The position numbers were made by a program, and so were the translations under genes. The notes below the pieces were generated by a model. The model ran no database searches and was not told the DNA's origin. It saw only the letters and a program-made list of their open reading frames with translations. From Acetobacterium sp. KB-1 (GTDB lineage: Bacteria > Bacillota > Clostridia > Eubacteriales > Eubacteriaceae), in NCBI RefSeq assembly GCF_003260995.1, contig NZ_CP030040.1, positions 3,023,176 to 3,087,175 of the forward strand: a stretch of DNA of 64,000 bases, given 5' to 3'. Within the stretch, counting starts at the first letter, position 1. Each line of letters starts with the position of its first letter. Of the stretch, positions 1 through 64,000 are shown in pieces.

Positions 1-2
1 AG

Positions 3-137
3 TATTTTTTAAAATTGTTGGATCAATATGAGAAAGGGGAGGCTTCGATTAAAAAGGTAAAGAAAAATTTGTGGAAAATGACCGTTAAGTACGACCAGAC
101 CTACCTGTTGGACTCCTACTATTATGTAATTATTTGA
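3..137 (+). CDS. C-terminal end of an unidentified protein (partial)
   Basis: An open frame enters from the left edge and runs 44 codons to a TGA at 135-137. The residues are lysine- and tyrosine-rich, ending in DSYYYVII, and resemble a mostly helical, charged C-terminus. It lies on the same strand 67 bases before the next gene, so it may be the previous member of the signalling operon. I do not recognise the family. A shadow frame on the other strand covers the same bases but has no ribosome site. Confidence is limited because only the tail is visible. Confidence 0.4.
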   Translation, partial: YFLKLLDQYEKGEASIKKVKKNLWKMTVKYDQTYLLDSYYYVII

Positions 138-204
138 AAAAATAAAGTGGATTGTTTTTAAGTAAGGCTTAAATAATAAATGAGAAAGTGGTGTAGGAAA
201 GATT

Positions 205-1206
205 ATGCTAACTGTCGAAATCAAAGAATTGATTGTGTATCTAAGGAATATTGTATCGGAAGAAAAACCGGATGATGGTTTTTTAGAAAAATACGGAGAT
301 GATCCGGACTTTATTGAACTTGATAACGCAGCGCGGGAGATTCGAAACAACTGCAAAAAACACTTTGAAATGATCTTTGACTTGTTTCCTGACCCGACCA
401 TTATTACGACTATGGATGAGGGCAAGCTATTGACCTATAATCAGGCCTTTTTAAAGCTGATCAAGACCCGGGGAAGGACAATTTTTGATGAGTCGGTAAA
501 TATTTCTGATCTGTATTTCGAATTGGATAAGAGAGAGCAATTAGTTGCAGAATTAAAACGAACGGGTATCAGCGAAAATATGGAGATCATGGTTAAGGAT
601 GTAAATGATGAAATGTTTGTCGGCCTGGTTTCGGCTCAGGCGATTAACATCGAAGGGACACCTCATATTCTGAGTGTAATTCGGGATATTACCGAAATTA
701 AACGTTTAGAAGCTGAAATTAAACAGTTATCAATCAAGGATAAATTGACGCAGGTGTTTAATCGTCCTAAACTTGATACGTTTCTCCAATGCGAACTGGA
801 ACGTTCTGAACGGACCAGGGCCCCTTTTTCAATCGTCCTGGTGGATGTCGATTCGCTCAGACAGATTAATGATACCTATGGAAATCCGGTCGGAGATAAA
901 GTACTGGTGGCAATTGCCGATATCCTGAAACAAAATATTCGGGTGACGGATGTTGTTGGCAGATGGAGTGGTGAAGAATTTTTGATTATTCTACCCGATA
1001 CCGATAAAAAAGGGGCCGTAACCCTGGCGGAAAAGATTCGCACCATTGTTGAAAACACCAATTTTGAGACCGTTTTAAAGCTAACGTCGAGTTTTGGGGT
1101 ATCAACCTATCGTCAGGACTTGTTGCCGGCAACCCTGATTTCCAGAGCCCATGTGGCCCGGAGTCGGGCCAAAGAAAAAGGAAAAAACCGAGTGGAGTGG
1201 CAATAA
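205..1206 (+). CDS. PAS-GGDEF diguanylate cyclase
   Basis: Predicted cytoplasmic diguanylate cyclase that makes cyclic di-GMP from two GTP. The first ~45 residues are acidic and unassigned. A PAS domain follows at about 50-165 (typical ending 'HILSVIRDITEIKR'), then a GGDEF domain at about 175-333. The active-site loop reads SGEEF at residues 255-259, a GGEEF variant in which the first glycine is serine, a change usually tolerated. An RVTD I-site lies five residues before it, so product inhibition is likely. No membrane segment is visible, so the PAS domain must sense an internal cue. The start has a GGAAAG-type ribosome site. It is the first complete gene of a run of signalling genes with short gaps up to about 8.96 kb. 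Confidence 0.9.
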   Translation: MLTVEIKELIVYLRNIVSEEKPDDGFLEKYGDDPDFIELDNAAREIRNNCKKHFEMIFDLFPDPTIITTMDEGKLLTYNQAFLKLIKTRGRTIFDESVNISDLYFELDKREQLVAELKRTGISENMEIMVKDVNDEMFVGLVSAQAINIEGTPHILSVIRDITEIKRLEAEIKQLSIKDKLTQVFNRPKLDTFLQCELERSERTRAPFSIVLVDVDSLRQINDTYGNPVGDKVLVAIADILKQNIRVTDVVGRWSGEEFLIILPDTDKKGAVTLAEKIRTIVENTNFETVLKLTSSFGVSTYRQDLLPATLISRAHVARSRAKEKGKNRVEWQ

Positions 1207-1248
1207 TTAAAGCGTCGAAATTAAAAATTGAATTTCTTGAGGTGACAG

Positions 1249-3180
1249 GTGGATACGAGGCAATTAAAGATTTTAGTGATTGATGACAACCGGGATAATG
1301 TGATTGTCTTAAAAGCTCTGATACAGGATGCATTTCCGGAAGTCCGGGTTTTAGCGGCTTTTGGTGGCAAGGCGGGATTTGATATGGCGGCATCGGAAGA
1401 TCCGGATGTTATTTTCATGGATATTATTATGCCGGAAATGGATGGCTTTGACGTCTGTCGACAATTAAAAGCCAGACCCGATCTGGCAGATATCCCGGTG
1501 GTTTTTGTGACGGCTTCCCGGGGCGATAAGGAACATCGAATTCTGGCGCTGGAATGCGGAGGGGAAGGGTTTTTATCCAAACCCTTTGATGAGCAGGAAC
1601 TGATTTCTCAAATTAGGGCAATGGAAAAGATCAGACGGGCCAATCTTCGTAAACGTAACGAAAAAAAGCGGCTTGATAACCGGGTCAGAAAACAAAATGC
1701 GGCATTAAAGGCGGCCCATGCCCGAACGCTGAAACTCCTTAAATCGCTGGAAAAGGAAAATGAAGCCAGGAAAAAAAGCGAAAAAGCTCTGGTTGAAGCT
1801 CAAAAGTTGGCGCGTTTAGGGAGTTATGAGTATCACTTGAAAAGCGGGGAAATCGGTTATTCGGAGGAAGTTTTAAATATCTTCGGAATCCACTCAGAGG
1901 AGCAAATCAGGACAAAAGAACAGTTAATCAGGCTGGTTCATCCAGACGACATTGCTTCTGTACTGGAAAATATTAAAAAGGTGATGTTAGAAAAATCCGC
2001 TGCCGATTTTGTCTTTCGGATCATCAGGCAAGATGGAGAGGAAAGTGTTGCAAATCTAAGGATGATCCCCCAATTTGATGAAAATAAAAATCATGTTGGC
2101 GTTTTTGGAACCATCCAGGACATTACCCGGATCAGAAAAACCGAGGAGGAGATCCGCTATCTGAGCTATCATGATTATCTGACCGGTCTGTTTAACCGAC
2201 GCTTTTATGAAGAGGTGCTGGTCAAACTGGATATTGATGAAAACTATCCATTGACTCTGGTGATGGCCGATGTCAATGGCTTGAAAATGATCAATGATTC
2301 TTTTGGTCACGCGGTAGGCGATGAACTTCTGCAGAAGGCGTCCAATGTGATTAAAAGTGGTTGTCGTGACAAGGACGTAATTGCCAGATTGGGTGGCGAT
2401 GAATTTGTTATTATTTTGACTAAAACTGACGCTGAAACAGCGGCTCTGGTGATTAAACGTTTGGAAACACTGGCGTCCAGAGAAAAAATAGGTGGCTTGA
2501 AACTTTCGATTGCTTTTGGTAGCAAAACAAAAACCAGAAAAGAAGAAAATATCCAGCAAGTGCTTAAAAATGCCGAGGATGATATGTATCGGCATAAACT
2601 TTACGAAAGTGCCAGCATGCGCAGCAAAACGATTGAACTGATTATGAACACCCTATATGAAAAAAGCAACCGGGAAATGATGCATTCTAACCGGGTGGGC
2701 CTCATTTGTGAAAAAATTGGCATGCGGATGAAACTGGATCAGGATGAAATTAATCAGATCCGAACAGCGGGACTGATTCATGATATTGGCAAAATGGGGA
2801 TTGACGAAAAGATATTGAATAAGCCGGGAGCCCTTAACGCTGAAGAATGGAAAGAAATAAAACGGCATCCGGAAATTGGATACCGAATTCTCAGTTCAGT
2901 CAATGAATTTTCGGAAATGGCAAATTGTATTTTGGAACATCATGAGCGATGGGATGGAAATGGCTATCCCAAAGGTTTAAAGGGTGAAGAAATTTCGTTA
3001 CAGGGAAGAATTGTGGCGGTAGCAGATTCCTTCGACGCCATGACCAGTGATCGAACCTATCGAAAAGGGCTGATTCATGAAGCCGCAATTGCAGAAATCA
3101 AACGCTGTGCCGGAACTCATTTTGATCCGCTGGTGGCAAAAATACTGGTTGAAGTGGTGCGTTTAGAGAAGTTCCGTTAG
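1249..3180 (+). CDS. REC-PAS-GGDEF-HD-GYP response regulator (c-di-GMP turnover)
   Basis: Response regulator with both cyclic di-GMP synthesis and breakdown domains. Order: receiver at about 5-120 with phospho-acceptor Asp in 'IFMDIIMPEMDG', coiled coil at about 130-185, PAS at about 185-295, GGDEF at about 305-460 and HD-GYP at about 465-640. The cyclase loop is intact (GGDEF, 382-386) with an RDKD I-site five residues upstream. The phosphodiesterase has HD at 511-512, both histidines of the HHExxDGxGYP motif (H564, H565) and GYP at about 572-574, so both activities look intact. The start is GTG with GAGG six bases upstream; no ATG fits. It is closely related to the protein encoded at 7066-8964, so the pair looks like an old duplication. 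Confidence 0.92.
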   Translation: MDTRQLKILVIDDNRDNVIVLKALIQDAFPEVRVLAAFGGKAGFDMAASEDPDVIFMDIIMPEMDGFDVCRQLKARPDLADIPVVFVTASRGDKEHRILALECGGEGFLSKPFDEQELISQIRAMEKIRRANLRKRNEKKRLDNRVRKQNAALKAAHARTLKLLKSLEKENEARKKSEKALVEAQKLARLGSYEYHLKSGEIGYSEEVLNIFGIHSEEQIRTKEQLIRLVHPDDIASVLENIKKVMLEKSAADFVFRIIRQDGEESVANLRMIPQFDENKNHVGVFGTIQDITRIRKTEEEIRYLSYHDYLTGLFNRRFYEEVLVKLDIDENYPLTLVMADVNGLKMINDSFGHAVGDELLQKASNVIKSGCRDKDVIARLGGDEFVIILTKTDAETAALVIKRLETLASREKIGGLKLSIAFGSKTKTRKEENIQQVLKNAEDDMYRHKLYESASMRSKTIELIMNTLYEKSNREMMHSNRVGLICEKIGMRMKLDQDEINQIRTAGLIHDIGKMGIDEKILNKPGALNAEEWKEIKRHPEIGYRILSSVNEFSEMANCILEHHERWDGNGYPKGLKGEEISLQGRIVAVADSFDAMTSDRTYRKGLIHEAAIAEIKRCAGTHFDPLVAKILVEVVRLEKFR

Positions 3181-3230
3181 AGTCGTCGGCAAATCGTGGC
3201 AATAATCAGGATGAATAAGGGAGATAGGAA

Positions 3231-4073
3231 ATGGAAACGCACACTGACGACTCTGTTTTTGAGATGATTCGGATTATGAAAGCAACGTATGAAAAAGATC
3301 TGAGCATCTATGAGGAGGCCTTTCTGGTAAAAACCTTAAAGCGGCGAATGGCGGGTATCAATGTTAACCAATCGGACTACCCTTTGTACCTACAGGAAAA
3401 CGGTGATGAAGCGGAACGCTTAATAGCATCGTTTCAGATCACCTATAGTCAATTTTTCAGAAATTCTTTGACCTTTGCGGTGTTGGAGCAGCTGGTTTTA
3501 CCCCAACTACTAAGCCGGAAACCTGAAAATGGCGAACTAAGGGTGTGGTCGGCCGGTTGTTCTACTGGTCAGGAAGCCTACTCCATCGCAATCCTACTGG
3601 AAGAGTTGATCCGTACCGCAAAAAAACCGATGCGGTTCCGAATTTTTGCTACCGATCTTTCCAGAGAAGCGATAAGCATTGCCAAAGCCGGGATTTATAA
3701 TGAGGATGAAGTGTCAAATATTCGGATGAAACACTTAAAAAGTTATTTTATGAAAAGGGGCGAAGCCTATGGCGTTATACCCGGATTAAAAGATAAGATT
3801 GACTTTTCAGAGTACGATTTGCTGGATTCCCATTCCAGTAATCCACCGGATAGCATTTTTGGTGATTTTGATATCATTTTCTGCTGTAATCTTCTTTTTT
3901 ATTATAAAACGGCGGTGAGACGATCGATTGTCGGGAAATTAAAGCGTTCTTTAGCCGAAGGAGGCTTTCTCATCACTGGTGAAGCAGAGTCGATTTTTAT
4001 GGGAAAGGACGAGGACTTAAAGATGTTGTCTTCAAGTGTTCCTGTTTTTTGGAAATTACGGCATTTCAAATAG
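3231..4073 (+). CDS. CheR-type protein-glutamate methyltransferase
   Basis: SAM-dependent methyltransferase of the CheR family, which methylates glutamates of chemoreceptors or related sensors. An all-helical N-terminal domain (about 1-75, ending near 'SQFFRNS') precedes the Rossmann-like SAM domain. The SAM-binding motif reads WSAGCSTGQEAYS where classical CheR has GEEPYS. The usual CRNVLIYF motif is altered to CCNLLFYY. Length (280) is normal and there is no TPR tail. No CheB esterase, CheA, CheW or separate receptor is nearby. The gene sits 15 bases before a hybrid kinase whose sensor half has a receptor-like four-helix domain, which may be its substrate (inference). Ribosome site GGGAGATAGGAA precedes the ATG. 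Confidence 0.88.
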   Translation: METHTDDSVFEMIRIMKATYEKDLSIYEEAFLVKTLKRRMAGINVNQSDYPLYLQENGDEAERLIASFQITYSQFFRNSLTFAVLEQLVLPQLLSRKPENGELRVWSAGCSTGQEAYSIAILLEELIRTAKKPMRFRIFATDLSREAISIAKAGIYNEDEVSNIRMKHLKSYFMKRGEAYGVIPGLKDKIDFSEYDLLDSHSSNPPDSIFGDFDIIFCCNLLFYYKTAVRRSIVGKLKRSLAEGGFLITGEAESIFMGKDEDLKMLSSSVPVFWKLRHFK

Positions 4074-4088
4074 GTTCAGGGAGAGAAG

Positions 4089-7076
4089 ATGAACATAAGA
4101 AATTTAAAGGTAAAAACACAGCTCATTATTGGTTTTTCAATCATTCTTTTTTTTGTTATATTATTGGGAATTTTAGGTTATGTTCAGACTAATGCCATTG
4201 TTAATCAGGCCGAGACCATGTATAATCATCCCTTTCATGTGACCAAAGCAATTGACCGACTAAACGCAGATATTCTAAACATGCGGGTGGGTGTCAGAGA
4301 CTTAATTCTTGTTGATACTCAGGAAGATCGAGAAAGTGCCATCGTATTGATGGAACAGCACGATGCCGATATCCAGTTACAGTTTGACGTGTTGCGCGAA
4401 CTTTATTTAGGACCGCAGGAGGATGTCGATGAGGCATATAAGGCCTATATTAATTGGGAAACCGCCCGGGTGGAGATTGTCGAACAAGCGCTAGCGGGGG
4501 ATTTAGAAACGGCAAAAAAGAAGTTGCTACCGGGGGAAAAGGTTGGCAATTATCGGGCAACACTCATTGAGAAAATGAAAGTTGTCGAGAATTTTGCAAA
4601 TAACAAGGCGGATACCTTATATCAGGGTGCCATTGACTTATCAGATCGGATCATCATGCAATTAGTTTTGGTTGTCCTTATCATTGTTGTCTTTTCGGTG
4701 CTGGTTAGTTTTGTCATTCTTAGGATCATTCAGGAACCATTAAATGAGTTGACCCGGGTGACGGATGAATTTCATAATGGCAATCATAATGCTCGAAGCT
4801 GTTACGATCATCACAACGAATTTGGCATGTTATCGGAATCATTTAACACCCTTGCAGATGATATTCAAAAAAATATGGAGCTCAATGAAAAAGCAGCAAA
4901 CTTTATTGAGGTTATGTTAGGTGAAGATGATGCCAGAAAATTTTTTAGAAAGACATTAAATATCCTTTCCCGATACACGGGTTCTCAGGTTGCAGCGGTT
5001 TATCTGCTAAATAGCGATAACCACCAGTTTGAATATTTTGAATCGATTGGCTTGGACCAAAAGGGCAGAGAAAAATTTAGTGGGGATACTCTGGAAGGTG
5101 AATTTGGTGCGTCGCTTGCCAGTGGCCATTACACCCATATTAAAGATATCCCGGAAGATTCACGCTTTGCTTTTTATACCGTCAGTGGAAAGTTTATTCC
5201 CCGGGAAATCATTACGATTCCGATTGTTTTTGGCAAGGAAGTTATTGCGGTGGTATCCCTGGCGGCGATTGGCAAATACAATCAAAAAGCGATTGGTTTT
5301 ATTGAAAAAACCATCAGTACCATGAGTGCCCGGATTGAAGGAATTCTGGCTTACCGAACCATTAAAGAATTTTCACACAAGCTGGAGCAGCAAAACCGGG
5401 AACTGGATGCCCAGAAGAACGAAATGGAAGAGCAGTCGGTGGAACTGATCCATCAGAATATTGAACTGGAAATGCAGAAAAAAGAGCTCAATGAAGCCAA
5501 TCAGCTTAAGACTAACTTTTTATCCAATATGAGCCACGAATTGCGGACACCCCTTAATTCAGTGATTGCCCTTTCGGGGATTTTAAATCGTCGCCTTAAA
5601 AATGAAATACCAGAAGAAGAGTACAGTTACCTGGAGGTCATTGAACGAAATGGTAAAAACCTCCTGGCTTTGATTAATGACATCTTGGATATTTCCCGGA
5701 TCGAAGCCGGTCGGGAAGAAATTGAGATTACGACCTTTAATATAAATCAATTGATTAATGAGGTGGTGGAAATGCTGGTGCCCCAGGCCAGTGAGAAAAA
5801 TGTGACGTGTCGAAGTGGTGTAAGTGACACTGCCGTTTATATCAATAGCGATCGCGATAAATGTCGTCATATTCTGGAAAATCTGGCCAGCAATGCGGTT
5901 AAGTTCACAGAAAAAGGTGAGGTATTGTTGGCCATGGGCCAGAACGGGGAGCACTTAGAAATTCGGGTCAGGGATACTGGTATCGGGATCGACGAAAATT
6001 ATCTGCCCTTTATTTTTGATGAATTCAGACAGGCCGATGGCAGCACCTCGCGTAAATTTGGAGGAACTGGACTGGGACTGGCGATTGCTAAAAAATATGC
6101 CAACTTACTAGGTGGAACAATCAGCGTAAAAAGTGTCGTGAACCAGGGGTCGGAATTTCTCCTTTCACTGCCTGTTCATTATTCGCCGGAAAACAAAGTG
6201 ATTGAAGAAGAATTTAAAAAAGATCGAGCCAGGCTGCCACGAGAAATAGCGGTGCCGCAATTGTCAAGTAAAGTGTCAGCGAATTCGACGGCTAAAACCT
6301 TGCTGATTGTTGAAGACAGTGAACCAGCAGTTATTCAGATTAGAGATTTACTAGAAGATAGCGGGTATACCATTCAAGTGGCCAGCGATGCAAAAGAAGC
6401 TCTGAAAATTATGGAAGCGGTTATTCCTGATGCCATCGTTCTGGATTTAATGATGCCTGAAATTGATGGGTTTGATTTGCTAAACACCATAAGAGCGTCG
6501 GAACCGACCGCCTATATTCCGGTATTGATACTCACGGCTAAGCATATCACCAAAGACGAGCTTAAATTTTTGACAAAAAATAATATTCACCAGTTAATTC
6601 AAAAAGGTGATGTCAACCGAGAAGAACTAAAAAAAGCTATCGCTTCGATGCTTTATCCGGAAACTGACGAAAAAAAGGTAAAGCAATTTGTGACGCGAAC
6701 AAATAAGTTAAAACCATTGGTACTGGCGGTGGAAGATAATCCCGATAATATGATCACGGTAAAGGCGTTGCTAAGCGATCATTTCAGGGTGTTGGAGGCG
6801 ACAGACGGTCCAACAAGCATCGCGTTGGCAAAACAATATCGGCCCGACTTGATTCTGATGGATATTGCCCTTCCGGGAATTGATGGTATCCAGGCATTTA
6901 AGACCATTCGATCGTCGCCGGGGCTGGAACATACGCCGGTTATTGCACTGACTGCCAGTGCCATGACTCAGGAAAGAGAAGGGATTTTAGCCCAGGGGTT
7001 TGACGCCTTTATTCCTAAACCGATCATTGAACGGGAGTTCTTAAAAGTCATTCAGGAGGTGCTTTATGGCAGATAA
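4089..7076 (+). CDS. Membrane hybrid sensor histidine kinase with two receiver domains
   Basis: A 995-residue membrane sensor kinase. Visible parts: TM1 at about 10-32, an extracytoplasmic four-helix (4HB_MCP-like) domain at about 35-185, TM2 at about 190-212, HAMP at about 213-265, a GAF-like domain at about 270-420, a Gln/Glu-rich coiled coil at about 425-475, then HisKA with phospho-accepting H483 in NMSHELRTPLN. An HATPase domain with DTGIGI and GGTGLGL boxes follows. Two receivers end the protein: REC1 with D786 (VLDLMMPEIDG) and REC2 with D925 (LMDIALPGIDG). Phosphate could pass to its own receivers and then to the REC proteins encoded on either side. The stop overlaps the next start by 11 bases, implying translational coupling. 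Confidence 0.92.
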   Translation: MNIRNLKVKTQLIIGFSIILFFVILLGILGYVQTNAIVNQAETMYNHPFHVTKAIDRLNADILNMRVGVRDLILVDTQEDRESAIVLMEQHDADIQLQFDVLRELYLGPQEDVDEAYKAYINWETARVEIVEQALAGDLETAKKKLLPGEKVGNYRATLIEKMKVVENFANNKADTLYQGAIDLSDRIIMQLVLVVLIIVVFSVLVSFVILRIIQEPLNELTRVTDEFHNGNHNARSCYDHHNEFGMLSESFNTLADDIQKNMELNEKAANFIEVMLGEDDARKFFRKTLNILSRYTGSQVAAVYLLNSDNHQFEYFESIGLDQKGREKFSGDTLEGEFGASLASGHYTHIKDIPEDSRFAFYTVSGKFIPREIITIPIVFGKEVIAVVSLAAIGKYNQKAIGFIEKTISTMSARIEGILAYRTIKEFSHKLEQQNRELDAQKNEMEEQSVELIHQNIELEMQKKELNEANQLKTNFLSNMSHELRTPLNSVIALSGILNRRLKNEIPEEEYSYLEVIERNGKNLLALINDILDISRIEAGREEIEITTFNINQLINEVVEMLVPQASEKNVTCRSGVSDTAVYINSDRDKCRHILENLASNAVKFTEKGEVLLAMGQNGEHLEIRVRDTGIGIDENYLPFIFDEFRQADGSTSRKFGGTGLGLAIAKKYANLLGGTISVKSVVNQGSEFLLSLPVHYSPENKVIEEEFKKDRARLPREIAVPQLSSKVSANSTAKTLLIVEDSEPAVIQIRDLLEDSGYTIQVASDAKEALKIMEAVIPDAIVLDLMMPEIDGFDLLNTIRASEPTAYIPVLILTAKHITKDELKFLTKNNIHQLIQKGDVNREELKKAIASMLYPETDEKKVKQFVTRTNKLKPLVLAVEDNPDNMITVKALLSDHFRVLEATDGPTSIALAKQYRPDLILMDIALPGIDGIQAFKTIRSSPGLEHTPVIALTASAMTQEREGILAQGFDAFIPKPIIEREFLKVIQEVLYGR

Positions 7077-8964
7077 ACGATCAAAATTTTTAGCAGTCGA
7101 TGATAATCAGGACAATTTGATTACCCTGCGAGCACTGATTCGAGAAGCTTTTCCAGAGGCCCAGGTATTAACAGCCACTTCCGGTATGGAGGGGATAATG
7201 ATTGCGGCACAAGAAGATCCGGATGTAATCATACTGGATGTTGTCATGCCGGGGATGGATGGATTTGAGGTTTGTCAAAAACTAAAGGCTGAAAAAAGCA
7301 CCAAGGAAATCCCGGTTGTTTTTGTAACGGCGGTAAAAGGCGATCGGGAGCATCGGATTCTGGCCCTTGAATCCGGGGCAGAAGCATTTTTAGCAAAACC
7401 GATTGATGAATCGGAACTTACAGCCCAAATCAGAGCGATGGTAAAAATTAAAACGGCCAATCGCCATAAGCAGGATGAACAAGGTCGGTTGGCACGGATG
7501 GTAGCGGAAAAAACCGCTGAATTAGAAAAAGCGCATTCTCAAACCATTGAACTGTTAGAAAGTCTCAAGGTCAGCGAAGAGAAAAATCGCCGGCTGATCA
7601 CTCAAATGGAACAAGGCCTGATCGTCCATGAAGTTTTGCTTGACGAGGACGGGGAACCTGAGGATTGTAGGATTTTGTATGTAAATGAAAGCTTTGAGCG
7701 ATTGACCAGTTTAAAGAGCCAGGACATTCTCGAGAAAACCCTGACTGAGATCATCCCGGAGTCAAAAGCGTTTATGGTTAGCAAATGTGCACAAGTGATA
7801 AAAACCGGCGCATCGGTCTGTTTTGAAAAGTATTTTCATCAGTTTAATAAGTATTTTGAAATGGTAGCCTATTGTCCCGAACCGCAACAGGTGGCCGTCA
7901 TTATTTCTGATATTAGCAAACGGAAACAGACCGAAGAGCGAATCCGTTATTTAAGTGATCACGACTATCTCACCGGAGTCTTCAACCGCCGCTATTACGA
8001 AGAAGCATTAGTGACCATTGATACCGAAGATAACCTGCCGTTGAGTCTGGTTATTTCCGATGTGAACGGACTAAAGCTGGTGAACGAGTCCTTTGGACAT
8101 GCGCTGGGTGATGAGCTCCTTAAAAAAGTTGCGGAGGTAATTTTAAATGAATGTCGGGATCAGGATGTGGTCGCCCGGCTCAGTGGGGATGAGTTCATTA
8201 TCCTGCTGCCAAAAACAGATCAGATCCAGACAGCCAGGATTGTCAAACGGATGCGAACCGCAGCCCGGCAGGAGTCGATTGGGGCCATAAAATTTTCCAT
8301 TTCATTTGGATATGAAACGAAAACCGAAGCGAATAAAAATATCCAGGATGTGTTAAAAAATGCCGAAGACAATATGTATCGACATAAGCTATATGAAAGT
8401 ACCAGTATAAAGAATAAGACCATCGATTTAATTATGAATACCCTTTATGAAAAAAGCAGTCGGGAGATGTTGCACTCCAAAAGGGTGAGCGAAATCTGCG
8501 AAAAAATTGCTTTGAAAATGAATTTTGACCCGGATGATGTCAGCCAGGTAAAGACCGCCGGTTTAATCCACGATATCGGTAAAATGGGGATTGACGAGAA
8601 AATACTCAATAAGCCGGGGGGATTAGATCCAGATGAGTGGAAAAAAATTCAACGCCATCCGGAGATCGGCTATCGGATTTTAAGTTCCTCCAGTGAATTT
8701 TCAGAATTGGCAAGATATGTCCTGGAGCATCAGGAGCGGTGGGATGGAAAGGGCTACCCGAAACGGTTGGCAGGCGAGGAAATTTCTGTTCAGGCAAGAA
8801 TCATTGGTGTAGCGGATGCCTTCGATGCGATGACCTGTGACCGGGCCTATCGAAAGGGACTCAGCGTGGAAGAAGCGGTGGCAGAAATAAGAAAATGCGC
8901 CGGGACTCAATTTGATCCGCAAGTGGCCAGTGTGTTTATTGAAAAGGTGCTAACGCAAAGCTAA
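7066..8964 (+). CDS. REC-PAS-GGDEF-HD-GYP response regulator, second paralogue
   Basis: Same architecture as the protein at 1249-3180: receiver (Asp in 'IILDVVMPGMDG'), coiled coil, a short and divergent PAS, GGDEF, HD-GYP. The cyclase loop is SGDEF at 373-377 with an RDQD I-site, so it is probably active and feedback-inhibited. The HD-GYP part keeps HD (502-503) and GYP, but the HH pair is H555-Q556, replacing a residue that is a metal ligand in structurally known HD-GYP enzymes. Breakdown activity may therefore be changed or lost, unlike the paralogue (inference). The ATG lies inside the end of the kinase gene with AGGAGGT five bases upstream. Confidence 0.9.
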   Translation: MADKRSKFLAVDDNQDNLITLRALIREAFPEAQVLTATSGMEGIMIAAQEDPDVIILDVVMPGMDGFEVCQKLKAEKSTKEIPVVFVTAVKGDREHRILALESGAEAFLAKPIDESELTAQIRAMVKIKTANRHKQDEQGRLARMVAEKTAELEKAHSQTIELLESLKVSEEKNRRLITQMEQGLIVHEVLLDEDGEPEDCRILYVNESFERLTSLKSQDILEKTLTEIIPESKAFMVSKCAQVIKTGASVCFEKYFHQFNKYFEMVAYCPEPQQVAVIISDISKRKQTEERIRYLSDHDYLTGVFNRRYYEEALVTIDTEDNLPLSLVISDVNGLKLVNESFGHALGDELLKKVAEVILNECRDQDVVARLSGDEFIILLPKTDQIQTARIVKRMRTAARQESIGAIKFSISFGYETKTEANKNIQDVLKNAEDNMYRHKLYESTSIKNKTIDLIMNTLYEKSSREMLHSKRVSEICEKIALKMNFDPDDVSQVKTAGLIHDIGKMGIDEKILNKPGGLDPDEWKKIQRHPEIGYRILSSSSEFSELARYVLEHQERWDGKGYPKRLAGEEISVQARIIGVADAFDAMTCDRAYRKGLSVEEAVAEIRKCAGTQFDPQVASVFIEKVLTQS

Positions 8965-8988
8965 GAATTTAAGAAAGAAGGTAAAACC

Positions 8989-9558
8989 TTGAAAAACAAG
9001 CAAGAAAATAAAATTGAAGCAGCAATACAGGCATTGATTAGTGGTAATAAGAAGTTTTTAGATGCAAAAGAAAGTGGTTATAGTCATCAGACGATTAAGA
9101 CCGCACCGGCTAAAAATGGTCAGAACCCCTATGCTGTGGTTGTCACCTGTTCAGATTCCCGAGTTCCTCCTGAGCACATTTTTGCGGCCGGGATTGGCGA
9201 GCTCTTTGTCATTCGAACGGCGGGAAATGTGATCGGTGATTTTGAATTAGGGAGTATTGAATACGCCGTGGGACACTTGGGAACACCGGTGGTTTTAGTG
9301 TTGGGTCATAACCACTGCGGGGCCGTGGCAGCAGCGATGGAGGGGCATGGCACCGGGAACATTAAGAAAGTATTAGATGAAATAATGCCTGTCATTTCAG
9401 GCGAAAAAGATGTTGATAAGTGCGAGAATTTAAATATTGAACATAGTTTTTGCCGGATCAGTGAAAGCGAAATGGTAAGGGATCTTATCCGTAAAGGAGA
9501 AGTAAAGCTTATTTCAGGAAAATATGATATCGAAACCGGCGGTGTTGAATTTTTTTAA
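8989..9558 (+). CDS. Beta-class carbonic anhydrase
   Basis: Zinc enzyme interconverting CO2 and bicarbonate in the cytoplasm. The beta-class signature is complete: Cys54-x-Asp56-x-Arg58 and His107-x-x-Cys110, giving the Cys2His zinc site and the Asp/Arg dyad. Length (189) is normal for the short bacterial type. The start is TTG with GAAAGAAGG upstream; no ATG or GTG fits. It follows the signalling genes by 24 bases and may be co-transcribed, though no functional link is obvious. In an acetogen it would supply or equilibrate CO2 and bicarbonate for the Wood-Ljungdahl pathway (inference). Confidence 0.93.
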   Translation: MKNKQENKIEAAIQALISGNKKFLDAKESGYSHQTIKTAPAKNGQNPYAVVVTCSDSRVPPEHIFAAGIGELFVIRTAGNVIGDFELGSIEYAVGHLGTPVVLVLGHNHCGAVAAAMEGHGTGNIKKVLDEIMPVISGEKDVDKCENLNIEHSFCRISESEMVRDLIRKGEVKLISGKYDIETGGVEFF

Positions 9559-9624
9559 CTGACCGGCGATAAATAATAAGTGTTGCGATCGGACAAAACG
9601 GCATGAAGATGAAAGGGGATTAAA

Positions 9625-10872
9625 ATGAAACGAAGACTGGCTGTTCTGGTGGGTGTTTTTGGTATGGCGGCGATATTATTCTTGGGTTCGGGTTGTAAAA
9701 AAGCAGTGATATCAAAGCCGGATACGGATGTGCTTAATTCTTTTGATACCTCAATGGTTGAAAAAACCAATGACTTTGGTTTTGCGCTTTATAAAAATCT
9801 AACTTCCAAAAATGAAAACAGCATGATTTCACCAGTGAGCATCTCCCTGGCATTGAATATGGCCTATAACGGTGCCGCCGGAGCAACCCGGGATGCCATG
9901 GCAGAGGTGCTAAATATTCAGGGAATTGATATTGAAAAGCTAAATAGCAACAATCGGGCCCTGATTTATTTTTTAACAGAGGCAGACCCCGAAGTGACCT
10001 TAAACGTTGCCAATTCCATCTGGATGACTGAGGATTTTGACTTTTCAGAAGTATTTTTGAAGATGGTCGGAAATGATTATCAGGCAGAGGCAAAAAAGCT
10101 GGATTTCTCAGATCCCAAGTCTGCCGATATGATTAATACATGGGTAAAAAACCAAACCAAGGGGACCATCAATCAGATTGTCAGCCCGCCGATTGACCCT
10201 GAAACCATCATGTTTTTGATAAATGCCGTTTATTTTAAGGGGGCCTGGACCAGCCCCTTTGAGAAGGAATTGACAACGGATCAATCATTTAAACAGGCTG
10301 ATGGACAGACTGTAACGGTGCCGACAATGTATCAGAGCGGTTCCTTTGACTATTTAAAAACATCTGATTTTCAGGCCTTACGGCTTCCCTATGGTGAAGA
10401 GCAGCAGATGGCGATGTTACTTTTTTTACCCAATGAAGAGTCGAGCCTCAGTGAATTTAAAAAGCAACTGAGTCAGGATAACTGGGCCCGTTGGAGCGGT
10501 CTTTTTGAAGAAAAAGAGGGTAGCCTGATGCTTCCGAAGTTCACTATGGAATATGAACAATCATTGAACCAGTCATTATCAGATATGGGCATGGGAATCG
10601 CTTTTGAACCGGGGAAAGCAGATTTTTCGGGGATGGCGATAGAAGGCGCGGGGACCGACATTTTTATCAGTGACGTTAAGCATAAGACCTTTATTCAGGT
10701 CGATGAAACGGGTACTGAGGCGGCGGCCGTGACCTCGGTGGAAGTTGGCGTCACCAGTATGCCAACATATGACTTTGAACTTAACTTTGACCGACCCTTT
10801 TTCTATGCGATAACGGATAGTGAAACCGGCGCCATTGTCTTTATGGGATCGGTGTTTGATCCAAGCAACTAA
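9625..10872 (+). CDS. Lipoprotein serpin (serine protease inhibitor)
   Basis: Serpin anchored outside the cell as a lipoprotein. The signal peptide ends in the lipobox LGSGC with Cys24. The serpin fold covers about 45-415 and ends in the family signature (DRPFFYAI, then GAIVFMGSV). The reactive-loop hinge starts at E361 and reads ETGTEAAAVTS, with Gly at P15, Thr at P14 and small residues at P12-P9, as in inhibitory serpins. Counting from P17 = E361 puts the cleaved bond at T377-S378. A small, neutral P1 would suit an elastase- or subtilisin-like target rather than a trypsin-like one (inference). An intrinsic terminator follows, so it is probably transcribed alone or as the last gene. Confidence 0.93.
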   Translation: MKRRLAVLVGVFGMAAILFLGSGCKKAVISKPDTDVLNSFDTSMVEKTNDFGFALYKNLTSKNENSMISPVSISLALNMAYNGAAGATRDAMAEVLNIQGIDIEKLNSNNRALIYFLTEADPEVTLNVANSIWMTEDFDFSEVFLKMVGNDYQAEAKKLDFSDPKSADMINTWVKNQTKGTINQIVSPPIDPETIMFLINAVYFKGAWTSPFEKELTTDQSFKQADGQTVTVPTMYQSGSFDYLKTSDFQALRLPYGEEQQMAMLLFLPNEESSLSEFKKQLSQDNWARWSGLFEEKEGSLMLPKFTMEYEQSLNQSLSDMGMGIAFEPGKADFSGMAIEGAGTDIFISDVKHKTFIQVDETGTEAAAVTSVEVGVTSMPTYDFELNFDRPFFYAITDSETGAIVFMGSVFDPSN

Positions 10873-10879
10873 TTAAATG

Positions 10880-10917
10880 TCCGGGGCTGTTCGGACTGAC
10901 AGCACCGGATGTTTTTT
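10880..10917 (+). terminator. Intrinsic terminator after the serpin gene
   Basis: Arms 10880-10890 and 10899-10909 form an 11-base stem with one mismatch around an 8-base loop, followed by six T from 10912. Confidence 0.8.
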
Positions 10918-10980
10918 CTTTGATTTTTTTAAGATTGCGCTCTATTTATAAGGAATTGATAGGGAAATCCCATAAAAACA

Positions 10981-11009
10981 TTGCCAATTTGCGTATAAAA
11001 AAGTAAACT
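10981..11009 (+). promoter_or_regulatory. Sigma-A-type promoter for uppP
   Basis: TTGCCA at 10981-10986 and TAAACT at 11004-11009, separated by 17 bases, about 100 bases before the start codon of uppP. Elements are near consensus. Confidence 0.55.
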
Positions 11010-11107
11010 TAGTGATGTGAGTTGATTAATTGTTTCACTGAAATGTAATCGCAATGATGCGTTCCCGAGACAAACGACTTAAAACGACAGACAAAAGAGA
11101 GGGAAAA

Positions 11108-11938
11108 ATGGGATTTTTGGAAATTTTAAAAGCAATTTTTCTGGGGATTGTCGAAGGTATCACCGAGTGGCTACCGATTAGCAGTACCGGACATATGATA
11201 TTGGTGGATGATTTTATAAAGCTTAATATGTCAGAGCCATTTATCGAAATGTTTTTGTATGTGATTCAATTAGGCGCAATTTTAGCGGTGGTTTATATCT
11301 ATTGGCATAAGCTGGTGCCGATAACGTTTAAAAATAAAAAGATAATAATTAGAAAAAACACTGTTATTCTGTGGTCGAAAATTGCAGTGGCATGTATTCC
11401 TGGAGTTTTGGCCTACTTACTGCTGGATCGCCTGTTTGATACCTACTTTATGAATTCCATTACCGTTTCGGCGATGTTGGTTCTATACGGGGTTTTATTT
11501 ATTGTCATTGAAAACTATCATAAAAAACGCAAGCCGGAAGTGGTCAAATTATCTGAGCTTAGTTATAAACAGGCCTTACAGATTGGCGCTTTTCAGGCCT
11601 TATCGATTGTACCGGGGACATCCCGTTCCGGAGTAACGATTCTTGGCGGGATAATTTTGGGAACATCCCGAACGGTGGCGGCAGAATTTACTTTTTTTAT
11701 GGCCGTTCCGGTAATGTTTGGGATCAGCTTTTTAAAGCTGATTAAGTTCGGTTTTGCTTTTACCCTCTGGGAAGTGGTGATCCTATTAATCGGGATGATC
11801 GCTGCCTTTATCACTTCCGTCGTGGCAATTAAGTTCTTAATGACCTATATCAAAAAGCATGACTTCAAAATATTTGGCTGGTACCGTATTGTCTTGGGCG
11901 TGATCGTCTTACTGTATTTCTTTATCACCGGTAAGTAG
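11108..11938 (+). CDS. uppP: Undecaprenyl-diphosphate phosphatase (UppP/BacA)
   Basis: Integral membrane phosphatase that recycles undecaprenyl diphosphate to the monophosphate carrier used for peptidoglycan export; high dosage gives bacitracin resistance. Both conserved regions are present: EGITEWLPISSTGH near residue 16 and PGTSRSG near the middle. Several hydrophobic helices are visible, and the length (276) matches the family. The frame is open from an ATG at 11054, but I chose 11108 because GAGAGGG lies just upstream and the protein then begins MGFLEILKAIFLG, as family members do. It stands between a terminator upstream and an unrelated ferredoxin gene downstream. Confidence 0.95.
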   Translation: MGFLEILKAIFLGIVEGITEWLPISSTGHMILVDDFIKLNMSEPFIEMFLYVIQLGAILAVVYIYWHKLVPITFKNKKIIIRKNTVILWSKIAVACIPGVLAYLLLDRLFDTYFMNSITVSAMLVLYGVLFIVIENYHKKRKPEVVKLSELSYKQALQIGAFQALSIVPGTSRSGVTILGGIILGTSRTVAAEFTFFMAVPVMFGISFLKLIKFGFAFTLWEVVILLIGMIAAFITSVVAIKFLMTYIKKHDFKIFGWYRIVLGVIVLLYFFITGK

Positions 11939-11978
11939 GCTGATTTGAAATTTCACTTGATATTGAAAGGAAGATAGA

Positions 11979-12800
11979 ATGATAAAAATCGATCAGGAAA
12001 AATGTGTTGGTTGTGGTGCATGTGTTGAGGATTGTTTCCCCAATGATATTGTTTTAAAAGAGGATAAGGCTGCGCCACTGAATCGAACATGCATAAAGTG
12101 CGGACACTGCATTGCCATCTGCCCGGTTGATGCGGTGAGTATCAGCGATTATGATATGGCAGAGGTTAAAGATTATCAGACCGACAGCTTTGATATCACA
12201 CCGGATAACCTGCTGAATTATATTAAGTTCAGACGTTCGGTCCGTCAGTTTACAGATCAACCCATTGAGAAGGAAAAAATTGAGCAGATTATTGAAGCAG
12301 GACGTTTTACCCCAACGGGTAGCAATAGTCAGAATGTTTCATATATTGTGGTTCAGGATGAGATACGGAAGCTGACCGGACTGGGACTTGAAGGGCTGAA
12401 TAAACTGGGAAAAAATATTTTAGAGGATAAACAAAACAAAAATACATTATTTAAATATTATGCAAAACGCTGGATGAAAATGTATGAAGATTATTTGGCT
12501 GATCCCGAATTACCCACAAGCCTTTTTTTTAAAGCCAAGGGCTTGATTTTAGTGGTCTCTGAAACGCCTATAAATGCAGGATTAGCGGCCAACTCGATGG
12601 AATTGATGACTCATGCCCAGGGATTGGGAATGTTTTACAGTGGTTTCTTTGTGAGGGCAGCTTATGGCAATCCCAAAATCAAAGCCTTTTTGGGTATTGA
12701 TGAAAGCAAAGAGGTGATTGCCTGTCTGGTTATGGGATATCCCGATGTTAAATACCAAAGAACAGTGCCCCGAAAAAAAGCGGAAGTGTCCTGGCGATAA
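11979..12800 (+). CDS. Ferredoxin-nitroreductase fusion protein
   Basis: Flavoprotein with an N-terminal 2[4Fe-4S] ferredoxin domain (about 1-60; motifs CVGCGACVEDC and CIKCGHCIAIC, each followed by Pro) and a C-terminal FMN nitroreductase-like domain (about 70-265, beginning FRRSVRQFTDQPI). Such fusions are common in strict anaerobes and are thought to pass electrons from ferredoxin to an unknown substrate through FMN. The real substrate cannot be read from sequence. The start has GAAAGGAAG upstream. Neighbours (UppP, ABC transporter) give no clear functional hint. Confidence 0.88.
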   Translation: MIKIDQEKCVGCGACVEDCFPNDIVLKEDKAAPLNRTCIKCGHCIAICPVDAVSISDYDMAEVKDYQTDSFDITPDNLLNYIKFRRSVRQFTDQPIEKEKIEQIIEAGRFTPTGSNSQNVSYIVVQDEIRKLTGLGLEGLNKLGKNILEDKQNKNTLFKYYAKRWMKMYEDYLADPELPTSLFFKAKGLILVVSETPINAGLAANSMELMTHAQGLGMFYSGFFVRAAYGNPKIKAFLGIDESKEVIACLVMGYPDVKYQRTVPRKKAEVSWR

Positions 12801-12844
12801 GGCGATCAGCCTGATACTAATACAGTTTAAACACGAGGTGAAAG

Positions 12845-13465
12845 ATGGCTTATCTGGAATTCCGAAATATTCAGTTAAAATTCGATGAGCGGATGATTTT
12901 TTCCGGTTTTAATCTGGCCATCGAGCGCCATGAAAAAGTTCTTTTTTGTGCTCCCTCGGGCCGGGGGAAGACCAGTCTGGTAAAAATGCTGCTGGGATTT
13001 GTGGCGCCTGATCGCGGCGAAATTTTAGTCGATGGGACCAAACTGACAGGTATAACGGTGAATCAGATTCGTAGCAAAATTTCCTACGTCAGTCAGGATG
13101 CCGATATTCCCAAGGGAATTGTCAGAGATGTGTTTGAAGAGGTATTTAAATTTGAGGCAAACCGTCATCTAAGTTATAATGTTGAGCGATTGCAAAATTA
13201 CTGGCTTGATGCGATGTCCCTGCCTAAAGATACCCTCGAAAAAAATGTCGATACCCTTTCTGGCGGCGAACGGCAGCGGTTGGCTCTAATTTTAGGCATT
13301 CTTCTGGATCGGGATATCTGGATTTTGGATGAAATCACCACCGGCTTAGATCTGGAACTCAAGACAAAAATGGTGGACTTGGTACTCGGTTATGACAAAA
13401 CCATTTTAGTGGTTTCCCACGATGATATTTATAAGAATCAGGGACTAAGGGAGGTAAGTTGGTAA
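12845..13465 (+). CDS. ABC transporter ATP-binding protein (FetA/YbbL-like)
   Basis: Short (206-residue) ABC ATPase. Walker A is CAPSGRGKTSL, the signature is LSGGERQRLAL and Walker B is IWILDEITTGLD, so it should hydrolyse ATP. It lies immediately before a UPF0014-type permease, the same pairing as E. coli FetA-FetB (YbbL-YbbM), which is linked to iron export and peroxide resistance. That function is carried over from the family, not shown by this sequence. The start has GAGGTGAAAG upstream. The stop codon overlaps the permease start. Confidence 0.88.
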   Translation: MAYLEFRNIQLKFDERMIFSGFNLAIERHEKVLFCAPSGRGKTSLVKMLLGFVAPDRGEILVDGTKLTGITVNQIRSKISYVSQDADIPKGIVRDVFEEVFKFEANRHLSYNVERLQNYWLDAMSLPKDTLEKNVDTLSGGERQRLALILGILLDRDIWILDEITTGLDLELKTKMVDLVLGYDKTILVVSHDDIYKNQGLREVSW

Positions 13466-14238
13466 TGGGCGTTCAGGAAATCCCTTTTTACACCCCTCTA
13501 TATCTGCTGATCTTTGTTTTACCAATGGCCATTATCAATTACAAACTGGGGATCGGGCTGAATAAACGGATTATATATTCCCTGTTTCGAATGACGATCC
13601 AACTGGTTCTGGTGGGTTTTTTTCTGCAGTACATCTTCTTATTTAACAACCTTTGGGTTAATTCGGCCTATGTTTTGTTTATGATCGGGGCGGCGGGGTT
13701 GTCCACCGTTAAAACCTGCGGATTGACCATCAAAAATCAGTTATTGCCGATTGTAATTGGGTTTGGCATTCCCAATCTGGTGATGATTCTCTTTATTAAT
13801 CAATTTGTTATCGGTCTTTCAAATATCTTCGATGCCCAATATTATATTCCTCTGATGGGGATGCTCTTGGGCAATAGTTTAAGCGGAAACATCATTGGCA
13901 TCAATACCTTTTATACCGGGTTAAGACAAAATGAACGGCAGTACCACTATCGGCTGGCTTTGTCTGCCAATCAGTGGGAATCCACCCTGCCCTGGTATAA
14001 AGAAGCCATCGTCGCCTGTATGAATCCGATTATTGCTTCCACCGAAACCATTGGTCTGGTCTCCTTGCCGGGTATGATGACCGGTCAGATTCTCGGCGGT
14101 TCGATGCCGATGACCGCCATCGTCTATCAGATTGTGATTATGGGTGCGATTCTGATCTCCCGATATTTCGGGATTCACTTCTCAATTTTACTAACCCGGA
14201 AGAAAGCCTTTGACGATTATGATCGCTTAAGCCTTTAG
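13465..14238 (+). CDS. ABC permease, UPF0014/FetB family
   Basis: Polytopic membrane protein with about seven hydrophobic helices, of the UPF0014 (FetB/YbbM) family. It pairs with the ATPase just upstream to form a candidate metal exporter. I chose the ATG at 13465, which overlaps the ATPase stop by one base (TAATG) and lies about ten bases after GGGAGG. A TTG two codons earlier (13459) is also in frame but would sit only four bases from that ribosome site. Family features include 'GMLLGNSLSGN' and 'LPGMMTGQILGG' in the central helices. Confidence 0.88.
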   Translation: MGVQEIPFYTPLYLLIFVLPMAIINYKLGIGLNKRIIYSLFRMTIQLVLVGFFLQYIFLFNNLWVNSAYVLFMIGAAGLSTVKTCGLTIKNQLLPIVIGFGIPNLVMILFINQFVIGLSNIFDAQYYIPLMGMLLGNSLSGNIIGINTFYTGLRQNERQYHYRLALSANQWESTLPWYKEAIVACMNPIIASTETIGLVSLPGMMTGQILGGSMPMTAIVYQIVIMGAILISRYFGIHFSILLTRKKAFDDYDRLSL

Positions 14239-14347
14239 GTGAGCACAAAATATTCCCGTTAGTGAAATAATTAGTTCATTTATTTCTACCGCTCGTCGTG
14301 ATAAAATAGTAAAATATTGAATCCGTTTAAAAATTGTGAGGTAGTAG

Positions 14348-15622
14348 ATGTCCGATAAAGATTTAACACCCTGTACAGTCATTGAATATATAAAAGCATA
14401 CACGGGTATTTTTCCGGCTGGTGCCAGACTTGAGGTTTATGAGGTTGGCGGCGGCGAGGACGACGGCGATGGCTTTGTCAACCATATTTATCGGGTCTGG
14501 GATGAAACTGGAAAGTCCGTCATTCTCAAACAGGCAAAACCCTACCTGAAGGCGTTCGGCGAAGGGGTTCCCCTGACCGCCAAACGCAACCAGCTTGAAT
14601 CCGAAATCATCAAACTAAGAGCGGCCATTACTCCCGAGTACCTGCCCCAAATGTATCACCTCGATCCCGAAAATAATCTCTTTGTTTATGAGGATTGCGG
14701 ACGGCTTAAGATTATGCGCTTTGAATTGATCAAGGGAAAGTCTTTCCCTAAATTTCCAGAACAGATGGGCGAATTCCTGGCCAAATCAAATTTCTATACT
14801 TCTGAGATTTACTTGGATCAAATTGATCATAAGGTTTTGGAATGCAAATTTATGAATCCCGAGATGCGGGTTATTATGGAAACCATTCTGTTTTTGCGGG
14901 AATCTTTTATTGAGGAAGGTGTAGTGGATCTGCCACCGGGAGATCCTAGCCATCTGGCCATGAGTGATTTACTCTGGGAAAAACGGGAGCTGCGGATTGA
15001 ACTGCTTAAACTCCGGGGTATTTTTATGAAGAAAAGCGAATGTCTGGTTCATGGCGATCTGCACACCTCCAACATTATGATTGGTGACAACGAGATGAAA
15101 ATCATCGATATGGAATACCCTTTTATGGGCCCATCCTCATCTGATACCGGCTATCTTCTGGGAAATCTGGTTTATGAATATATTGCCTGGTTCCACCATG
15201 AAGAAGGAACTAAAGCGTCCCGGAAAGCTTATCGTCAGGAAATGCTGGGGTATATAAAAGGCTTGATCACAGCATATCAGCGGGTTTATTGTGCATGCTG
15301 GGATCAGGATGCCAAGCCCATGTATCGGGAATATACCGAATATCGGGATGATTTGCTACGAACCTATATCAAAGAGGTTTGTGGTTTTACCGGTTGTCAG
15401 ATTGTTAGTCGGGTGGGCGGAATTGTGCCCCTGCCGGATTTTGATGTGCTTAAAAATCCAGTTAGTCGGAACTGTGCCAGACGTCTGGCACTGCTGATTG
15501 CTGATGCGCTGATTATGAAACGGGAAGAGATGGAATCGGCGGATGATATTATTTCGTTAATAGAAATCATAACCTATCGATATTTTGACGTGATGAAGGC
15601 GTTAAAAGATCGGGATAAATAA
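14348..15622 (+). CDS. mtnK: S-methyl-5-thioribose kinase-like protein (MtnK family)
   Basis: Aminoglycoside-phosphotransferase-fold kinase, best matching MtnK, which phosphorylates methylthioribose at the entry to the methionine salvage pathway. The catalytic loop is VHGDLHTSNIM and the metal-binding region is IIDMEYPFMGPSS, followed by DTGYLLGNL, typical of MtnK. Length (424) fits. No mtnA or other salvage gene is next to it, but methionine synthesis genes (metY, metA) lie convergently 0.8 kb away. Related choline or sugar kinases of the same fold are the main alternative. A strong terminator follows. Confidence 0.75.
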   Translation: MSDKDLTPCTVIEYIKAYTGIFPAGARLEVYEVGGGEDDGDGFVNHIYRVWDETGKSVILKQAKPYLKAFGEGVPLTAKRNQLESEIIKLRAAITPEYLPQMYHLDPENNLFVYEDCGRLKIMRFELIKGKSFPKFPEQMGEFLAKSNFYTSEIYLDQIDHKVLECKFMNPEMRVIMETILFLRESFIEEGVVDLPPGDPSHLAMSDLLWEKRELRIELLKLRGIFMKKSECLVHGDLHTSNIMIGDNEMKIIDMEYPFMGPSSSDTGYLLGNLVYEYIAWFHHEEGTKASRKAYRQEMLGYIKGLITAYQRVYCACWDQDAKPMYREYTEYRDDLLRTYIKEVCGFTGCQIVSRVGGIVPLPDFDVLKNPVSRNCARRLALLIADALIMKREEMESADDIISLIEIITYRYFDVMKALKDRDK

Positions 15623-15630
15623 AACCGCAA

Positions 15631-15660
15631 AAACTCAAGTGATTTTCCACTTGAGTTTTT
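15631..15660 (+). terminator. Intrinsic terminator after the MtnK-like gene
   Basis: Perfect 10-base stem (15632-15641 with 15648-15657), six-base loop, then a T tract. Confidence 0.85.
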
Positions 15661-15925
15661 TGTTTGCAAAAGCTGACCACGGCATGTTTATTTTTTAAAT
15701 AATGTGGTAAAATAATTACAAAAATAGGTTGGAATGTCTCTTTGAAAAAAAAGGAGGTTAAGCGAAATACGGGGATTTTATAAAGAGTGGCTAAGCCGCT
15801 GGAAAACTAAAGTGAAATCGGTTGCAAACGCGACTGTCAGGTCATCGGGCAGAGACGGGGAATTTTGTGCTTAGCAGGATGTTTTAGCTGTTCGTGTAAA
15901 AATAATCATACAGGAGGAAAAAGTC
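15661..15925 (+). ncRNA. Possible structured leader RNA before a small lipoprotein gene
   Basis: This 265-base stretch has no credible gene but unusual self-complementarity. Two hairpins are visible: 15786-15800 (AGTGGC/GCCGCT) and about 15820-15833 (GTTGC/GCGAC, loop AAAC). Outer strands can pair: TAAGCGAAAT near 15766 with ATTTTGTGCTTA near 15860-15872, and GTCTCT near 15736 with AGAGAC near 15850. The motif ACGGGGA occurs on both sides. It matches no riboswitch I can name (cobalamin, cyclic di-GMP, SAM, glycine, guanidine considered). I cannot fold it here, so this is a suggestion only. Confidence 0.3.
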
Positions 15926-16345
15926 ATGAAAAAAAATAAATTAGCACCATCTCTATTGGCAATAACGATTATCTTGGTTTCAGTGCTTTTTATGGGGGCG
16001 AGTTGTAGTGCAACAACTGCTAAGGTTAGCAATGCTGTGATGACCACAAGCGTGGACGACAACTCCATGCCCACGGATACAGTCACTGAGTTTCCGGTCA
16101 ATACCGATGTGTACGTGGCGGCAGAACTGCACAACGCACCGGATGATACTAATATCACTTTTATCTGGTTTTTTGAAGGGCAGGAAGTCGATTCCGTTAC
16201 CATCAATAACGGCGACGTCAGCGATGCACCACTATGGGGGATTCTTCCGGCAGAACTGGTAACAAAACCAGGGTATTATGGGGTGGAGATTTATATTGAT
16301 GACCGGGAAGATCCGGACACGAAAACAGAATTCACGGTTAAATAA
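15926..16345 (+). CDS. Small secreted lipoprotein of unknown function
   Basis: A 139-residue protein with a lipoprotein signal peptide ending MGASC (Cys27). The mature part is acidic and beta-rich; 'VYVAAELHNAPDDTNITFIWFFEG' -type spacing (split here across residues about 75-98) suggests an Ig-like beta sandwich. I do not recognise a named family. The start has AGGAGGAAAAA upstream. It is monocistronic: a long leader precedes it and a bidirectional terminator separates it from metA on the other strand. Confidence 0.8.
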   Translation: MKKNKLAPSLLAITIILVSVLFMGASCSATTAKVSNAVMTTSVDDNSMPTDTVTEFPVNTDVYVAAELHNAPDDTNITFIWFFEGQEVDSVTINNGDVSDAPLWGILPAELVTKPGYYGVEIYIDDREDPDTKTEFTVK

Positions 16346-16348
16346 AAA

Positions 16349-16376
16349 AAAAGCGCAGGCCATCCTGCGCTTTTAA
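16349..16376. terminator. Bidirectional terminator between lipoprotein gene and metA
   Basis: Stem of 11 bases (16349-16359 with 16364-16374), four-base loop, A-rich on the left and T-rich on the right, serving both convergent genes. Confidence 0.85.
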
Positions 16377-16383
16377 AATACCC

Positions 16384-17304
16384 TTAAAATGCGGCATCTG
16401 ATAATTCATAAGGTGTTTCCTGATAAACGTAGTAATTCAGCCAGTTACTGAATAACAGGTTGGCATGGCCCCGCCAGCGCACGACCGGGGGTTTTGTGGG
16501 GTCATCATTGGGGTAATAGTTGATGGGGACATTAATCGGTTTACCCTGGGAAACATCCCGGTCATATTCACCCTTTAAGGTTTCCGGGTCATATTCACTA
16601 TGTCCGGTAACAAAAATCTGGCGGCCGTTTTGAGCTGTGGCAATATAAACCCCGGCATCAATGGACGATGCCATGACCTCCAGATCTGGGTGGGCATCAA
16701 TGAGTTCCCGGTGAATCCCAGTATGTCGGGAGTGGGGAACATAGAAGCTGTCATCAAAACCCCGGAAGAGTTTAACATAGCGGTGTTCCAGATGGTGTTC
16801 AAAAACGCCAAAGGCTTTTTGCGGTAATAAGTACTTTTGAATGCCATAGTGATAATAAAGTCCGGCCTGAGCGCCCCAGCAGATATGCAGGGTGGAAAAA
16901 ACACTGGTTTTACTCCATTCCATAATTTCGGTGAGCTCATCCCAATAATCCACGGCTTCAAACGCCAGGGTTTCAATGGGGGCTCCAGTGATAATCAGTC
17001 CATCAAAACGCTGTTCCCGGATCTCCTCAAAGTAACAATAGAAAGAGCCTAAATGTTCGGAAGAGGTATTTTTGCTCGCATAGGTTTTGGTTTGCAGCAG
17101 GGTTACCTCGATTTGCAGCGGGGTGTTTCCCAATAACCGCAGGAGCTGGGTTTCGGTGGTGATTTTGGTGGGCATTAAATTAAGGATTACGATTTTAAGT
17201 GGGCGGATATCCTGATGACTGGCCCGGTCGGAATCCATCACAAAGATGTTTTCATCGGTTAAAATTTGACTGGCGGGCAGGTCGGTGGGTATTTTGATGG
17301 GCAT
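16384..17304 (-). CDS. metA: Homoserine O-acetyltransferase (MetA family)
   Basis: Activates homoserine for methionine synthesis. Catalytic residues are in the exact family positions: Cys142 (ICWGAQAG), His235 and Glu237 (GHSEYD). Residue 111 is Glu (GAPIETL). In this family Glu111 marks use of acetyl-CoA, while E. coli succinyltransferase has Gly there, so the product should be O-acetylhomoserine. This fits its operon partner, an O-acetylhomoserine sulfhydrylase 26 bases upstream. Length (306) is normal. The start has GGAGG upstream. Transcription probably begins at the promoter before metY. Confidence 0.95.
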
Positions 17305-17330
17305 ATTTTTACCTCCGGGTAATAAAATTA

Positions 17331-18611
17331 TCAGACTTTAGCCAAAGCCTGATCCAAATCAGCTAAAATATCGTCGCTATGTTCCAGCCCGATGGACAAA
17401 CGGATCATGTCTTCGGTAACACCGGCAGCAATGAGATCGTCGCCGGAAAGCTGTTGATGGGTGGTGGTAGCCGGATGGATAACCAGGGACTTGGCATCGG
17501 CCACGTTGGCCAGATGTGTAAACAGGCTCAGGCTGTCAATGAATTTCCGGGCAGCTTCAATGCCGCCTTTGATCCCAAAGGTAAAAATAGAGCCGGGACC
17601 TTTTTTAAAGTACTCTTCGGAAAGATTCTTGTAGGGGTTATCAGGCAGTGAGGGGTAGTTAACCCAGGTAACTTTCGGATGGTCACTTAAAAACGCCACT
17701 ACTTTTTGGGTGTTTTCCAGATGCCGATCCAGTCGCAGTGATAGGGTTTCCAGACCCTGTAAAAGCAGGAAGGCATTAAACGGACTGATGCAGGCGCCAG
17801 TATCCCGGAGTAGCTGAACCCGGGCTTTGACAATAAAGGCGGCAGCGCCGATGTCAGTCGCGTAGGTAATGCCGTGGTAGCTGGAGTCCGGGGTGGTAAA
17901 TACCGGGAAGCGGCCGCTACCGGCCCAGTCAAAGGTGCCACCATCAACGATCAGGCCACCGATAGTAGTACCGTGGCCGCCGATAAATTTGGTGGCCGAA
18001 TAAACCACAATGTCCGCACCAAAATCCAGGGGTTTAAATAAATAAGGCGTGGCAAAGGTATTATCAACGATCAGCGGCAGACCATTATCATGGGCGATTT
18101 TGGCAACCGCCTTGACATCACAAATATTAATAGCCGGATTACCTAAGGACTCGATATAAATAGCCTTGGTATTTTCGTTAATGGCAGTTCGAAAACGCTC
18201 AGGATCATCCGGGTTAACAAAAGTGGTGTTAATGCCAAGCCGGGGCAGGGTGGCACTTAACAGATTGTAGGTGCCCCCGTAAAGGGTGGACGCGGCAACC
18301 AGTTCATCACCGGTACCGGCGATGTTTAGAATTGTTGCGGTAATGGCGGCCGATCCGGAAGCAAAAGCCAGAGCACCAACACCGCCTTCCAAAAGAGCCA
18401 TTCGTTCTTCCAAAACATTAGTGGTGGGGTTCATGATCCGGGTATAAATATTACCGGGTTCTTCTAATCCAAAAAGGCGCTGGGCGTGTTCGCTATTATC
18501 AAAAACATATGAGGTCGTCTGATAAATGGGAACAGCCACCGCGTGAGTGGTAGGATCTGGGTTTTGCCCCCCATGTAGTTGAAGGGTTTCAAATTTTCGG
18601 GTATCTTTCAT
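17331..18611 (-). CDS. metY: O-acetylhomoserine sulfhydrylase (MetY)
   Basis: PLP enzyme of the Cys/Met metabolism family that joins O-acetylhomoserine and sulfide to homocysteine. PLP-binding Lys208 lies in [14 protein letters not shown]. The N-terminal region has TTSYVF and the tetramer motif YTRIMNPT. At 426 residues it matches MetY rather than the shorter MetB/MetC. It is the first gene of the metY-metA operon, with AAAGGAG before the ATG, a consensus promoter about 75 bases further up and an inverted repeat between them. Confidence 0.95.
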
Positions 18612-18665
18612 TGCTTTCTCCTTTGGATTTTTGGGATTCTATTGCAGTGAATTTCATTACATATC

Positions 18666-18679
18666 ATTCCAGTAGGAAT
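18666..18679 (-). promoter_or_regulatory. Inverted repeat (possible operator) downstream of the metY promoter
   Basis: ATTCC-tact-GGAAT, a perfect five-base inverted repeat about seven bases after the -10 box. Its place suits a repressor. The spacing and sequence recall sites of sulfur regulators of the CymR type, but that assignment is a guess. Confidence 0.4.
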
Positions 18680-18686
18680 TATAAGC

Positions 18687-18715
18687 AATATAACACGAAT
18701 CGTGAACCTTGTCAA
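18687..18715 (-). promoter_or_regulatory. Sigma-A promoter of metY-metA
   Basis: On the minus strand TTGACA (18715-18710), 17-base spacer, TATATT (18692-18687). Near-perfect consensus. Confidence 0.8.
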
Positions 18716-18764
18716 TACGTGAAATCAAAGAACAAAAAATTAACAGAAAATCAGAACTATTTAT

Positions 18765-18793
18765 TTGACATTAGTAAAATTTAAGTCTATAAT
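18765..18793 (+). promoter_or_regulatory. Sigma-A promoter of the aromatic leader / DAHP synthase operon
   Basis: TTGACA at 18765-18770, 17-base spacer, TATAAT at 18788-18793: full consensus at both boxes. Transcription would start about 65-70 bases before the leader-peptide gene. Confidence 0.85.
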
Positions 18794-18865
18794 AAATCAA
18801 AATACACGTTGCAGTTTTTATGTTTAGTAGAAATTTGTTTTCTTATGTGTCCTGAGAGGAATATC

Positions 18866-18982
18866 ATGGAAGAGTTAAGAAGAAACTTAAATGAATATTA
18901 TTACGTTAACACCCAAAGCTATTGGTTCTTTAGCTTTGGTTATTTTGCGTACAATAAATTAAGTTCCTTTGAGAATCCATGA
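18866..18982 (+). CDS. Aromatic-rich leader peptide of an attenuator
   Basis: A 38-codon gene starting with ATG five bases after GAGAGGA and ending TGA. The peptide begins MEELRRNLNE and then carries YYY, YWFF, F, YF, Y and a final F: six Tyr, five Phe and one Trp in 26 residues. Clusters of codons for the end products of the following pathway are the mark of leader peptides in ribosome-mediated attenuation (known from E. coli trp, pheA and others). It lies between a consensus promoter and a strong terminator, all upstream of DAHP synthase and prephenate dehydrogenase. It was too short to be listed as an ordinary gene. Function is inferred from context. Confidence 0.85.
   Translation: MEELRRNLNEYYYVNTQSYWFFSFGYFAYNKLSSFENP
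18913..18939 (+). promoter_or_regulatory. Pause-type hairpin inside the leader-peptide gene
   Basis: CCAAAGCTA (18913-18921) pairs perfectly with TAGCTTTGG (18931-18939) around a nine-base loop. The hairpin covers the codons for Tyr-Trp-Phe-Phe, as expected for the first hairpin of an attenuator. Confidence 0.6.
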
Positions 18983-19026
18983 GAAATTTTTAGCGATACA
19001 GGTGTATTGAATAAAAGTTTATTTTT

Positions 19027-19058
19027 AGGAGACTTCTTAGGAAGTCTCCTTTTTTTTT
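19027..19058 (+). terminator. Attenuator terminator upstream of DAHP synthase
   Basis: Perfect ten-base stem AGGAGACTTC/GAAGTCTCCT (19027-19036, 19041-19050), TTAG loop and about nine T. It lies 45 bases after the leader-peptide stop. AAGTTCCT at 18961-18968, in the end of the leader gene, can pair with the left arm (AGGAGACTT, one bulge) and would then block the terminator. Confidence 0.88.
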
Positions 19059-19201
19059 CGCAAGACAAAAGCCAAGCGTCATGCTAGCAAATTGGTGGCT
19101 GTCTACGAATCACGGAAAATCAAGCGACCGATTTTCGGTGGTCTTCGGTGCACAGAAGATAAAAAGTGAGTGGTCAGTGAATAACAATAATGGAGGAAAA
19201 A

Positions 19202-20212
19202 ATGATAGTAGTCGTTAAACCCAACACAAATGAAGAAGATATCAAGAGGTTAATCAAAATGATTGAAACACAGGGACTGAGCATCCATTATTCAAAAGGT
19301 GTGGATCACACGATTCTGGGAATAGTAGGGGATACAACCTTGGCAGATGTGGAAAAAATCCGTTCGAATCGTATTGTTGAGAATGTCCTCAGAGTTCAGG
19401 AACCGTACAAAAAAGCCAATCGCTTATTCCATCCCGATGACACCATTATTAACGTTAAGGGCAGAAAAGTTGGCGAAGGCACCATTAGCATCATGGCTGG
19501 TCCGTGTTCAGTCGAAAGTGAGGAACAGGTTGTGGCGATTGCCAAAAGTGTAAAGGAATCTGGAGCTACCTTTCTGCGCGGTGGTGCTTTTAAACCACGA
19601 TCTTCGCCTTACGCATTCCAGGGCTTAGGTTATGAAGGGCTGGAGTTATTAAAAATCGCCAGAAAAGAAACCGGACTTCCAATTGTCAGCGAACTGATGT
19701 CACTTGAACATCTGCCAGCTTTTGAAGATGTCGACATTATCCAGGTCGGGGCAAGAAACATGCAGAATTTTGATTTGCTCCGGGAATTGGGGAAAATTGA
19801 CAAGCCTATTTTGTTAAAACGGGGGATGTCATCAACCATGCAGGAATTTTTGATGTCGGCCGAATACATCATGAAAGAAGGAAACGATAAGGTGATCTTG
19901 TGCGAACGGGGGATTAGAACCTTTGAAACGGCCACCCGAAACACCTTGGATATTAGTTGTGTCCCGGTACTTAAACAAAAAAGCCACCTGCCCATTATTA
20001 TTGATCCCAGCCATGCCACCGGGCTATCCTGGACCGTTGAAGCATTGACCAAGGCGGCCATTGCCGTTGGTGCCGATGGTGTGATGATTGAGGTCCACAA
20101 TAATCCCGAAGAGGCCCTTTGCGATGGGGAACAATCCATTACCCCGGAACAATTCCATAAAATCATGATTACAGTTAAAAAATACGCCGAATTTGAGAAT
20201 AAGGTGATCTAA
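19202..20212 (+). CDS. aroF: 3-deoxy-7-phosphoheptulonate (DAHP) synthase
   Basis: First enzyme of aromatic amino acid synthesis, condensing phosphoenolpyruvate and erythrose 4-phosphate. It is the AroA-I-beta type: an N-terminal ferredoxin-like (ACT-like) regulatory domain (about 1-70) is fused to the KDO8P/DAHP barrel (about 90-335), with MAGPCSVES, FKPRSSPYAFQG and KRGMSST typical of this class. The N-domain usually mediates inhibition by Tyr or Phe. I chose the ATG at 19202, since GGAGG at about 19192 lies between it and an in-frame upstream ATG (19190) that would overlap the ribosome site. The stop overlaps the tyrA start by one base. Confidence 0.94.
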   Translation: MIVVVKPNTNEEDIKRLIKMIETQGLSIHYSKGVDHTILGIVGDTTLADVEKIRSNRIVENVLRVQEPYKKANRLFHPDDTIINVKGRKVGEGTISIMAGPCSVESEEQVVAIAKSVKESGATFLRGGAFKPRSSPYAFQGLGYEGLELLKIARKETGLPIVSELMSLEHLPAFEDVDIIQVGARNMQNFDLLRELGKIDKPILLKRGMSSTMQEFLMSAEYIMKEGNDKVILCERGIRTFETATRNTLDISCVPVLKQKSHLPIIIDPSHATGLSWTVEALTKAAIAVGADGVMIEVHNNPEEALCDGEQSITPEQFHKIMITVKKYAEFENKVI

Positions 20213-21105
20213 TGAAAAACCGAGAAGATTCCATCGTTGGCTTTATCGGCCTGGGTCTGATGGGCGGTGCACTGGCCATGGGACTCAGGAAACAAGGCCC
20301 CAAAGAAATTTGGGCTTATGATTTAAGCCCGGCAGTGATTAAAACCGCCCGGACCCGGGGCGTGATCGATGAAGGCGTCTGGGATTCGGCGGGGCTTCAA
20401 AAAATGTTGCCCCGGTGTGATCTGGTCTTTATCTGTCTGACACCAATGGATACGCTGGCTTTTTTAGCGCTCTATATGGAAGATTTTAAACCGGGGGCGA
20501 TTGTTACCGACATTATTGGAGTAAAAGAAGTGGTCTTTAAAAACCTGGGCAATCTGTTACGCAAAGACATTGACTATATTCCGGGACACCCCATGGCGGG
20601 AAGTGAAAAAGAGGGATTCGGCGGGGCTGATGATCGCATTTTTAAGAATCGTAATTATATTCTCACCCCCTTACCGACCAATCAACCAGAGAACATTGAG
20701 TTGATCAGGGATATCGTAACCGATTTGGGATTTAACCACATTGTTGAGACCACCACCGAAATACACGATCAAAAAATAGCCTTTACTTCCCAGCTTTGTC
20801 ATGTGATTGCAGCGGCCCTGGTTGATTGTGAGGATGATCTCTCCATCACTGATTTTGAGGGCGGAAGCTTTGGTGATCTGACCCGGATTGCCATGATTAA
20901 TGCCCCCATGTGGACGGAGCTGTTTATGTGCAACCGCAAAAACTTGTTGGACCAGATCAAGAAATTTGAAACCAGTCTGGAAGCAATGAAAGAAATGATA
21001 AAGCAAGATGAAAAGGAAGAATTGATCGCACGGCTTAAATCAGTTCGCAAGAAACGCGTTGCCATGGGGGAAATCCGGGCGGCTAAAAACTTAAAAAATC
21101 TGTGA
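20212..21105 (+). CDS. tyrA: Prephenate dehydrogenase (TyrA)
   Basis: Oxidative decarboxylation of prephenate to 4-hydroxyphenylpyruvate, the step that commits to tyrosine. The NAD-binding loop is GLGLMGGALAMGL near the N-terminus. The prephenate dehydrogenase region includes GHPMAGSEKEGFGGA and a C-terminal helical dimerisation part. Length (297) fits the single-domain enzyme with no ACT or chorismate mutase fusion. It is translationally coupled (TAATG) to DAHP synthase, so both are under the aromatic attenuator. This pairing explains why the leader peptide is richest in tyrosine. Confidence 0.93.
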   Translation: MKNREDSIVGFIGLGLMGGALAMGLRKQGPKEIWAYDLSPAVIKTARTRGVIDEGVWDSAGLQKMLPRCDLVFICLTPMDTLAFLALYMEDFKPGAIVTDIIGVKEVVFKNLGNLLRKDIDYIPGHPMAGSEKEGFGGADDRIFKNRNYILTPLPTNQPENIELIRDIVTDLGFNHIVETTTEIHDQKIAFTSQLCHVIAAALVDCEDDLSITDFEGGSFGDLTRIAMINAPMWTELFMCNRKNLLDQIKKFETSLEAMKEMIKQDEKEELIARLKSVRKKRVAMGEIRAAKNLKNL

Positions 21106-21163
21106 GTTTGCTTAAGAGATGCGGCGTGAAAACAGTTACATCAGCCTGAAAATGATTACGCTA

Positions 21164-21193
21164 TTGACTTAATCTCATATGAGAGTATACTCT
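21164..21193 (+). promoter_or_regulatory. Promoter overlapped by two palindromes, upstream of an exporter-like gene
   Basis: TTGACT (21164-21169), 16-base spacer, TATACT (21186-21191). The perfect palindrome TCTCATATGAGA (21173-21184) fills the spacer, and a second perfect palindrome AGAGTATACTCT (21182-21193) covers the -10 box. Such a layout is expected for a repressor site; the regulator is not adjacent. Confidence 0.65.
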
Positions 21194-21280
21194 AGTTAAA
21201 GAAACATATTATAACAAAACTTTTGCTGGGAACAAAATGTTGATAGTAAAAGTCAAAAAAATAATTGGAGTTAAAAAATC

Positions 21281-21892
21281 ATGAAATTATGTAATCTGCC
21301 AGCTATTGGTATGAGAAACATAAAAACGGTGTTAGCAGTCTTTATCTGTGTGGTAGTATTTGCAATTATGGGACCGGAGTTCAATCCGCTCGTTGCTGCA
21401 ATTGCGGCCGTGATTACGATGGGACCGAGCATTGAAAATTCGATTGAAACGGGCTGGAATCGGATATTGGGAACCCTCTTTGGAGGTGTAGCGGGAATGT
21501 TGGGTATTTTTATTGCTCGTTTAATCCCATATCAATACGCCTATGTTTTCATCATTCCGTTAGGAATTATGGGACTGATTTATCTGTGTAATACAATTAA
21601 CAAGTCGGGTGCTATCGTTATTACCTGTGTGGTTTTTCTCATTTTAATGACCACCTATCCTCAGGATACGGGTACCTATATGCTGGCCCTTTTAAGACTT
21701 CTGGAAACGGTATTTGGTATCGTTGTGGCGTTTTTAATCAATCGCTTTATTAAATTGCCGGAATGTGATAAAAACCCGGATGAAAGCCAAACAGAGGCGG
21801 AAAAAGAGTTGGTCACGGTCGAAGAAAAACCGGACAGCGGTTATAAAAAATTTAAAGTGTCAAACCTGTTGTATATGATATTCAAACCCTAG
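21281..21892 (+). CDS. Aromatic acid exporter family (ArAE-like) membrane protein
   Basis: A 203-residue membrane protein with about five helices in the first 155 residues and a charged cytoplasmic tail. The segment 'GMRNIKTVLAVFICVVV' and the conserved RILGTLFGG motif match the ArAE_1/FUSC-like family, members of which are linked to export of aromatic carboxylic acids. It follows the DAHP synthase-tyrA operon but has its own operator-covered promoter. A role in exporting aromatic acids is plausible but unproven. A terminator follows. Confidence 0.75.
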   Translation: MKLCNLPAIGMRNIKTVLAVFICVVVFAIMGPEFNPLVAAIAAVITMGPSIENSIETGWNRILGTLFGGVAGMLGIFIARLIPYQYAYVFIIPLGIMGLIYLCNTINKSGAIVITCVVFLILMTTYPQDTGTYMLALLRLLETVFGIVVAFLINRFIKLPECDKNPDESQTEAEKELVTVEEKPDSGYKKFKVSNLLYMIFKP

Positions 21893-21964
21893 ATTTTACG
21901 TTTATTCTGGATTTTTGTGACGTCTAGATTAACTAAAATATAATTACCCCTCCCCTTAAAAAAG

Positions 21965-21997
21965 AGACCACCCTTAATACCAGGTGGTCTTTTTTTA
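21965..21997 (+). terminator. Intrinsic terminator after the exporter-like gene
   Basis: AGACCACC (21965-21972) pairs with GGTGGTCT (21983-21990), ten-base loop, followed by seven T. It also faces the convergent minus-strand gene. Confidence 0.85.
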
Positions 21998-22012
21998 TTT
22001 GCAAATATTTTG

Positions 22013-22744
22013 TTATCTGAAATAACCAATAATGGTCAGCTTATCCTTAAAGATGGCAGCCAGTCCGGATAGGGCTGAGGGCTTGATGCTGGCAATTACG
22101 GTGGTTGCCGGGCCGGAAGAATCCACTACATTCAGATCATTAGGTAATTGTTCAAATTGGAGCTGGTAAATATTGGCAAGCGTGTTGGCTTCGTATAAAA
22201 TCCCTTTGGAACCGCAGGGAACGATCTCATTTACGGCAGGGTTCTTAACTAAGGTCTTGAGATCCTGATAATTGGCGATTTCCGGATCGCCATCGAGAAT
22301 AAGGGCACTGACATATTTGGGTTTACCGATGCAGATCACCACATCTGCAGATACTGAGGGAGTGATTCGCAACCGATTGGCCATTCCGAGTACAAAAATG
22401 CCAAAACCGGTCATGCTGGTTTTGAAATTTTCTTCGGTCGAACCATTAATGGGCAGATCTCCGATACCGGCTCGTTCCAATTCTTCCCGAATACCTTTAA
22501 TCAGAGCTTCGCCGGTGGGGTGCATTTCTCCGACGATGGTGTTGGAAAGACCGATGATCTGGGCGCCACAGGCCAGCAGTTCAAAAAGACATACCCGGGC
22601 AGCAAAAACAGAAATGTACTTGGTGGCAACACACAGTTCATCCCCGGGCTTTTCCCCGACGCCACCGCTACTGTCGCAGGCAGTGACCAGGAGGGAATCA
22701 GGAAGCTCAATGACGGATAGGTCACGATATTGATAAGTTTTCAT
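22013..22744 (-). CDS. cblS: Alpha-ribazole kinase-like protein (CblS family)
   Basis: A 243-residue protein of the AIR synthase-related (PurM-like) ATP-binding fold (motifs DSSGGVGEKPGDEL, GSTEENF, VVDSSGPATTVIA). Its gene follows a CblT-like transporter gene under a cobalamin riboswitch. That is the arrangement of CblT/CblS in Listeria and Geobacillus, where CblS phosphorylates alpha-ribazole so that the lower ligand of B12 can be salvaged. I chose the ATG at 22744, which has TGGAGG six bases upstream, over an ATG four codons earlier whose ribosome site is poor. The function rests on family and context; other PurM-like kinases are possible. Confidence 0.75.
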   Translation of the reverse strand: MKTYQYRDLSVIELPDSLLVTACDSSGGVGEKPGDELCVATKYISVFAARVCLFELLACGAQIIGLSNTIVGEMHPTGEALIKGIREELERAGIGDLPINGSTEENFKTSMTGFGIFVLGMANRLRITPSVSADVVICIGKPKYVSALILDGDPEIANYQDLKTLVKNPAVNEIVPCGSKGILYEANTLANIYQLQFEQLPNDLNVVDSSGPATTVIASIKPSALSGLAAIFKDKLTIIGYFR

Positions 22745-22841
22745 ACGGTCCTCCATTCGGGGGTTTTTATAATAACGTAAGTGCCATGTATTTTGTGAGT
22801 TACTTCGTCATTTAAGAATCAGGTTCTAGCGGAGCTTAAGT

Positions 22842-23375
22842 TTATGCCTGAGCCGAAGTTGCCGAAGATACCTGATTTTTAACCGATAGGGGTAATGCTT
22901 TAAAGACAAGGGCCGCAATCAGGGCATTGATTCCACCCACCAGAGCCAGGGGAAACATCATTGCAATTACTCCGGGCCAGGTTAACATGGGGATTAAAAG
23001 CGGCGAACAGAGTAAAAGTAGGATCGGGCCGTTGCAGATAGCGGCAACGATAACGTTGACGATCAGGGCGACGATTTCATTTGCGGCCTTTTTAACAAAA
23101 ACATAAGTATACCAGGTGGCCACCATGATCAGCCCCATCCCCAGACCAATAGCAAGGTGAACGGGTAGGGTCATTGGGAATCCTGAGGTAAGCGCGGTTA
23201 AAAGATGACCGATAATAGCAATAATTGCGCCAGCCAGAGGTCCCATCAACAGGGTGCCCAAAAAGGCCGGCAGTGAATCGAAGGCAATCGTGCCAAAAAC
23301 TTTTAACTGGGCTCCTACAAAAGAGAGGGCAATTAAAAGCGCCATAAAAACGAGTTGTCGCGTGTTGATTTTCAT
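22842..23375 (-). CDS. cblT: Alpha-ribazole transporter (CblT, ECF S-component-like)
   Basis: Small (177-residue) integral membrane protein with five or six hydrophobic helices, beginning MKINTRQLVFMALLIALSF, in the style of ECF transporter S-components. Context gives the substrate: it is directly downstream of a cobalamin riboswitch and upstream of the CblS-like kinase, so it probably imports alpha-ribazole, though other cobalamin precursors are possible. The chosen ATG has AAGGAG seven bases upstream; a longer frame to 23405 lacks one. B12 is vital in acetogens for the corrinoid protein and methyltransferases. Confidence 0.78.
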   Translation of the reverse strand: MKINTRQLVFMALLIALSFVGAQLKVFGTIAFDSLPAFLGTLLMGPLAGAIIAIIGHLLTALTSGFPMTLPVHLAIGLGMGLIMVATWYTYVFVKKAANEIVALIVNVIVAAICNGPILLLLCSPLLIPMLTWPGVIAMMFPLALVGGINALIAALVFKALPLSVKNQVSSATSAQA

Positions 23376-23451
23376 GTGATACTCCTTAATTTTATTATAA
23401 AGCATTTCTATGGCGATGAAAAGAAAATTTGGATAGGTCGATTTAATTAAA

Positions 23452-23648
23452 TAAAAAAGTTCACATCTAATTTAGATGTGAACTTTACCGTCGTCCAAAT
23501 GGAATCATTTCTGGCAGGTCTCCTGAGTCAGCTTCATCGCAGTTTGTCCCTTCCCGTGAGGTGGTCATGACTTGTGCTCGACTTTACAGTGGTGGGTCCC
23601 TACAGGATTTTAACCTGTTTCCCTATTCTCCTTTTTCAAGGCACCAAA
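23452..23648 (-). ncRNA. Cobalamin riboswitch with its terminator
   Basis: On the minus strand the element starts near 23648 (GGTGCC), passes GGGAAACAGG, CACTGTAA and the B12 box region GCTGACTCAGGAGACCTGCC (23532-23513), and ends in a perfect 12-base hairpin (23458-23469 with 23473-23484, loop of three) plus a T run. These are diagnostic cobalamin aptamer parts. Bound B12 should favour the terminator and shut off cblT-cblS. Confidence 0.95.
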
Positions 23649-23911
23649 AAAGCTTTATTTACTTGAGCAAATAATAGCACATCAGAGATCAATTTGTCAA
23701 ATTGAAATTGTAAATAATTAAGGGAAAGAAAAAGTAAAGTAATCGTTAAAAGATGATCGCGTCGAGGGTAAATTCTAGCTTAAATCAACCGCGAAAAAAA
23801 AGCGGCGATAAAAAAATCGCGGCCAAATATTGCTGCTATAATTCATTGTATTGAATCCTTGGAGTATGGTACAATGCTTTACAAAATGACTAATACTAAG
23901 AGGTATAAAAA

Positions 23912-24499
23912 TTGATTCTAATGATCGACAACTATGATTCTTTCACCTATAATTTGGTTCAGTATCTGGAAAAACTGAATGCAACGGTGATTGTAAAGAG
24001 AAACGATAAGATTACCCTGGACGAGATTGCCGCGATGGCACCGTCGATGATTGTCTTATCACCGGGGCCATGCACCCCCAACGAATCCGGAATCTGTCTG
24101 GATGTGGTGCACCGTTTTAAGGGTGAAATCCCGATCCTGGGTATTTGTCTGGGCCACCAGATCATCGGTCAGGCCTTTGGCTGTAAGATTAAAAAAGCTC
24201 TGGAACCGGTTCATGGCAAAGTCCATGCCATCTCCCATGACAATGCCGGCGTGTTTGATGGTCTTAATAATCCCCTGAAGGTGACGCGCTACCATTCTTT
24301 GGTGGTTGAAAATCAGGAAATACCGGATTTTTTTGAGATCACCGCCCGAACTGATCAAAATGAGATCATGGGTATGCGACATAAAGACTACCACATCGAA
24401 GGGGTTCAGTTTCATCCTGAAGCGATTCTTACCGAAATGGGGATGGAATTATTGGATAACTTTTATCAATCGACAAAAGAAAATGGTGTGCGATGTTAA
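23912..24499 (+). CDS. pabA: Aminodeoxychorismate synthase, glutamine amidotransferase subunit
   Basis: Class I glutamine amidotransferase (195 residues) supplying ammonia to PabB. The catalytic Cys lies in GICLGHQIIGQAFG and the His-Glu pair in VQFHPEAI. PabA and TrpG cannot be told apart by sequence alone, but the neighbours pabB and pabC make the p-aminobenzoate (folate) role much more likely; it may also serve tryptophan synthesis. The start is TTG (MILMIDNYDSF, as in family members) after AAGAGG. The end overlaps pabB by seven bases. Confidence 0.92.
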   Translation: MILMIDNYDSFTYNLVQYLEKLNATVIVKRNDKITLDEIAAMAPSMIVLSPGPCTPNESGICLDVVHRFKGEIPILGICLGHQIIGQAFGCKIKKALEPVHGKVHAISHDNAGVFDGLNNPLKVTRYHSLVVENQEIPDFFEITARTDQNEIMGMRHKDYHIEGVQFHPEAILTEMGMELLDNFYQSTKENGVRC

Positions 24500-25863
24500 T
24501 ACAAGAAATAAAAACCGACTTAAGCAGTTTTGAGTGCTATCTTCTATTCAAAGATGAGCCCTATAGTTTCTTTTTAGACAGCGGCAGAGACCCGGACAGT
24601 CTGGGACGCTATTCATTTATCGGTGGGAACCCGTTTCTGGTCTTTAAAAGCAAAGCGGACGCCATTACCGTTAAAACCAAAACAGCGACGAAAACGCTTA
24701 CGGGAGATCCTTTTGATGAACTGCAAAAGCTCTTAAAAAAGTATAAAATGGATTATCCATCCCCGTTTCCTTTTTTAGGTGGGGCAGTGGGTTATTTTGG
24801 CTATGATCTCTGTCATCATCTGGAAGTATTTCCCCGCAGTGCCGTGGATGATGTGGGGATCCCCGATTGTTATATGGGTTTTTATGATGGCATTGTGATT
24901 ATTGATCATAAAGAAGGTAAGACCTATGTGGCCGCCCTGGGAATCGAAGAAAATGAAGCGGATATCATCAGCCGGTTAGCCGCAAAATTTGTCGGCGATC
25001 CCAAAATTGCCATTCGTACAGACTTTAAAATTAATGAGAATGTTGAATTTCGGGGTAATTTCACCAAGCCGGAGTATATGAAGGCACTGGATGCAGTTCA
25101 CGAATACATTTTAGCGGGAGATATTTACCAGACAAATCTGACTCAGCGCTTTAACGCTGATTTACAGCTTAGCCCACTGGAATTATACAGCGAACTCAGA
25201 AAAATTAACCCGGCTCCCTTTGCCAGTTACATTGATTTTGGAGAAGGACAGATTGTTTCCAGTTCCCCGGAGCGTTTTATTCTGGTTCAGGGTCGAAACA
25301 TTGAAACCCGACCGATTAAAGGGACGATGCCCCGGGGCAAAACCGCTGCGGAAGATGCCGCTAATCGGGAGACTCTGGTTAACAGCGAAAAGGATAAAGC
25401 CGAACTGCTAATGATTGTCGATCTGGAGCGCAATGATCTGGGAAAAATTGCTAAAACCGGCACCGTTAAGGTTCCGGAATTGTTTAAGTTAGAAACTTAT
25501 CAGACCGTTTTTCACCTGGTCTCAACCGTTACGGCCGAATTAAAGGACAACCTCGATGCCATCGATTGTGTCAAAGCCACTTTCCCCGGCGGTTCGATTA
25601 CCGGGGCACCGAAGATCCGGGCGATGGAGATTATTGATGAACTGGAGCCCACCCAGCGAAACATTTATACCGGTTCGATCGGCTATATTGGTTTCAACGG
25701 GGATCTCGATCTTAATATTGTCATTCGGACGATTGTCTGCAAGGATGGGAAAGGTTATTTTCAGGTCGGCGGTGGAATCGTCTGGGATTCCGACAACCAG
25801 TCCGAATATCAGGAAACCTTCGACAAGGGCAGAGCTCTGATGGATGCACTGAAACGCTATTAA
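24493..25863 (+). CDS. pabB: Aminodeoxychorismate synthase component I
   Basis: Converts chorismate and ammonia to 4-amino-4-deoxychorismate. It has an N-terminal anthranilate-synthase-I-like region and the chorismate-binding domain (about 190-450). The motif PIKGTMPRG carries the lysine typical of PabB, followed by SEKDKAELLMIVDLERNDLG and FPGGSITGAPK. Length (456) is usual. Its ATG lies inside the end of pabA, so the two subunits are translated together. In an acetogen the folate made here is the carrier of the methyl branch. Confidence 0.94.
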   Translation: MLIQEIKTDLSSFECYLLFKDEPYSFFLDSGRDPDSLGRYSFIGGNPFLVFKSKADAITVKTKTATKTLTGDPFDELQKLLKKYKMDYPSPFPFLGGAVGYFGYDLCHHLEVFPRSAVDDVGIPDCYMGFYDGIVIIDHKEGKTYVAALGIEENEADIISRLAAKFVGDPKIAIRTDFKINENVEFRGNFTKPEYMKALDAVHEYILAGDIYQTNLTQRFNADLQLSPLELYSELRKINPAPFASYIDFGEGQIVSSSPERFILVQGRNIETRPIKGTMPRGKTAAEDAANRETLVNSEKDKAELLMIVDLERNDLGKIAKTGTVKVPELFKLETYQTVFHLVSTVTAELKDNLDAIDCVKATFPGGSITGAPKIRAMEIIDELEPTQRNIYTGSIGYIGFNGDLDLNIVIRTIVCKDGKGYFQVGGGIVWDSDNQSEYQETFDKGRALMDALKRY

Positions 25864-25886
25864 TTAAACAGTTTAGGAGGAACCCA

Positions 25887-26699
25887 ATGGACTACGCCAG
25901 TTATAACGGAGAAATTTCAAAAGAACCCCAGATTTCTCTGGATCAGGGCTTTCTTTATGGCTATGGGGTGTTTGAAACCATCAATGTAGCCCATGGAAAA
26001 CCGTTTTTTTTCGCGGATCATATGGAGCGCTTTAAACAAAGTGCCCTGGTGATGGGCCTTAACTTAACCAGTCATCCCGATCAGATTAAGGCGGACTGTC
26101 TGAAGATCATAAAAAAAAATGAGATGAATCGGGGTGGGCTGCGGGTCACCCTCAGTAAGGGCTTAAAAGCGGACAACCTGCTAATCACCGCCCGGGAGAA
26201 TCATTATGACCGCCAGATGTTTGCCCGGGGAGTAAAAATCTGTACCAATGATGCGGTCCGCAATGAAACAGCCCGGCTGGTCACGATCAAGTCCAACAAC
26301 TATCTGGAAAATCTGCTGATTTTAAATGAGGCCAAGGCCCGCGGTTTTTCCGAATCGATTTTTTATAACACCCGTGGTTATCTGGCCGAAGGCTGTATGA
26401 CCAATCTCTTTTTGATTAAAAACAAAACCGTCTGTACCCCGGCAAGGGATTGCGGGCTGCTGGCCGGAATTATCAGAAACCGGGTAATCCAGTTGCTAAA
26501 AGCCAACCTCATCCCGATAGAAGAGGGTAATTATACCCGTGAGCAGTTGATCGATGCCGACGAGGTGTTTATCACCAACTCACTAATGGAAATCATGCCG
26601 GTGAATCAGGTCGATGAAGTGAACTATCGGATTGGGCCCGAAACCCTGAGCTATCGGATCGATGCACTATTTCAGCAAACCTGGGGATCAGGGTTTTAA
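25887..26699 (+). CDS. pabC: Aminodeoxychorismate lyase (class IV PLP enzyme)
   Basis: Fold-type IV PLP enzyme (270 residues) releasing p-aminobenzoate and pyruvate. Features: DQGFLYGYGVFETI at the N-terminus, the PLP lysine in TIKSNNYL, GYLAEGCMTNLF, and a C-terminal EVFITNSLMEI. D-amino acid and branched-chain aminotransferases share the fold, but the position 23 bases after pabB decides for pabC. The start has AGGAGG upstream. A terminator ends the pabABC operon. Confidence 0.9.
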   Translation: MDYASYNGEISKEPQISLDQGFLYGYGVFETINVAHGKPFFFADHMERFKQSALVMGLNLTSHPDQIKADCLKIIKKNEMNRGGLRVTLSKGLKADNLLITARENHYDRQMFARGVKICTNDAVRNETARLVTIKSNNYLENLLILNEAKARGFSESIFYNTRGYLAEGCMTNLFLIKNKTVCTPARDCGLLAGIIRNRVIQLLKANLIPIEEGNYTREQLIDADEVFITNSLMEIMPVNQVDEVNYRIGPETLSYRIDALFQQTWGSGF

Positions 26700-26736
26700 T
26701 AAGACGAGTTATTAAGAAACGAAAAGTTAAACGCTC

Positions 26737-26776
26737 AGCCCTGCAACGGAAGTAAAAATCCGTGGCAGGGCTTTTT
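26737..26776 (+). terminator. Terminator of the pabABC operon
   Basis: AGCCCTGC (26737-26744) pairs with GCAGGGCT (26765-26772), followed by five T; CGGA and TCCG extend the stem partly inside. Confidence 0.75.
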
Positions 26777-26812
26777 GTGAACAACAATAAGCTTAATAAT
26801 TTGAAACAGGCT

Positions 26813-26842
26813 TTGTCAGTAAACGGGTAACTGTGTTAGAAT
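26813..26842 (+). promoter_or_regulatory. Promoter of the HD protein-cca-tatD group
   Basis: TTGTCA (26813-26818), 18-base spacer, TAGAAT (26837-26842), about 30 bases before the start codon. Confidence 0.55.
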
Positions 26843-26874
26843 ACACTTAATTAATAAAAGAACGAGGAGATAAA

Positions 26875-27453
26875 ATGAACACACAATTAGATCGAGAAAA
26901 AGCATTGGCGTTGTTGAAGGAATATAATGAAAGTGAATCTCTGGTTAATCACGGTTTGGCGGTGTCTGGAGTGATGGAGCATTTTGCCAAACTGGAAGGG
27001 GAAGATCCTGATTATTGGGGAATTGTCGGGCTGCTTCACGATCTGGATTATGAAAAATATCCGGATCAGCATTGTGTCAAGGTGGTCGAAATTCTGGAAG
27101 CCAACGATTATGAGAAAGCTTTTATCAACAGCGTGGTCAGCCATGGGTTTGGAATCTGTGCGGATGTGGAGCCGACTCATCAGATGGAGAAAATTCTCTA
27201 TGCCACCGATGAACTGGCCGGACTGATCACCGCCTGTGCTTATATGCGGCCCTCCAAAAGTGTCAACGATCTGGAACTAAAATCAGTCAAAAAGAAATTC
27301 AAAACGGCCAGTTTTGCCGCCGGGGTCAATCGGGAGGTCGTCGCCAAAGGTGCGGAGATGGCCGGATATTCGCTGGATGACTTGATGCGGGAAACGATTT
27401 TGGGAATGCGGGCCGTTGCCGACGACATCGGCCTGGGAAGTAATGAAGCTTAG
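26875..27453 (+). CDS. HD-domain protein (predicted hydrolase)
   Basis: A 192-residue cytoplasmic HD-superfamily protein. The metal-binding signature is visible as NHGLAV, then GLLHDLDYEKYPDQH and VSHGFG. Homologues are common in clostridia and usually annotated only as HDIG or HD proteins; the substrate (nucleotide or phosphoester) is unknown. Its 3' end overlaps the CCA-adding enzyme by 11 bases, so the two are co-translated, but that does not settle its job. The start has GAGGAG upstream. Confidence 0.85.
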   Translation: MNTQLDREKALALLKEYNESESLVNHGLAVSGVMEHFAKLEGEDPDYWGIVGLLHDLDYEKYPDQHCVKVVEILEANDYEKAFINSVVSHGFGICADVEPTHQMEKILYATDELAGLITACAYMRPSKSVNDLELKSVKKKFKTASFAAGVNREVVAKGAEMAGYSLDDLMRETILGMRAVADDIGLGSNEA

Positions 27454-28777
27454 TCTTCCGGTTCCGGTAGAAAAGGTCTTTAAAGGGCTGGAAAGCTGTG
27501 GATTCTGTGGATATCTGGTGGGCGGCTGTGTCCGGGATTATCTGCTTGATACCCCACCGACGGACTTTGATATGACCACTGACGCCACCCCGGATGAAAT
27601 TATCTCTTGCTTTACCGGCCATCGGGTTTTAAAAACAGGCATTCGCCACGGTACTGTGACGATTATCCTTGATGGGATGGCCATCGAAATAACAACCCAT
27701 CGGACCGAAGGCGATTATTCCGACAGCCGTCATCCGGATGCGGTGAAGTTCACCAGAAATTTAGTAGATGACCTGGCCAGGCGGGATTTTACCATCAATG
27801 CGATGGCCTATCATCCCCAAAAAGGTCTGATTGATCGCTATGGCGGAGCAGCGGACATCAAAAATAAAATCATCCGCGGAGTTGGTGATCCTCACAAAAG
27901 AATGGCCGAGGACGCCTTGCGCATGCTTCGAGGCCTGCGTTTTGCCGCGGTTTTGGGCTTTGATCTGGATGAGGAGACCCGTACCGCCATCCGGCAGAAT
28001 TGTGGACAACTTGCCAATATTTCAGCAGAGCGGATTGCCACTGAGCTGAATAAACTGATCTGTGGCAAAAACGCCAAAACGATCATCCTGGAAGAAACGA
28101 CGGTGTTGGGGGTAGTGATCCCCGAGCTGCTGCCAGCCAAAAATTTTGATCAACAGAATCCGCACCACTGCTATGATGTGCTGACCCATACGGCGGTGGC
28201 AATGCAAACGCTGGCGCCGGTACCGCGGCTGCGGTGGGCGATGTTGTTTCACGACCTGGGGAAACCGCAGACCTTTACCCGGGACGCTGCCGGAGTGGGC
28301 CATTTTAAAGGCCACAGTAAGTGCTCTGAAGCGATCGCCCGGGAGCGCTTAACAGCCTTGCGGATGAGTAATGTAACCATTGATCAGGTCTGTGCGTTAG
28401 TGAAATACCACGGCACCATCATTGAAGAAGATAAAAAAAGTGTCAAGCGTTGGCTAAACCGTCTCTCAGAGCCATTGTTTCGGGATCTGATTGCGATTAA
28501 GCGGGGGGATAACCTGGCTAAGGCGTCAAAGCACCATGACCGGTTGGAGTCACTAAAAAGACTGGAAGCGCTGCTTGATCAGGTGATTGCCGAAAAGGCC
28601 TGTTTTTCGCTAAAAGATCTGGCTGTCAACGGTCATGATCTAATGGGCCTGGGAATCAAAAACGGTGAGGAAATCGGCCGGATTCTCAACCTGCTGCTGG
28701 CTGGCGTCATCGATGAAGTCTATGAAAACGAAAAAGATAGTTTAATAAAAAAAGCAAAGGAGATGCGAACATGTTAA
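27443..28777 (+). CDS. cca: CCA tRNA nucleotidyltransferase
   Basis: Adds or repairs the 3' CCA of tRNAs. The nucleotidyltransferase head has GGCVRDYLLD and the DFD metal pair; the motif RRDFTINAMAY follows, then an RNA-binding region (EDALRMLRGLRFAA) and a C-terminal HD domain (FHDLGKP). I chose ATG 27443 (MKLSLPVPVEK), which follows GGGAAG; a TTG at 27416 is also open. All three tRNAs seen in this window already encode CCA, so the role here would mainly be repair. It overlaps tatD by seven bases. Confidence 0.92.
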   Translation: MKLSLPVPVEKVFKGLESCGFCGYLVGGCVRDYLLDTPPTDFDMTTDATPDEIISCFTGHRVLKTGIRHGTVTIILDGMAIEITTHRTEGDYSDSRHPDAVKFTRNLVDDLARRDFTINAMAYHPQKGLIDRYGGAADIKNKIIRGVGDPHKRMAEDALRMLRGLRFAAVLGFDLDEETRTAIRQNCGQLANISAERIATELNKLICGKNAKTIILEETTVLGVVIPELLPAKNFDQQNPHHCYDVLTHTAVAMQTLAPVPRLRWAMLFHDLGKPQTFTRDAAGVGHFKGHSKCSEAIARERLTALRMSNVTIDQVCALVKYHGTIIEEDKKSVKRWLNRLSEPLFRDLIAIKRGDNLAKASKHHDRLESLKRLEALLDQVIAEKACFSLKDLAVNGHDLMGLGIKNGEEIGRILNLLLAGVIDEVYENEKDSLIKKAKEMRTC

Positions 28778-29553
28778 TTGACAGCCATGCCCATATCGAC
28801 GACCAAAAATTTAATGAGGACCGGGAAGCGGTACTAAAAAACGCCCAGGCCGCCGGGGTTGAGCTTATTGTCAATCCCGGGGCCGACGAGGCTTCAAGTT
28901 TCCGGGCCGTAGCAATGAGTGAAAAATACCCGATGGTTTATGCTACGGTGGGGATTCACCCTCATGATGCCAAGGATTACATTACCTCAAAACACGATGC
29001 GCTGCTAAAAGAATGGGCAAAAAAGGAAAAGGTCGTGGCGATCGGTGAAATCGGTCTGGATTACCACTATGACTATTCCCCCCGGGATATCCAGCAGGAG
29101 GTGTTTATCCGCCAGTTGGTGATTGCCAAAGAAGTGAAGCTGCCAATTGTGATCCATAACCGGGAATCGATGGAAGACATGGTCAGGATTTTAAAGGAGT
29201 ACTTTGCGCCAGCGTATGGCGGGATTATGCATAGCTATAGCGGTTCGGTGGAAATGGCTAAAATCTTTCTCGACATGGGTTTTTATTTGTCGATCTCCGG
29301 GCCGCTAACCTTTAGCAATGCCCGAAAACTGCCGGAAGTGGTTGCGATGATGCCCTTAGAGCGATTACTCATTGAAACGGATAGTCCGTATCTGACGCCC
29401 ACACCTCATCGCGGCAAACGAAACGAGCCGGCCTATGTGCATTTCGTGGCCGCCGAAATTGCCCGAATCCGGGGGATCACAGTAGAAGAGGTGGGAGAGA
29501 TCACCACCCAGAATGCCAAAAGAGTGTTCGGTATTGAAAAACATATAAAGTAA
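28771..29553 (+). CDS. tatD: TatD-family metal-dependent DNase
   Basis: TIM-barrel metal hydrolase (260 residues). Metal ligands are in place: HAH in DSHAHIDD, Glu in AIGEIGLDYHYD, His in IVIHNRE, His in MHSYSG and Asp in ETDSPYLTPTPHRG. The family acts as 3'-5' DNase and in DNA quality control. It is translationally coupled to cca. An AAAGGAG ribosome site lies in the end of cca. Confidence 0.92.
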   Translation: MLIDSHAHIDDQKFNEDREAVLKNAQAAGVELIVNPGADEASSFRAVAMSEKYPMVYATVGIHPHDAKDYITSKHDALLKEWAKKEKVVAIGEIGLDYHYDYSPRDIQQEVFIRQLVIAKEVKLPIVIHNRESMEDMVRILKEYFAPAYGGIMHSYSGSVEMAKIFLDMGFYLSISGPLTFSNARKLPEVVAMMPLERLLIETDSPYLTPTPHRGKRNEPAYVHFVAAEIARIRGITVEEVGEITTQNAKRVFGIEKHIK

Positions 29554-29587
29554 AAATAATAAAATGCAAATCCTTTATTCATTTTCC

Positions 29588-29616
29588 TTGACAATCGTAA
29601 TGAATTCAGATAAAAT
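29588..29616 (+). promoter_or_regulatory. Promoter of tRNA-Gln
   Basis: TTGACA (29588-29593), 17-base spacer, TAAAAT (29611-29616). A perfect 15-base inverted repeat (29572-29586 and 29638-29652) flanks it. Confidence 0.75.
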
Positions 29617-29649
29617 GTTTAGCGTACCTTCGGGACAGAAAATGAATAA

Positions 29650-29724
29650 AGGGGTATAGCCAAGCGGTAAGGCAATGGACTCTGACTCCATCATTCGCAG
29701 GTTCAAATCCTGCTACCTCTGCCA
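29650..29724 (+). tRNA. tRNA-Gln (anticodon CTG)
   Basis: Seven-pair acceptor AGGGGTA/TACCTCT with one G-U, D-arm GCCAAGCGGTAAGGC, anticodon stem ATGGA/TCCAT around loop CTCTGAC (anticodon CTG), T-arm GCAGG-TTCAAAT-CCTGC, discriminator G and encoded CCA. Confidence 0.95.
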
Positions 29725-29829
29725 AAAGAAATTTAGCCTGCTCTTTAAGATCACTTAAAAAGCAGGTTTTGTTATATCTGTTAATATTGAGATGTCAATT
29801 AGCAACAAGTGAAAAAACAGGAGAAAACC

Positions 29830-30039
29830 ATGAGGGATCAAAAAATCAGTGTTTTTGATATTTACGAATATTTGCCCCATACCAATTGTAAAAACTGCGG
29901 TGAAAATAACTGCATGGCCTTTGCCGAAAAATTATTGCAAGGGAAAAAAAACTTGGGTGGGTGCTCAGCAATAAGAGAAGCGATCTATGAAAAAAACCGT
30001 AAAGCGATTCAGACATTAATGGAGATAAATAGGGACTAA
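29830..30039 (+). CDS. Small 4Fe-4S domain protein
   Basis: A 69-residue protein whose core is C-x2-C-x4-C-x16-C (NCKNCGENNCMAFAEKLL, then GGC). This spacing is that of the Fe-S domain found at the start of the corrinoid Fe-S protein large subunit and in related redox proteins (CGxxxCxxFA). Alone it is probably a small electron-transfer or assembly protein; no catalytic domain is present. I use the ATG at 29830 with AGGAG upstream rather than a GTG seven codons earlier. It stands alone between the tRNA and the PPTase gene. Confidence 0.8.
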   Translation: MRDQKISVFDIYEYLPHTNCKNCGENNCMAFAEKLLQGKKNLGGCSAIREAIYEKNRKAIQTLMEINRD

Positions 30040-30184
30040 AGAGCAGATAGACAATGATCCATTGTTTGCCTGCTCTTATCTTTTTTAGTATAATGTAAAT
30101 AGGGTGTTTTAAAAAACACGTAAACGAAGTAAACTGATTAAAAGGCACCTGTTGCACGCCATAAATTGGCAAAGTATGAATCAG

Positions 30185-30220
30185 GTCAGTAATGGAGTCA
30201 GCAATGGAGTCAGCAATGGA
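30185..30220 (+). repeat. Three tandem 12-base repeats before the PPTase start
   Basis: GTCAG(T/C)AATGGA is repeated three times head to tail. Each copy holds an ATG and a GGAG. The ATGs open a 16-codon frame (30192-30242) overlapping the real start. Confidence 0.9.
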
Positions 30221-30226
30221 GAAAAA

Positions 30227-30913
30227 ATGGAATCGACTATAACCCGAGTTTTTATCGCGGATGTTCGCATCTTGAACGATCCCCGTCGATTAGCAGTAGT
30301 GATCAAAGCGGTTTCAAAGCAGCGGCGAGAAAAGGCCGAACGGCTTAAAACACCAGATGCCAAAGCGCTTGCGGTGGGAGCTGAAATGCTGCTAAAAAAA
30401 GCGGTGGAGCAGGTCTATGGCATTTACGAACCGCTTGAGATAAAAGTCGGAGCAGATGGCAAACCACTGCTCACGGATTATCCGGAGATCTTTTTTAACC
30501 TGTCCCATTCCGGCCATTATGTGGTCTGCGGTCTGGGAGCCCGGCCAGTAGGGGTGGACATACAAAAAATGGGGCACCCGAATTTAAAACTGGCGCGACG
30601 TTTTTTTGCCCCATCAGAGGCGGACTGGCTCTTTTCGTTACCGGAAAAGAAACAGATACGGGCTTTTTATGATCTTTGGGCCCTTAAAGAAGCCTATATG
30701 AAGTACACTGGAAAGGGATTTAGACTGCCGATGCATGCGTTTCAGATTGACTGCCAGAAGGAAGAGTCAATCAATTCTGAGATGGCCATTCTTACAGACG
30801 GAAAAAGAATGCCGGTAGTGATTAAAAATTATCCTATTTTGGAAAACTATGTTTTATGGGCTGTTAGTGAACCCAGCGATTTTCAGGAAAAAATAGAATG
30901 GATCAGCTTATAG
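30227..30913 (+). CDS. 4'-phosphopantetheinyl transferase (Sfp type)
   Basis: Transfers phosphopantetheine from CoA to carrier proteins. The Sfp-type motifs are present: FFNLSHSGHYV, GVDIQKM (Mg-binding Asp) and WALKEAYMKYTGKGF. Length (228) suits the Sfp/Gsp class rather than AcpS. The frame stays open to a TTG at 30152, but that would include a tandem repeat; the ATG at 30227 has GGAG six bases upstream. No carrier-protein or synthase gene is next to it, so the partner is unknown. It overlaps the next gene. Confidence 0.9.
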   Translation: MESTITRVFIADVRILNDPRRLAVVIKAVSKQRREKAERLKTPDAKALAVGAEMLLKKAVEQVYGIYEPLEIKVGADGKPLLTDYPEIFFNLSHSGHYVVCGLGARPVGVDIQKMGHPNLKLARRFFAPSEADWLFSLPEKKQIRAFYDLWALKEAYMKYTGKGFRLPMHAFQIDCQKEESINSEMAILTDGKRMPVVIKNYPILENYVLWAVSEPSDFQEKIEWISL

Positions 30914-31518
30914 GGAGAGATGCTTTGAAAGAAAAGAATGATTACCAGGAAAAACTTTTAACCGTATTTATGACCTTTCTAAAAATCGGGTTATTTACTT
31001 TTGGGGGTGGCTATGCCATGATCCCGCTGATAGAATATGAAACCGTGGAACGGCATCACTGGATTGAAAGCGAGGATATCCTGGATATTTTTGCCATTGC
31101 TGAGGCAACCCCAGGGGTCATTGCCGTCAATACGGCGACCTTTGTGGGCTATAAGGTAGCAGGCTTTTGGGGTTCGCTGCTGGCCACCCTGGGGGTGGTG
31201 ATTCCTTCACTGACGATTATCAGTCTCATTGCCCTGTTTTTTCAGGAGTTTCAAAGTCTGGAATGGGTCGGTTATGCCTTTCGGGGAATTCGGGCCGGGG
31301 TTATTGTTTTAATCCTGGGAGCCGTGGTTAAAATGGGTAAAAAGGGAGAATACACACCACTAACGGTGCTGATATTAATGCTGGCTTTTGGGCTGGCTTC
31401 ATTTACCAACATCAATGTCATTTATCTGCTGCTGGGCGGTGCTGTGACGGGGCTGGCTTATCAGATTTGGCTGAATAAAAAAAATTCAAACGGGAAAAAT
31501 AGCGGGGAGGATAAATAA
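30898..31518 (+). CDS. Chromate-transporter family protein, first half-subunit
   Basis: Short CHR-family membrane protein (206 residues, about six helices) with the conserved FGGGYAMIPLI and AEATPGVIAVNTATFVGY motifs. Short CHR proteins usually come as adjacent pairs and work together, as here. The family is named for chromate/sulfate transport, but in anaerobes the natural substrate is uncertain. The ATG overlaps the PPTase gene; a TTG at 30925 with GGGAG upstream is an alternative start. The next gene overlaps by one base. Confidence 0.88.
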   Translation: MDQLIGRDALKEKNDYQEKLLTVFMTFLKIGLFTFGGGYAMIPLIEYETVERHHWIESEDILDIFAIAEATPGVIAVNTATFVGYKVAGFWGSLLATLGVVIPSLTIISLIALFFQEFQSLEWVGYAFRGIRAGVIVLILGAVVKMGKKGEYTPLTVLILMLAFGLASFTNINVIYLLLGGAVTGLAYQIWLNKKNSNGKNSGEDK

Positions 31519-32099
31519 TGTATCTGGATCTATTTATCACTTTTTTCAAAATCGGTTTATTCACCATTGGCGGCGGTTACGCCATGATACCGCTGATTCA
31601 GCAGGAAGTGGTGGCCCACGGGTGGTTGACCCTGTTGGAACTGACGGATTTTATTGCCGTGGCAGAGTCCACCCCCGGGCCCTTTGCGGTGAATATCGCG
31701 ACCTTTGTGGGCATGGAAATGGGCGGGCTTCCGGGAGCTCTGATCACAACCACCGCTGTGGTTCTACCTTCGTTTATCATCATCCTTTTTATCGCTAAGG
31801 CATTTACTAATTTTCAGCAGAATAAATGGGTTCAGGGTGCTCTTTATGGGATGCGGCCAGTCGTGATTGGTTTGATTGCCGCGGCAGTTTGGCTGCTCAT
31901 GTCCACCGGATTCATTGGTAAGGGGTCTGAGATCCACTCAATAGGTGATTTTTTTTCCGCCCTCCAATATCTGGAAATTATTATTTTTGTGATTGGCAGC
32001 TTTGTTTATTTCCGCTTTAAACTACATCCGATAAAACTAATACTGATCTCAGCCGGTCTGGGGATGGTGTTTTTCGGGGTATTGCCGATGTTTTATTAA
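31518..32099 (+). CDS. Chromate-transporter family protein, second half-subunit
   Basis: Partner CHR-family half-transporter (193 residues) with GGGYAMIPLIQQE and AESTPGPFAVNIATFVG. It starts on the last base of the previous stop (TAATG), so the two are made in equal amounts and very likely form one transporter. The topology of the two halves is probably opposite, as known for paired CHR proteins. Confidence 0.88.
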   Translation: MYLDLFITFFKIGLFTIGGGYAMIPLIQQEVVAHGWLTLLELTDFIAVAESTPGPFAVNIATFVGMEMGGLPGALITTTAVVLPSFIIILFIAKAFTNFQQNKWVQGALYGMRPVVIGLIAAAVWLLMSTGFIGKGSEIHSIGDFFSALQYLEIIIFVIGSFVYFRFKLHPIKLILISAGLGMVFFGVLPMFY

Positions 32100-32302
32100 G
32101 GAGTGGGATCTATTGTTTTTCAGTAGGTCTTATTTTTTTTTGAAAAAAAATTAATAAATTGATTTCTTTTTAGGAATCAGCTAAAGTAAAAATTAAACAG
32201 GTTACTTCGTCACATGATCATCACAAAAATGCGTTAAACTAATTTAAATGACACAAAGTTGTCATAATCATCAGTTATGATAAGGAAAAAGGAGGGATTG
32301 CG

Positions 32303-33211
32303 ATGACTATTATCATTAACGTGTTAACTGCCTGGTTAAGTGTCATTTTTGCATTTTTACTTACGATCATCTATTTACTACGAATAATCAATAAGGGTAA
32401 AAGAAAAAATAAATTTATCGCCAGAATTAACCGAAATCTGAGAAATTCACATAAAACAATGGGAATCGCTTTTGTGATCTCGGCCTGTATTCATGGGTTC
32501 TTTTCCTCAGGAACCATTTTATCATTTAATTTTGGAACCCTGTGCATGCTGATGGGGGTGCTTTTGGGGTTAACCTATATGCTGAGAAAACTATTACCGG
32601 GAAAGTGTACCTGGATCAAACCCCATCGCTGGCTAACTGCGGTGTTGATTGTGTTCCTGGGTATCCACCTATGGGAAGTGGGCGGAATCATGGGTCCGGA
32701 GTTCTTTTTTAAATGTTCATTGAGGGAAGTGGAGACTTCGGTGGCAAAATTGTATGGAACCGAAACGGTATCGGCAACAGCCGCGAAGGATCAAACCGAT
32801 CCCGTAACGGCGGAAAATGCCAGCACCGCCCCACCTGAAAGCTCATCAACGATGACGACGGATACAGCAGTAACCGATACGGTGCTAACCAAGGCCAATC
32901 TGTTTTTAGGCAGTGTTGATTTGAAGGATGGTACTTATACTGGCGTGACAGAAGGTTACGGACCGGAGCTGACGGTGTGTGTGACAGTCGCTGAAAATGT
33001 GATTACTGATGTTTTAGTGGTCTCCCACAATGAAAATAATGTAAAGTATTATGGCAAGGCCATTGATGCAGTACCGGCAGCGATTGTTGCTGCGCAGACT
33101 CCGCTAGTTGATACGATTTCAGGAGCAACCTATACCTCAAACGGCATTATGCAGGCTGTTATCAATGCCTTGGAACCGGCGGTGATTTCCGGAACATTAC
33201 CCAGTCTGTAA
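32303..33211 (+). CDS. Membrane cytochrome-like/FMN-binding domain fusion protein
   Basis: N-terminal half (about 1-140) has four hydrophobic helices with histidines in SHKTMG, CIHGFF, KPHRW and GIHLWE. This recalls ferric-reductase-type membrane domains that bind two b hemes. A Thr/Ala-rich linker (about 160-195) leads to an extracytoplasmic FMN_bind domain (about 200-300) with the covalent flavinylation motif SGATYTS. Together they suggest electron transfer across the membrane to an external flavin. A flavin transferase (ApbE) is not in the window. The start has AAAGGAGGG upstream. Heme binding is inferred from histidine placement only. Confidence 0.75.
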   Translation: MTIIINVLTAWLSVIFAFLLTIIYLLRIINKGKRKNKFIARINRNLRNSHKTMGIAFVISACIHGFFSSGTILSFNFGTLCMLMGVLLGLTYMLRKLLPGKCTWIKPHRWLTAVLIVFLGIHLWEVGGIMGPEFFFKCSLREVETSVAKLYGTETVSATAAKDQTDPVTAENASTAPPESSSTMTTDTAVTDTVLTKANLFLGSVDLKDGTYTGVTEGYGPELTVCVTVAENVITDVLVVSHNENNVKYYGKAIDAVPAAIVAAQTPLVDTISGATYTSNGIMQAVINALEPAVISGTLPSL

Positions 33212-33314
33212 AATTCTGGTAACGATGCGGTATGATGGCCTTGACAAAAGGTGAAATCAGGATACCATTTTTAAATAGTTGAAAATATTTAAAAATGATG
33301 TGACTGAAACGATT

Positions 33315-33375
33315 AGACACCCAACCCTTTAAATTTGCCTGTGAGTTAAGTCTAAAGGGTCGGGTGTCTTTTTTT
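33315..33375 (+). terminator. Strong terminator between FMN-binding gene and ptsG
   Basis: A 17-base stem with one mismatch (33315-33331 with 33353-33369), then seven T. A separate 12-base perfect hairpin (33266-33277 with 33286-33297) lies just before it. Confidence 0.85.
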
Positions 33376-33464
33376 GTAAAAAAAACTTCTTAGATATTTT
33401 CAAAGAAATGGGGTAATACTATTATGAAGAATAAATAATTAAATAGAGAAAGAGGCGATTATTG

Positions 33465-35690
33465 ATGAAAGATAAGATTTTTGGTGTTTTACAGCGGGTG
33501 GGACGTTCTTTTATGTTACCCATTGCTTTGCTGCCGGTGGCTGGACTTCTTTTAGGGATCGGTGGATCATTTACTAATGAGACCATGCTTGAATCCTACA
33601 ATCTGATAGAGGTGATGGGCCCGGGAACCATTGTAAATGACATCTTAAGTATCATGCTTGCTGCCGGTAATATTATCTTTGCGAATCTGCCCATTATCTT
33701 TGCCATGGGTGTAGCCATTGGGATGGCTAAACAGGAAAAAGCGGTGGCAGCACTGGCTGGCGTAATTGGATTTTTCGTTATGCATGCGGTAATCGCTGCG
33801 CTTATTAAGATTACCGGAACCTATACACCGGAAACTTTGCTGATTGCCAATAATCTGGGGCAGATCGCTGCTGAGAGCAGCGGCAGTGCGTTTGTCCCGA
33901 TTATTGCGAACAAGATGTTGCCAAGCGGTTCAATTTCCGATATTGTGGGAATAACATCTTTGCAAATGGGTGTATTTGGTGGGATTTTAGTGGGGCTGGT
34001 CACTTCGGCTCTACATAACCGGTTTTATAAGGTTGAGTTTCCGCCAGTGGTATCATTTTTCGGAGGGACACGTTTTGTACCCATTATTACGGCCATTGCC
34101 TTTTTATTTATTGGTGGGATCATGTTCTTTTTCTGGCCGTTTATTCAAAATGGCATTTATGCCATCGGTGGTTTGGTCATTGCATCCGGGTATTTCGGCA
34201 CCTTCATCTATGGCTTTATCGAACGGGCATTAATTCCCTTTGGTCTGCATCATGTTTTTTATCTTCCTTTCTGGCAAACCGGATTGGGGGGATCAATGGT
34301 TGTGGATGGCGTTTTGGTCGAGGGAGCCCAAAACATTTTCTTTGCCCAATTGGCCAGTCCTGATGTCACCCACTTTTCAGTGGAAGCCACACGCTTCATG
34401 TCGGGGAAATTCCCGTTTATGATTTTTGGCTTACCTGGGGCTGCATTGGCCATGTATAAATGCGCCAAAACCAACAAACAAAAAGCGGTCGGTGGACTAT
34501 TGATATCGGCGGCACTAACGGCGATGATCACGGGGATTACCGAACCGATTGAATTTACATTTTTATTTGTTGCACCATTTTTATATGTCATCCATAGTGT
34601 CTTTGCCGGCCTGTCCTATATGTTTATGCATATTTTGAATGTTGGGGTTGGGATGACCTTCTCAGGCGGGATTATCGATCTCGCTCTATTTGGTATTCTC
34701 CAGGGAAATGCCAAGACCAACTGGCTGTACATTGTTTTGGTGGGGGTTGGTTACTTTATTCTCTATTACTTTTTATTTAAGATTTTAATCAATAAATTTA
34801 ATCTAAAAACGCCCGGTCGAGAAGAAGAAGACGAAGAAACGAAGCTCTATACCCGGGCAGATTATGAAAAAGGTAAAAATAAGGGTAACGATCAGAACGT
34901 GGAATCCAGTGATCCCGGATCGGCAATGATTGTCAACGGGTTAGGTGGGAAGTCAAACATCAGTGATCTGGATTCATGCGCAACCCGGCTTCGGGTGACG
35001 GTATTGGATGGGAAAAAGGTTGATGAAAGAATCCTGAAGCTTTCTGGAGCGCTGGGCGTTATCCAGCAAGGAAATGGAATTCAGGTTATTTATGGACCCA
35101 AGGTCACGGTGATTAAATCCAAGTTGGATGAGTATCTTGAGCGTTCAGAAAGTGATCAGGAAACGATGATCCCAGTGGTTGAAAAATTACCGGCCAAAGA
35201 AGAACTAACTGAAACGAAAGACAATAAAGCTAAACCCCTGGAAATTTTTGCAGCACCTGTTGATGGTGATTTGCAGAGTATTACCGAAGCACCGGATGAG
35301 GCCTTCAGCAACAAAATGGTGGGGGATGGGATTGTGATATTCCCCACGGGTGACACCATCAACGCCCCTTGCGATGCCGAGGTTACCATGGTGTTCCCAA
35401 CCAACCATGCTATTGGGCTGACCAGTCTAAATGGTACCGAAATCCTTATTCATGTGGGGATTGATACGGTAAAACTGGACGGAAAGGGATTTGAAGTTTT
35501 GGTGAAAACAGGCGATCAGGTTAAAAAAGGCGATCTCTTGATGAAGGTGGACATGAACTATCTTGCTGATCATGCTCCTTCAACCGCCATACCGATTGTT
35601 GTGACTAATTTAACTGAAGATCAAAAGATAAAAGTGATTAAGAGTGGTGCCATTAAAAGCAGTGAGGATGCCTTTGCCATTGAATCCTGA
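33465..35690 (+). CDS. ptsG: Glucose-type PTS permease EIICBA
   Basis: Complete three-domain PTS transporter (741 residues): membrane IIC (about 1-425), IIB (about 475-555) with phospho-Cys505 in LDSCATRLRV, and IIA (about 595-735) with His663 in ILIHVGIDTV. The ITEPIEFTF loop and the KTPGREE linker match PtsG more than GlcNAc or maltose permeases. It takes up and phosphorylates glucose or a similar sugar using EI/HPr encoded elsewhere. The ATG at 33465 follows AGAGG; a TTG one codon earlier is in frame. The hairpin and terminator upstream could be a control point (see findings). Confidence 0.92.
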   Translation: MKDKIFGVLQRVGRSFMLPIALLPVAGLLLGIGGSFTNETMLESYNLIEVMGPGTIVNDILSIMLAAGNIIFANLPIIFAMGVAIGMAKQEKAVAALAGVIGFFVMHAVIAALIKITGTYTPETLLIANNLGQIAAESSGSAFVPIIANKMLPSGSISDIVGITSLQMGVFGGILVGLVTSALHNRFYKVEFPPVVSFFGGTRFVPIITAIAFLFIGGIMFFFWPFIQNGIYAIGGLVIASGYFGTFIYGFIERALIPFGLHHVFYLPFWQTGLGGSMVVDGVLVEGAQNIFFAQLASPDVTHFSVEATRFMSGKFPFMIFGLPGAALAMYKCAKTNKQKAVGGLLISAALTAMITGITEPIEFTFLFVAPFLYVIHSVFAGLSYMFMHILNVGVGMTFSGGIIDLALFGILQGNAKTNWLYIVLVGVGYFILYYFLFKILINKFNLKTPGREEEDEETKLYTRADYEKGKNKGNDQNVESSDPGSAMIVNGLGGKSNISDLDSCATRLRVTVLDGKKVDERILKLSGALGVIQQGNGIQVIYGPKVTVIKSKLDEYLERSESDQETMIPVVEKLPAKEELTETKDNKAKPLEIFAAPVDGDLQSITEAPDEAFSNKMVGDGIVIFPTGDTINAPCDAEVTMVFPTNHAIGLTSLNGTEILIHVGIDTVKLDGKGFEVLVKTGDQVKKGDLLMKVDMNYLADHAPSTAIPIVVTNLTEDQKIKVIKSGAIKSSEDAFAIES

Positions 35691-35852
35691 AACAGTTAAA
35701 TCAACGGCTGCCAGCGAATATACGCGAAATAGTGGGCAGTCTATTACGAAATAAAGTCTGTCAATCTGTGTGTTGCAGTCAGACCAAAGAACGGCATCCG
35801 CCAGGGATCTGGCCTGACATAACATAACTTATTCTACACAGGAGGAAGAAAG

Positions 35853-36356
35853 ATGAAATTTGAATTAAGAGATTGGAAACTGGATGATGCAGAAAACTTA
35901 GTGCGCTATGCCAATAACCCCAAAGTTGCCTGCTTTTTAAGGAATGCTTTCCCATCACCCTACACATTGGACGATGCCCATATGTTCATTGACCAGTGTA
36001 TGCACCGTGATCAGACAAAACAGTCGATCAAAGCCATTGTCATAGACAATGAGCCCATCGGTTCGGTGGGATTGATGCTTCAGGACGATGTCAGCTGTAA
36101 GACGGCCGAGATGGGGTACTGGCTGGGTGAACCATTCTGGGGAAAGGGGATTATGACAAAGGCAATAATCCAAACCTGCGAAAATGGATTCGCTAATTTT
36201 GATATTTTTAGAATTTATAGCAGACCCTTTGTGGATAATATTGGTTCCCGGAAGGCCCTTGAAAAGGCCGGCTTTAAGTTAGAAGGAATTTGCAAGAAGG
36301 CCATCTTCAAAAACGGAAAAATAACCGACTACTGTATGTATGCCTTGATTAAATGA
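35853..36356 (+). CDS. GNAT acetyltransferase (RimJ/RimL-like)
   Basis: A 167-residue GNAT N-acetyltransferase. The acetyl-CoA motif region is GYWLGEPFWGKGIMTKA, followed by FRIYSRPFVDNIGSRKALEKAGF, the pattern of RimJ/RimL-type enzymes that modify protein N-termini or small amines. The substrate cannot be read from sequence. Monocistronic: AGGAGG upstream and a bidirectional terminator after it. Confidence 0.88.
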   Translation: MKFELRDWKLDDAENLVRYANNPKVACFLRNAFPSPYTLDDAHMFIDQCMHRDQTKQSIKAIVIDNEPIGSVGLMLQDDVSCKTAEMGYWLGEPFWGKGIMTKAIIQTCENGFANFDIFRIYSRPFVDNIGSRKALEKAGFKLEGICKKAIFKNGKITDYCMYALIK

Positions 36357-36368
36357 AATAAAATGTAA

Positions 36369-36409
36369 AAAAAGATGCTGGATGATGTAAAATCAATCAG
36401 CATCTTTTT
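36369..36409. terminator. Bidirectional terminator between acetyltransferase and AOR operon
   Basis: AAAAAGATGCTG (36369-36380) pairs perfectly with CAGCATCTTTTT (36398-36409); A-rich on one side, T-rich on the other. Confidence 0.85.
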
Positions 36410-36412
36410 TAG

Positions 36413-36625
36413 TTACATCATCCGGATCGCTTCTACCGGGCAGGCTTTGGCGCAGCGGGTGCAGCCGGTGCAGCGATAGTATTCATCGAGCACCGGGTAG
36501 GCTTTCTGGTAGCTGTCGATATCGGTTTTACGCAGGGCGATGCAGCTTAAGGGGCAGTCACCGGAGCAGATACCGCAGGCCATGCAACGCTCATAATCGA
36601 AGATGGGTTTTTTCTTATCAGCCAT
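36413..36625 (-). CDS. 2[4Fe-4S] ferredoxin of the AOR operon
   Basis: A 70-residue ferredoxin with CMACGICSGDCP and CTGCTRCAKACP. As last gene of the AOR operon, overlapping AOR by eight bases, it is probably the electron partner or small subunit of that enzyme. I chose the ATG at 36625 (MADKKKP), preceded by GGAGG; the longer frame would begin inside AOR with no ribosome site. Confidence 0.9.
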   Translation of the reverse strand: MADKKKPIFDYERCMACGICSGDCPLSCIALRKTDIDSYQKAYPVLDEYYRCTGCTRCAKACPVEAIRMM

Positions 36626-38618
36626 GGATGAAGCCCTCCATTTCCAGATCACAGAAGCCCAGATCCTCTAGGGCAGTTTTGGTGGGGATACCGGTTTTTT
36701 TGTCCCAGCCCATAAACTGGTAGTGAACACCCATCATCTCATCGATATCAAAATGTTTCCCTTTCAGGGGGCCAGCGGCTAAGGGCGGGTTGCCGCTGAG
36801 CCGTTCATTCATTTTAAAATCTCGGGGATTGATCCCTTCCCGGACATTAAAGGCCTGGCGCAGGGTTTGCATCCGTAGACCGATGGTCATGTATTCATTA
36901 GGGGTTTTCTGCCAGCCGGTGGCAGCGTTGAGGTAGTCAAAAATCTTAAAGTGATTCAGTCCGCTGACCAGGGCAAAAAAACAGCCGCCGGAGCCATCAA
37001 GAATCTGTTTGGTGCAGGCATTAATCATTGATTTCAGGCCAACCTGAGTGGTCGCTTCATATTCATCGTTTTTATCTTCGCCTAGTTTTACTTTGGGGGC
37101 CCAGGTCACATCCTCCCAAATTCGCATGTAGGTGTAATAACTGCCGGCGCCAATGGTGTGGCGGCCGGGAGTTGGGTCGCAGCTATAGTGGATGCCGAGG
37201 ATCGGATCCATCCGGGGGTCGTGCATGCCCGGTTCCTGTCCACCGGCGTGGATCGCCAGGGGTGCGGATTCAATACCCAGGATTTCGCTGGCTTTTTTAA
37301 CACCGTGTTGGAGAATGGCGCCAAAGCCAACTCCGGCAATCATTTGTTCAACCAGGGTGATGATAGCTGGGGCATTGCCCCAGGTGAGATCCAGTCCACC
37401 GGTGACTTCCTGACTTAACCAGCCTTTTTCGTAACATTCCATGGCAAAGGCGATGGTATTTCCCGCTGAAATACTGTCCATTCCGCCCCGGTTGAGGAGT
37501 TCGTTGATCATAAAAAGGGAATCCCGGTCCTGATTCAAAAGCAGTGAACCAAAGGCCGCCACAGTTTCGTACTCCGGTTTATGGGTATGGAGAAAACGGC
37601 CTTTTGAGATCCCACTGATATCACAGACCCCACCGCAACCAATCACGCAGGAATAGCAGTGATACTTCTTTATTTCATGCTTTTGGATGTGGTCAGGATT
37701 CAGATGACGATACTTGCGATAGGGAAAATCGGCCACCGAACCCTTCCAGTTTTTGACCGGGGTATCGCCCATGGTCATCCCCATGGTGTTGGTAAAGCCA
37801 GTGCCCCATTTTTTGATGATGGCCGTGGATAACATGCCATCGATGGGGATGGCCTTATCGGTAGCGACCATCGATTTTCCCATGATCGGCAGCATTGCCC
37901 CGGTAGCTATTGCGGGAAGATTGGAAGCCTTGACTTTTTTGGCATAATCCTGACTGATGGCTTTGATAGCCTCAGAGTCTTGGGAACGAATCATTTTTGA
38001 ACCGGCTAAAACCACGGCTTTTAGTTTTTTTGATCCCATCACGGTGCCGACTCCAGATCGTGCGGCCATCCGGCCGCCATCGTTGGAAATCCCGGCGATC
38101 AGCGACTGGTGCTCACCCGCTGGCCCGATGGTGGCAATAGACAACTTTTTATTAGCAGTGATCTTCTGATTAATGGCGGCCTCAGTTTCGACCGTGTCCA
38201 ATCCCCAGAGATCAGCAGCATCAAGGAGCTGTGGACCGGTATTATCGATAAAGAGCATTTTGGGTGTTTGAGCCTGACCCTTAAAAAAGATGCCGTCATA
38301 ACCGCTTTGCTTGATCGCCGGAGAAAAGGTGCCGCCGCAATTAGCGTCACCGAAGCCGCCGGTAAGGGGCGATTTGCAGACGGCCAACCAGCGTCCGGTC
38401 ATAAAACTGCCGGTGCCGGTGAGAAGGCCGCTGACAAAACCGAGGATGTTATCTGGACCCAAAGGATCAGCCCCTTGGGGCAGATATTTATATAGGATAT
38501 AGGCGCCCAGGCCGACTCCGGAAAGAAAATGTTCGTAAATCATATCAGGGATTTTAATTTCGCAAAAGGTGGAGTCTGAAAGATCCACCATCAGTATTTT
38601 TCCGCAATAACCTTTCAA
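36618..38618 (-). CDS. aor: Aldehyde:ferredoxin oxidoreductase (tungstopterin enzyme)
   Basis: Reversible oxidation of aldehydes to carboxylic acids with ferredoxin; in acetogens it is run backwards to make aldehydes and, with ADH, alcohols. The N-domain carries GRWLAVCKSPLTGGFGD near residues 76-91, typical of the pterin-binding part. The cluster cysteines are C321, C324 and C328 in CYSCVIGC, with the fourth near residue 530 (GSGGCFF). Length (666) is somewhat above archaeal AOR. It lies in an operon with a MoaD-like protein, a Fe-ADH and a ferredoxin. Substrate range is not evident. Confidence 0.93.
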   Translation of the reverse strand: MKGYCGKILMVDLSDSTFCEIKIPDMIYEHFLSGVGLGAYILYKYLPQGADPLGPDNILGFVSGLLTGTGSFMTGRWLAVCKSPLTGGFGDANCGGTFSPAIKQSGYDGIFFKGQAQTPKMLFIDNTGPQLLDAADLWGLDTVETEAAINQKITANKKLSIATIGPAGEHQSLIAGISNDGGRMAARSGVGTVMGSKKLKAVVLAGSKMIRSQDSEAIKAISQDYAKKVKASNLPAIATGAMLPIMGKSMVATDKAIPIDGMLSTAIIKKWGTGFTNTMGMTMGDTPVKNWKGSVADFPYRKYRHLNPDHIQKHEIKKYHCYSCVIGCGGVCDISGISKGRFLHTHKPEYETVAAFGSLLLNQDRDSLFMINELLNRGGMDSISAGNTIAFAMECYEKGWLSQEVTGGLDLTWGNAPAIITLVEQMIAGVGFGAILQHGVKKASEILGIESAPLAIHAGGQEPGMHDPRMDPILGIHYSCDPTPGRHTIGAGSYYTYMRIWEDVTWAPKVKLGEDKNDEYEATTQVGLKSMINACTKQILDGSGGCFFALVSGLNHFKIFDYLNAATGWQKTPNEYMTIGLRMQTLRQAFNVREGINPRDFKMNERLSGNPPLAAGPLKGKHFDIDEMMGVHYQFMGWDKKTGIPTKTALEDLGFCDLEMEGFIHG

Positions 38619-38630
38619 AAAAATTACCTC

Positions 38631-38864
38631 TCATCCTCCAGCAAGGGGGAGCATAAAACTGATAACATCTCCATCTTTTAACTGGGTACTTAATTTCACG
38701 CGCTGGTAGTTCACATGGCAGATCAAAAGCGGCTGTAACACCAGGGGGATTTTTAGCCGCCGGTAAACAGTGGACAGCCGAGCTCCGGGGGACAGCACCA
38801 TCATGCCATCCTCGTCCAGATCGGTCAGGTTGGCAAACGGTGGGGGATAGACCTGCACCCTCAC
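38631..38864 (-). CDS. MoaD/ThiS-like small sulfur-carrier protein
   Basis: A 77-residue beta-grasp protein ending in the diglycine tail LAGG, with DGDVISFMLP just before it, as in MoaD and ThiS. In this place, 12 bases upstream of AOR, it is probably the dedicated carrier that donates sulfur to the pterin of the tungsten cofactor. The start is GTG directly after the ADH stop (TAAGTG), which implies coupled translation. Confidence 0.88.
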   Translation of the reverse strand: MRVQVYPPPFANLTDLDEDGMMVLSPGARLSTVYRRLKIPLVLQPLLICHVNYQRVKLSTQLKDGDVISFMLPLAGG

Positions 38865-40100
38865 TTAAGCCTCGGGAGTTGTTTTGGGACAAAGCATAAT
38901 CAGGATTTCACAGCATTCACGATAATCCATAATCCGGGGAACCGGGTAGGTTGGATTTCCTTCTCTAAGAATTCGTTTAGCCAGTTCCGGAATGTCATGT
39001 TGTTTCAGGGCATAAATAGTGGTGGGAATACCCATATTGGCGTTCATCGATTTGATTTTTTCAATAAAGAGAGTCGCCAGGGTTTTGTCGTCATTCATGG
39101 CTTCACCCAGACCAGCATAAAAAGCCAGCTCGGCCAGTTTTTTCTCAGCCGCCTTTTTAGAAAATTCAAGGATATAAGGCAGGATAATGGCATTGGCCAA
39201 ACCGTGGGGAACGCCGTAATAGCCGCCCATGGCATGGGCGATGGCATGGACATAACCGACATAGGCGCGGGTGAAAGCCAGTCCGCCATCAAAGGAAGCC
39301 TGCGCCATTTTTAACCGGAGGTCAAGGTTCCGGCCATTGTGATAGGTGTCTTCCAGATTGTTAATAATAATATCAGTGGCATTCAGGGCTTTTTCTTTGA
39401 CAAAAGCAGTATCGTATTTCCCGATATAAGCTTCTACCGCATGGGTGAGGGCATCCATTCCGGTTGTGGCGGTCAGAGAAGGCGGCAGTCCCACCGTGAG
39501 CTCGGGATCAAATACAGTGGCCAGGGGCACCAGCTTAGGATCATTGATGGCAAATTTTTCGTGGTTTTTAACATCGGTGATCACGGCGCAGATGGTTGCC
39601 TCAGAACCGGTTCCAGAGGTGGTGGGGACGGCAAAAAACGGCGGTAATCGGTGAGTCAGTTTAAAAAGTCCGCGCATTTTTGGGATGCTTTTGCGGTTGG
39701 TGACCTTGGCTGCTATGATTTTGGCGCAGTCAATCGGGGAGCCCCCGCCGAAGGCCACCACCCCCTGGCAATTGCTGCTGTAATACAGGGCCAGACCATC
39801 CTCGACATTTTCAAAGGTGGGGTTGGGTTGAACCTTGTCAAAAACAATGGCGTCGATGCCGTTGGTTTCCAGGGCACATAAAAAAGAATCCAGTAAACCC
39901 ATTGAATAAAGGGGTTTATCGGTGACCACCAGAACTTTGGTCACCCCGGAAATCGTGATAATTTCCGGAAAACGGCGGACCATCCCGGGGCCTTGAAGAA
40001 CTGGGGGAATGGGCAGGGGCAGCATCTGGACAACCTGCTTCATTACCATCTGGGAACTGCGATAAGGAACGGTTTTAAAAATTTTAACGACTCTTTGCAT
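38865..40100 (-). CDS. Iron-containing alcohol dehydrogenase (AOR operon)
   Basis: Group III Fe-dependent alcohol dehydrogenase (411 residues). The nucleotide motif FGGGSPIDCAK, the segment TTSGTGSEAT and the metal-binding region (MDALTHAVEAYIG, HAIAHAMGG, VPHG) are intact. With AOR in the same operon it could complete acid -> aldehyde -> alcohol conversion. The cofactor (NADH or NADPH) is not certain. GGAGG precedes the ATG. Confidence 0.92.
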   Translation of the reverse strand: MQRVVKIFKTVPYRSSQMVMKQVVQMLPLPIPPVLQGPGMVRRFPEIITISGVTKVLVVTDKPLYSMGLLDSFLCALETNGIDAIVFDKVQPNPTFENVEDGLALYYSSNCQGVVAFGGGSPIDCAKIIAAKVTNRKSIPKMRGLFKLTHRLPPFFAVPTTSGTGSEATICAVITDVKNHEKFAINDPKLVPLATVFDPELTVGLPPSLTATTGMDALTHAVEAYIGKYDTAFVKEKALNATDIIINNLEDTYHNGRNLDLRLKMAQASFDGGLAFTRAYVGYVHAIAHAMGGYYGVPHGLANAIILPYILEFSKKAAEKKLAELAFYAGLGEAMNDDKTLATLFIEKIKSMNANMGIPTTIYALKQHDIPELAKRILREGNPTYPVPRIMDYRECCEILIMLCPKTTPEA

Positions 40101-40170
40101 CAGGTTACCTCCATTTTGTTACAGTAGCATTGGATTAGATTGTTTATCGGATCAGGGTTACTTAGCATGA

Positions 40171-40938
40171 TTAAGGGGTATTCAGCGGATTGTGATTCCC
40201 CAGATCAGCGTGACGATATGAATCTTCTGCATCCAGCTCATGGCGCAAAAGCTCCAGATCCTCATGAACCCGGATCAGGGTAAGGCCAGCATAGGCATCT
40301 CCGTTTCGGATTAACTGATAGCAGCCCAGTTCTGCTTTGTGAAGCCAGGAAAGGGCCTGCAATAAGTTTTTGGGAACGCCCTGGCCAAAAAGCAAACAGT
40401 GGCCGATACGATAAGCAATGTTTGGATACTCCGAACTGCTTTGATCAGTGGCCTGTTCAGCTTCGTTGAACCAAAAAAAGGCAATTGCTGGGTCTTTGGC
40501 CACAAAATGGCCATTGTAGTACATATCGCCAAGCTTATACATGCCATTATGATGGCCCATTTGGGCTGCCCTGGCAAAATTAGAATAGGCTGTTTCATAG
40601 TCGACGGGGATATCCCGGCCATAATAATGGCAGTAACCCAGATAATTGATAGCCAGCAGATTGTTTTGCGCTGCGGCCTTTTCAAACCAGTATTTAGCCA
40701 GTTTAAAATCCTGGGGCAGACGAACCCCCTCATAGTACAGACAGCCCAGAGTTGCCATGGCGTGGTCATTGCCCTGTTCGGCCAGTCGGTAATAATAGTC
40801 CTTAACCAGCTGAAATAATTCAGGGGAGAGATCTTGTTTGTTAGTTTTAAAATAATAGTAATCAGCCAATTCCAGCATGGCGTTTTGATCACCGTTTTTG
40901 GCGAGAAAGCGCAATAAGTCAAGTTTATTATCGTTCAT
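40171..40938 (-). CDS. Sel1-repeat (TPR-like) protein
   Basis: A 255-residue soluble protein made of about five Sel1-like repeats (for example ATLGCLYYEGVRLPQDFKLA and YKLGDMYYNGHFVAKDPAIA). Such proteins mediate protein-protein contacts; partner unknown. It is encoded 70 bases upstream of the Fe-ADH with no terminator between, so it may head the ADH-MoaD-AOR operon. Its promoter has an extended -10 (TGATATAAT, box 40974-40969 on the minus strand). Confidence 0.82.
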   Translation of the reverse strand: MNDNKLDLLRFLAKNGDQNAMLELADYYYFKTNKQDLSPELFQLVKDYYYRLAEQGNDHAMATLGCLYYEGVRLPQDFKLAKYWFEKAAAQNNLLAINYLGYCHYYGRDIPVDYETAYSNFARAAQMGHHNGMYKLGDMYYNGHFVAKDPAIAFFWFNEAEQATDQSSSEYPNIAYRIGHCLLFGQGVPKNLLQALSWLHKAELGCYQLIRNGDAYAGLTLIRVHEDLELLRHELDAEDSYRHADLGNHNPLNTP

Positions 40939-41232
40939 GAATCATCCTTTTGCTTAAATGTTTTATTCATTATATCACAACTGAAAACAAAGAAATTAAA
41001 AGGCTGAATTTTAAGTTTTTATAAAGATTAAGGTAAAAACTCTAATAAAAAATTTTTGACGTTTTCGGTCAAAGGCCCCGGGATTGGTCGATTTAAACCT
41101 AAATACCCGGGGACTAAAAGTCGGCAATAAAGCCGGATCAAGTCAGAAGTGTACTGAGAAAACGGGTAGCAAAACCGCGCCATCACCACACTGATAAAAC
41201 AATTCTGAATCCATGTTTCTTTTTAGTGTCGA
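40939..41232. other. Intergenic region before the Sel1 gene
   Basis: This 294-base gap holds the minus-strand extended -10 (40969-40974), a minus-strand terminator (41046-41073) for the oxidoreductase operon, and an imperfect hairpin closed by CCCCGGG/CCCGGGG (about 41077-41114). I see no gene in it. Confidence 0.6.
41046..41073 (-). terminator. Terminator of the 2-oxoacid oxidoreductase operon
   Basis: On the minus strand TTTGAC pairs with GTCAAA (41073-41068 with 41060-41055), then AATTTTTTATT. The stem is short. Confidence 0.55.
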
Positions 41233-42084
41233 TTAGATATAGCTATTGATTAAAGTCTGGACTTCGCCTAAGTTAACCTGCTTATTAACAATGGGAACGG
41301 CATCGAAGAGTTCCGGCCGCTTAGCGGCATAGGACGGCGCTTGCTCTTGGTAGAGGATACCAATGGGGATGGTATCGCCAAATTCCATGGCTTTTTCGAT
41401 GGCGGCCAGTTTATTGGTTGCATCATAGGTATCGTCCAGCGGTTTAACCCGCTGTTTATAGTAAGCAAAGGTGTTTTTCTTGTTAAAGCTGACGCAGGGC
41501 TGGAGGATATCCACCAGGGCGTAGCCGGGATGTCTGATGGCTGCTTCCATGATCTGAGCTAAATGTTTCTTGTCGCCGGAAAAAGAACGTGCCACAAAGG
41601 TAGCACCAGCGGCAATGGCGATCAACAGGGGATTAAAGGTAGCGCCCAGATTGCAGGCGCTGGTTTTATGGGCGAGGTCACAGGGATCCGAGGTGGGTGA
41701 GGGTTGGCCCTTAGTCAGACCATAGATCTGGTTGTCGTGAACAAAATGGGTGATGTCGACATTACGGCGGATATTGTGGAGAAAGTGATTCCCCCCCTCT
41801 CCATAGGAATCACCATCACCGGTATTGACAATTACAGTCAGGTCATCGTTGACAATTTTAATGGCAACCGCAGCTGGCAGGGCACGGCCATGGAGACCAC
41901 TGAAGCCGTTGGCGGTGATGTATTGGTTTGTTTTGGCGGCCTGGCCAATGCCGCCCACCAGGACAACTTGATGCGGTAGCGTTTCCATCTGGTTTAAAAC
42001 CCCAGTGAGGGTTTCAATAATAGCGAAATTGCCGCAGCCTGGGCACCAGGCCGTTTCATAGGTGGTGAATGCTTGTTTGTTCAT
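41233..42084 (-). CDS. 2-oxoacid:ferredoxin oxidoreductase, beta subunit
   Basis: Thiamin-diphosphate-binding subunit (283 residues). The TPP/Mg motif is NTGDGDSYGEGGNHFLHNIRR, cut here to its core GDGDSYGEGG near residue 94; cysteines in WCPGCG and the DPCDLA region may help bind a cluster. It pairs with the fused alpha/gamma subunit encoded one base upstream. Substrate class (2-oxoglutarate, pyruvate or branched 2-oxoacids) is uncertain; the architecture is KorB-like. Confidence 0.9.
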   Translation of the reverse strand: MNKQAFTTYETAWCPGCGNFAIIETLTGVLNQMETLPHQVVLVGGIGQAAKTNQYITANGFSGLHGRALPAAVAIKIVNDDLTVIVNTGDGDSYGEGGNHFLHNIRRNVDITHFVHDNQIYGLTKGQPSPTSDPCDLAHKTSACNLGATFNPLLIAIAAGATFVARSFSGDKKHLAQIMEAAIRHPGYALVDILQPCVSFNKKNTFAYYKQRVKPLDDTYDATNKLAAIEKAMEFGDTIPIGILYQEQAPSYAAKRPELFDAVPIVNKQVNLGEVQTLINSYI

Positions 42085-42085
42085 A

Positions 42086-43762
42086 TTAGAAACCTCCCTT
42101 AAGATTTTTAATGCCGGTTAAAATATCGTCCACCGATAATTGACGGCCATCATATTTGAGAATGCTATGTTCGCAGCTGATTAAGGTTTCCTCGCGGATT
42201 AGCGCAGCCAGCTGGCCGGTGGCATTTTGTTCGACGTTGATTATCTCGATCACTTGATCGGAAAAATGGCGAAGCCGTTCGGTTGGCAGCGGGTAGATAT
42301 CCCCGAAAAGGAGAGCCCCGTAATTTTTTTGTTCTTGATTGAGAATGTCAACCGCTTCTTTGATCGCACCACTGGTGGAGCCGAAGCCAACCAGTAGCGA
42401 TTGACATTGATGCGCTCCCCAGAACTCCGGTTCGATCAGCTCTTTTTTTAACCCTTCGAGTTTGTTCATTCGCTTTTCTACCATTTGATTGCGGATACTG
42501 GCGGATTCGGTAATCTGACCCCACTCATCATGTTCATCGCTGTCAACCCGCACCAGAGCTTCGGGTTTTCCGGGAAAGGCCAATGGTGAAATGCCGTTTT
42601 CAGTAAGGGCATAGCGTTGGTAGGGCTGATCTGGCGTTGCGGTTGGTGGTTTTGTTTCGTTGAAACGGACAACTTCACTGGCATCGAAAATGGGGACGGT
42701 GGTGGTTGCATCAGCCAGGTATTGGTCACTTAAAAGGATCACCGGGATTTGGTGTTTTTTTGCCAGTGCCAGACTCCGAGCCGTCTGATAGAAGCAATCA
42801 GCGTGATCACGCAGAGCAATGACCATCCGGGGGAATTCTCCCTGTGACGCTGAGATGACAAATTTCAGATCGCTTTGTTCGGTTCGGGTGGGAAAGCCGG
42901 TGGCTGGTCCGGGGCGCTGGACATCCACAGCCACCAGGGGAATTTCGGCAATGCCAGTAAAGCCCAAGGCTTCTACCATCAGTGAAAACCCCCCGCCAGA
43001 GGTGCCAGTCATGGCAGTAGCACCAGCATAGGAAGCGCCAATGGCCATGTTGATGGCGGCTATTTCGTCCTCGGCCTGTTCCACGGCAATGGCCATTTTA
43101 GTGCTCTCAGCATTAAAAAAGTCCAGCAAGGTAGTTGATGGGGACATGGGATAGGCGGAATAAAATTTTATTCCACCAGCAACAGCTCCTAATCCAATGG
43201 CGGTATTTCCTGAGAGGAGCAGGTGTTTAGACGTTTCTGCCGCCGAAAAGCCGAAATTCGAGTCCACTAAATCATAGCCACTTTGGATCGCCTTTATGTT
43301 AATCTCAACAAGGTCGGCCCGGAGGTTTGACTTCATAATTTCGGTGCTGTGATCAAGGGGGATATTAAAGAGTTTAAGCAGAGCACCAATGGCCACACTG
43401 CTAATCACTTTGGCATTGCCAAGTTTGCTGGCGATTTCTTTAAGTGGTAATTTAATAGCCCGGAAATCGTCAATGGGCAAAGACTCGTCACATAAAACAA
43501 AACCATCATAGGTAAGTTGGGGCTGGTGTTCCTGAAAGGTTTTTTCGTCAATGGCAAAAATTCCATCCAAGGCATCCCGGTGGGCGTAAAGGGGTTGGTT
43601 GCCAAATCGTATTTGAGTAAAATTGTGGCCACCCCTTACTCGGGACATAAAATCACGGATTGTAAAAACATGACAACCCGATTGTTTCAGCATTTTTTCG
43701 AGAAGACCAGACATTGTTTCAATGCCATCTCCGGCGGCTCCGCCTAAAAGTATGTTATACAA
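42086..43762 (-). CDS. 2-oxoacid:ferredoxin oxidoreductase, fused gamma-alpha subunit
   Basis: A 558-residue fusion: gamma domain (about 1-180, starting LLGGAAGDGIET) joined to the alpha domain (about 190-558, with AEDEIAAINMAIGASYAGA). This is the KorA-type layout. No separate ferredoxin (delta) subunit is encoded beside it, so electrons go to free ferredoxin. The gene diverges from the SRP RNA. GGAGGG precedes the ATG. Confidence 0.9.
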   Translation of the reverse strand: MYNILLGGAAGDGIETMSGLLEKMLKQSGCHVFTIRDFMSRVRGGHNFTQIRFGNQPLYAHRDALDGIFAIDEKTFQEHQPQLTYDGFVLCDESLPIDDFRAIKLPLKEIASKLGNAKVISSVAIGALLKLFNIPLDHSTEIMKSNLRADLVEINIKAIQSGYDLVDSNFGFSAAETSKHLLLSGNTAIGLGAVAGGIKFYSAYPMSPSTTLLDFFNAESTKMAIAVEQAEDEIAAINMAIGASYAGATAMTGTSGGGFSLMVEALGFTGIAEIPLVAVDVQRPGPATGFPTRTEQSDLKFVISASQGEFPRMVIALRDHADCFYQTARSLALAKKHQIPVILLSDQYLADATTTVPIFDASEVVRFNETKPPTATPDQPYQRYALTENGISPLAFPGKPEALVRVDSDEHDEWGQITESASIRNQMVEKRMNKLEGLKKELIEPEFWGAHQCQSLLVGFGSTSGAIKEAVDILNQEQKNYGALLFGDIYPLPTERLRHFSDQVIEIINVEQNATGQLAALIREETLISCEHSILKYDGRQLSVDDILTGIKNLKGGF

Positions 43763-43868
43763 ACTGAACCCTCCAATTTAAATTAAGATAGCCAATGATA
43801 AACTTGGCTTAATGATTACTTACCCAATTATTACTCTTTTTCACCTTTCTTAAAGAATTTATTTTTTC

Positions 43869-43897
43869 TTGTCAATTAGAAATTAATAGGCTATAAT
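43869..43897 (+). promoter_or_regulatory. Promoter of SRP RNA
   Basis: TTGTCA (43869-43874), 17-base spacer, TATAAT (43892-43897), with the RNA starting about seven bases later. Confidence 0.85.
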
Positions 43898-43903
43898 AAC
43901 TAG

Positions 43904-44171
43904 GTCGTGCTAGACGGAGAGTTAGCGGTGCTTTGTAACCTGCAATCCGCTGTAGCAGGGTTGAATTCCCCATCGAGGCGCCAAAGTTTGAGGTCAGCCA
44001 GAGGAAAGTAGCGTTGAGAGTTGGACCCTTCGCAATAGAAACTTATGAACCCCGTCAGGTCAGGAATGAAGCAGCGGTAAGTAAGACCTTCTATGTGCCG
44101 GAGGATCATCTGATTTGAGCTAACTACCTGTGTAACGCTTGGAAGTTGGTAGTCGAAGTGGGGTGCACGAC
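43904..44171 (+). ncRNA. ffs: Bacterial large signal recognition particle RNA
   Basis: About 268 bases, closed by GTCGTGC/GCACGAC. The conserved Ffh-binding helix 8 region reads GTCAGGTCAGGAATGAAGCA then GCGGTAAG, and the 5' part has the pairing expected for the Alu domain of Gram-positive SRP RNA. It targets membrane proteins with Ffh and FtsY. Confidence 0.95.
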
Positions 44172-44173
44172 AA

Positions 44174-44223
44174 AAAAGTCTATTGAATGCCAGACAAAGT
44201 TTGGTATCCAATAGACTTTTTGC
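44174..44223 (+). terminator. Terminator of SRP RNA
   Basis: AAAAGTCTATTG (44174-44185) pairs with CAATAGACTTTT (44209-44220); an inner stem with G-U pairs extends it. Confidence 0.85.
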
Positions 44224-44303
44224 ATTGCGGCAAAATTAGGATACTTAATGGTCATCATGGAATAAAAATTAGGGATAATCTATATTTAAACAAGGATTCT
44301 TGC

Positions 44304-44309
44304 TATAAT
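44304..44309 (+). promoter_or_regulatory. Extended -10 promoter of the Fe-ADH gene
   Basis: TGC-TATAAT at 44301-44309, 85 bases before the start codon; the -35 is weak, as usual for extended -10 promoters. Confidence 0.5.
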
Positions 44310-44393
44310 GAAAAAAGTTCAAACATTATTTGAATCGGATACTACTTTTGTAGAAAGAGGTATCGCTAAAATTAAGAATGTGAGGAAAAACCC

Positions 44394-45533
44394 ATGCGAT
44401 TTTTTCAAGTAAAGCCAGCAATTTATTATGGGGAAGGTTCCCTGAAACAAATTGAGAAACATAATTTTAAAAATGTCTGTATTGCCACTGACCAGGGAAT
44501 GGTTAAGTTTGGTTTGTTAAAAAAATTAACCGATGAACTGGATGAAAAAGGCGTTACTTACCACATTTTTGCTGATATTGAGTCTGATCCCTCCACTGAA
44601 ATTGTGGAAAAAGGGCTGATGCACATTATTATGAACAAACCGGATGCCCTGATTGCTATTGGTGGCGGTTCGGTTATTGATGCGGCCAAAGCCATAATTT
44701 TTTATTGCGTTAATTTCAAACGGATCTTTTTTGAGGACCGATATGTTCATAAACCGACCTTTATTGCCATTCCGACAACGGCCGGAACCGGATCGGAAGT
44801 AACGGAATACGCCGTTATCACCGATAAACAAAAAAATACCAAAATTCCTTTAACGGATATCCTGATGATGCCGGATGAAGCGATCCTTGATCCGATCCTC
44901 ATTGAAAGTGTGCCGGCTGGGGCTACGGCGGCCACGGGAATGGATGTTATGACTCATGCCATTGAATCCTTTATTTCCACAAATAACAATCCCTTTGCCC
45001 GCTGTTATGCCAATAAGGCCGTGGAACTGGTCTTTAGAAGCCTCTACCCCAGTTATGTCAACGGTTCGGATTTAGAAGCTAAAGGCAGCATGCAGATTGC
45101 CTCCTGTATGGCCGGGATCGCCTTTAACAGTGCCGGTCTGGGCATCACCCACAGTATTGCTCATGCCTTCGGAGCGATGTTCCATCTACCCCACGGACTG
45201 GCCAATGCCATTGTTTTACCTTATGTGATCAAATTTAACGGTCAGGATGACAAGGTCCAGCATCAATATGCCCGGCTGTTAAGCGGCTCCGGTATCTTAA
45301 ATGTCTCTGGTAATGCGACCGAAACCCTGTATAATAGTGTGGTTGCTCTGAGCGCTTCACTTAATATTCCGGTTTCGCTGAAGGCGTCAGGCGTATCTGA
45401 AGCAGATTATCTGGGTGCCCGGGAAGAAATGCTTGATAAGGCAATGGCTGATATCTGTACTACCACTAACCCGGTGGCAGTGACCCGTGAGAAACTAAAA
45501 GGTGTAATGGACCAGACCTACTACGGCGTCTAA
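44394..45533 (+). CDS. Iron-containing alcohol dehydrogenase
   Basis: Group III Fe-ADH (379 residues). Nucleotide motif GGGSVIDAAKA, signature TTAGTGSEVTEYAVITD, and metal region MDVMTHAIE, HSIAHAFG and LPHGLANA are complete. Similar proteins reduce butyraldehyde, acetaldehyde or 1,3-propanediol precursors; the substrate cannot be fixed here. It is one of three Fe-ADH domains in the window (with the AOR-operon ADH and AdhE). Own promoter and terminator, so monocistronic. Confidence 0.92.
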   Translation: MRFFQVKPAIYYGEGSLKQIEKHNFKNVCIATDQGMVKFGLLKKLTDELDEKGVTYHIFADIESDPSTEIVEKGLMHIIMNKPDALIAIGGGSVIDAAKAIIFYCVNFKRIFFEDRYVHKPTFIAIPTTAGTGSEVTEYAVITDKQKNTKIPLTDILMMPDEAILDPILIESVPAGATAATGMDVMTHAIESFISTNNNPFARCYANKAVELVFRSLYPSYVNGSDLEAKGSMQIASCMAGIAFNSAGLGITHSIAHAFGAMFHLPHGLANAIVLPYVIKFNGQDDKVQHQYARLLSGSGILNVSGNATETLYNSVVALSASLNIPVSLKASGVSEADYLGAREEMLDKAMADICTTTNPVAVTREKLKGVMDQTYYGV

Positions 45534-45546
45534 GACAAACAAAGAA

Positions 45547-45583
45547 AAGACTCCCTTTTGTTGATAAAGGGGGTCTTTTTTTG
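45547..45583 (+). terminator. Terminator after the Fe-ADH gene
   Basis: AAGACTCCCTTT (45547-45558) pairs with AAAGGGGGTCTT (45566-45577) with one G-U; T run follows. Confidence 0.8.
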
Positions 45584-45669
45584 GTAGTAAATCGTGCTTA
45601 AAAACCACATTGCAACAGCTAAGCCCAGCCGCGCAATCAAATGGGATGATGGCCAAATAAAAAACGGAT

Positions 45670-45984
45670 TTATTTTGTCAACGACACCGTAACATCTTTG
45701 GGCAGTGCCAAACCGGCAGCGACTTCGACCACTTTTACGATACCCATGGGAATTGGACAGGAGCTATGTTTGCAATCAATGCGGCAGGCCTCATAAATGG
45801 GGCCTTCGCCAACCTTGTCCATGATACAAGCCATGCTGTCGACCTCTTTCAACTGATTATTTAAATCACTAAAAGCCGGGCAGTCGGTTTGAATATCAAG
45901 AAGAACATTGAATCCATCAGATTTTTCAGCTGAGACCTCGGTTTTAAAACCACAAATTCCACTCATTATAATTGCTTTTGCCAT
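45670..45984 (-). CDS. Small cysteine-rich conserved protein (DUF6951-like)
   Basis: A 104-residue protein starting MAKAIIMSGICGF with cysteines in ICGF, TDCP, MACI, EACRIDC and SSCP. The six-cysteine pattern suggests metal or cluster binding. Similar small proteins occur in acetogens and methanogens; I recall a DUF6951-type family but cannot check it. Function unknown. The ATG at 45984 has AAGGAG upstream; a longer frame upstream has none. It diverges from the helicase gene with 93 bases between. Confidence 0.8.
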   Translation of the reverse strand: MAKAIIMSGICGFKTEVSAEKSDGFNVLLDIQTDCPAFSDLNNQLKEVDSMACIMDKVGEGPIYEACRIDCKHSSCPIPMGIVKVVEVAAGLALPKDVTVSLTK

Positions 45985-46077
45985 GACGATCTCCTTTTTG
46001 CCGTAGCGATGACGGCGTAATTTTTTATAGTATAGCACAGACTGGATAAAAAAGAAGATTTCGGCTATAATTAATGC

Positions 46078-48231
46078 ATGAAAAATTTTGAAACCTTTAA
46101 AGAATCCTATCAAATAAAACTAAATCCGCAGCAGCAAAAAGCGGTTATTCGCACCCGGGGCCAGAGTCTGCTGCTGGCCGTGCCGGGAAGTGGAAAAACC
46201 ACTGTAATTATCTGTCGGATTGCTTATATGCTGAGGGTATTGCAAATTGATCCAGGGCAGATCCTGACTCTGACCTTCAGCCGGATGGGTGCCCGCGATC
46301 TTAAAGCGCGATACATCAAACTATTTGGGGAGACTCAGGCCGAAGCCCTCCATTTTAGCACGATCCATAGTTTCGCCCTGGGAGTAATCCGCCACTATGA
46401 ACGGCATTATCACCGCCGGGCTCATACGGTGCTGGGTAATACGACCCCGGTGATCCGGGAACTGTATTTGCATTTGTTTAAAGAACATCCCGGGGAAATT
46501 GAATTGGGAGAAATCTGCCAGCGGATTGGTTTTTGCAAAAACATGATGCTGACTACCGATGAAATCAATCGGCTGCCAACCCTGGAGGTGGATTTCCTGA
46601 AAATCTATGAAGCTTATGAAAGTTATAAGCTCAAAGAACAGTTGATGGATTTTGATGATATCTTAAAATATGCCTGGGGACTCCTTAAAAAATATCCGGA
46701 AATGCTGGCCTTTTTTCAGGAAAAGTATCCCTATATTCATTTGGATGAAGCTCAGGATACCTCAAAAATTCAGTTTAAGATTATTGAGATGTTAACCGGG
46801 GAAAGAGGCAACCTGTTTATGGTGGGTGATGAGGATCAGAGTATTTACGGTTTTCGGGGCGCCTTTCCGGAATCCCTGCTGGCCTTTAAAGAGACCTGGC
46901 CTCAGGGGGAGGTGCTCTTGATGGAAACCAATTACCGTAGTACCCGACAAATTGTCGAGAAAGCCAACGCCTTTATCAAGTTAAATCATGAACGGTATCA
47001 AAAAGAAATGTCCGTTCCTGATAACAGTGAGTTTACCGGCGTGCCGATTGCCCGGGAATGGGTAAAATCCAGCGAAGCCCAGTACCGCTTGATTATCGAG
47101 GCGATCAAACGGGAAGGTAAGGAAATTGCAGTGCTCTACCGTAATAATGAATCGGCCATTCCCCTGGTTGATCTTCTCGATGGGGCGGGAATTGCTTATC
47201 ATATTAAAGAGCATAGTCCCCAGTTTTTTAATCATTTTTTGATTAAGGACATCCGCCTTTTTTATGAATTTGCCTGTAATCCCGGGGATATAAATTTATT
47301 TACCCAGGTTTACTATAAGATGGATGCCGCTATATCCCGCGAAACCATCAGCCAGATCGGCACTTTGATGAAGCGCGGAGAAAAGGCATTAGATGCTTTG
47401 ATGCGGATAAGCGGTGATCGGGCCTGGCTGGTTAAGCGGCTTAAAGATCTCAAAGCCGGGTTTAAAAAGCTGAGAACAATGCCGCCACAAAAAGGTATCA
47501 TGATGATTCTTGATGAGCTGGGGTATCGGTCTTATCTTAATTTTCGGATCAGTTCCGGGCAATCTGAAGAAAACATCGAACAGAAGCTGTCGGTGCTGAA
47601 GATTCTCGGCGGCCGGGTGCCTAATTTTGTGGAATTTTTTGATAAGTTGGAAAGTCTGGCTGAAAAGCTTCAGGAACCCCAGATAAAAAAAGCGAAAATA
47701 CCCCGGGTAACCCTGTCCACCCTTCATTCCAGCAAAGGCCTGGAATTTGAGAAGGTTTTTATCATTGACGCCACCGAAGGGCAGATTCCTAATGTATCCA
47801 ACGCGCCGGAGGATCAAAAGGCTTACGCCGAAGAAGTTCGGCTTTTTTACGTGGGCGCCACCCGGGCCAAACGGGAGCTGATTTTTCTCTGTGTTAAACA
47901 CCGGGAGAAGGATATCAAACCATCTCCATTTATAACGTATCTCATTGATGGGGTGCCAAGAAAAAAATCCCGACCCGAAGAGACACTGGCCAAACCCCGA
48001 GAAGGATTTGGGATTCAGACAGGAAAATACCGGGATTACCATACTGGAAGGGCAAGGGAATTAACAATCGATCTCAGCAGCTATAATAAGGGGACGGTAG
48101 TAATTCATCAGCGTTTTGGACCGGGTACCATCCTGACCCGAAACGGCACCATTGCCAGTATTCATTTTGAAACAGCGGGAGATAAGAAAATGAATCTGGC
48201 GGTCTGTTTGGAGAATGGTGTGATTAAATAA
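46078..48231 (+). CDS. UvrD/PcrA-type superfamily 1 DNA helicase
   Basis: ATP-dependent 3'-5' helicase (717 residues). Walker A is AVPGSGKTT at about residue 38; motif II region LDEAQDTSK, motif III GDEDQSIYGFRGA, motif IV ETNYRST and motif VI VGATRAKREL are all present. The last ~55 residues (NKGTVVIHQRFGPGTI) look like the PcrA C-terminal Tudor-like domain that binds RNA polymerase. No Shine-Dalgarno is visible; TATAAT ends only seven bases before the ATG, so the mRNA may be leaderless. A second PcrA may exist elsewhere in the genome, so I give no symbol. Confidence 0.92.
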   Translation: MKNFETFKESYQIKLNPQQQKAVIRTRGQSLLLAVPGSGKTTVIICRIAYMLRVLQIDPGQILTLTFSRMGARDLKARYIKLFGETQAEALHFSTIHSFALGVIRHYERHYHRRAHTVLGNTTPVIRELYLHLFKEHPGEIELGEICQRIGFCKNMMLTTDEINRLPTLEVDFLKIYEAYESYKLKEQLMDFDDILKYAWGLLKKYPEMLAFFQEKYPYIHLDEAQDTSKIQFKIIEMLTGERGNLFMVGDEDQSIYGFRGAFPESLLAFKETWPQGEVLLMETNYRSTRQIVEKANAFIKLNHERYQKEMSVPDNSEFTGVPIAREWVKSSEAQYRLIIEAIKREGKEIAVLYRNNESAIPLVDLLDGAGIAYHIKEHSPQFFNHFLIKDIRLFYEFACNPGDINLFTQVYYKMDAAISRETISQIGTLMKRGEKALDALMRISGDRAWLVKRLKDLKAGFKKLRTMPPQKGIMMILDELGYRSYLNFRISSGQSEENIEQKLSVLKILGGRVPNFVEFFDKLESLAEKLQEPQIKKAKIPRVTLSTLHSSKGLEFEKVFIIDATEGQIPNVSNAPEDQKAYAEEVRLFYVGATRAKRELIFLCVKHREKDIKPSPFITYLIDGVPRKKSRPEETLAKPREGFGIQTGKYRDYHTGRARELTIDLSSYNKGTVVIHQRFGPGTILTRNGTIASIHFETAGDKKMNLAVCLENGVIK

Positions 48232-48399
48232 CGGCTTAGTAATCTGCACTTGATAAGATCAATTTAAAGGGTAATTTAAGTTGAGGTTTAGTTTATCTAA
48301 AATGCTTAATTTATTTTTTTATATCTTTTTTTAGGTAATTGTGTTAAATTTGGTAACGAATACGTTTAGTAACTTACTGGATGGAAAGGTAAAGGGTAG

Positions 48400-49335
48400 A
48401 TGAATTTAACGAATTTGCAATATATCATCGAAATTGATAAGTTTGGTTCCATCTCTTTGGCGGCTAAAAAGCTCTTTGTAGCACAATCGAATTTAAGCCG
48501 GGCCGTAAAAGAGATGGAAAAAGAATTTGATATCACCATTTTTCAGAGAACCTCCAAAGGGGTGGTCACAACCCGGGAAGGGCAACGGTTTTTAAACCAT
48601 GCAAAAGAAATTCAGGATCAGGTCAATAGTCTAAAAACTGAGTATTCGGATCTGACTGACAAAGGGGTTAATATAAAAATATCGGTTCCCCGGGCTGATT
48701 ATATTGCAGAAGTGTTTACCGAATACATCTCTTCACTAAGTGAAGAGAACGTGCTGCGGATTCACTATTATGAAACAAACACGATGAAAACAATCCGAAA
48801 TATCTTGGATTATCAATATGATATCGGTATTATCCGCTTTAATTCGCTGCATGAAGGTTATTATCTGTCATTGCTGAAACTCAAAAAACTGCAGCATCGC
48901 ATGATTTTAGAATTTGACTATCTGCTTTTGACCTCTAAAAAGAGTGTTATCGCCGATAAACATATCCGCTCATATGATGATTTGAAAGACTGTATTGAAG
49001 TTATCCATGGTGATGATCGCTTGCCATCTGGCGACTATGTTGATTTGACAGAGGACGATCGGGAAGAGCGCTCCCAGGATAAGGTTATTTACCTGTATGA
49101 GCGGGGGAGTCAGTTTGAACTGCTTAGTACCATTCCCAATACATTTATGTGGGTTTCCCCGATGCCCCAGGAAGTTTTGGATAAATATGGACTGGTTCAA
49201 ATGCGGTGCGGTGCCTTTGCAAAGTATATGAAAGATATGATGATTTTTAAAGAGGATCATGTTCAGAAAAAATGCGAAAAAGAATTTCTGGACTTGCTAA
49301 GAGAAAAAACAAGAGACTATGGATGTTATTTTTAA
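48400..49335 (+). CDS. LysR-family transcriptional regulator
   Basis: A 311-residue LysR regulator: winged helix-turn-helix at about 1-60 (FGSISLAAKKLFVAQSNLSR) and a periplasmic-binding-type effector domain at about 90-300. The effector is unknown. It is encoded just before adhE on the same strand, with palindromic sequence between them (49441-49490) that could be its binding region. Regulation of adhE by this protein is plausible but untested. A terminator separates the two. Confidence 0.9.
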   Translation: MNLTNLQYIIEIDKFGSISLAAKKLFVAQSNLSRAVKEMEKEFDITIFQRTSKGVVTTREGQRFLNHAKEIQDQVNSLKTEYSDLTDKGVNIKISVPRADYIAEVFTEYISSLSEENVLRIHYYETNTMKTIRNILDYQYDIGIIRFNSLHEGYYLSLLKLKKLQHRMILEFDYLLLTSKKSVIADKHIRSYDDLKDCIEVIHGDDRLPSGDYVDLTEDDREERSQDKVIYLYERGSQFELLSTIPNTFMWVSPMPQEVLDKYGLVQMRCGAFAKYMKDMMIFKEDHVQKKCEKEFLDLLREKTRDYGCYF

Positions 49336-49350
49336 AGATGCCAGGATAAA

Positions 49351-49386
49351 AAAAGCCACTGATGTGAATCGGTGGCTTTTTTTAAA
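49351..49386 (+). terminator. Terminator after the LysR gene
   Basis: AAAAGCCAC (49351-49359) pairs with GTGGCTTTT (49372-49380), followed by T. Confidence 0.8.
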
Positions 49387-49823
49387 TGCAATGGTGAAGT
49401 TGGAAAAAGTTGGAAATGAACGTAATAAATTGCGGTTTCAAGCGATATATGACGCATTATATCAAATTTGATATGCTATATCAACTAAATGCATATGCGA
49501 TGAGGACACGGTTTTCGTTGTAAAAGTAAAAAGATGGTGTTAGTATTAGCCCCAAGCGAAGAGAGAAATTTGCTAAAAACAGTAAAAATATAAAAAACTA
49601 CACGTGTAATCGGTTGTAAGGCAAAAAAGAAGGCGGTGATTGTAAAAAAGCATGGATATTCTGGAGTGGCCATCCAAAATATGCATAGCAAACAAAGAGT
49701 GCTTGCAAAAAATTGTCAGCACATCAAGGTGACAGAAAATTTCAGATAAAGTGATGCTCGAAAAAGGATTATGGAAATTATTAGTGAAAATAAAACTTAA
49801 TTGTGATAAATAAGGGGAAAAAA
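49387..49823 (+). promoter_or_regulatory. Long upstream region of adhE with clustered inverted repeats
   Basis: About 440 bases without a gene. ATATCAAATTTGATAT (49459-49474) is a perfect 16-base palindrome, flanked by GATATA/TATATC repeats from 49444 to 49482. A second short palindrome, TACACGTGTA, lies further down (about 49601-49610). I see no Rex-type site and no confident promoter, although the length suggests a regulated leader. Confidence 0.5.
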
Positions 49824-49849
49824 ATGTTAGAAAAAAAAAAGCAAAGACA
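49824..49849 (+). other. Probable true adhE start with an A10 homopolymer
   Basis: ATG at 49824 follows AAGGGG by six bases, an excellent start. Its frame (MLEKKKQRQ) stops at 49851 because the run at 49831-49840 has ten A. With eleven A the frame would join the adhE frame and read MLEKKKAKTVIQRPD. Either a base is missing in the sequence, or slippage on the run is used. Confidence 0.65.
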
Positions 49850-52474
49850 GTGATCCAAAGACCAGATGTTGTCAACAACGTTGAGAGTCTTAACCATCGA
49901 TTAGAAGAAGTGAAAGCTGCTCAACGATTATTTGCTACCTATACTCAGGAACAGGTGGATGCCATTTTTCTGGCGGCTGCCACAGCAGCAACTAAAAACC
50001 GGATCTATTTGGCTAAAATGGCATTTGAAGAAACAAAGATGGGTCTTGTCGAAGATAAGGTAATCAAAAATCACTTTGCTTCTGAGTATATCTATAATGC
50101 TTATAAAGATACTCAAACCTGTGGTGTATTGGAAGAATCGCAGGCCTTTGGAATTAAAACAATCATCGCACCACTGGGTGTTGTTGCAGCGGTTATACCG
50201 ACAACCAATCCGACATCAACGGCGATTTTTAAATCACTCATTGCCCTAAAGACGCGCAACGGGATTATTTTTTCGCCCCATCCAGGAGCCCGGAATTGTA
50301 CCATCGAAGCAGCCAGAATTGTTTTAGAGGCCGCCGTGGCTGCAGGAGCGCCAGAAGGTATTATCGCCTGGATCGATGAGCCATCGGTTGAACTGTCGAT
50401 GGAAATTATGAAAGCGGCTGACGTGGTACTCGCTACCGGTGGACCGGGAATTGTAAAATCGGCTTATTCATCAGGGAAACCGGCTATTGGCGTTGGGAAT
50501 GGCAATACACCTGCTATTATTGACAGTACAGCCGATGTGCTGATGGCCGTGAACTCAATTATTCTTTCCAAAACTTTTGATAACGGGACCATCTGTGCGT
50601 CAGAGCAATCGGTAGTCATTGATGCAAAAATCTATGAAAAATGTATTGTGGAGTTTAGAAAACGCGGGTGCTATCTTTTAGATGAAAACGAAAAAGATAT
50701 GGTCAGAAAGATCATCCTTAATGCCGCGGGAAATATTAACGCTCAGATTGTTGGTCGCTCAGCCTATCAAATTGCTAAATTGGCAGGTTTTGAGTGTCCC
50801 GAGGATGCCAAAGTGCTCTTAGGTGAAGTAACCGAATTAGATGTGACCAAGGAACCTTTTGCTCACGAAAAATTATCACCAATTCTGGCGGTGTATAAGA
50901 GTGTTGATTTTGAAGATAGTGTCAATATTGCTGACAGACTTGTTGTTGATGGTGGGATTGGACATACATCGGTTTTATATGTTGACACAGTTAAGGCACC
51001 AGATAAGTTAAAAACGTTTGAAGAACGAATGAAAACAAGTCGGATCCTCGTGAATACACCCTCATCACATGGTGGGATTGGCGATCTCTACAACTTTAAA
51101 CTACTGCCTTCCTTAACTCTGGGCTGTGGTAGCTGGGCCGGAAATTCTGTTTCTGGTAATGTTGGCGTCAAAGAATTGATGAATGTAAAAACAGTGGCTG
51201 AAAGGCGGGAAAATATGCTTTGGTTTAGAACCCCGGAAAAGGTTTATTTCAAAAAAGGATGCACAAGTGTAGCGCTGCAGGAATTACAATGTGTCTACAA
51301 ACGAAAAAAGGCGTTTATTGTGACAGATGCATTTTTGTATAAAAGTGGCTTTACAAAAGATATCACCAGTCAATTGGAAGAAATGGGAATTTCACATTAT
51401 ACTTATTTTGATGTGACACCCGATCCGACCCTGGAATGTGCCAAAGCGGGCGCAGCAGCGATGGCCGCGTTTGAACCGGATGTGATTATTGCAATTGGTG
51501 GCGGTTCAGCCATGGATGCAGCGAAGATTATGTGGATAATGTATGAACATCCAGAGGCCGATTTTGCCGATCTGGCCATGCGTTTTATGGATATCAGAAA
51601 ACGCGTCTATGGTTTTCCGGAAATGGGCAAAAAAGCCATCATGGTCTGTATTGCAACAACCGCCGGGACGGGATCGGAAGTAACCCCTTTTGCCATCATC
51701 ACCGATGAGAAAACGCAGACAAAATATTCCATCGCTGATTATTCTTTATTGCCGACCATGGCAATCAGTGATGCGGATATGATGATGGATCAACCGAAAG
51801 GGCTGACGGCGACATCGGGAATTGACGTGTTGACCCATGCATTGGAATCCTATGTTTCAATGTTGGCAACGGACTATACCGAAGCATTGTCGTTAAGAGC
51901 GGCTAAGCTGGTATTTGACTATCTGCCCAGAGCCTATCAGTATGGTCGGGATGATGTTGAAGCCCGCGAAAAAATGGCCAACGCGTCAACAATTGCCGGG
52001 CTTGCTTTTGCCAATGCCTTCTTAGGGGTTTGTCACTCCATGGCGCATAAACTGGGTGCCCATCACCATGTCGCTCATGGCTTTGCCAATGCCTTGCTAA
52101 TTACCGAAGTGATGAAATATAATGCCTCTGAGGCACCTAAAAAAATGGGCGCTTTTTCCCAATATCAGTATCCGAAAACGATGAAAAAATATGCAGAAAT
52201 GGCATCATATCTCGGTCTTCCCGGTAAAAACGATCAGGAGAAGTTTGAAAGTCTGATTGCCAAAGTGGAAGAACTGAAAGCGTGCATTGGCGTTCCCAAA
52301 TCGATTAAAGAATTTGGTGTCGATGAACAGGAATTCTTAAGTAATCTGGATTTGAAATGTGAAGAAGCATTTGATGATCAATGTACTGGCGCCAACGCCA
52401 GATATCCACTCATGAGCGAAATCAGGGAAATGTACCTGAATTCGTATTATGGCAAAGAATCCAAATGGTATTGA
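49850..52474 (+). CDS. adhE: Bifunctional acetaldehyde-CoA/alcohol dehydrogenase (AdhE)
   Basis: Reduces acetyl-CoA to acetaldehyde and then ethanol with NADH. The CoA-acylating aldehyde dehydrogenase half (about 1-440) has catalytic Cys249 in GTICASEQ and PTTNPTSTAIFK. The Fe-ADH half (about 465-874) has GGGSAMDAAKIMW, TTAGTGSEVTPFA and the metal region GIDVLTHALE, CHSMAHKLGA and VAHGFANA. AdhE normally assembles into spirosomes. The open frame begins only at GTG 49850, which has no ribosome site; the natural start is probably the ATG at 49824 across the A10 run. Apart from that the protein is complete. A terminator follows. Confidence 0.93.
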   Translation: MIQRPDVVNNVESLNHRLEEVKAAQRLFATYTQEQVDAIFLAAATAATKNRIYLAKMAFEETKMGLVEDKVIKNHFASEYIYNAYKDTQTCGVLEESQAFGIKTIIAPLGVVAAVIPTTNPTSTAIFKSLIALKTRNGIIFSPHPGARNCTIEAARIVLEAAVAAGAPEGIIAWIDEPSVELSMEIMKAADVVLATGGPGIVKSAYSSGKPAIGVGNGNTPAIIDSTADVLMAVNSIILSKTFDNGTICASEQSVVIDAKIYEKCIVEFRKRGCYLLDENEKDMVRKIILNAAGNINAQIVGRSAYQIAKLAGFECPEDAKVLLGEVTELDVTKEPFAHEKLSPILAVYKSVDFEDSVNIADRLVVDGGIGHTSVLYVDTVKAPDKLKTFEERMKTSRILVNTPSSHGGIGDLYNFKLLPSLTLGCGSWAGNSVSGNVGVKELMNVKTVAERRENMLWFRTPEKVYFKKGCTSVALQELQCVYKRKKAFIVTDAFLYKSGFTKDITSQLEEMGISHYTYFDVTPDPTLECAKAGAAAMAAFEPDVIIAIGGGSAMDAAKIMWIMYEHPEADFADLAMRFMDIRKRVYGFPEMGKKAIMVCIATTAGTGSEVTPFAIITDEKTQTKYSIADYSLLPTMAISDADMMMDQPKGLTATSGIDVLTHALESYVSMLATDYTEALSLRAAKLVFDYLPRAYQYGRDDVEAREKMANASTIAGLAFANAFLGVCHSMAHKLGAHHHVAHGFANALLITEVMKYNASEAPKKMGAFSQYQYPKTMKKYAEMASYLGLPGKNDQEKFESLIAKVEELKACIGVPKSIKEFGVDEQEFLSNLDLKCEEAFDDQCTGANARYPLMSEIREMYLNSYYGKESKWY

Positions 52475-52532
52475 TGACAGCGTCAATCTGTTAAGATAAA
52501 GTCAATATAAGTTAAATCAAACCCCTATTGAT

Positions 52533-52570
52533 ACCCTCCAGGTTTTTCAAATGATCCTGGGGGGTTTTTA
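52533..52570 (+). terminator. Terminator of adhE
   Basis: ACCCTCCAGG (52533-52542) pairs with CCTGGGGGGT (52556-52565) with one G-U; five T follow. Confidence 0.85.
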
Positions 52571-52624
52571 TGATCGAATACCTCTTGCAGTCTTGACAAA
52601 GATATCAATAAAGGCTATACTCAG

Positions 52625-52915
52625 AAAAAACCTGTGATGGTGGAGTAAAGTCAGCGGCGCATTTAAAGCGAGTTAGGGGTGGTGGAAGCCTGATAAAAAG
52701 CGGACTGGCATAATGGGCACTTGAGGGTGTGAGGAAAGGGCAGTGCCTGAGTATTTCACAACGTTTCATCAGCGTTATCAGATGGCAAATGTGATGGCAT
52801 TTGTTTAGTTAAGTGCGCAAACCGAAAGCGGTTTTGCGAATAAAGGTGGTACCGTGGGCTATTTTGACTCATCCTTTTATTGTAGCAATACAATAAAAGG
52901 ATGGGTCTTTTTTTG
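52625..52915 (+). ncRNA. T-box riboswitch controlling the PaaK-family gene
   Basis: Stem I features AGTA (52643-52646) and GCGAGTTAGGGGTGGTGG are followed by a candidate specifier region ATAATGGGCAC, the T-box AAAGGTGGTACCGTG (about 52843-52857) and a perfect 15-base terminator (52870-52884 with 52889-52903) plus T run. Uncharged tRNA would prevent termination. The specifier is best read as TGG (Trp) after the usual AA; ATG (Met) overlaps it and fits the T-box N = U better. Confidence 0.88.
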
Positions 52916-52939
52916 TTTATAAGAAAGAGGGAGAAGCCA

Positions 52940-54169
52940 TTGGAAACATTAAAAAATCTACAGAGATTTGTTAAGCGGCTGGAAGAAAAGAGTCCGTTTT
53001 ATCAGCAGCGTTTTAAAAAAGCGGAGATTGTGGCGGCAGACATAAAAACCATGGCGGATTTTGAGAAGCTGCCCTTTACCGATAAAGGCGATTTGCGTAA
53101 TGCTTATCCCCTGGGATTACAGGCGGTGCCGGACCGTGAAGTGGTACGGATTCATTCTTCGTCGGGAACCACTGGTCAGCCGGTGATCATTCCCTATACG
53201 GCTGGGGATGTGGCCGACTGGGCAGAAATGTTTGCCCGCTGTTATCGGTATGCCGAGATGACTGACGAGGATCGAATTCAAATTACCCCGGGTTACGGTC
53301 TCTGGACCGCCGGGATCGGATTTCAGGCCGGAGCGGAAAAAATGGGAGCCATGGCCATTCCGATGGGTCCGGGAAATACTCAGAAACAATTGCAGATGAT
53401 GGTCGATTTAAAAACCACGGTGCTGGCGTCTACCTCATCTTATGCTCTGTTGCTGGCGGAAGAGGTCGCCAATCAGAAGCTGGGCGATCAAATCCATTTA
53501 AAACGAGGCGTTATCGGTTCGGAACGCTGGGGCGATAAGATGCGCAGCCGGATTGCAAAAGAGTTGGGAATTGAGCTTTTTGATATTTATGGACTTACCG
53601 AAATCTATGGTCCCGGGATTTCGATTGACTGCAGCCAACATGATGGGCTTCACTATTGGTCGGATTATCTGTATTTTGAAATTCTCGATCAGGACACCCT
53701 TAAACCGGCACCAATGGGAGCATATGGAGAATTGGTAATTACCACTTTCCGGAAGGAAGGGGCACCACTGCTGCGCTACCGAACTCATGACATCACCCGG
53801 TTTGTTCCCGGCCCTTGTGCCTGTGGATCCGTGCATCCCCGACATGACCGGATCATCGGCCGAACCGATGATATGGTGAAGGTCAAGGGCGTGAATATTT
53901 ACCCGGGTCAAATTGATGAGGTGCTAAAAAATGTGGAAGGGGTCAGTAGTGAATATCTGACGACGGTCGATCATCAGGATGGAAAAGACTGTATTTCTTT
54001 GGCTTTTGAAATTCTAAGCGGGGTGGACACGTATGTTGTTGAAGCTGAAGTGAAAAGGCAATTTAAATCCCGGGTAGGTTTAAGTATTATTCCGATAGCA
54101 GGTCCGATTGGATCATTGCCCCGATCCGAAAAGAAAAGTGTCCGGATCATTGATCGCCGCTTCAGTTAA
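52940..54169 (+). CDS. Phenylacetate-CoA ligase family protein (PaaK-like)
   Basis: Adenylate-forming enzyme (409 residues) that makes aryl-acetyl-CoA thioesters. The AMP motif is HSSSGTTGQPVIIPYT; DIYGLTEIYGPG and the C-terminal GRTDDMVKVKGVNIYPGQ are typical. A T-box of amino-acid type upstream suggests a link to aromatic amino acid breakdown, for example indoleacetate or phenylacetate (inference). I chose TTG 52940, six bases after GAGGGAG; an ATG at 52901 lies inside the T-box terminator and cannot be right. Confidence 0.9.
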   Translation: METLKNLQRFVKRLEEKSPFYQQRFKKAEIVAADIKTMADFEKLPFTDKGDLRNAYPLGLQAVPDREVVRIHSSSGTTGQPVIIPYTAGDVADWAEMFARCYRYAEMTDEDRIQITPGYGLWTAGIGFQAGAEKMGAMAIPMGPGNTQKQLQMMVDLKTTVLASTSSYALLLAEEVANQKLGDQIHLKRGVIGSERWGDKMRSRIAKELGIELFDIYGLTEIYGPGISIDCSQHDGLHYWSDYLYFEILDQDTLKPAPMGAYGELVITTFRKEGAPLLRYRTHDITRFVPGPCACGSVHPRHDRIIGRTDDMVKVKGVNIYPGQIDEVLKNVEGVSSEYLTTVDHQDGKDCISLAFEILSGVDTYVVEAEVKRQFKSRVGLSIIPIAGPIGSLPRSEKKSVRIIDRRFS

Positions 54170-54302
54170 AGGGTATCGTCACAAAAATATTAGGCTTTGA
54201 AAAAATTCAGCGTTTAAAAAATTACAGGGAAAAATTGATTTTTTATTCTGAATTGGTTATAATGAAGTCGGCTACCTTGATTTAAGAGGAGAAAAGGATA
54301 AA

Positions 54303-54497
54303 ATGAAGACAAAAAAGCAAAAGAAGAATCGGTTTCAAATTGTAATTAGTGAACCCACTGGAGAGCACTCTGGGTGTAAGGTCATTGAAGATACTGAAAC
54401 AGGAATCAACTACTTATACCATTTTGATGAATTTGGTGGCGGACTCACGGTGCTCATTGATGAGGAAGGTGAACCGTTGATTGCTCCTGAAAAATAA
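54303..54497 (+). CDS. Small DUF6440-like protein
   Basis: A 64-residue soluble protein with ETGINYLYHFDEFGGGLTVL and DEEGEPLI, the pattern I associate with DUF6440 proteins of Firmicutes. Function unknown. It has GAGGAG upstream, stands alone, and is followed by a short terminator. Confidence 0.8.
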   Translation: MKTKKQKKNRFQIVISEPTGEHSGCKVIEDTETGINYLYHFDEFGGGLTVLIDEEGEPLIAPEK

Positions 54498-54509
54498 ACG
54501 TGAACCACG

Positions 54510-54542
54510 CCCTGGAAGAGATTTTCTTTTTCAGGGTTTTTT
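54510..54542 (+). terminator. Terminator after the DUF6440-like gene
   Basis: CCCTGG (54510-54515) pairs with TCAGGG (54531-54536), followed by six T. The stem is short. Confidence 0.6.
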
Positions 54543-54634
54543 CGTGAGTCTTAGTTTATTTAATTAAATAAGGTGTATAAATAAAAAAGAGGCGTTATGA
54601 ACGTTGCGTTTGGTTTCGTAAACACCTTTAATAA

Positions 54635-55936
<1,302 letters not shown>

Positions 55937-55996
55937 TTTTGTTGTCTTTAATTAGAAGAAAAAATATCCAAGAAAAAAGAAATAAGGAAGTGAACT

Positions 55997-57430
55997 ATGT
56001 ACTTAAAAGGAGTAGGAATTGCCTGTCATCCACCGGTGTTAATACCAGAGGTCGGAGAAGGGAGAGAAAATGAAGCACAAAAAACCATTCGGGGCTTACG
56101 AGATCTGGCCCTGAAAGTTGCCGAAGTCAAACCGGAAGTCATTGTCTGCATTACCCCCCACGGCAATGTCTTTCGGGATGGGGTAGCTGTGGTTTATGAA
56201 AACCAGATGAAGGGTGATTTGAGAAATTTCGGGCATCCCGAGATCAACCTGGAAAAAGACTGCGATATGGGACTCCTGGATGAACTGAATATGAGTTTTG
56301 GGAAAAACAATTGCCATACCATTTTTTTGAATGAAGCAATTGCCGCAGAATATAAAATCGATTTAAATCTCGATCACGGGGTGTTGGTACCGCTTTACTT
56401 TATTGAAAAATACTATCGGACCTACAAAATTGTCCATATCACCATTGGGGAACTGAGTCTGATCGAACTCTATAAAATGGGTAAGGTAATTAAGGAAGCA
56501 ATTGAAGCCCGGGGAAAAGAAACCATGATTCTGGCTTCTGCCGATTTATCCCATTGCCTGAAGGATGAAGGGCCCTATGCCTTTAATCCGATGGGACCAC
56601 TTTTCGATGAAAATATCGTGAGTGGCATTAAAACTAAGAATTACTACTCCATTTTAACGGCTCCCCACCAAGTCTACGAACCGGCGGGTCAATGTGGCTT
56701 GAGACCAATTGTTATGGGATTGGGCACCATTGACGGTTGGGATACTGAAGCGACGGTGTTTTCTTACGAAGGCCCCTTTGGAGTGGGTTACATGTCCGCC
56801 TTTATTGATTTGACCGAGGAAAAAATTCCCAGTCTGCTGGAACGCTATGAAGAAGATAAGGTGCTTTCCTATAAAGAGAGGCGTTCAAACGAAAGCCCTT
56901 TTGTGGCTTTGGCTCGGGCCGCCATCAATACCTGGGTGCAACGGGGTCGAAAATTGAATTTCGAGCATTACAAAAACCAGGTGGAAATCGAGGCAGATGT
57001 TCTTGGCGAACTGGAAAATAATTTAGCTGGGGTTTTTGTTTCCCTGCATAAGCATGGGGAATTGCGAGGTTGCATTGGCACCACTGGCCCGGTGACGGAA
57101 AACATCGCCCAGGAGATTATTCGAAATGCGATTGAGGCGTCCACTTATGATCCCCGGTTTATGCCAGTGGAAGAGCAGGAACTGATGGACCTGGAAATCA
57201 AAGTCGATGTGCTGGGTATCCCCGAACCGGTAACCGGCGTCGCTGAGCTGGATGCAAAAAAGTACGGTGTTATTGTTGAAAAAGATTTACACCGCGGACT
57301 GCTGCTTCCCGATCTGGAGGGGGTTAATACTCCGGAAGAGCAACTTGCCATTGCCAAAAGAAAAGCCGGCATTCCCGAAGGCGATACCGATGTGATGGTG
57401 CAGCGCTTTCAGGTGATCCGGCATCAATAA
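55997..57430 (+). CDS. MEMO-like/AMMECR1 fusion protein (AmmeMemoRadiSam system)
   Basis: Two domains: an N-terminal class III extradiol-dioxygenase-like/MEMO domain (about 1-275; CHPPVLIPEVG, ASADLSHCL) and a C-terminal AMMECR1 domain (about 300-475; ESPFVALAR, GELRGCIGT, DPRFMPV). In many anaerobes these occur with a radical SAM protein, and the set is called AmmeMemoRadiSam. That partner is not adjacent; the next gene, on the other strand, is mutY. The reaction is unknown. AAGGAAGTG precedes the ATG. Confidence 0.88.
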   Translation: MYLKGVGIACHPPVLIPEVGEGRENEAQKTIRGLRDLALKVAEVKPEVIVCITPHGNVFRDGVAVVYENQMKGDLRNFGHPEINLEKDCDMGLLDELNMSFGKNNCHTIFLNEAIAAEYKIDLNLDHGVLVPLYFIEKYYRTYKIVHITIGELSLIELYKMGKVIKEAIEARGKETMILASADLSHCLKDEGPYAFNPMGPLFDENIVSGIKTKNYYSILTAPHQVYEPAGQCGLRPIVMGLGTIDGWDTEATVFSYEGPFGVGYMSAFIDLTEEKIPSLLERYEEDKVLSYKERRSNESPFVALARAAINTWVQRGRKLNFEHYKNQVEIEADVLGELENNLAGVFVSLHKHGELRGCIGTTGPVTENIAQEIIRNAIEASTYDPRFMPVEEQELMDLEIKVDVLGIPEPVTGVAELDAKKYGVIVEKDLHRGLLLPDLEGVNTPEEQLAIAKRKAGIPEGDTDVMVQRFQVIRHQ

Positions 57431-57456
57431 GCAGTGAAAATTGGTTAATGTTAAAA

Positions 57457-58566
57457 TTAGGTTAATAAAGCTAAAAGTTTGGAAAAAGCAATCGGCAGGG
57501 CCAGGTCATCAACCTGGGACAGGGCTTTGAAGGTAACCTGAGGATTTGATCGAGATTCCCTTTGCGCTGAGATATAATAAGGGTTTAGTGTTGATTCACA
57601 AACCCTGTTGTCCAGATCAAAAATAAAAACTGACATGTCCCAGATAATGTGGGAGAAAACGTGGCGGCTGGTCCCAATAAAAATCGGTTTACAAAGCTCG
57701 GAGAAATTTTCTTCGAGCTTTTTTTTAATATCCTGACCGTTACCGGCGGCGGTTTCAGCAATGGGAAAGGACCACATTCCGGATAACAGACCGACATCAG
57801 GGCGGCGGACAAAAAACAGCTGGCCGTTTTGTTTGATGATGCCAACCTCCATTTTTCGGGTGCGTTGTTTCTGTTTTTTCGCTTTCACCGGGATCATCCC
57901 AGTGGTACCGGCAGCATTGCTTTGACAACCGCTACGGATCGGGCAGCTCAGGCATTTAGGGCTTTTGGGGGTGCAAATCATGGCACCCAGCTCCATCAGG
58001 CCTTCATTAAAAGCACCAACCTCATCCGGTAGTATGCTTTCTATCCAGCGGGTTATCCGTTTCTTCGTTGTGGCTTCGCCGATGTCGTCACAGCTATTAC
58101 AATAACGGCTGATTACCCGGAGTACATTACCGTCCACCGCGCTGACCTTCTGATTAAAGGCGATGCTAGCGATGGCACCACCGGTATAAGGGCCGATCCC
58201 CGGGAGCTTGATCAGTTCAGAAAAGGTTGCGGGCATCATTCCATCATAATCAGTGACAATTATTCTGGCCGCCTGATGGAGGTTTCGGGCCCGGGAGTAA
58301 TAACCTAATCCTTCCCAGGCTTTAATGACCTCATCGATTGAGGCCAGGGCCAACGAAAAAACGGTCGGGAAATTATCAATAAATCGGTTATAATAGGGTA
58401 TTAATGTATCAATCTGAGTTTGTTGAGCCATAATTTCCGAGATCCAGATAAAATAGGGGTCCCGGGTACGGCGAAAAGGTAGATCCCGTTTGGATTCTTC
58501 AAACCATTTGAGCAGATCGGTCTGTAATATTTCAATGAGTAGCTGACTTTTTTTTGTATCAAGCAT
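57457..58566 (-). CDS. mutY: A/G-specific adenine glycosylase
   Basis: Removes adenine mispaired with 8-oxoguanine. Catalytic Glu44 (WISEIMAQQTQ) and Asp145 (SAVDGNVLR) flank the helix-hairpin-helix LPGIGPYTGGA. The [4Fe-4S] cysteines C198, C205, C208 and C214 have the classic 6-2-5 spacing. The C-terminal NUDIX-like recognition domain (about 230-369) is present. Monocistronic, convergent with the MEMO-AMMECR1 gene. Confidence 0.95.
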   Translation of the reverse strand: MLDTKKSQLLIEILQTDLLKWFEESKRDLPFRRTRDPYFIWISEIMAQQTQIDTLIPYYNRFIDNFPTVFSLALASIDEVIKAWEGLGYYSRARNLHQAARIIVTDYDGMMPATFSELIKLPGIGPYTGGAIASIAFNQKVSAVDGNVLRVISRYCNSCDDIGEATTKKRITRWIESILPDEVGAFNEGLMELGAMICTPKSPKCLSCPIRSGCQSNAAGTTGMIPVKAKKQKQRTRKMEVGIIKQNGQLFFVRRPDVGLLSGMWSFPIAETAAGNGQDIKKKLEENFSELCKPIFIGTSRHVFSHIIWDMSVFIFDLDNRVCESTLNPYYISAQRESRSNPQVTFKALSQVDDLALPIAFSKLLALLT

Positions 58567-58866
58567 AAGGTCTCCGTTCGTTTAAAATTCGTTCATTTCA
58601 AAGCACAAGATGTAGTATAGAACAGTTTCCTAAAAACTAGCTTATCCGGGTAGAATCAACAAAAAAAGCAGTCAACAAGAATTTACCATAGCCCCCATTA
58701 TGGCGTCAGAATGGGCGAAAAGACGGTTTGTAATTGGGACAGGGTCACCATTTGCACCCGCAAAAGCCATAAAAACCTTGACATAAAATGGGGAGGATGG
58801 TAAACTAACTGTAACGAATGTGTAACTTTTATTTATGCAATTTAGACAAAATGAAAGGTATTATTT
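58567..58866. other. Intergenic region between mutY and the 3D-domain gene
   Basis: A 300-base divergent spacer. It carries the mutY ribosome site, and on the + strand the promoter at 58778-58806. I see no gene or strong RNA structure. Confidence 0.6.
58778..58806 (+). promoter_or_regulatory. Promoter of the 3D-domain gene
   Basis: TTGACA (58778-58783), 17-base spacer, TAAACT (58801-58806), 60 bases before the start codon. Confidence 0.75.
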
Positions 58867-59943
58867 ATGAATAGAGAGAGAGAAACAGCTGGTTTTCTAA
58901 AGAGATATCCCGGCGTTAAGATCGGAATTATTGCATTAATTCTGCTTCTCGTTGTGGGTGTTTCCAGTGCTTTTACCGTCGAAAAAGAAGTTCAGGTCAA
59001 CTTCGAAGGTAAGGTATACACTGCTAATGGAAAACTGCTCGAATCCCTGGAGGAAGTCCTGATTGCGAATGATCTTCCCGTCAGTGACGAATACAAATAT
59101 AGTACATCCTTAAATACTTTATTTAAAGATGTCATCAATGTAGAAATTGAAAAGAAGATTTCTGGAAAGATTCTAGTTGATGGTAAAACTATTACTTACT
59201 TGTCAGGTGGGGCAACCATTGGCGATGTGCTGGATGAAAATGGTGTTAAGCCGGATGAAGATGATAAGGTCGAGCCAGGACTCAATACCCCATTAACCGC
59301 AAAAACCGCAACCATCAAAGTAACCCGGATATCCTATGTGGAATCAACCGGTATTAAAGATGTACCAATGAAGGCCACAATTGCCGAGAATCCGGAACTG
59401 CCAGCTGGAACCCGAGTGGTTGTTCAGGTAGGCCAGAATGGAAAAGCCAACATGAAAGAACGGATCCGTTATGAAAATAGCATCGAAGTCAGCCGTGAAG
59501 TCATAACCAGTGAAGTGATCATGCCAGCGATAGAAGAGATCATTGAAGTGGGACCGTCTACCACCATTACTATGCCAGAAGCCGTAGAGGTTTCGTCTGT
59601 GTCTGGGAACGTTAATGTGGAAAAAAGCGCGACTGGTGACGGTAGTGCCGCCATCAATCAAGAAAGTGGTTTTAAAGGCAGTATGGTGGTCAGCGCCACC
59701 GCTTACACAGCTACCGGAAACAATACCGCGTCGGGAACTGTGCCACAGTCTGGCAGAACCATTGCGACATGGGGTGGTATTCCCTTCGGAACTAAAGTTT
59801 ATATCCCAGCGCTTGGCGGGGTTTATACCGTGGAAGATCGCGGCGGAGCCGTTGGATATGGCATTATCGATATTTATATGGACAGTGAGGCAGAATGCTT
59901 AAGCTGGGGAAGACAAAATATTGAAATATACTTTGTAGATTAA
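58867..59943 (+). CDS. G5/3D-domain cell-wall protein (YabE/Rpf2-like)
   Basis: Membrane-anchored extracellular protein (358 residues): a single N-terminal membrane helix (about 17-38), DUF348-type ubiquitin-like repeats (about 45-150), a G5 domain (about 155-235), a linker, and a C-terminal 3D domain (about 270-358) with the catalytic-type Asp residues in VEDRGG and IDIYMDS. The 3D domain resembles lytic transglycosylase A, so it probably cleaves or remodels peptidoglycan, as proposed for YabE/Rpf-like proteins. Own promoter and terminator. Confidence 0.9.
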   Translation: MNRERETAGFLKRYPGVKIGIIALILLLVVGVSSAFTVEKEVQVNFEGKVYTANGKLLESLEEVLIANDLPVSDEYKYSTSLNTLFKDVINVEIEKKISGKILVDGKTITYLSGGATIGDVLDENGVKPDEDDKVEPGLNTPLTAKTATIKVTRISYVESTGIKDVPMKATIAENPELPAGTRVVVQVGQNGKANMKERIRYENSIEVSREVITSEVIMPAIEEIIEVGPSTTITMPEAVEVSSVSGNVNVEKSATGDGSAAINQESGFKGSMVVSATAYTATGNNTASGTVPQSGRTIATWGGIPFGTKVYIPALGGVYTVEDRGGAVGYGIIDIYMDSEAECLSWGRQNIEIYFVD

Positions 59944-59953
59944 AGTCAGGCAG

Positions 59954-59979
59954 GACGATGGAAATACCATCGTCTTTTT
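59954..59979 (+). terminator. Terminator after the 3D-domain gene
   Basis: GACGATGG (59954-59961) pairs with CCATCGTC (59967-59974), five T follow. Confidence 0.8.
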
Positions 59980-60087
59980 ATTTGCCTATTTTTACAGGGT
60001 ATTGAAGAATTGGCAGGTGATATTATAATAGTCGGTTGCTCATTTTGTTCTCTGAAAAAAGATGACGTTTACAGAATAATCTGGGCA

Positions 60088-60114
60088 AATAATGTATTCA
60101 GAAAATACATTATT
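60088..60114 (+). promoter_or_regulatory. CodY-like operator before the branched-chain aminotransferase
   Basis: Perfect 11-base arms (60088-60098 and 60104-60114) around CAGAA. The centre TTCAGAAAAT matches 11 of 15 positions of the CodY consensus AATTTTCWGAAAATT. Confidence 0.55.
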
Positions 60115-60128
60115 CCTAAAAAATACAC

Positions 60129-60158
60129 TTGTACTTTGTATACAAGGCTTGTTATACT
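60129..60158 (+). promoter_or_regulatory. Promoter of the branched-chain aminotransferase gene
   Basis: TTGTAC (60129-60134), 18-base spacer, TATACT (60153-60158). A small inverted repeat CTTGTA/TACAAG (60128-60133, 60141-60146) overlaps it. Confidence 0.6.
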
Positions 60159-60210
60159 ACATTTACGGAACGAAATTAGGCTTGTTTTACGACGGAGCTC
60201 GGAGGAAGAC

Positions 60211-61272
60211 ATGGAAATTAAAATTGTTAAAACACTAAATCCCAAGGAAAAACCGGAAGAAGATTCGCTGATCTTCGGTGTGGAATTCACAGACTATATG
60301 TTTGAGATGGATTATACCGAAGGTATTGGCTGGCATGATGCCGTTATTAAGCCCTACGGCCCCATAGAGATCATGCCTTCGGCAATGGTTCTCCACTATG
60401 CCCAGGAAGTTTTTGAAGGCTTAAAAGCCTATAAAACTCCGGCAGGTGAGGTTCAACTGTTTCGACCTGATGAAAATTTTAAACGGATGAACCGATCGAA
60501 TGCCCGAATGTGTATTCCTCAACTTGATGAAGATTTTTTACTGGAAGCACTGAAGGCGCTGGTCAAGATGGATGAAACCTGGATTCCTAAGTCTCCGGGG
60601 ACATCCCTTTATATTCGGCCCTTTGTTTTTGCAACGGATCCCTTTATTGGGGTTCGGGTTTCAAAACGCTATAAGTTTATGATTATTATGTCACCAGTAG
60701 GCTCTTATTACAAAGGTGGAATGGTACCCAGCCGTATTTACGTTGAATCAGAATATGCCCGGACAGTCCGGGGAGGAACTGGAGAAGCCAAGTGCGGCGG
60801 CAATTATGCCAGTGGTCTGGCAGCACAGCAGAAGGTTCATGAGATGGGCTTTGAACAGATCTTATGGCTAGACGGTGAAAAACGACAGTATATCGAAGAA
60901 GTGGGAACCAGTAATGTGTTCTTTTTGATTGATGGCGTGTTTGTAACGCCGTCACTGGAAGGAACTATCTTAAACGGAATTACCCGGAAAAGCGTTATTG
61001 ACTTATTGAAATACTGGGGAGAAACCGTTGAAGAGCGTCGCATCACAATACACGAGCTTTCAGAAGCTTATGAGCAGGGGCGAATAAAAGAGGCTTTTGC
61101 AACCGGCACAGCCGCCGTTATTTCGCCTATTGGCACCCTGGGGTGGAAAGATAGGGAAATGATATTTAATGACGGTAAAATAGGTAAATACTCTCAAAAG
61201 ATATATGATTCACTCTATGGGGTCCAGACCGGCAACTTGGAAGATCCCCTTAACTGGATTGTGAAAATATAA
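60211..61272 (+). CDS. ilvE: Branched-chain amino acid aminotransferase
   Basis: PLP fold-type IV aminotransferase for Leu, Ile and Val. PLP-binding Lys194 is in GTGEAKCGGNYASG; VFEGLKAYK and YIEEVGTSNVFF are family motifs. With the ATG at 60211 (GGAGG seven bases upstream) the length is 353, as expected for the long BCAT type. The frame is open 67 codons further up but covers the promoter and operator. A CodY-like box upstream fits regulation by branched-chain amino acids. Confidence 0.95.
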   Translation: MEIKIVKTLNPKEKPEEDSLIFGVEFTDYMFEMDYTEGIGWHDAVIKPYGPIEIMPSAMVLHYAQEVFEGLKAYKTPAGEVQLFRPDENFKRMNRSNARMCIPQLDEDFLLEALKALVKMDETWIPKSPGTSLYIRPFVFATDPFIGVRVSKRYKFMIIMSPVGSYYKGGMVPSRIYVESEYARTVRGGTGEAKCGGNYASGLAAQQKVHEMGFEQILWLDGEKRQYIEEVGTSNVFFLIDGVFVTPSLEGTILNGITRKSVIDLLKYWGETVEERRITIHELSEAYEQGRIKEAFATGTAAVISPIGTLGWKDREMIFNDGKIGKYSQKIYDSLYGVQTGNLEDPLNWIVKI

Positions 61273-61345
61273 AAAGAAAAAACTTTTTAAAACTACTTGA
61301 CAATATACTCTTTCACTGGTAATATTAATCTTGCATTTTGAATTA

Positions 61346-61434
61346 CGAGAGGTACCGAAGTGGTCATAACGGGGCGGTCTTGAAAACCGTTAGGGTGCAA
61401 GCCCACGTGGGTTCGAATCCCACCCTCTCGGCCA
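61346..61434 (+). tRNA. tRNA-Ser (anticodon TGA)
   Basis: Acceptor CGAGAGG/CCTCTCG, anticodon loop CTTGAAA (TGA), long variable arm, T-arm GTGGG-TTCGAAT-CCCAC, discriminator G, encoded CCA. Confidence 0.95.
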
Positions 61435-61479
61435 TCAAATGCCAGAGAATTGAATAAACAAACATGCATTATTACCTTT

Positions 61480-61571
61480 GGAGAAGTACTCAAGTGGCTA
61501 TAAGAGGTGCCCCTGCTAAGGGTATAGGCCGTTAACGCGGTGCGTGGGTTCAAATCCCACCTTCTCCGCCA
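61480..61571 (+). tRNA. tRNA-Ser (anticodon GCT)
   Basis: Acceptor GGAGAAG/CTTCTCC, anticodon loop CTGCTAA (GCT), long variable arm, T-arm GTGGG-TTCAAAT-CCCAC, discriminator G, encoded CCA. It lies 45 bases after the other tRNA-Ser. Confidence 0.95.
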
Positions 61572-61605
61572 CCATGAACTATGCATCAACATTGATGTTA
61601 GATAG

Positions 61606-61634
61606 AACCTGTTACGTAAGTAGCAGGTTTTTTT
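61606..61634 (+). terminator. Terminator of the tRNA-Ser pair
   Basis: AACCTGTTAC (61606-61615) pairs with GTAGCAGGTT (61620-61629) with one G-U, followed by T. Confidence 0.8.
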
Positions 61635-61744
61635 ATGTTTGAAATAGTAATCCGGTACCTAATGATCCTATGCCTGACACCAAATTAAGATCAAAGTCAA
61701 AAATATTGTGGAAGCTATTGTTTAGGGAATGATGTATCCAAGCT

Positions 61745-61876
61745 ATGTTTGAGCGGATTGAAGAACTCGAATTGGAAAGAAAGCATCAGGAAAACAAGCT
61801 CAATGAAGCGTCAAAGGTTGATAATATAGCCAAAATTTCAGATGAAGTAAAAAGTATCTTTAAATCTTTAAAATAA
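61745..61876 (+). pseudogene. Orphan 43-codon coiled-coil ORF, possibly a gene remnant
   Basis: An open frame from ATG to TAA encodes a charged helix (ERIEELELERKHQ) and ends IFKSLK. A stop lies five codons upstream and no good ribosome site is seen, so it may be the tail of a lost gene. Charged coiled-coil tails of this type occur at the C-terminus of large serine recombinases, which would suit a spot beside tRNA genes, but the similarity is loose. Confidence 0.35.
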
Positions 61877-62084
61877 TTTAGCTGTGTATAGACTTTGATG
61901 AATTATTTATTTTTATGAAAGAATGCGCAAATGATAAGCAAAAGGTATATTGACATCAAAATATGAAAATAGAATAATTAAATTGAAAATTATTGCGGCA
62001 AGAAGTATAATCCAAAGTAGATGAATAAAGAAGAATTCAGATAATGACAGCTAAGTTCAGTTTAGTAAATACAAGGAGGAATAA
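61877..62084. other. AT-rich spacer at the start of the accessory region
   Basis: About 210 bases, strongly AT-rich, with no gene or clear promoter seen; only the ribosome site of the next gene at its end. Confidence 0.5.
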
Positions 62085-63764
62085 ATGTCAGTAGAGAACT
62101 ATATCAAGGAAAATGCTTCGCGTTTATGCGCTAAGGTATATGTTGTGCCGGATATATCTGAGAAGAAGTTGAACAATGCAATTTCTTCAATGGCGCCGGG
62201 GATAAATCATGAGTATGTGTTAGCTATTGCAGATTCATCATTATTAGGTAATGGAAAGAATGGTTGCTTATTTTTGGGAGATTCTGTTTATATCCGTGGA
62301 ATGCTAGAAAAACCACAAAGTTTTAAATTTGAAACAATAACATCAGCAGAGTACAAAAGCACAAGAAAAGTAAAGGATAATGGAAAAGTTGATGTCAGTG
62401 AGGAAGTTGTATTACACATAGTTGGTGACAGCGAGATTTCATTGACTTCTTGTTTGATGAATCTAAATTACGAAGAGTTTGCAAAAATGATTAATGGTAT
62501 TCTTGAGACAAGTGGTGAGGATAAAACGTTTGACACCACATCTCAGACAATGCCACTCGAATCAATGGACAGACAAATAAAAAAAGCATACCTGAAAATT
62601 ATCTGTAATTTTGCTAGTTCTGATGACAATATGATTGATTCACAGGAATATGCGGAGATACTTTCATTAATTGTCAGAATTGAACTTGATTCTCAGGATC
62701 GTCTTGAGCTCCGAAATTATATGTACGAATCTAACAGTAAAGAAGAAAATGATGACTTAGTAAGATATCTAAAAGAAAATGTTCCAGAAGGTAGCTTTGA
62801 GATAATAAAAAAATCGCTGCTAAAAGATATGATTTATTTGTATAGAATAAAAAATGATTATGCAAGTTGGCCACAAAATAAATTTTTTACAACACTACAA
62901 CAACAATTCGATGTTAAAGATGAGCAGGTTGATTTGATGATGTTAGCAATAAAAAATGATGAAGAAATTCTAGCACAGCGAAAAAACGATTCAGAAATAA
63001 CAAAGTCGATGAAAGAGATAGCCGCAAAAGCTGGAGCGGTAGGCGTACCGTTAGCAGCTATTTATTTTTCGGGATCGGTAGTTGGTATGAGTGCGGCAGG
63101 TATTACATCAGGTCTAGCAACCCTTGGTATGGGAGGAATATTAGGTCTTTCTGGAATGGTTACAGGAATAGGCGTAGTTGTAATTGTTGGTGTTGGTGCA
63201 TATAAAGGGATAAAGAAAGTAACGGGTCTTAGTGATCTGGAGAATAATAAACAACGTGAACTGATGCTACAAGCAATCATTAACAACGCCCAAAAATCGC
63301 TTAATTATTTAATTGAAGATGTAAACGAAATTTCTAAACAGTTAATGAAAGAAATTGAAAATGGAACCCAATCTGCCATGAAAATTGAGAAAATATCTAC
63401 AATGCTCGGAATGTTAAGCAAGGGTGCTCAAAAAACAACTGAAAAGATTACACATGCAGAAATTGAATCAATCATGGCACAATTACCTCCAAAGCTTGAC
63501 ATAGTTCGTTTAAAAGAATTGACAAAAGATGCAACAAAAGAAAAATTTATGGCATTCATTTTAGCTTGTTATGTTGAGACAGAAATAATTGCTGATGATG
63601 GAGGAGCTCGAAAGGTTTATCTATTAAACGATAAACTAACCTTGAATAATTATGAGCAGCTATATTCAATATTTGATAATATTGGCTATTTAAATGTATC
63701 TTCAGCAGCGTTTGCTTCAGTGAAAGGAACCGCAAAAAATCTATTTAGAGATCTAGTTAATTAA
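62085..63764 (+). CDS. Unknown protein with PH-like, TerB-like and hydrophobic segments
   Basis: A 559-residue protein I cannot name. Residues about 35-150 look like a bacterial PH-type beta domain (GCLFLGDSVYIRG). About 165-300 are helical with acidic spacing (NFASSDDNMIDSQEYAEI) reminiscent of TerB domains, which bind metal and occur in tellurium-resistance and phage-defence-associated systems. About 316-372 are Gly/Ala/Val-rich and hydrophobic, probably a membrane hairpin. The rest (about 373-559) is helical. Base composition is more AT-rich than the neighbours. AAGGAGG precedes the ATG. The next gene starts 55 bases later, so an operon is likely. Confidence 0.75.
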   Translation: MSVENYIKENASRLCAKVYVVPDISEKKLNNAISSMAPGINHEYVLAIADSSLLGNGKNGCLFLGDSVYIRGMLEKPQSFKFETITSAEYKSTRKVKDNGKVDVSEEVVLHIVGDSEISLTSCLMNLNYEEFAKMINGILETSGEDKTFDTTSQTMPLESMDRQIKKAYLKIICNFASSDDNMIDSQEYAEILSLIVRIELDSQDRLELRNYMYESNSKEENDDLVRYLKENVPEGSFEIIKKSLLKDMIYLYRIKNDYASWPQNKFFTTLQQQFDVKDEQVDLMMLAIKNDEEILAQRKNDSEITKSMKEIAAKAGAVGVPLAAIYFSGSVVGMSAAGITSGLATLGMGGILGLSGMVTGIGVVVIVGVGAYKGIKKVTGLSDLENNKQRELMLQAIINNAQKSLNYLIEDVNEISKQLMKEIENGTQSAMKIEKISTMLGMLSKGAQKTTEKITHAEIESIMAQLPPKLDIVRLKELTKDATKEKFMAFILACYVETEIIADDGGARKVYLLNDKLTLNNYEQLYSIFDNIGYLNVSSAAFASVKGTAKNLFRDLVN

Positions 63765-63819
63765 TTGTCAAAAAAGGGTAAAGTTGAGGCCTTATATTTA
63801 GAATTGAAAGGGGTATCCA

Positions 63820-64000
63820 ATGTCTGACAACCGAATGGATGAAGATTTTATAAACAATGCAGGGAAAGCTATGTTAGTCCAAGAACATCAAAAAAATGCA
63901 GTTAGCAACCAACTTTCACAGATTGATATTTCAATGAAAAACTTAGCGGAGCTAAATTCAAGTAACCTTGATGATCTAGATGTTTTATTAATGGAAGCAG
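63820..64000 (+). CDS. Start of an unknown gene (partial, cut by the window edge)
   Basis: ATG at 63820 follows AAAGGGG by about six bases and the frame is open to the right edge (60 codons). The visible part is polar and helical (MSDNRMDEDFINNAGKAM, then NQLSQIDISMKNL). It probably belongs to one transcription unit with the TerB-like gene. No family recognised. Confidence 0.65.
   Translation, partial: MSDNRMDEDFINNAGKAMLVQEHQKNAVSNQLSQIDISMKNLAELNSSNLDDLDVLLMEA

Follow-up and report, generated by a model that had tools for sequence, protein, structure and literature searches.

A leader-peptide attenuator predicted to sense tyrosine and phenylalanine supply before the DAHP synthase-tyrA operon of Acetobacterium, and its relatives in the Clostridia

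How does a member of the Clostridia adjust the entry into aromatic amino acid synthesis to the supply of the end products? Ribosome-mediated attenuation is a textbook mechanism, known from the trp, his and pheA attenuators of enterobacteria and from the multivalent leaders of ilvGMEDA and thr, and DAHP synthase in Escherichia coli is mainly under repressor control. Clostridia are thought to rely mostly on other switches; T-boxes, each of which reads one tRNA, are expected for such genes. Here, we analyzed a stretch of 64,000 nucleotides (the window) from the 3.99-Mb, single-contig genome of Acetobacterium sp. KB-1, in which the region before aroF-tyrA had been proposed to encode an aromatic leader peptide that controls the operon by attenuation (the original prediction). 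As judged from the sequence and from folding models, this region very probably governs aroF-tyrA by ribosome-mediated transcription attenuation, with the supply of charged Tyr-tRNA and Phe-tRNA as the signal.

The elements of the leader (Table 1) lie between a gene for a Cys/Met-metabolism PLP-enzyme on the opposite strand and the aroF-tyrA pair. The consensus promoter, the 38-codon open reading frame (ORF) with its ribosome site, the hairpin and the terminator were all recovered where the original prediction had placed them, and its counts of Tyr, Phe and Trp codons are exact. With 12 of 12 matches to the consensus, the promoter ranks top of the 24 promoter-like sites found between 17.5 and 24 kb of the window. 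A short ORF with a Shine-Dalgarno (SD) sequence thus lies between a promoter and the first gene, an intrinsic terminator precedes the structural gene, and the end-product codons in the ORF (Tyr and Phe, not Trp) are clustered, conserved and present beyond chance. The ORF listed for DAHP synthase begins at an ATG (19190) that overlaps the ribosome site (GGAGGA, 19192-19197) of the in-frame ATG at 19202, which is therefore the likelier start. On the 3' side of tyrA follows an ArAE_1/FUSC-like gene (aromatic acid exporter family; 21281-21892, + strand), possibly an aromatic exporter adjoining the aromatic operon, and a cobalamin riboswitch (23496-23663, - strand) is found before the gene for an ECF-transporter substrate component (22842-23405).

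Table 1. Features of the leader region and the operon, in window coordinates
Feature	Position	Strand	Details
Promoter, sigma-70-type	18765..18793	+	TTGACA 18765-18770, 17 nt, TATAAT 18788-18793; predicted from consensus
Shine-Dalgarno of leader ORF	18854..18860	+	GAGAGGA; purine-rich site retained here in genus alignment
Leader-peptide ORF	18866..18982	+	38 codons, peptide MEELRRNLNEYYYVNTQSYWFFSFGYFAYNKLSSFENP*; 6 Tyr, 5 Phe, 1 Trp
Control region, aromatic codons	18896..18955	+	YYY...YWFF.F.YF.Y
Hairpin over second aromatic cluster	18913..18939	+	CCAAAGCTA-N9-TAGCTTTGG; putative RNA polymerase pause hairpin
Antiterminator 5' strand	18961..18976	+	AAGTTCCTTTGAGAAT = end of leader ORF; genus consensus helix
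Spacer hairpin inside antiterminator	18986..19018	+	genus alignment: two pairs changed on both sides
Antiterminator 3' strand	19021..19035	+	ATTTTTAGGAGACTT; overlaps left arm of terminator; genus consensus
Intrinsic terminator	19027..19058	+	10-pair stem 19027-19050, loop TTAG, T8 19051-19058; -14.8 kcal/mol
DAHP synthase, aroF-type	19202..20212	+	ferredoxin-like domain + DAHP_synth_1
tyrA, prephenate dehydrogenase	20212..21105	+	start overlaps DAHP synthase stop (TAATG)

In the mechanism that we propose, RNA polymerase would start near position 18800 and probably pause after the hairpin over the second aromatic cluster, allowing the first ribosome on the leader ORF to catch up. When charged tRNA-Tyr or tRNA-Phe is short, this ribosome would stall in the aromatic codons of the control region, leaving the 5' strand of the antiterminator free to pair with the 3' strand and to take the left arm of the terminator, which would let transcription read through into DAHP synthase and tyrA. 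When both tRNAs are plentiful, the ribosome would reach the stop codon (18980-18982) and cover the 5' strand, so that the terminator would form and transcription would end. The original prediction had described the same alternation between a stalled ribosome that frees the strand and a terminating ribosome that covers it; the in silico folding of 68 leaders and a consensus antiterminator for the genus lend it backing.

To follow the leader beyond this locus, we used a detector that reports ORFs preceded by an SD sequence, with at least eight Phe, Tyr or Trp residues within 22 codons, at most 400 nt upstream of a DAHP synthase. The 186 DAHP-synthase loci comprised those of the genus and the family, 80 named loci, and order- and class-wide draws; before counting, L106, L107, L127 and L147 were dropped as duplicates and L098 as a paralogue, while L150 and L177, which share one divergent region, were both kept. 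An aromatic short ORF was detected at 103 of the 186 loci, as opposed to 2 of 186 for the antisense of the same regions and 3 of 288 for the regions upstream of other ORFs at the named loci, so that the leader is not a product of chance; dinucleotide shuffles gave 1 in 930. One of the three positives before other ORFs precedes a shikimate kinase gene of Pelosinus, and the control thereby turned up another gene of the shikimate pathway unasked. There, on the minus strand of the locus from Pelosinus fermentans JBW45 (L065), a second Tyr/Phe leader (MITFLTKRFQNQYFSFFSWGYFYSAGYFGMYQMNRLLNENLNTSR) and a terminator-like hairpin lie upstream of the gene that starts near + coordinate 5765.

The 83 loci without a leader by the detector include some in which one can be seen by eye, namely L097 (leader beyond the 400-nt limit), L104 and L105 (each with a ribosome site outside the list used) and L034. 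Among the counted loci, the detector was positive for 24 of 28 in the family, where at least three of the four misses (L097, L104, L105) are detector failures, for 38 of 80 in the named set, and for 38 of 67 in the class draw, which consists of 65 of about 130 listed places, mostly the best-scoring, minus one duplicate and plus three order-level loci. A terminator hairpin accompanies 97 of the 116 loci with a score of at least 6, two of the 97 overlapping the ORF. A homologous peptide is encoded at all 17 loci fetched from the genus (two further genomes of the genus have no DAHP synthase match), and the leader is found at all seven loci of two further genera (L099-L105). Related loci had been expected to conserve the composition of the peptide and not its sequence; the leader is aromatic throughout the genus, and among the wider set of leaders Tyr and Phe interchange and the remaining peptide diverges. 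Named bearers are Clostridium species, Oscillibacter and Dysosmobacter metagenome-assembled genomes (MAGs), a Ruminococcus, Alkalibacter mobilis, Candidatus Epulonipiscium and Pelosinus. The leader is not peculiar to acetogens, being found in many Clostridia. It also occurs in one MAG each labelled Spirochaetaceae (L005) and Fusobacteria (L029), cases that may be due to binning error. Just upstream of pheA in the Acetobacterium sp. KB-1 genome, no aromatic-rich ORF of at least 30 codons was found.

The dependence of the terminator on ribosome position was assessed by partition-function folding up to the terminator loop, with the ribosome represented by removal of the 5' part of the RNA (A-site codon plus 13 nt, an approximation). 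From the 103 leaders with a score of at least 8, 89 have a terminator clear of the ORF, and 68 of these were retained by an ungapped identity filter that leaves some close relatives (e.g., L001, L082, L091 and L096, all of one genus); the tests were repeated under peptide-identity filters of <50% (53 leaders) and <40% (42 leaders). Across the 68 leaders, the left arm of the terminator is predicted to be paired upstream with a mean probability of 0.71 when the ribosome stands in the middle of the aromatic codons and of 0.24 when it stands at the stop codon, as compared to 0.49 without a ribosome. The arm is thus still captured to a considerable degree in the absence of translation, and a protector structure that would then favour termination does not stand out clearly from the folds. 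The resulting fall between the two ribosome positions (0.47) exceeds both that of shuffled leaders (0.15; Wilcoxon 5e-12) and that obtained with arms swapped between loci (0.25; 1.6e-9), with 61 of 68 leaders above their own swapped mean. Below 50% identity, the fall is 0.45 versus 0.16 for shuffled leaders (2.6e-9, 49/53) and 0.26 for swapped arms (1.8e-7, 45/53), and below 40% identity it is 0.47 versus 0.16 for shuffled leaders (1.2e-10). The smaller fall with swapped arms suggests that the end of each leader and the arm of its terminator evolved in step, and for the leader family as a whole the antiterminator excludes the terminator in silico in a manner that depends on ribosome position. 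Taken singly, only 38 of 68 leaders combine a value above 0.6 in the stalled state with one below 0.3 once the ribosome has reached the stop codon; with 20 shuffles each, p 0.05 is attained by 29 of 68. The window's own locus goes from 0.67 stalled (0.58 without a ribosome) to 0.20 at the stop codon, and 2 of its 20 shuffles show as large a fall; folding of this locus alone is suggestive only.

The end of the leader ORF had also been predicted to pair with the left arm of the terminator, and AAGTTCCT (18961-18968) can indeed form eight pairs with AGGAGACTT (19027-19035), with one bulged A. In the stalled state of a genus alignment of 15 sequences, this pairing is the core of a 14-pair helix between the two antiterminator strands, which encloses a small hairpin and in which GAGAAT (18971-18976) also pairs with ATTTTT (19021-19026). 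The outer helix is fully paired in all 15 sequences, and AATTAAGTTCCTT in its 5' strand is invariant. Pairs changed on both sides are seen within the genus in the hairpin that this helix encloses and in the terminator, but not in the outer helix itself, where 11 of the 14 pairs never vary; within the genus, the antiterminator is therefore consistent with the alignment rather than proven by it. Folded by itself, the sequence of the window's locus favoured another pairing (from about 18970, -16.2 kcal/mol), which was set aside when the 15-sequence consensus returned to strand 18961-18968. A simple duplex calculation gave -5.6 kcal/mol for this locus, as against -5.8 for shuffled and -6.8 for swapped strands, and thus no advantage for the native pair. 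For the 68 leaders, it gave a mean of -8.6 versus -7.1 swapped (p 0.001) and -7.5 shuffled (p 0.007), only 20 of 68 leaders falling within the best tenth of swapped arms. This test is weak perhaps because the loop and the enclosed helices are left out of the calculation.

The hairpin that the original prediction had drawn across the aromatic codons is present, but it does not overlap the antiterminator strand and looks like a pause hairpin rather than a protector. In the window, it has a stability of -10.9 kcal/mol, while synonymous recodings average -3.1. Of the 68 leaders, 37 have a G[YF][FLW] motif preceded by enough codons; the most stable hairpin that ends close to the Gly codon of this motif has a median of -9.4 kcal/mol versus -3.2 for synonymous recodings (Wilcoxon 1.8e-8), 23 of the 37 leaders surpass their recodings singly (p <=0.05), and the difference persists among the 29 leaders below 50% identity (-9.4 versus -3.4; 5.5e-6). 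When the search was confined to hairpins ending within a few bases of the motif, 14 of 35 ended exactly at GG and the others 1 to 4 bases further; when it covered the whole ORF unconfined, 28 of 37 leaders had their best hairpin end 2 to 6 bases past the motif's first G. The dinucleotide 11 nt after the second G is TG in 23 of the 37 leaders. For leaders without a GYF motif, a hairpin null based on pooled codon usage was confounded by GC content and was left out of the evidence for this reason.

In the his and trp pauses of E. coli, about 11 nt separate the hairpin from a pyrimidine with a G after it (hairpin-stabilised pause geometry), and the elemental pause consensus reads GG...TG-Y-G. We propose that the control-codon hairpin is an RNA polymerase pause signal embedded in the ORF, with a putative layout of a hairpin closing at GG, YTATTTT-NNN and T-G, in which GG and T are 11 nt apart. 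In the window, T 18950 is followed by A, so that the exact T-G fit is lost; C18948-G18949 fits the elemental consensus, and the pause is predicted at about 18948-18950. The conserved GYFxC motif would then owe its conservation to the RNA pause signal and not to the peptide. A leader-peptide switch in Bacillus subtilis is reported to need polymerase pausing with a pause hairpin (PMC6851288).

Other known regulators of such genes were sought with covariance models and protein profiles. At the leader locus, no Rfam family reached its gathering score, and the five weak matches are unrelated. The T-box model gives no match at the leader, and in the same genome it gives 15 matches, nine of them above the cut-off. 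The match before trpE (79.3 bits) is below the cut-off and has the GGTGGTACCGCGG core; others precede pheS, a PALP-family gene (trpB-like by eye), ABC substrate-binding genes and AMP-binding ligases. Elsewhere in the window, a T-box match at 52625-52879 (+ strand; 89.9 bits, Rfam cut-off 93) precedes an AMP-binding, phenylacetate-CoA-ligase-like gene, and a second gene of this type in the genome (L113) also has a T-box match. Control by TRAP was discarded, as the genome has 0 PF02081 matches (B. subtilis, used as the control for this search, does match) and the longest run of spaced (G/U)AG repeats in the leader is 1. A scan of 40 of the 70 loci scoring below 6 against Rfam returned one tRNA and one T-box, the latter in Desulfosporosinus nitroreducens (L068, 2664-2918), where it stands before DAHP synthase in the place at which many Clostridia have the leader peptide; on sequence grounds, this is an exchange of sensing systems.

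Which amino acids the leader reads is best seen in the composition of the 68 leaders. Phe makes up 15.9% and Tyr 12.5% of residues (28.4% together), and both occur in 68 of 68, while Trp accounts for 34 of 2526 residues (1.3%) and is present in 31 leaders and absent from 37, which points to Tyr and Phe as the residues that the leader family reads. This agrees with the content of the operon (DAHP synthase and prephenate dehydrogenase) and with the genomic T-box pattern. Of the Tyr/Phe/Trp sensing originally envisaged, the Tyr and Phe inputs are therefore supported, and the Trp input is not supported at the level of the family. A truly tri-aromatic attenuator, with W20 as the third sensor, could draw on the one Trp codon kept at 17 of 17 genus loci and on the fact that DAHP synthase also feeds Trp synthesis. 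The rarity of Trp in the leaders as a whole, the replacement of the Trp site by YYYG in five loci of the nearest other genus and the separate T-box match of trpE make this reading doubtful, and within the genus the single conserved Trp codon may add a third input.

The conservation of non-aromatic residues, above all a Cys found at motif+4 in 22 of 37 leaders, when Cys as a whole makes up 76 of the 2526 residues, is what could be expected if the GYFxC peptide itself stalled the ribosome on a free aromatic metabolite, as TnaC does in its nascent-peptide arrest in response to Trp. The interchange of Tyr and Phe, the divergence of the rest of the peptide and the lack of the motif in 46 of 103 leaders argue against such arrest, and RNA accounts better for the conserved residues, given a hairpin more stable than in recodings and a T-G in constant position, so that we regard it as very unlikely. 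An aptamer riboswitch for aromatic compounds with an incidental ORF would account for a structured leader that ends in a terminator and folds better than its shuffles (z -5.4), and candidate aromatic riboswitches have been proposed from Streptococcus agalactiae and Lactobacillales (PMC4448216). Distant leaders, however, resemble one another in having an ORF with an SD sequence and many Tyr and Phe codons, and together with the Rfam result this leaves an aptamer with hardly any credibility. Hardly more can be said for a small functional protein (e.g., membrane or trans-acting) that is aromatic by coincidence: the ORF is conserved and translatable, but the window's peptide has no Pfam or NCBIfam match, its composition is aromatic and not generally hydrophobic, and the end of the ORF fits the arm of its own terminator better than those of other loci, which together render this idea extremely improbable. 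Attenuation governed by charged Tyr-tRNA and Phe-tRNA remains the reading we prefer.

Attenuators of enterobacteria resemble the leader described here in having end-product codons in a leader ORF, an antiterminator and a terminator, and their pause hairpin and, in some cases, multivalent sensing have putative counterparts here; the present one belongs to another phylum and would place DAHP synthase under a Phe and Tyr pair. T-box leaders likewise read the supply of charged tRNA, whereas a leader ORF can read several tRNAs. Leader-peptide attenuators are reported before hisS/hisZ in bacilli (PMC2965389), his operons in the B. cereus group and some Eubacteriales and Erysipelotrichales (PMC9413887), and ilv-leu in Staphylococcus aureus (PMC5794164); these are likewise leader peptides where T-boxes would be expected, serving other amino acids and operons. 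The closest published case in the literature searched is uORFC-13-1 before aroF of Acholeplasma, a Phe-codon uORF with a terminator just downstream and a 3-deoxy-7-phosphoheptulonate synthase gene, for which attenuation was proposed (PMC8632094). Its 24 examples come from Acholeplasma and environmental sequences only and have "at least one" Phe codon (PMC8632094). The clostridial leader differs in its long Tyr and Phe clusters, its pause-like hairpin and its presence in many clostridial families, a distinction that is drawn from the published description. A Tyr/Phe leader is not mentioned in the accessible parts of a Clostridioides difficile start-site map (PMC7438776) and a T-box survey (PMC2494555), and no description of one before aroF in Clostridia was found in the open-access literature searched. 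The suggestion that such a leader was undescribed in this group accordingly stands for Clostridia within that literature, next to the Phe-codon uORF published for Acholeplasma. As far as that search extends, the Tyr/Phe leader in Clostridia is new, its mechanism is known, and its breadth is surprising.

On a wider scale, we lean slightly toward the view that Tyr and Phe leader attenuation is a main and old clostridial control of the entry into the shikimate pathway. It would extend to Pelosinus, a member of the Negativicutes in which a leader of this kind stands before shikimate kinase as well, and possibly to Spirochaetes and Fusobacteria, with about half of the leaders carrying a built-in, conserved, hairpin-stabilised pause signal that would explain GYFxC. 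If this is true, sensor codons, pause and switch would all be encoded in one stretch of RNA. That one leader ORF would read two tRNAs at the shared first step offers a reason why no T-box is found here, in contrast to trpE, a branch gene with a single product, which has a T-box match. For this large group of gut and industrial anaerobes, the leader would provide a testable rule on how the decision to make aromatic amino acids is taken, an obvious engineering target for aromatic production in acetogens, and a natural case in which to study the coupling of transcription and translation in Clostridia.
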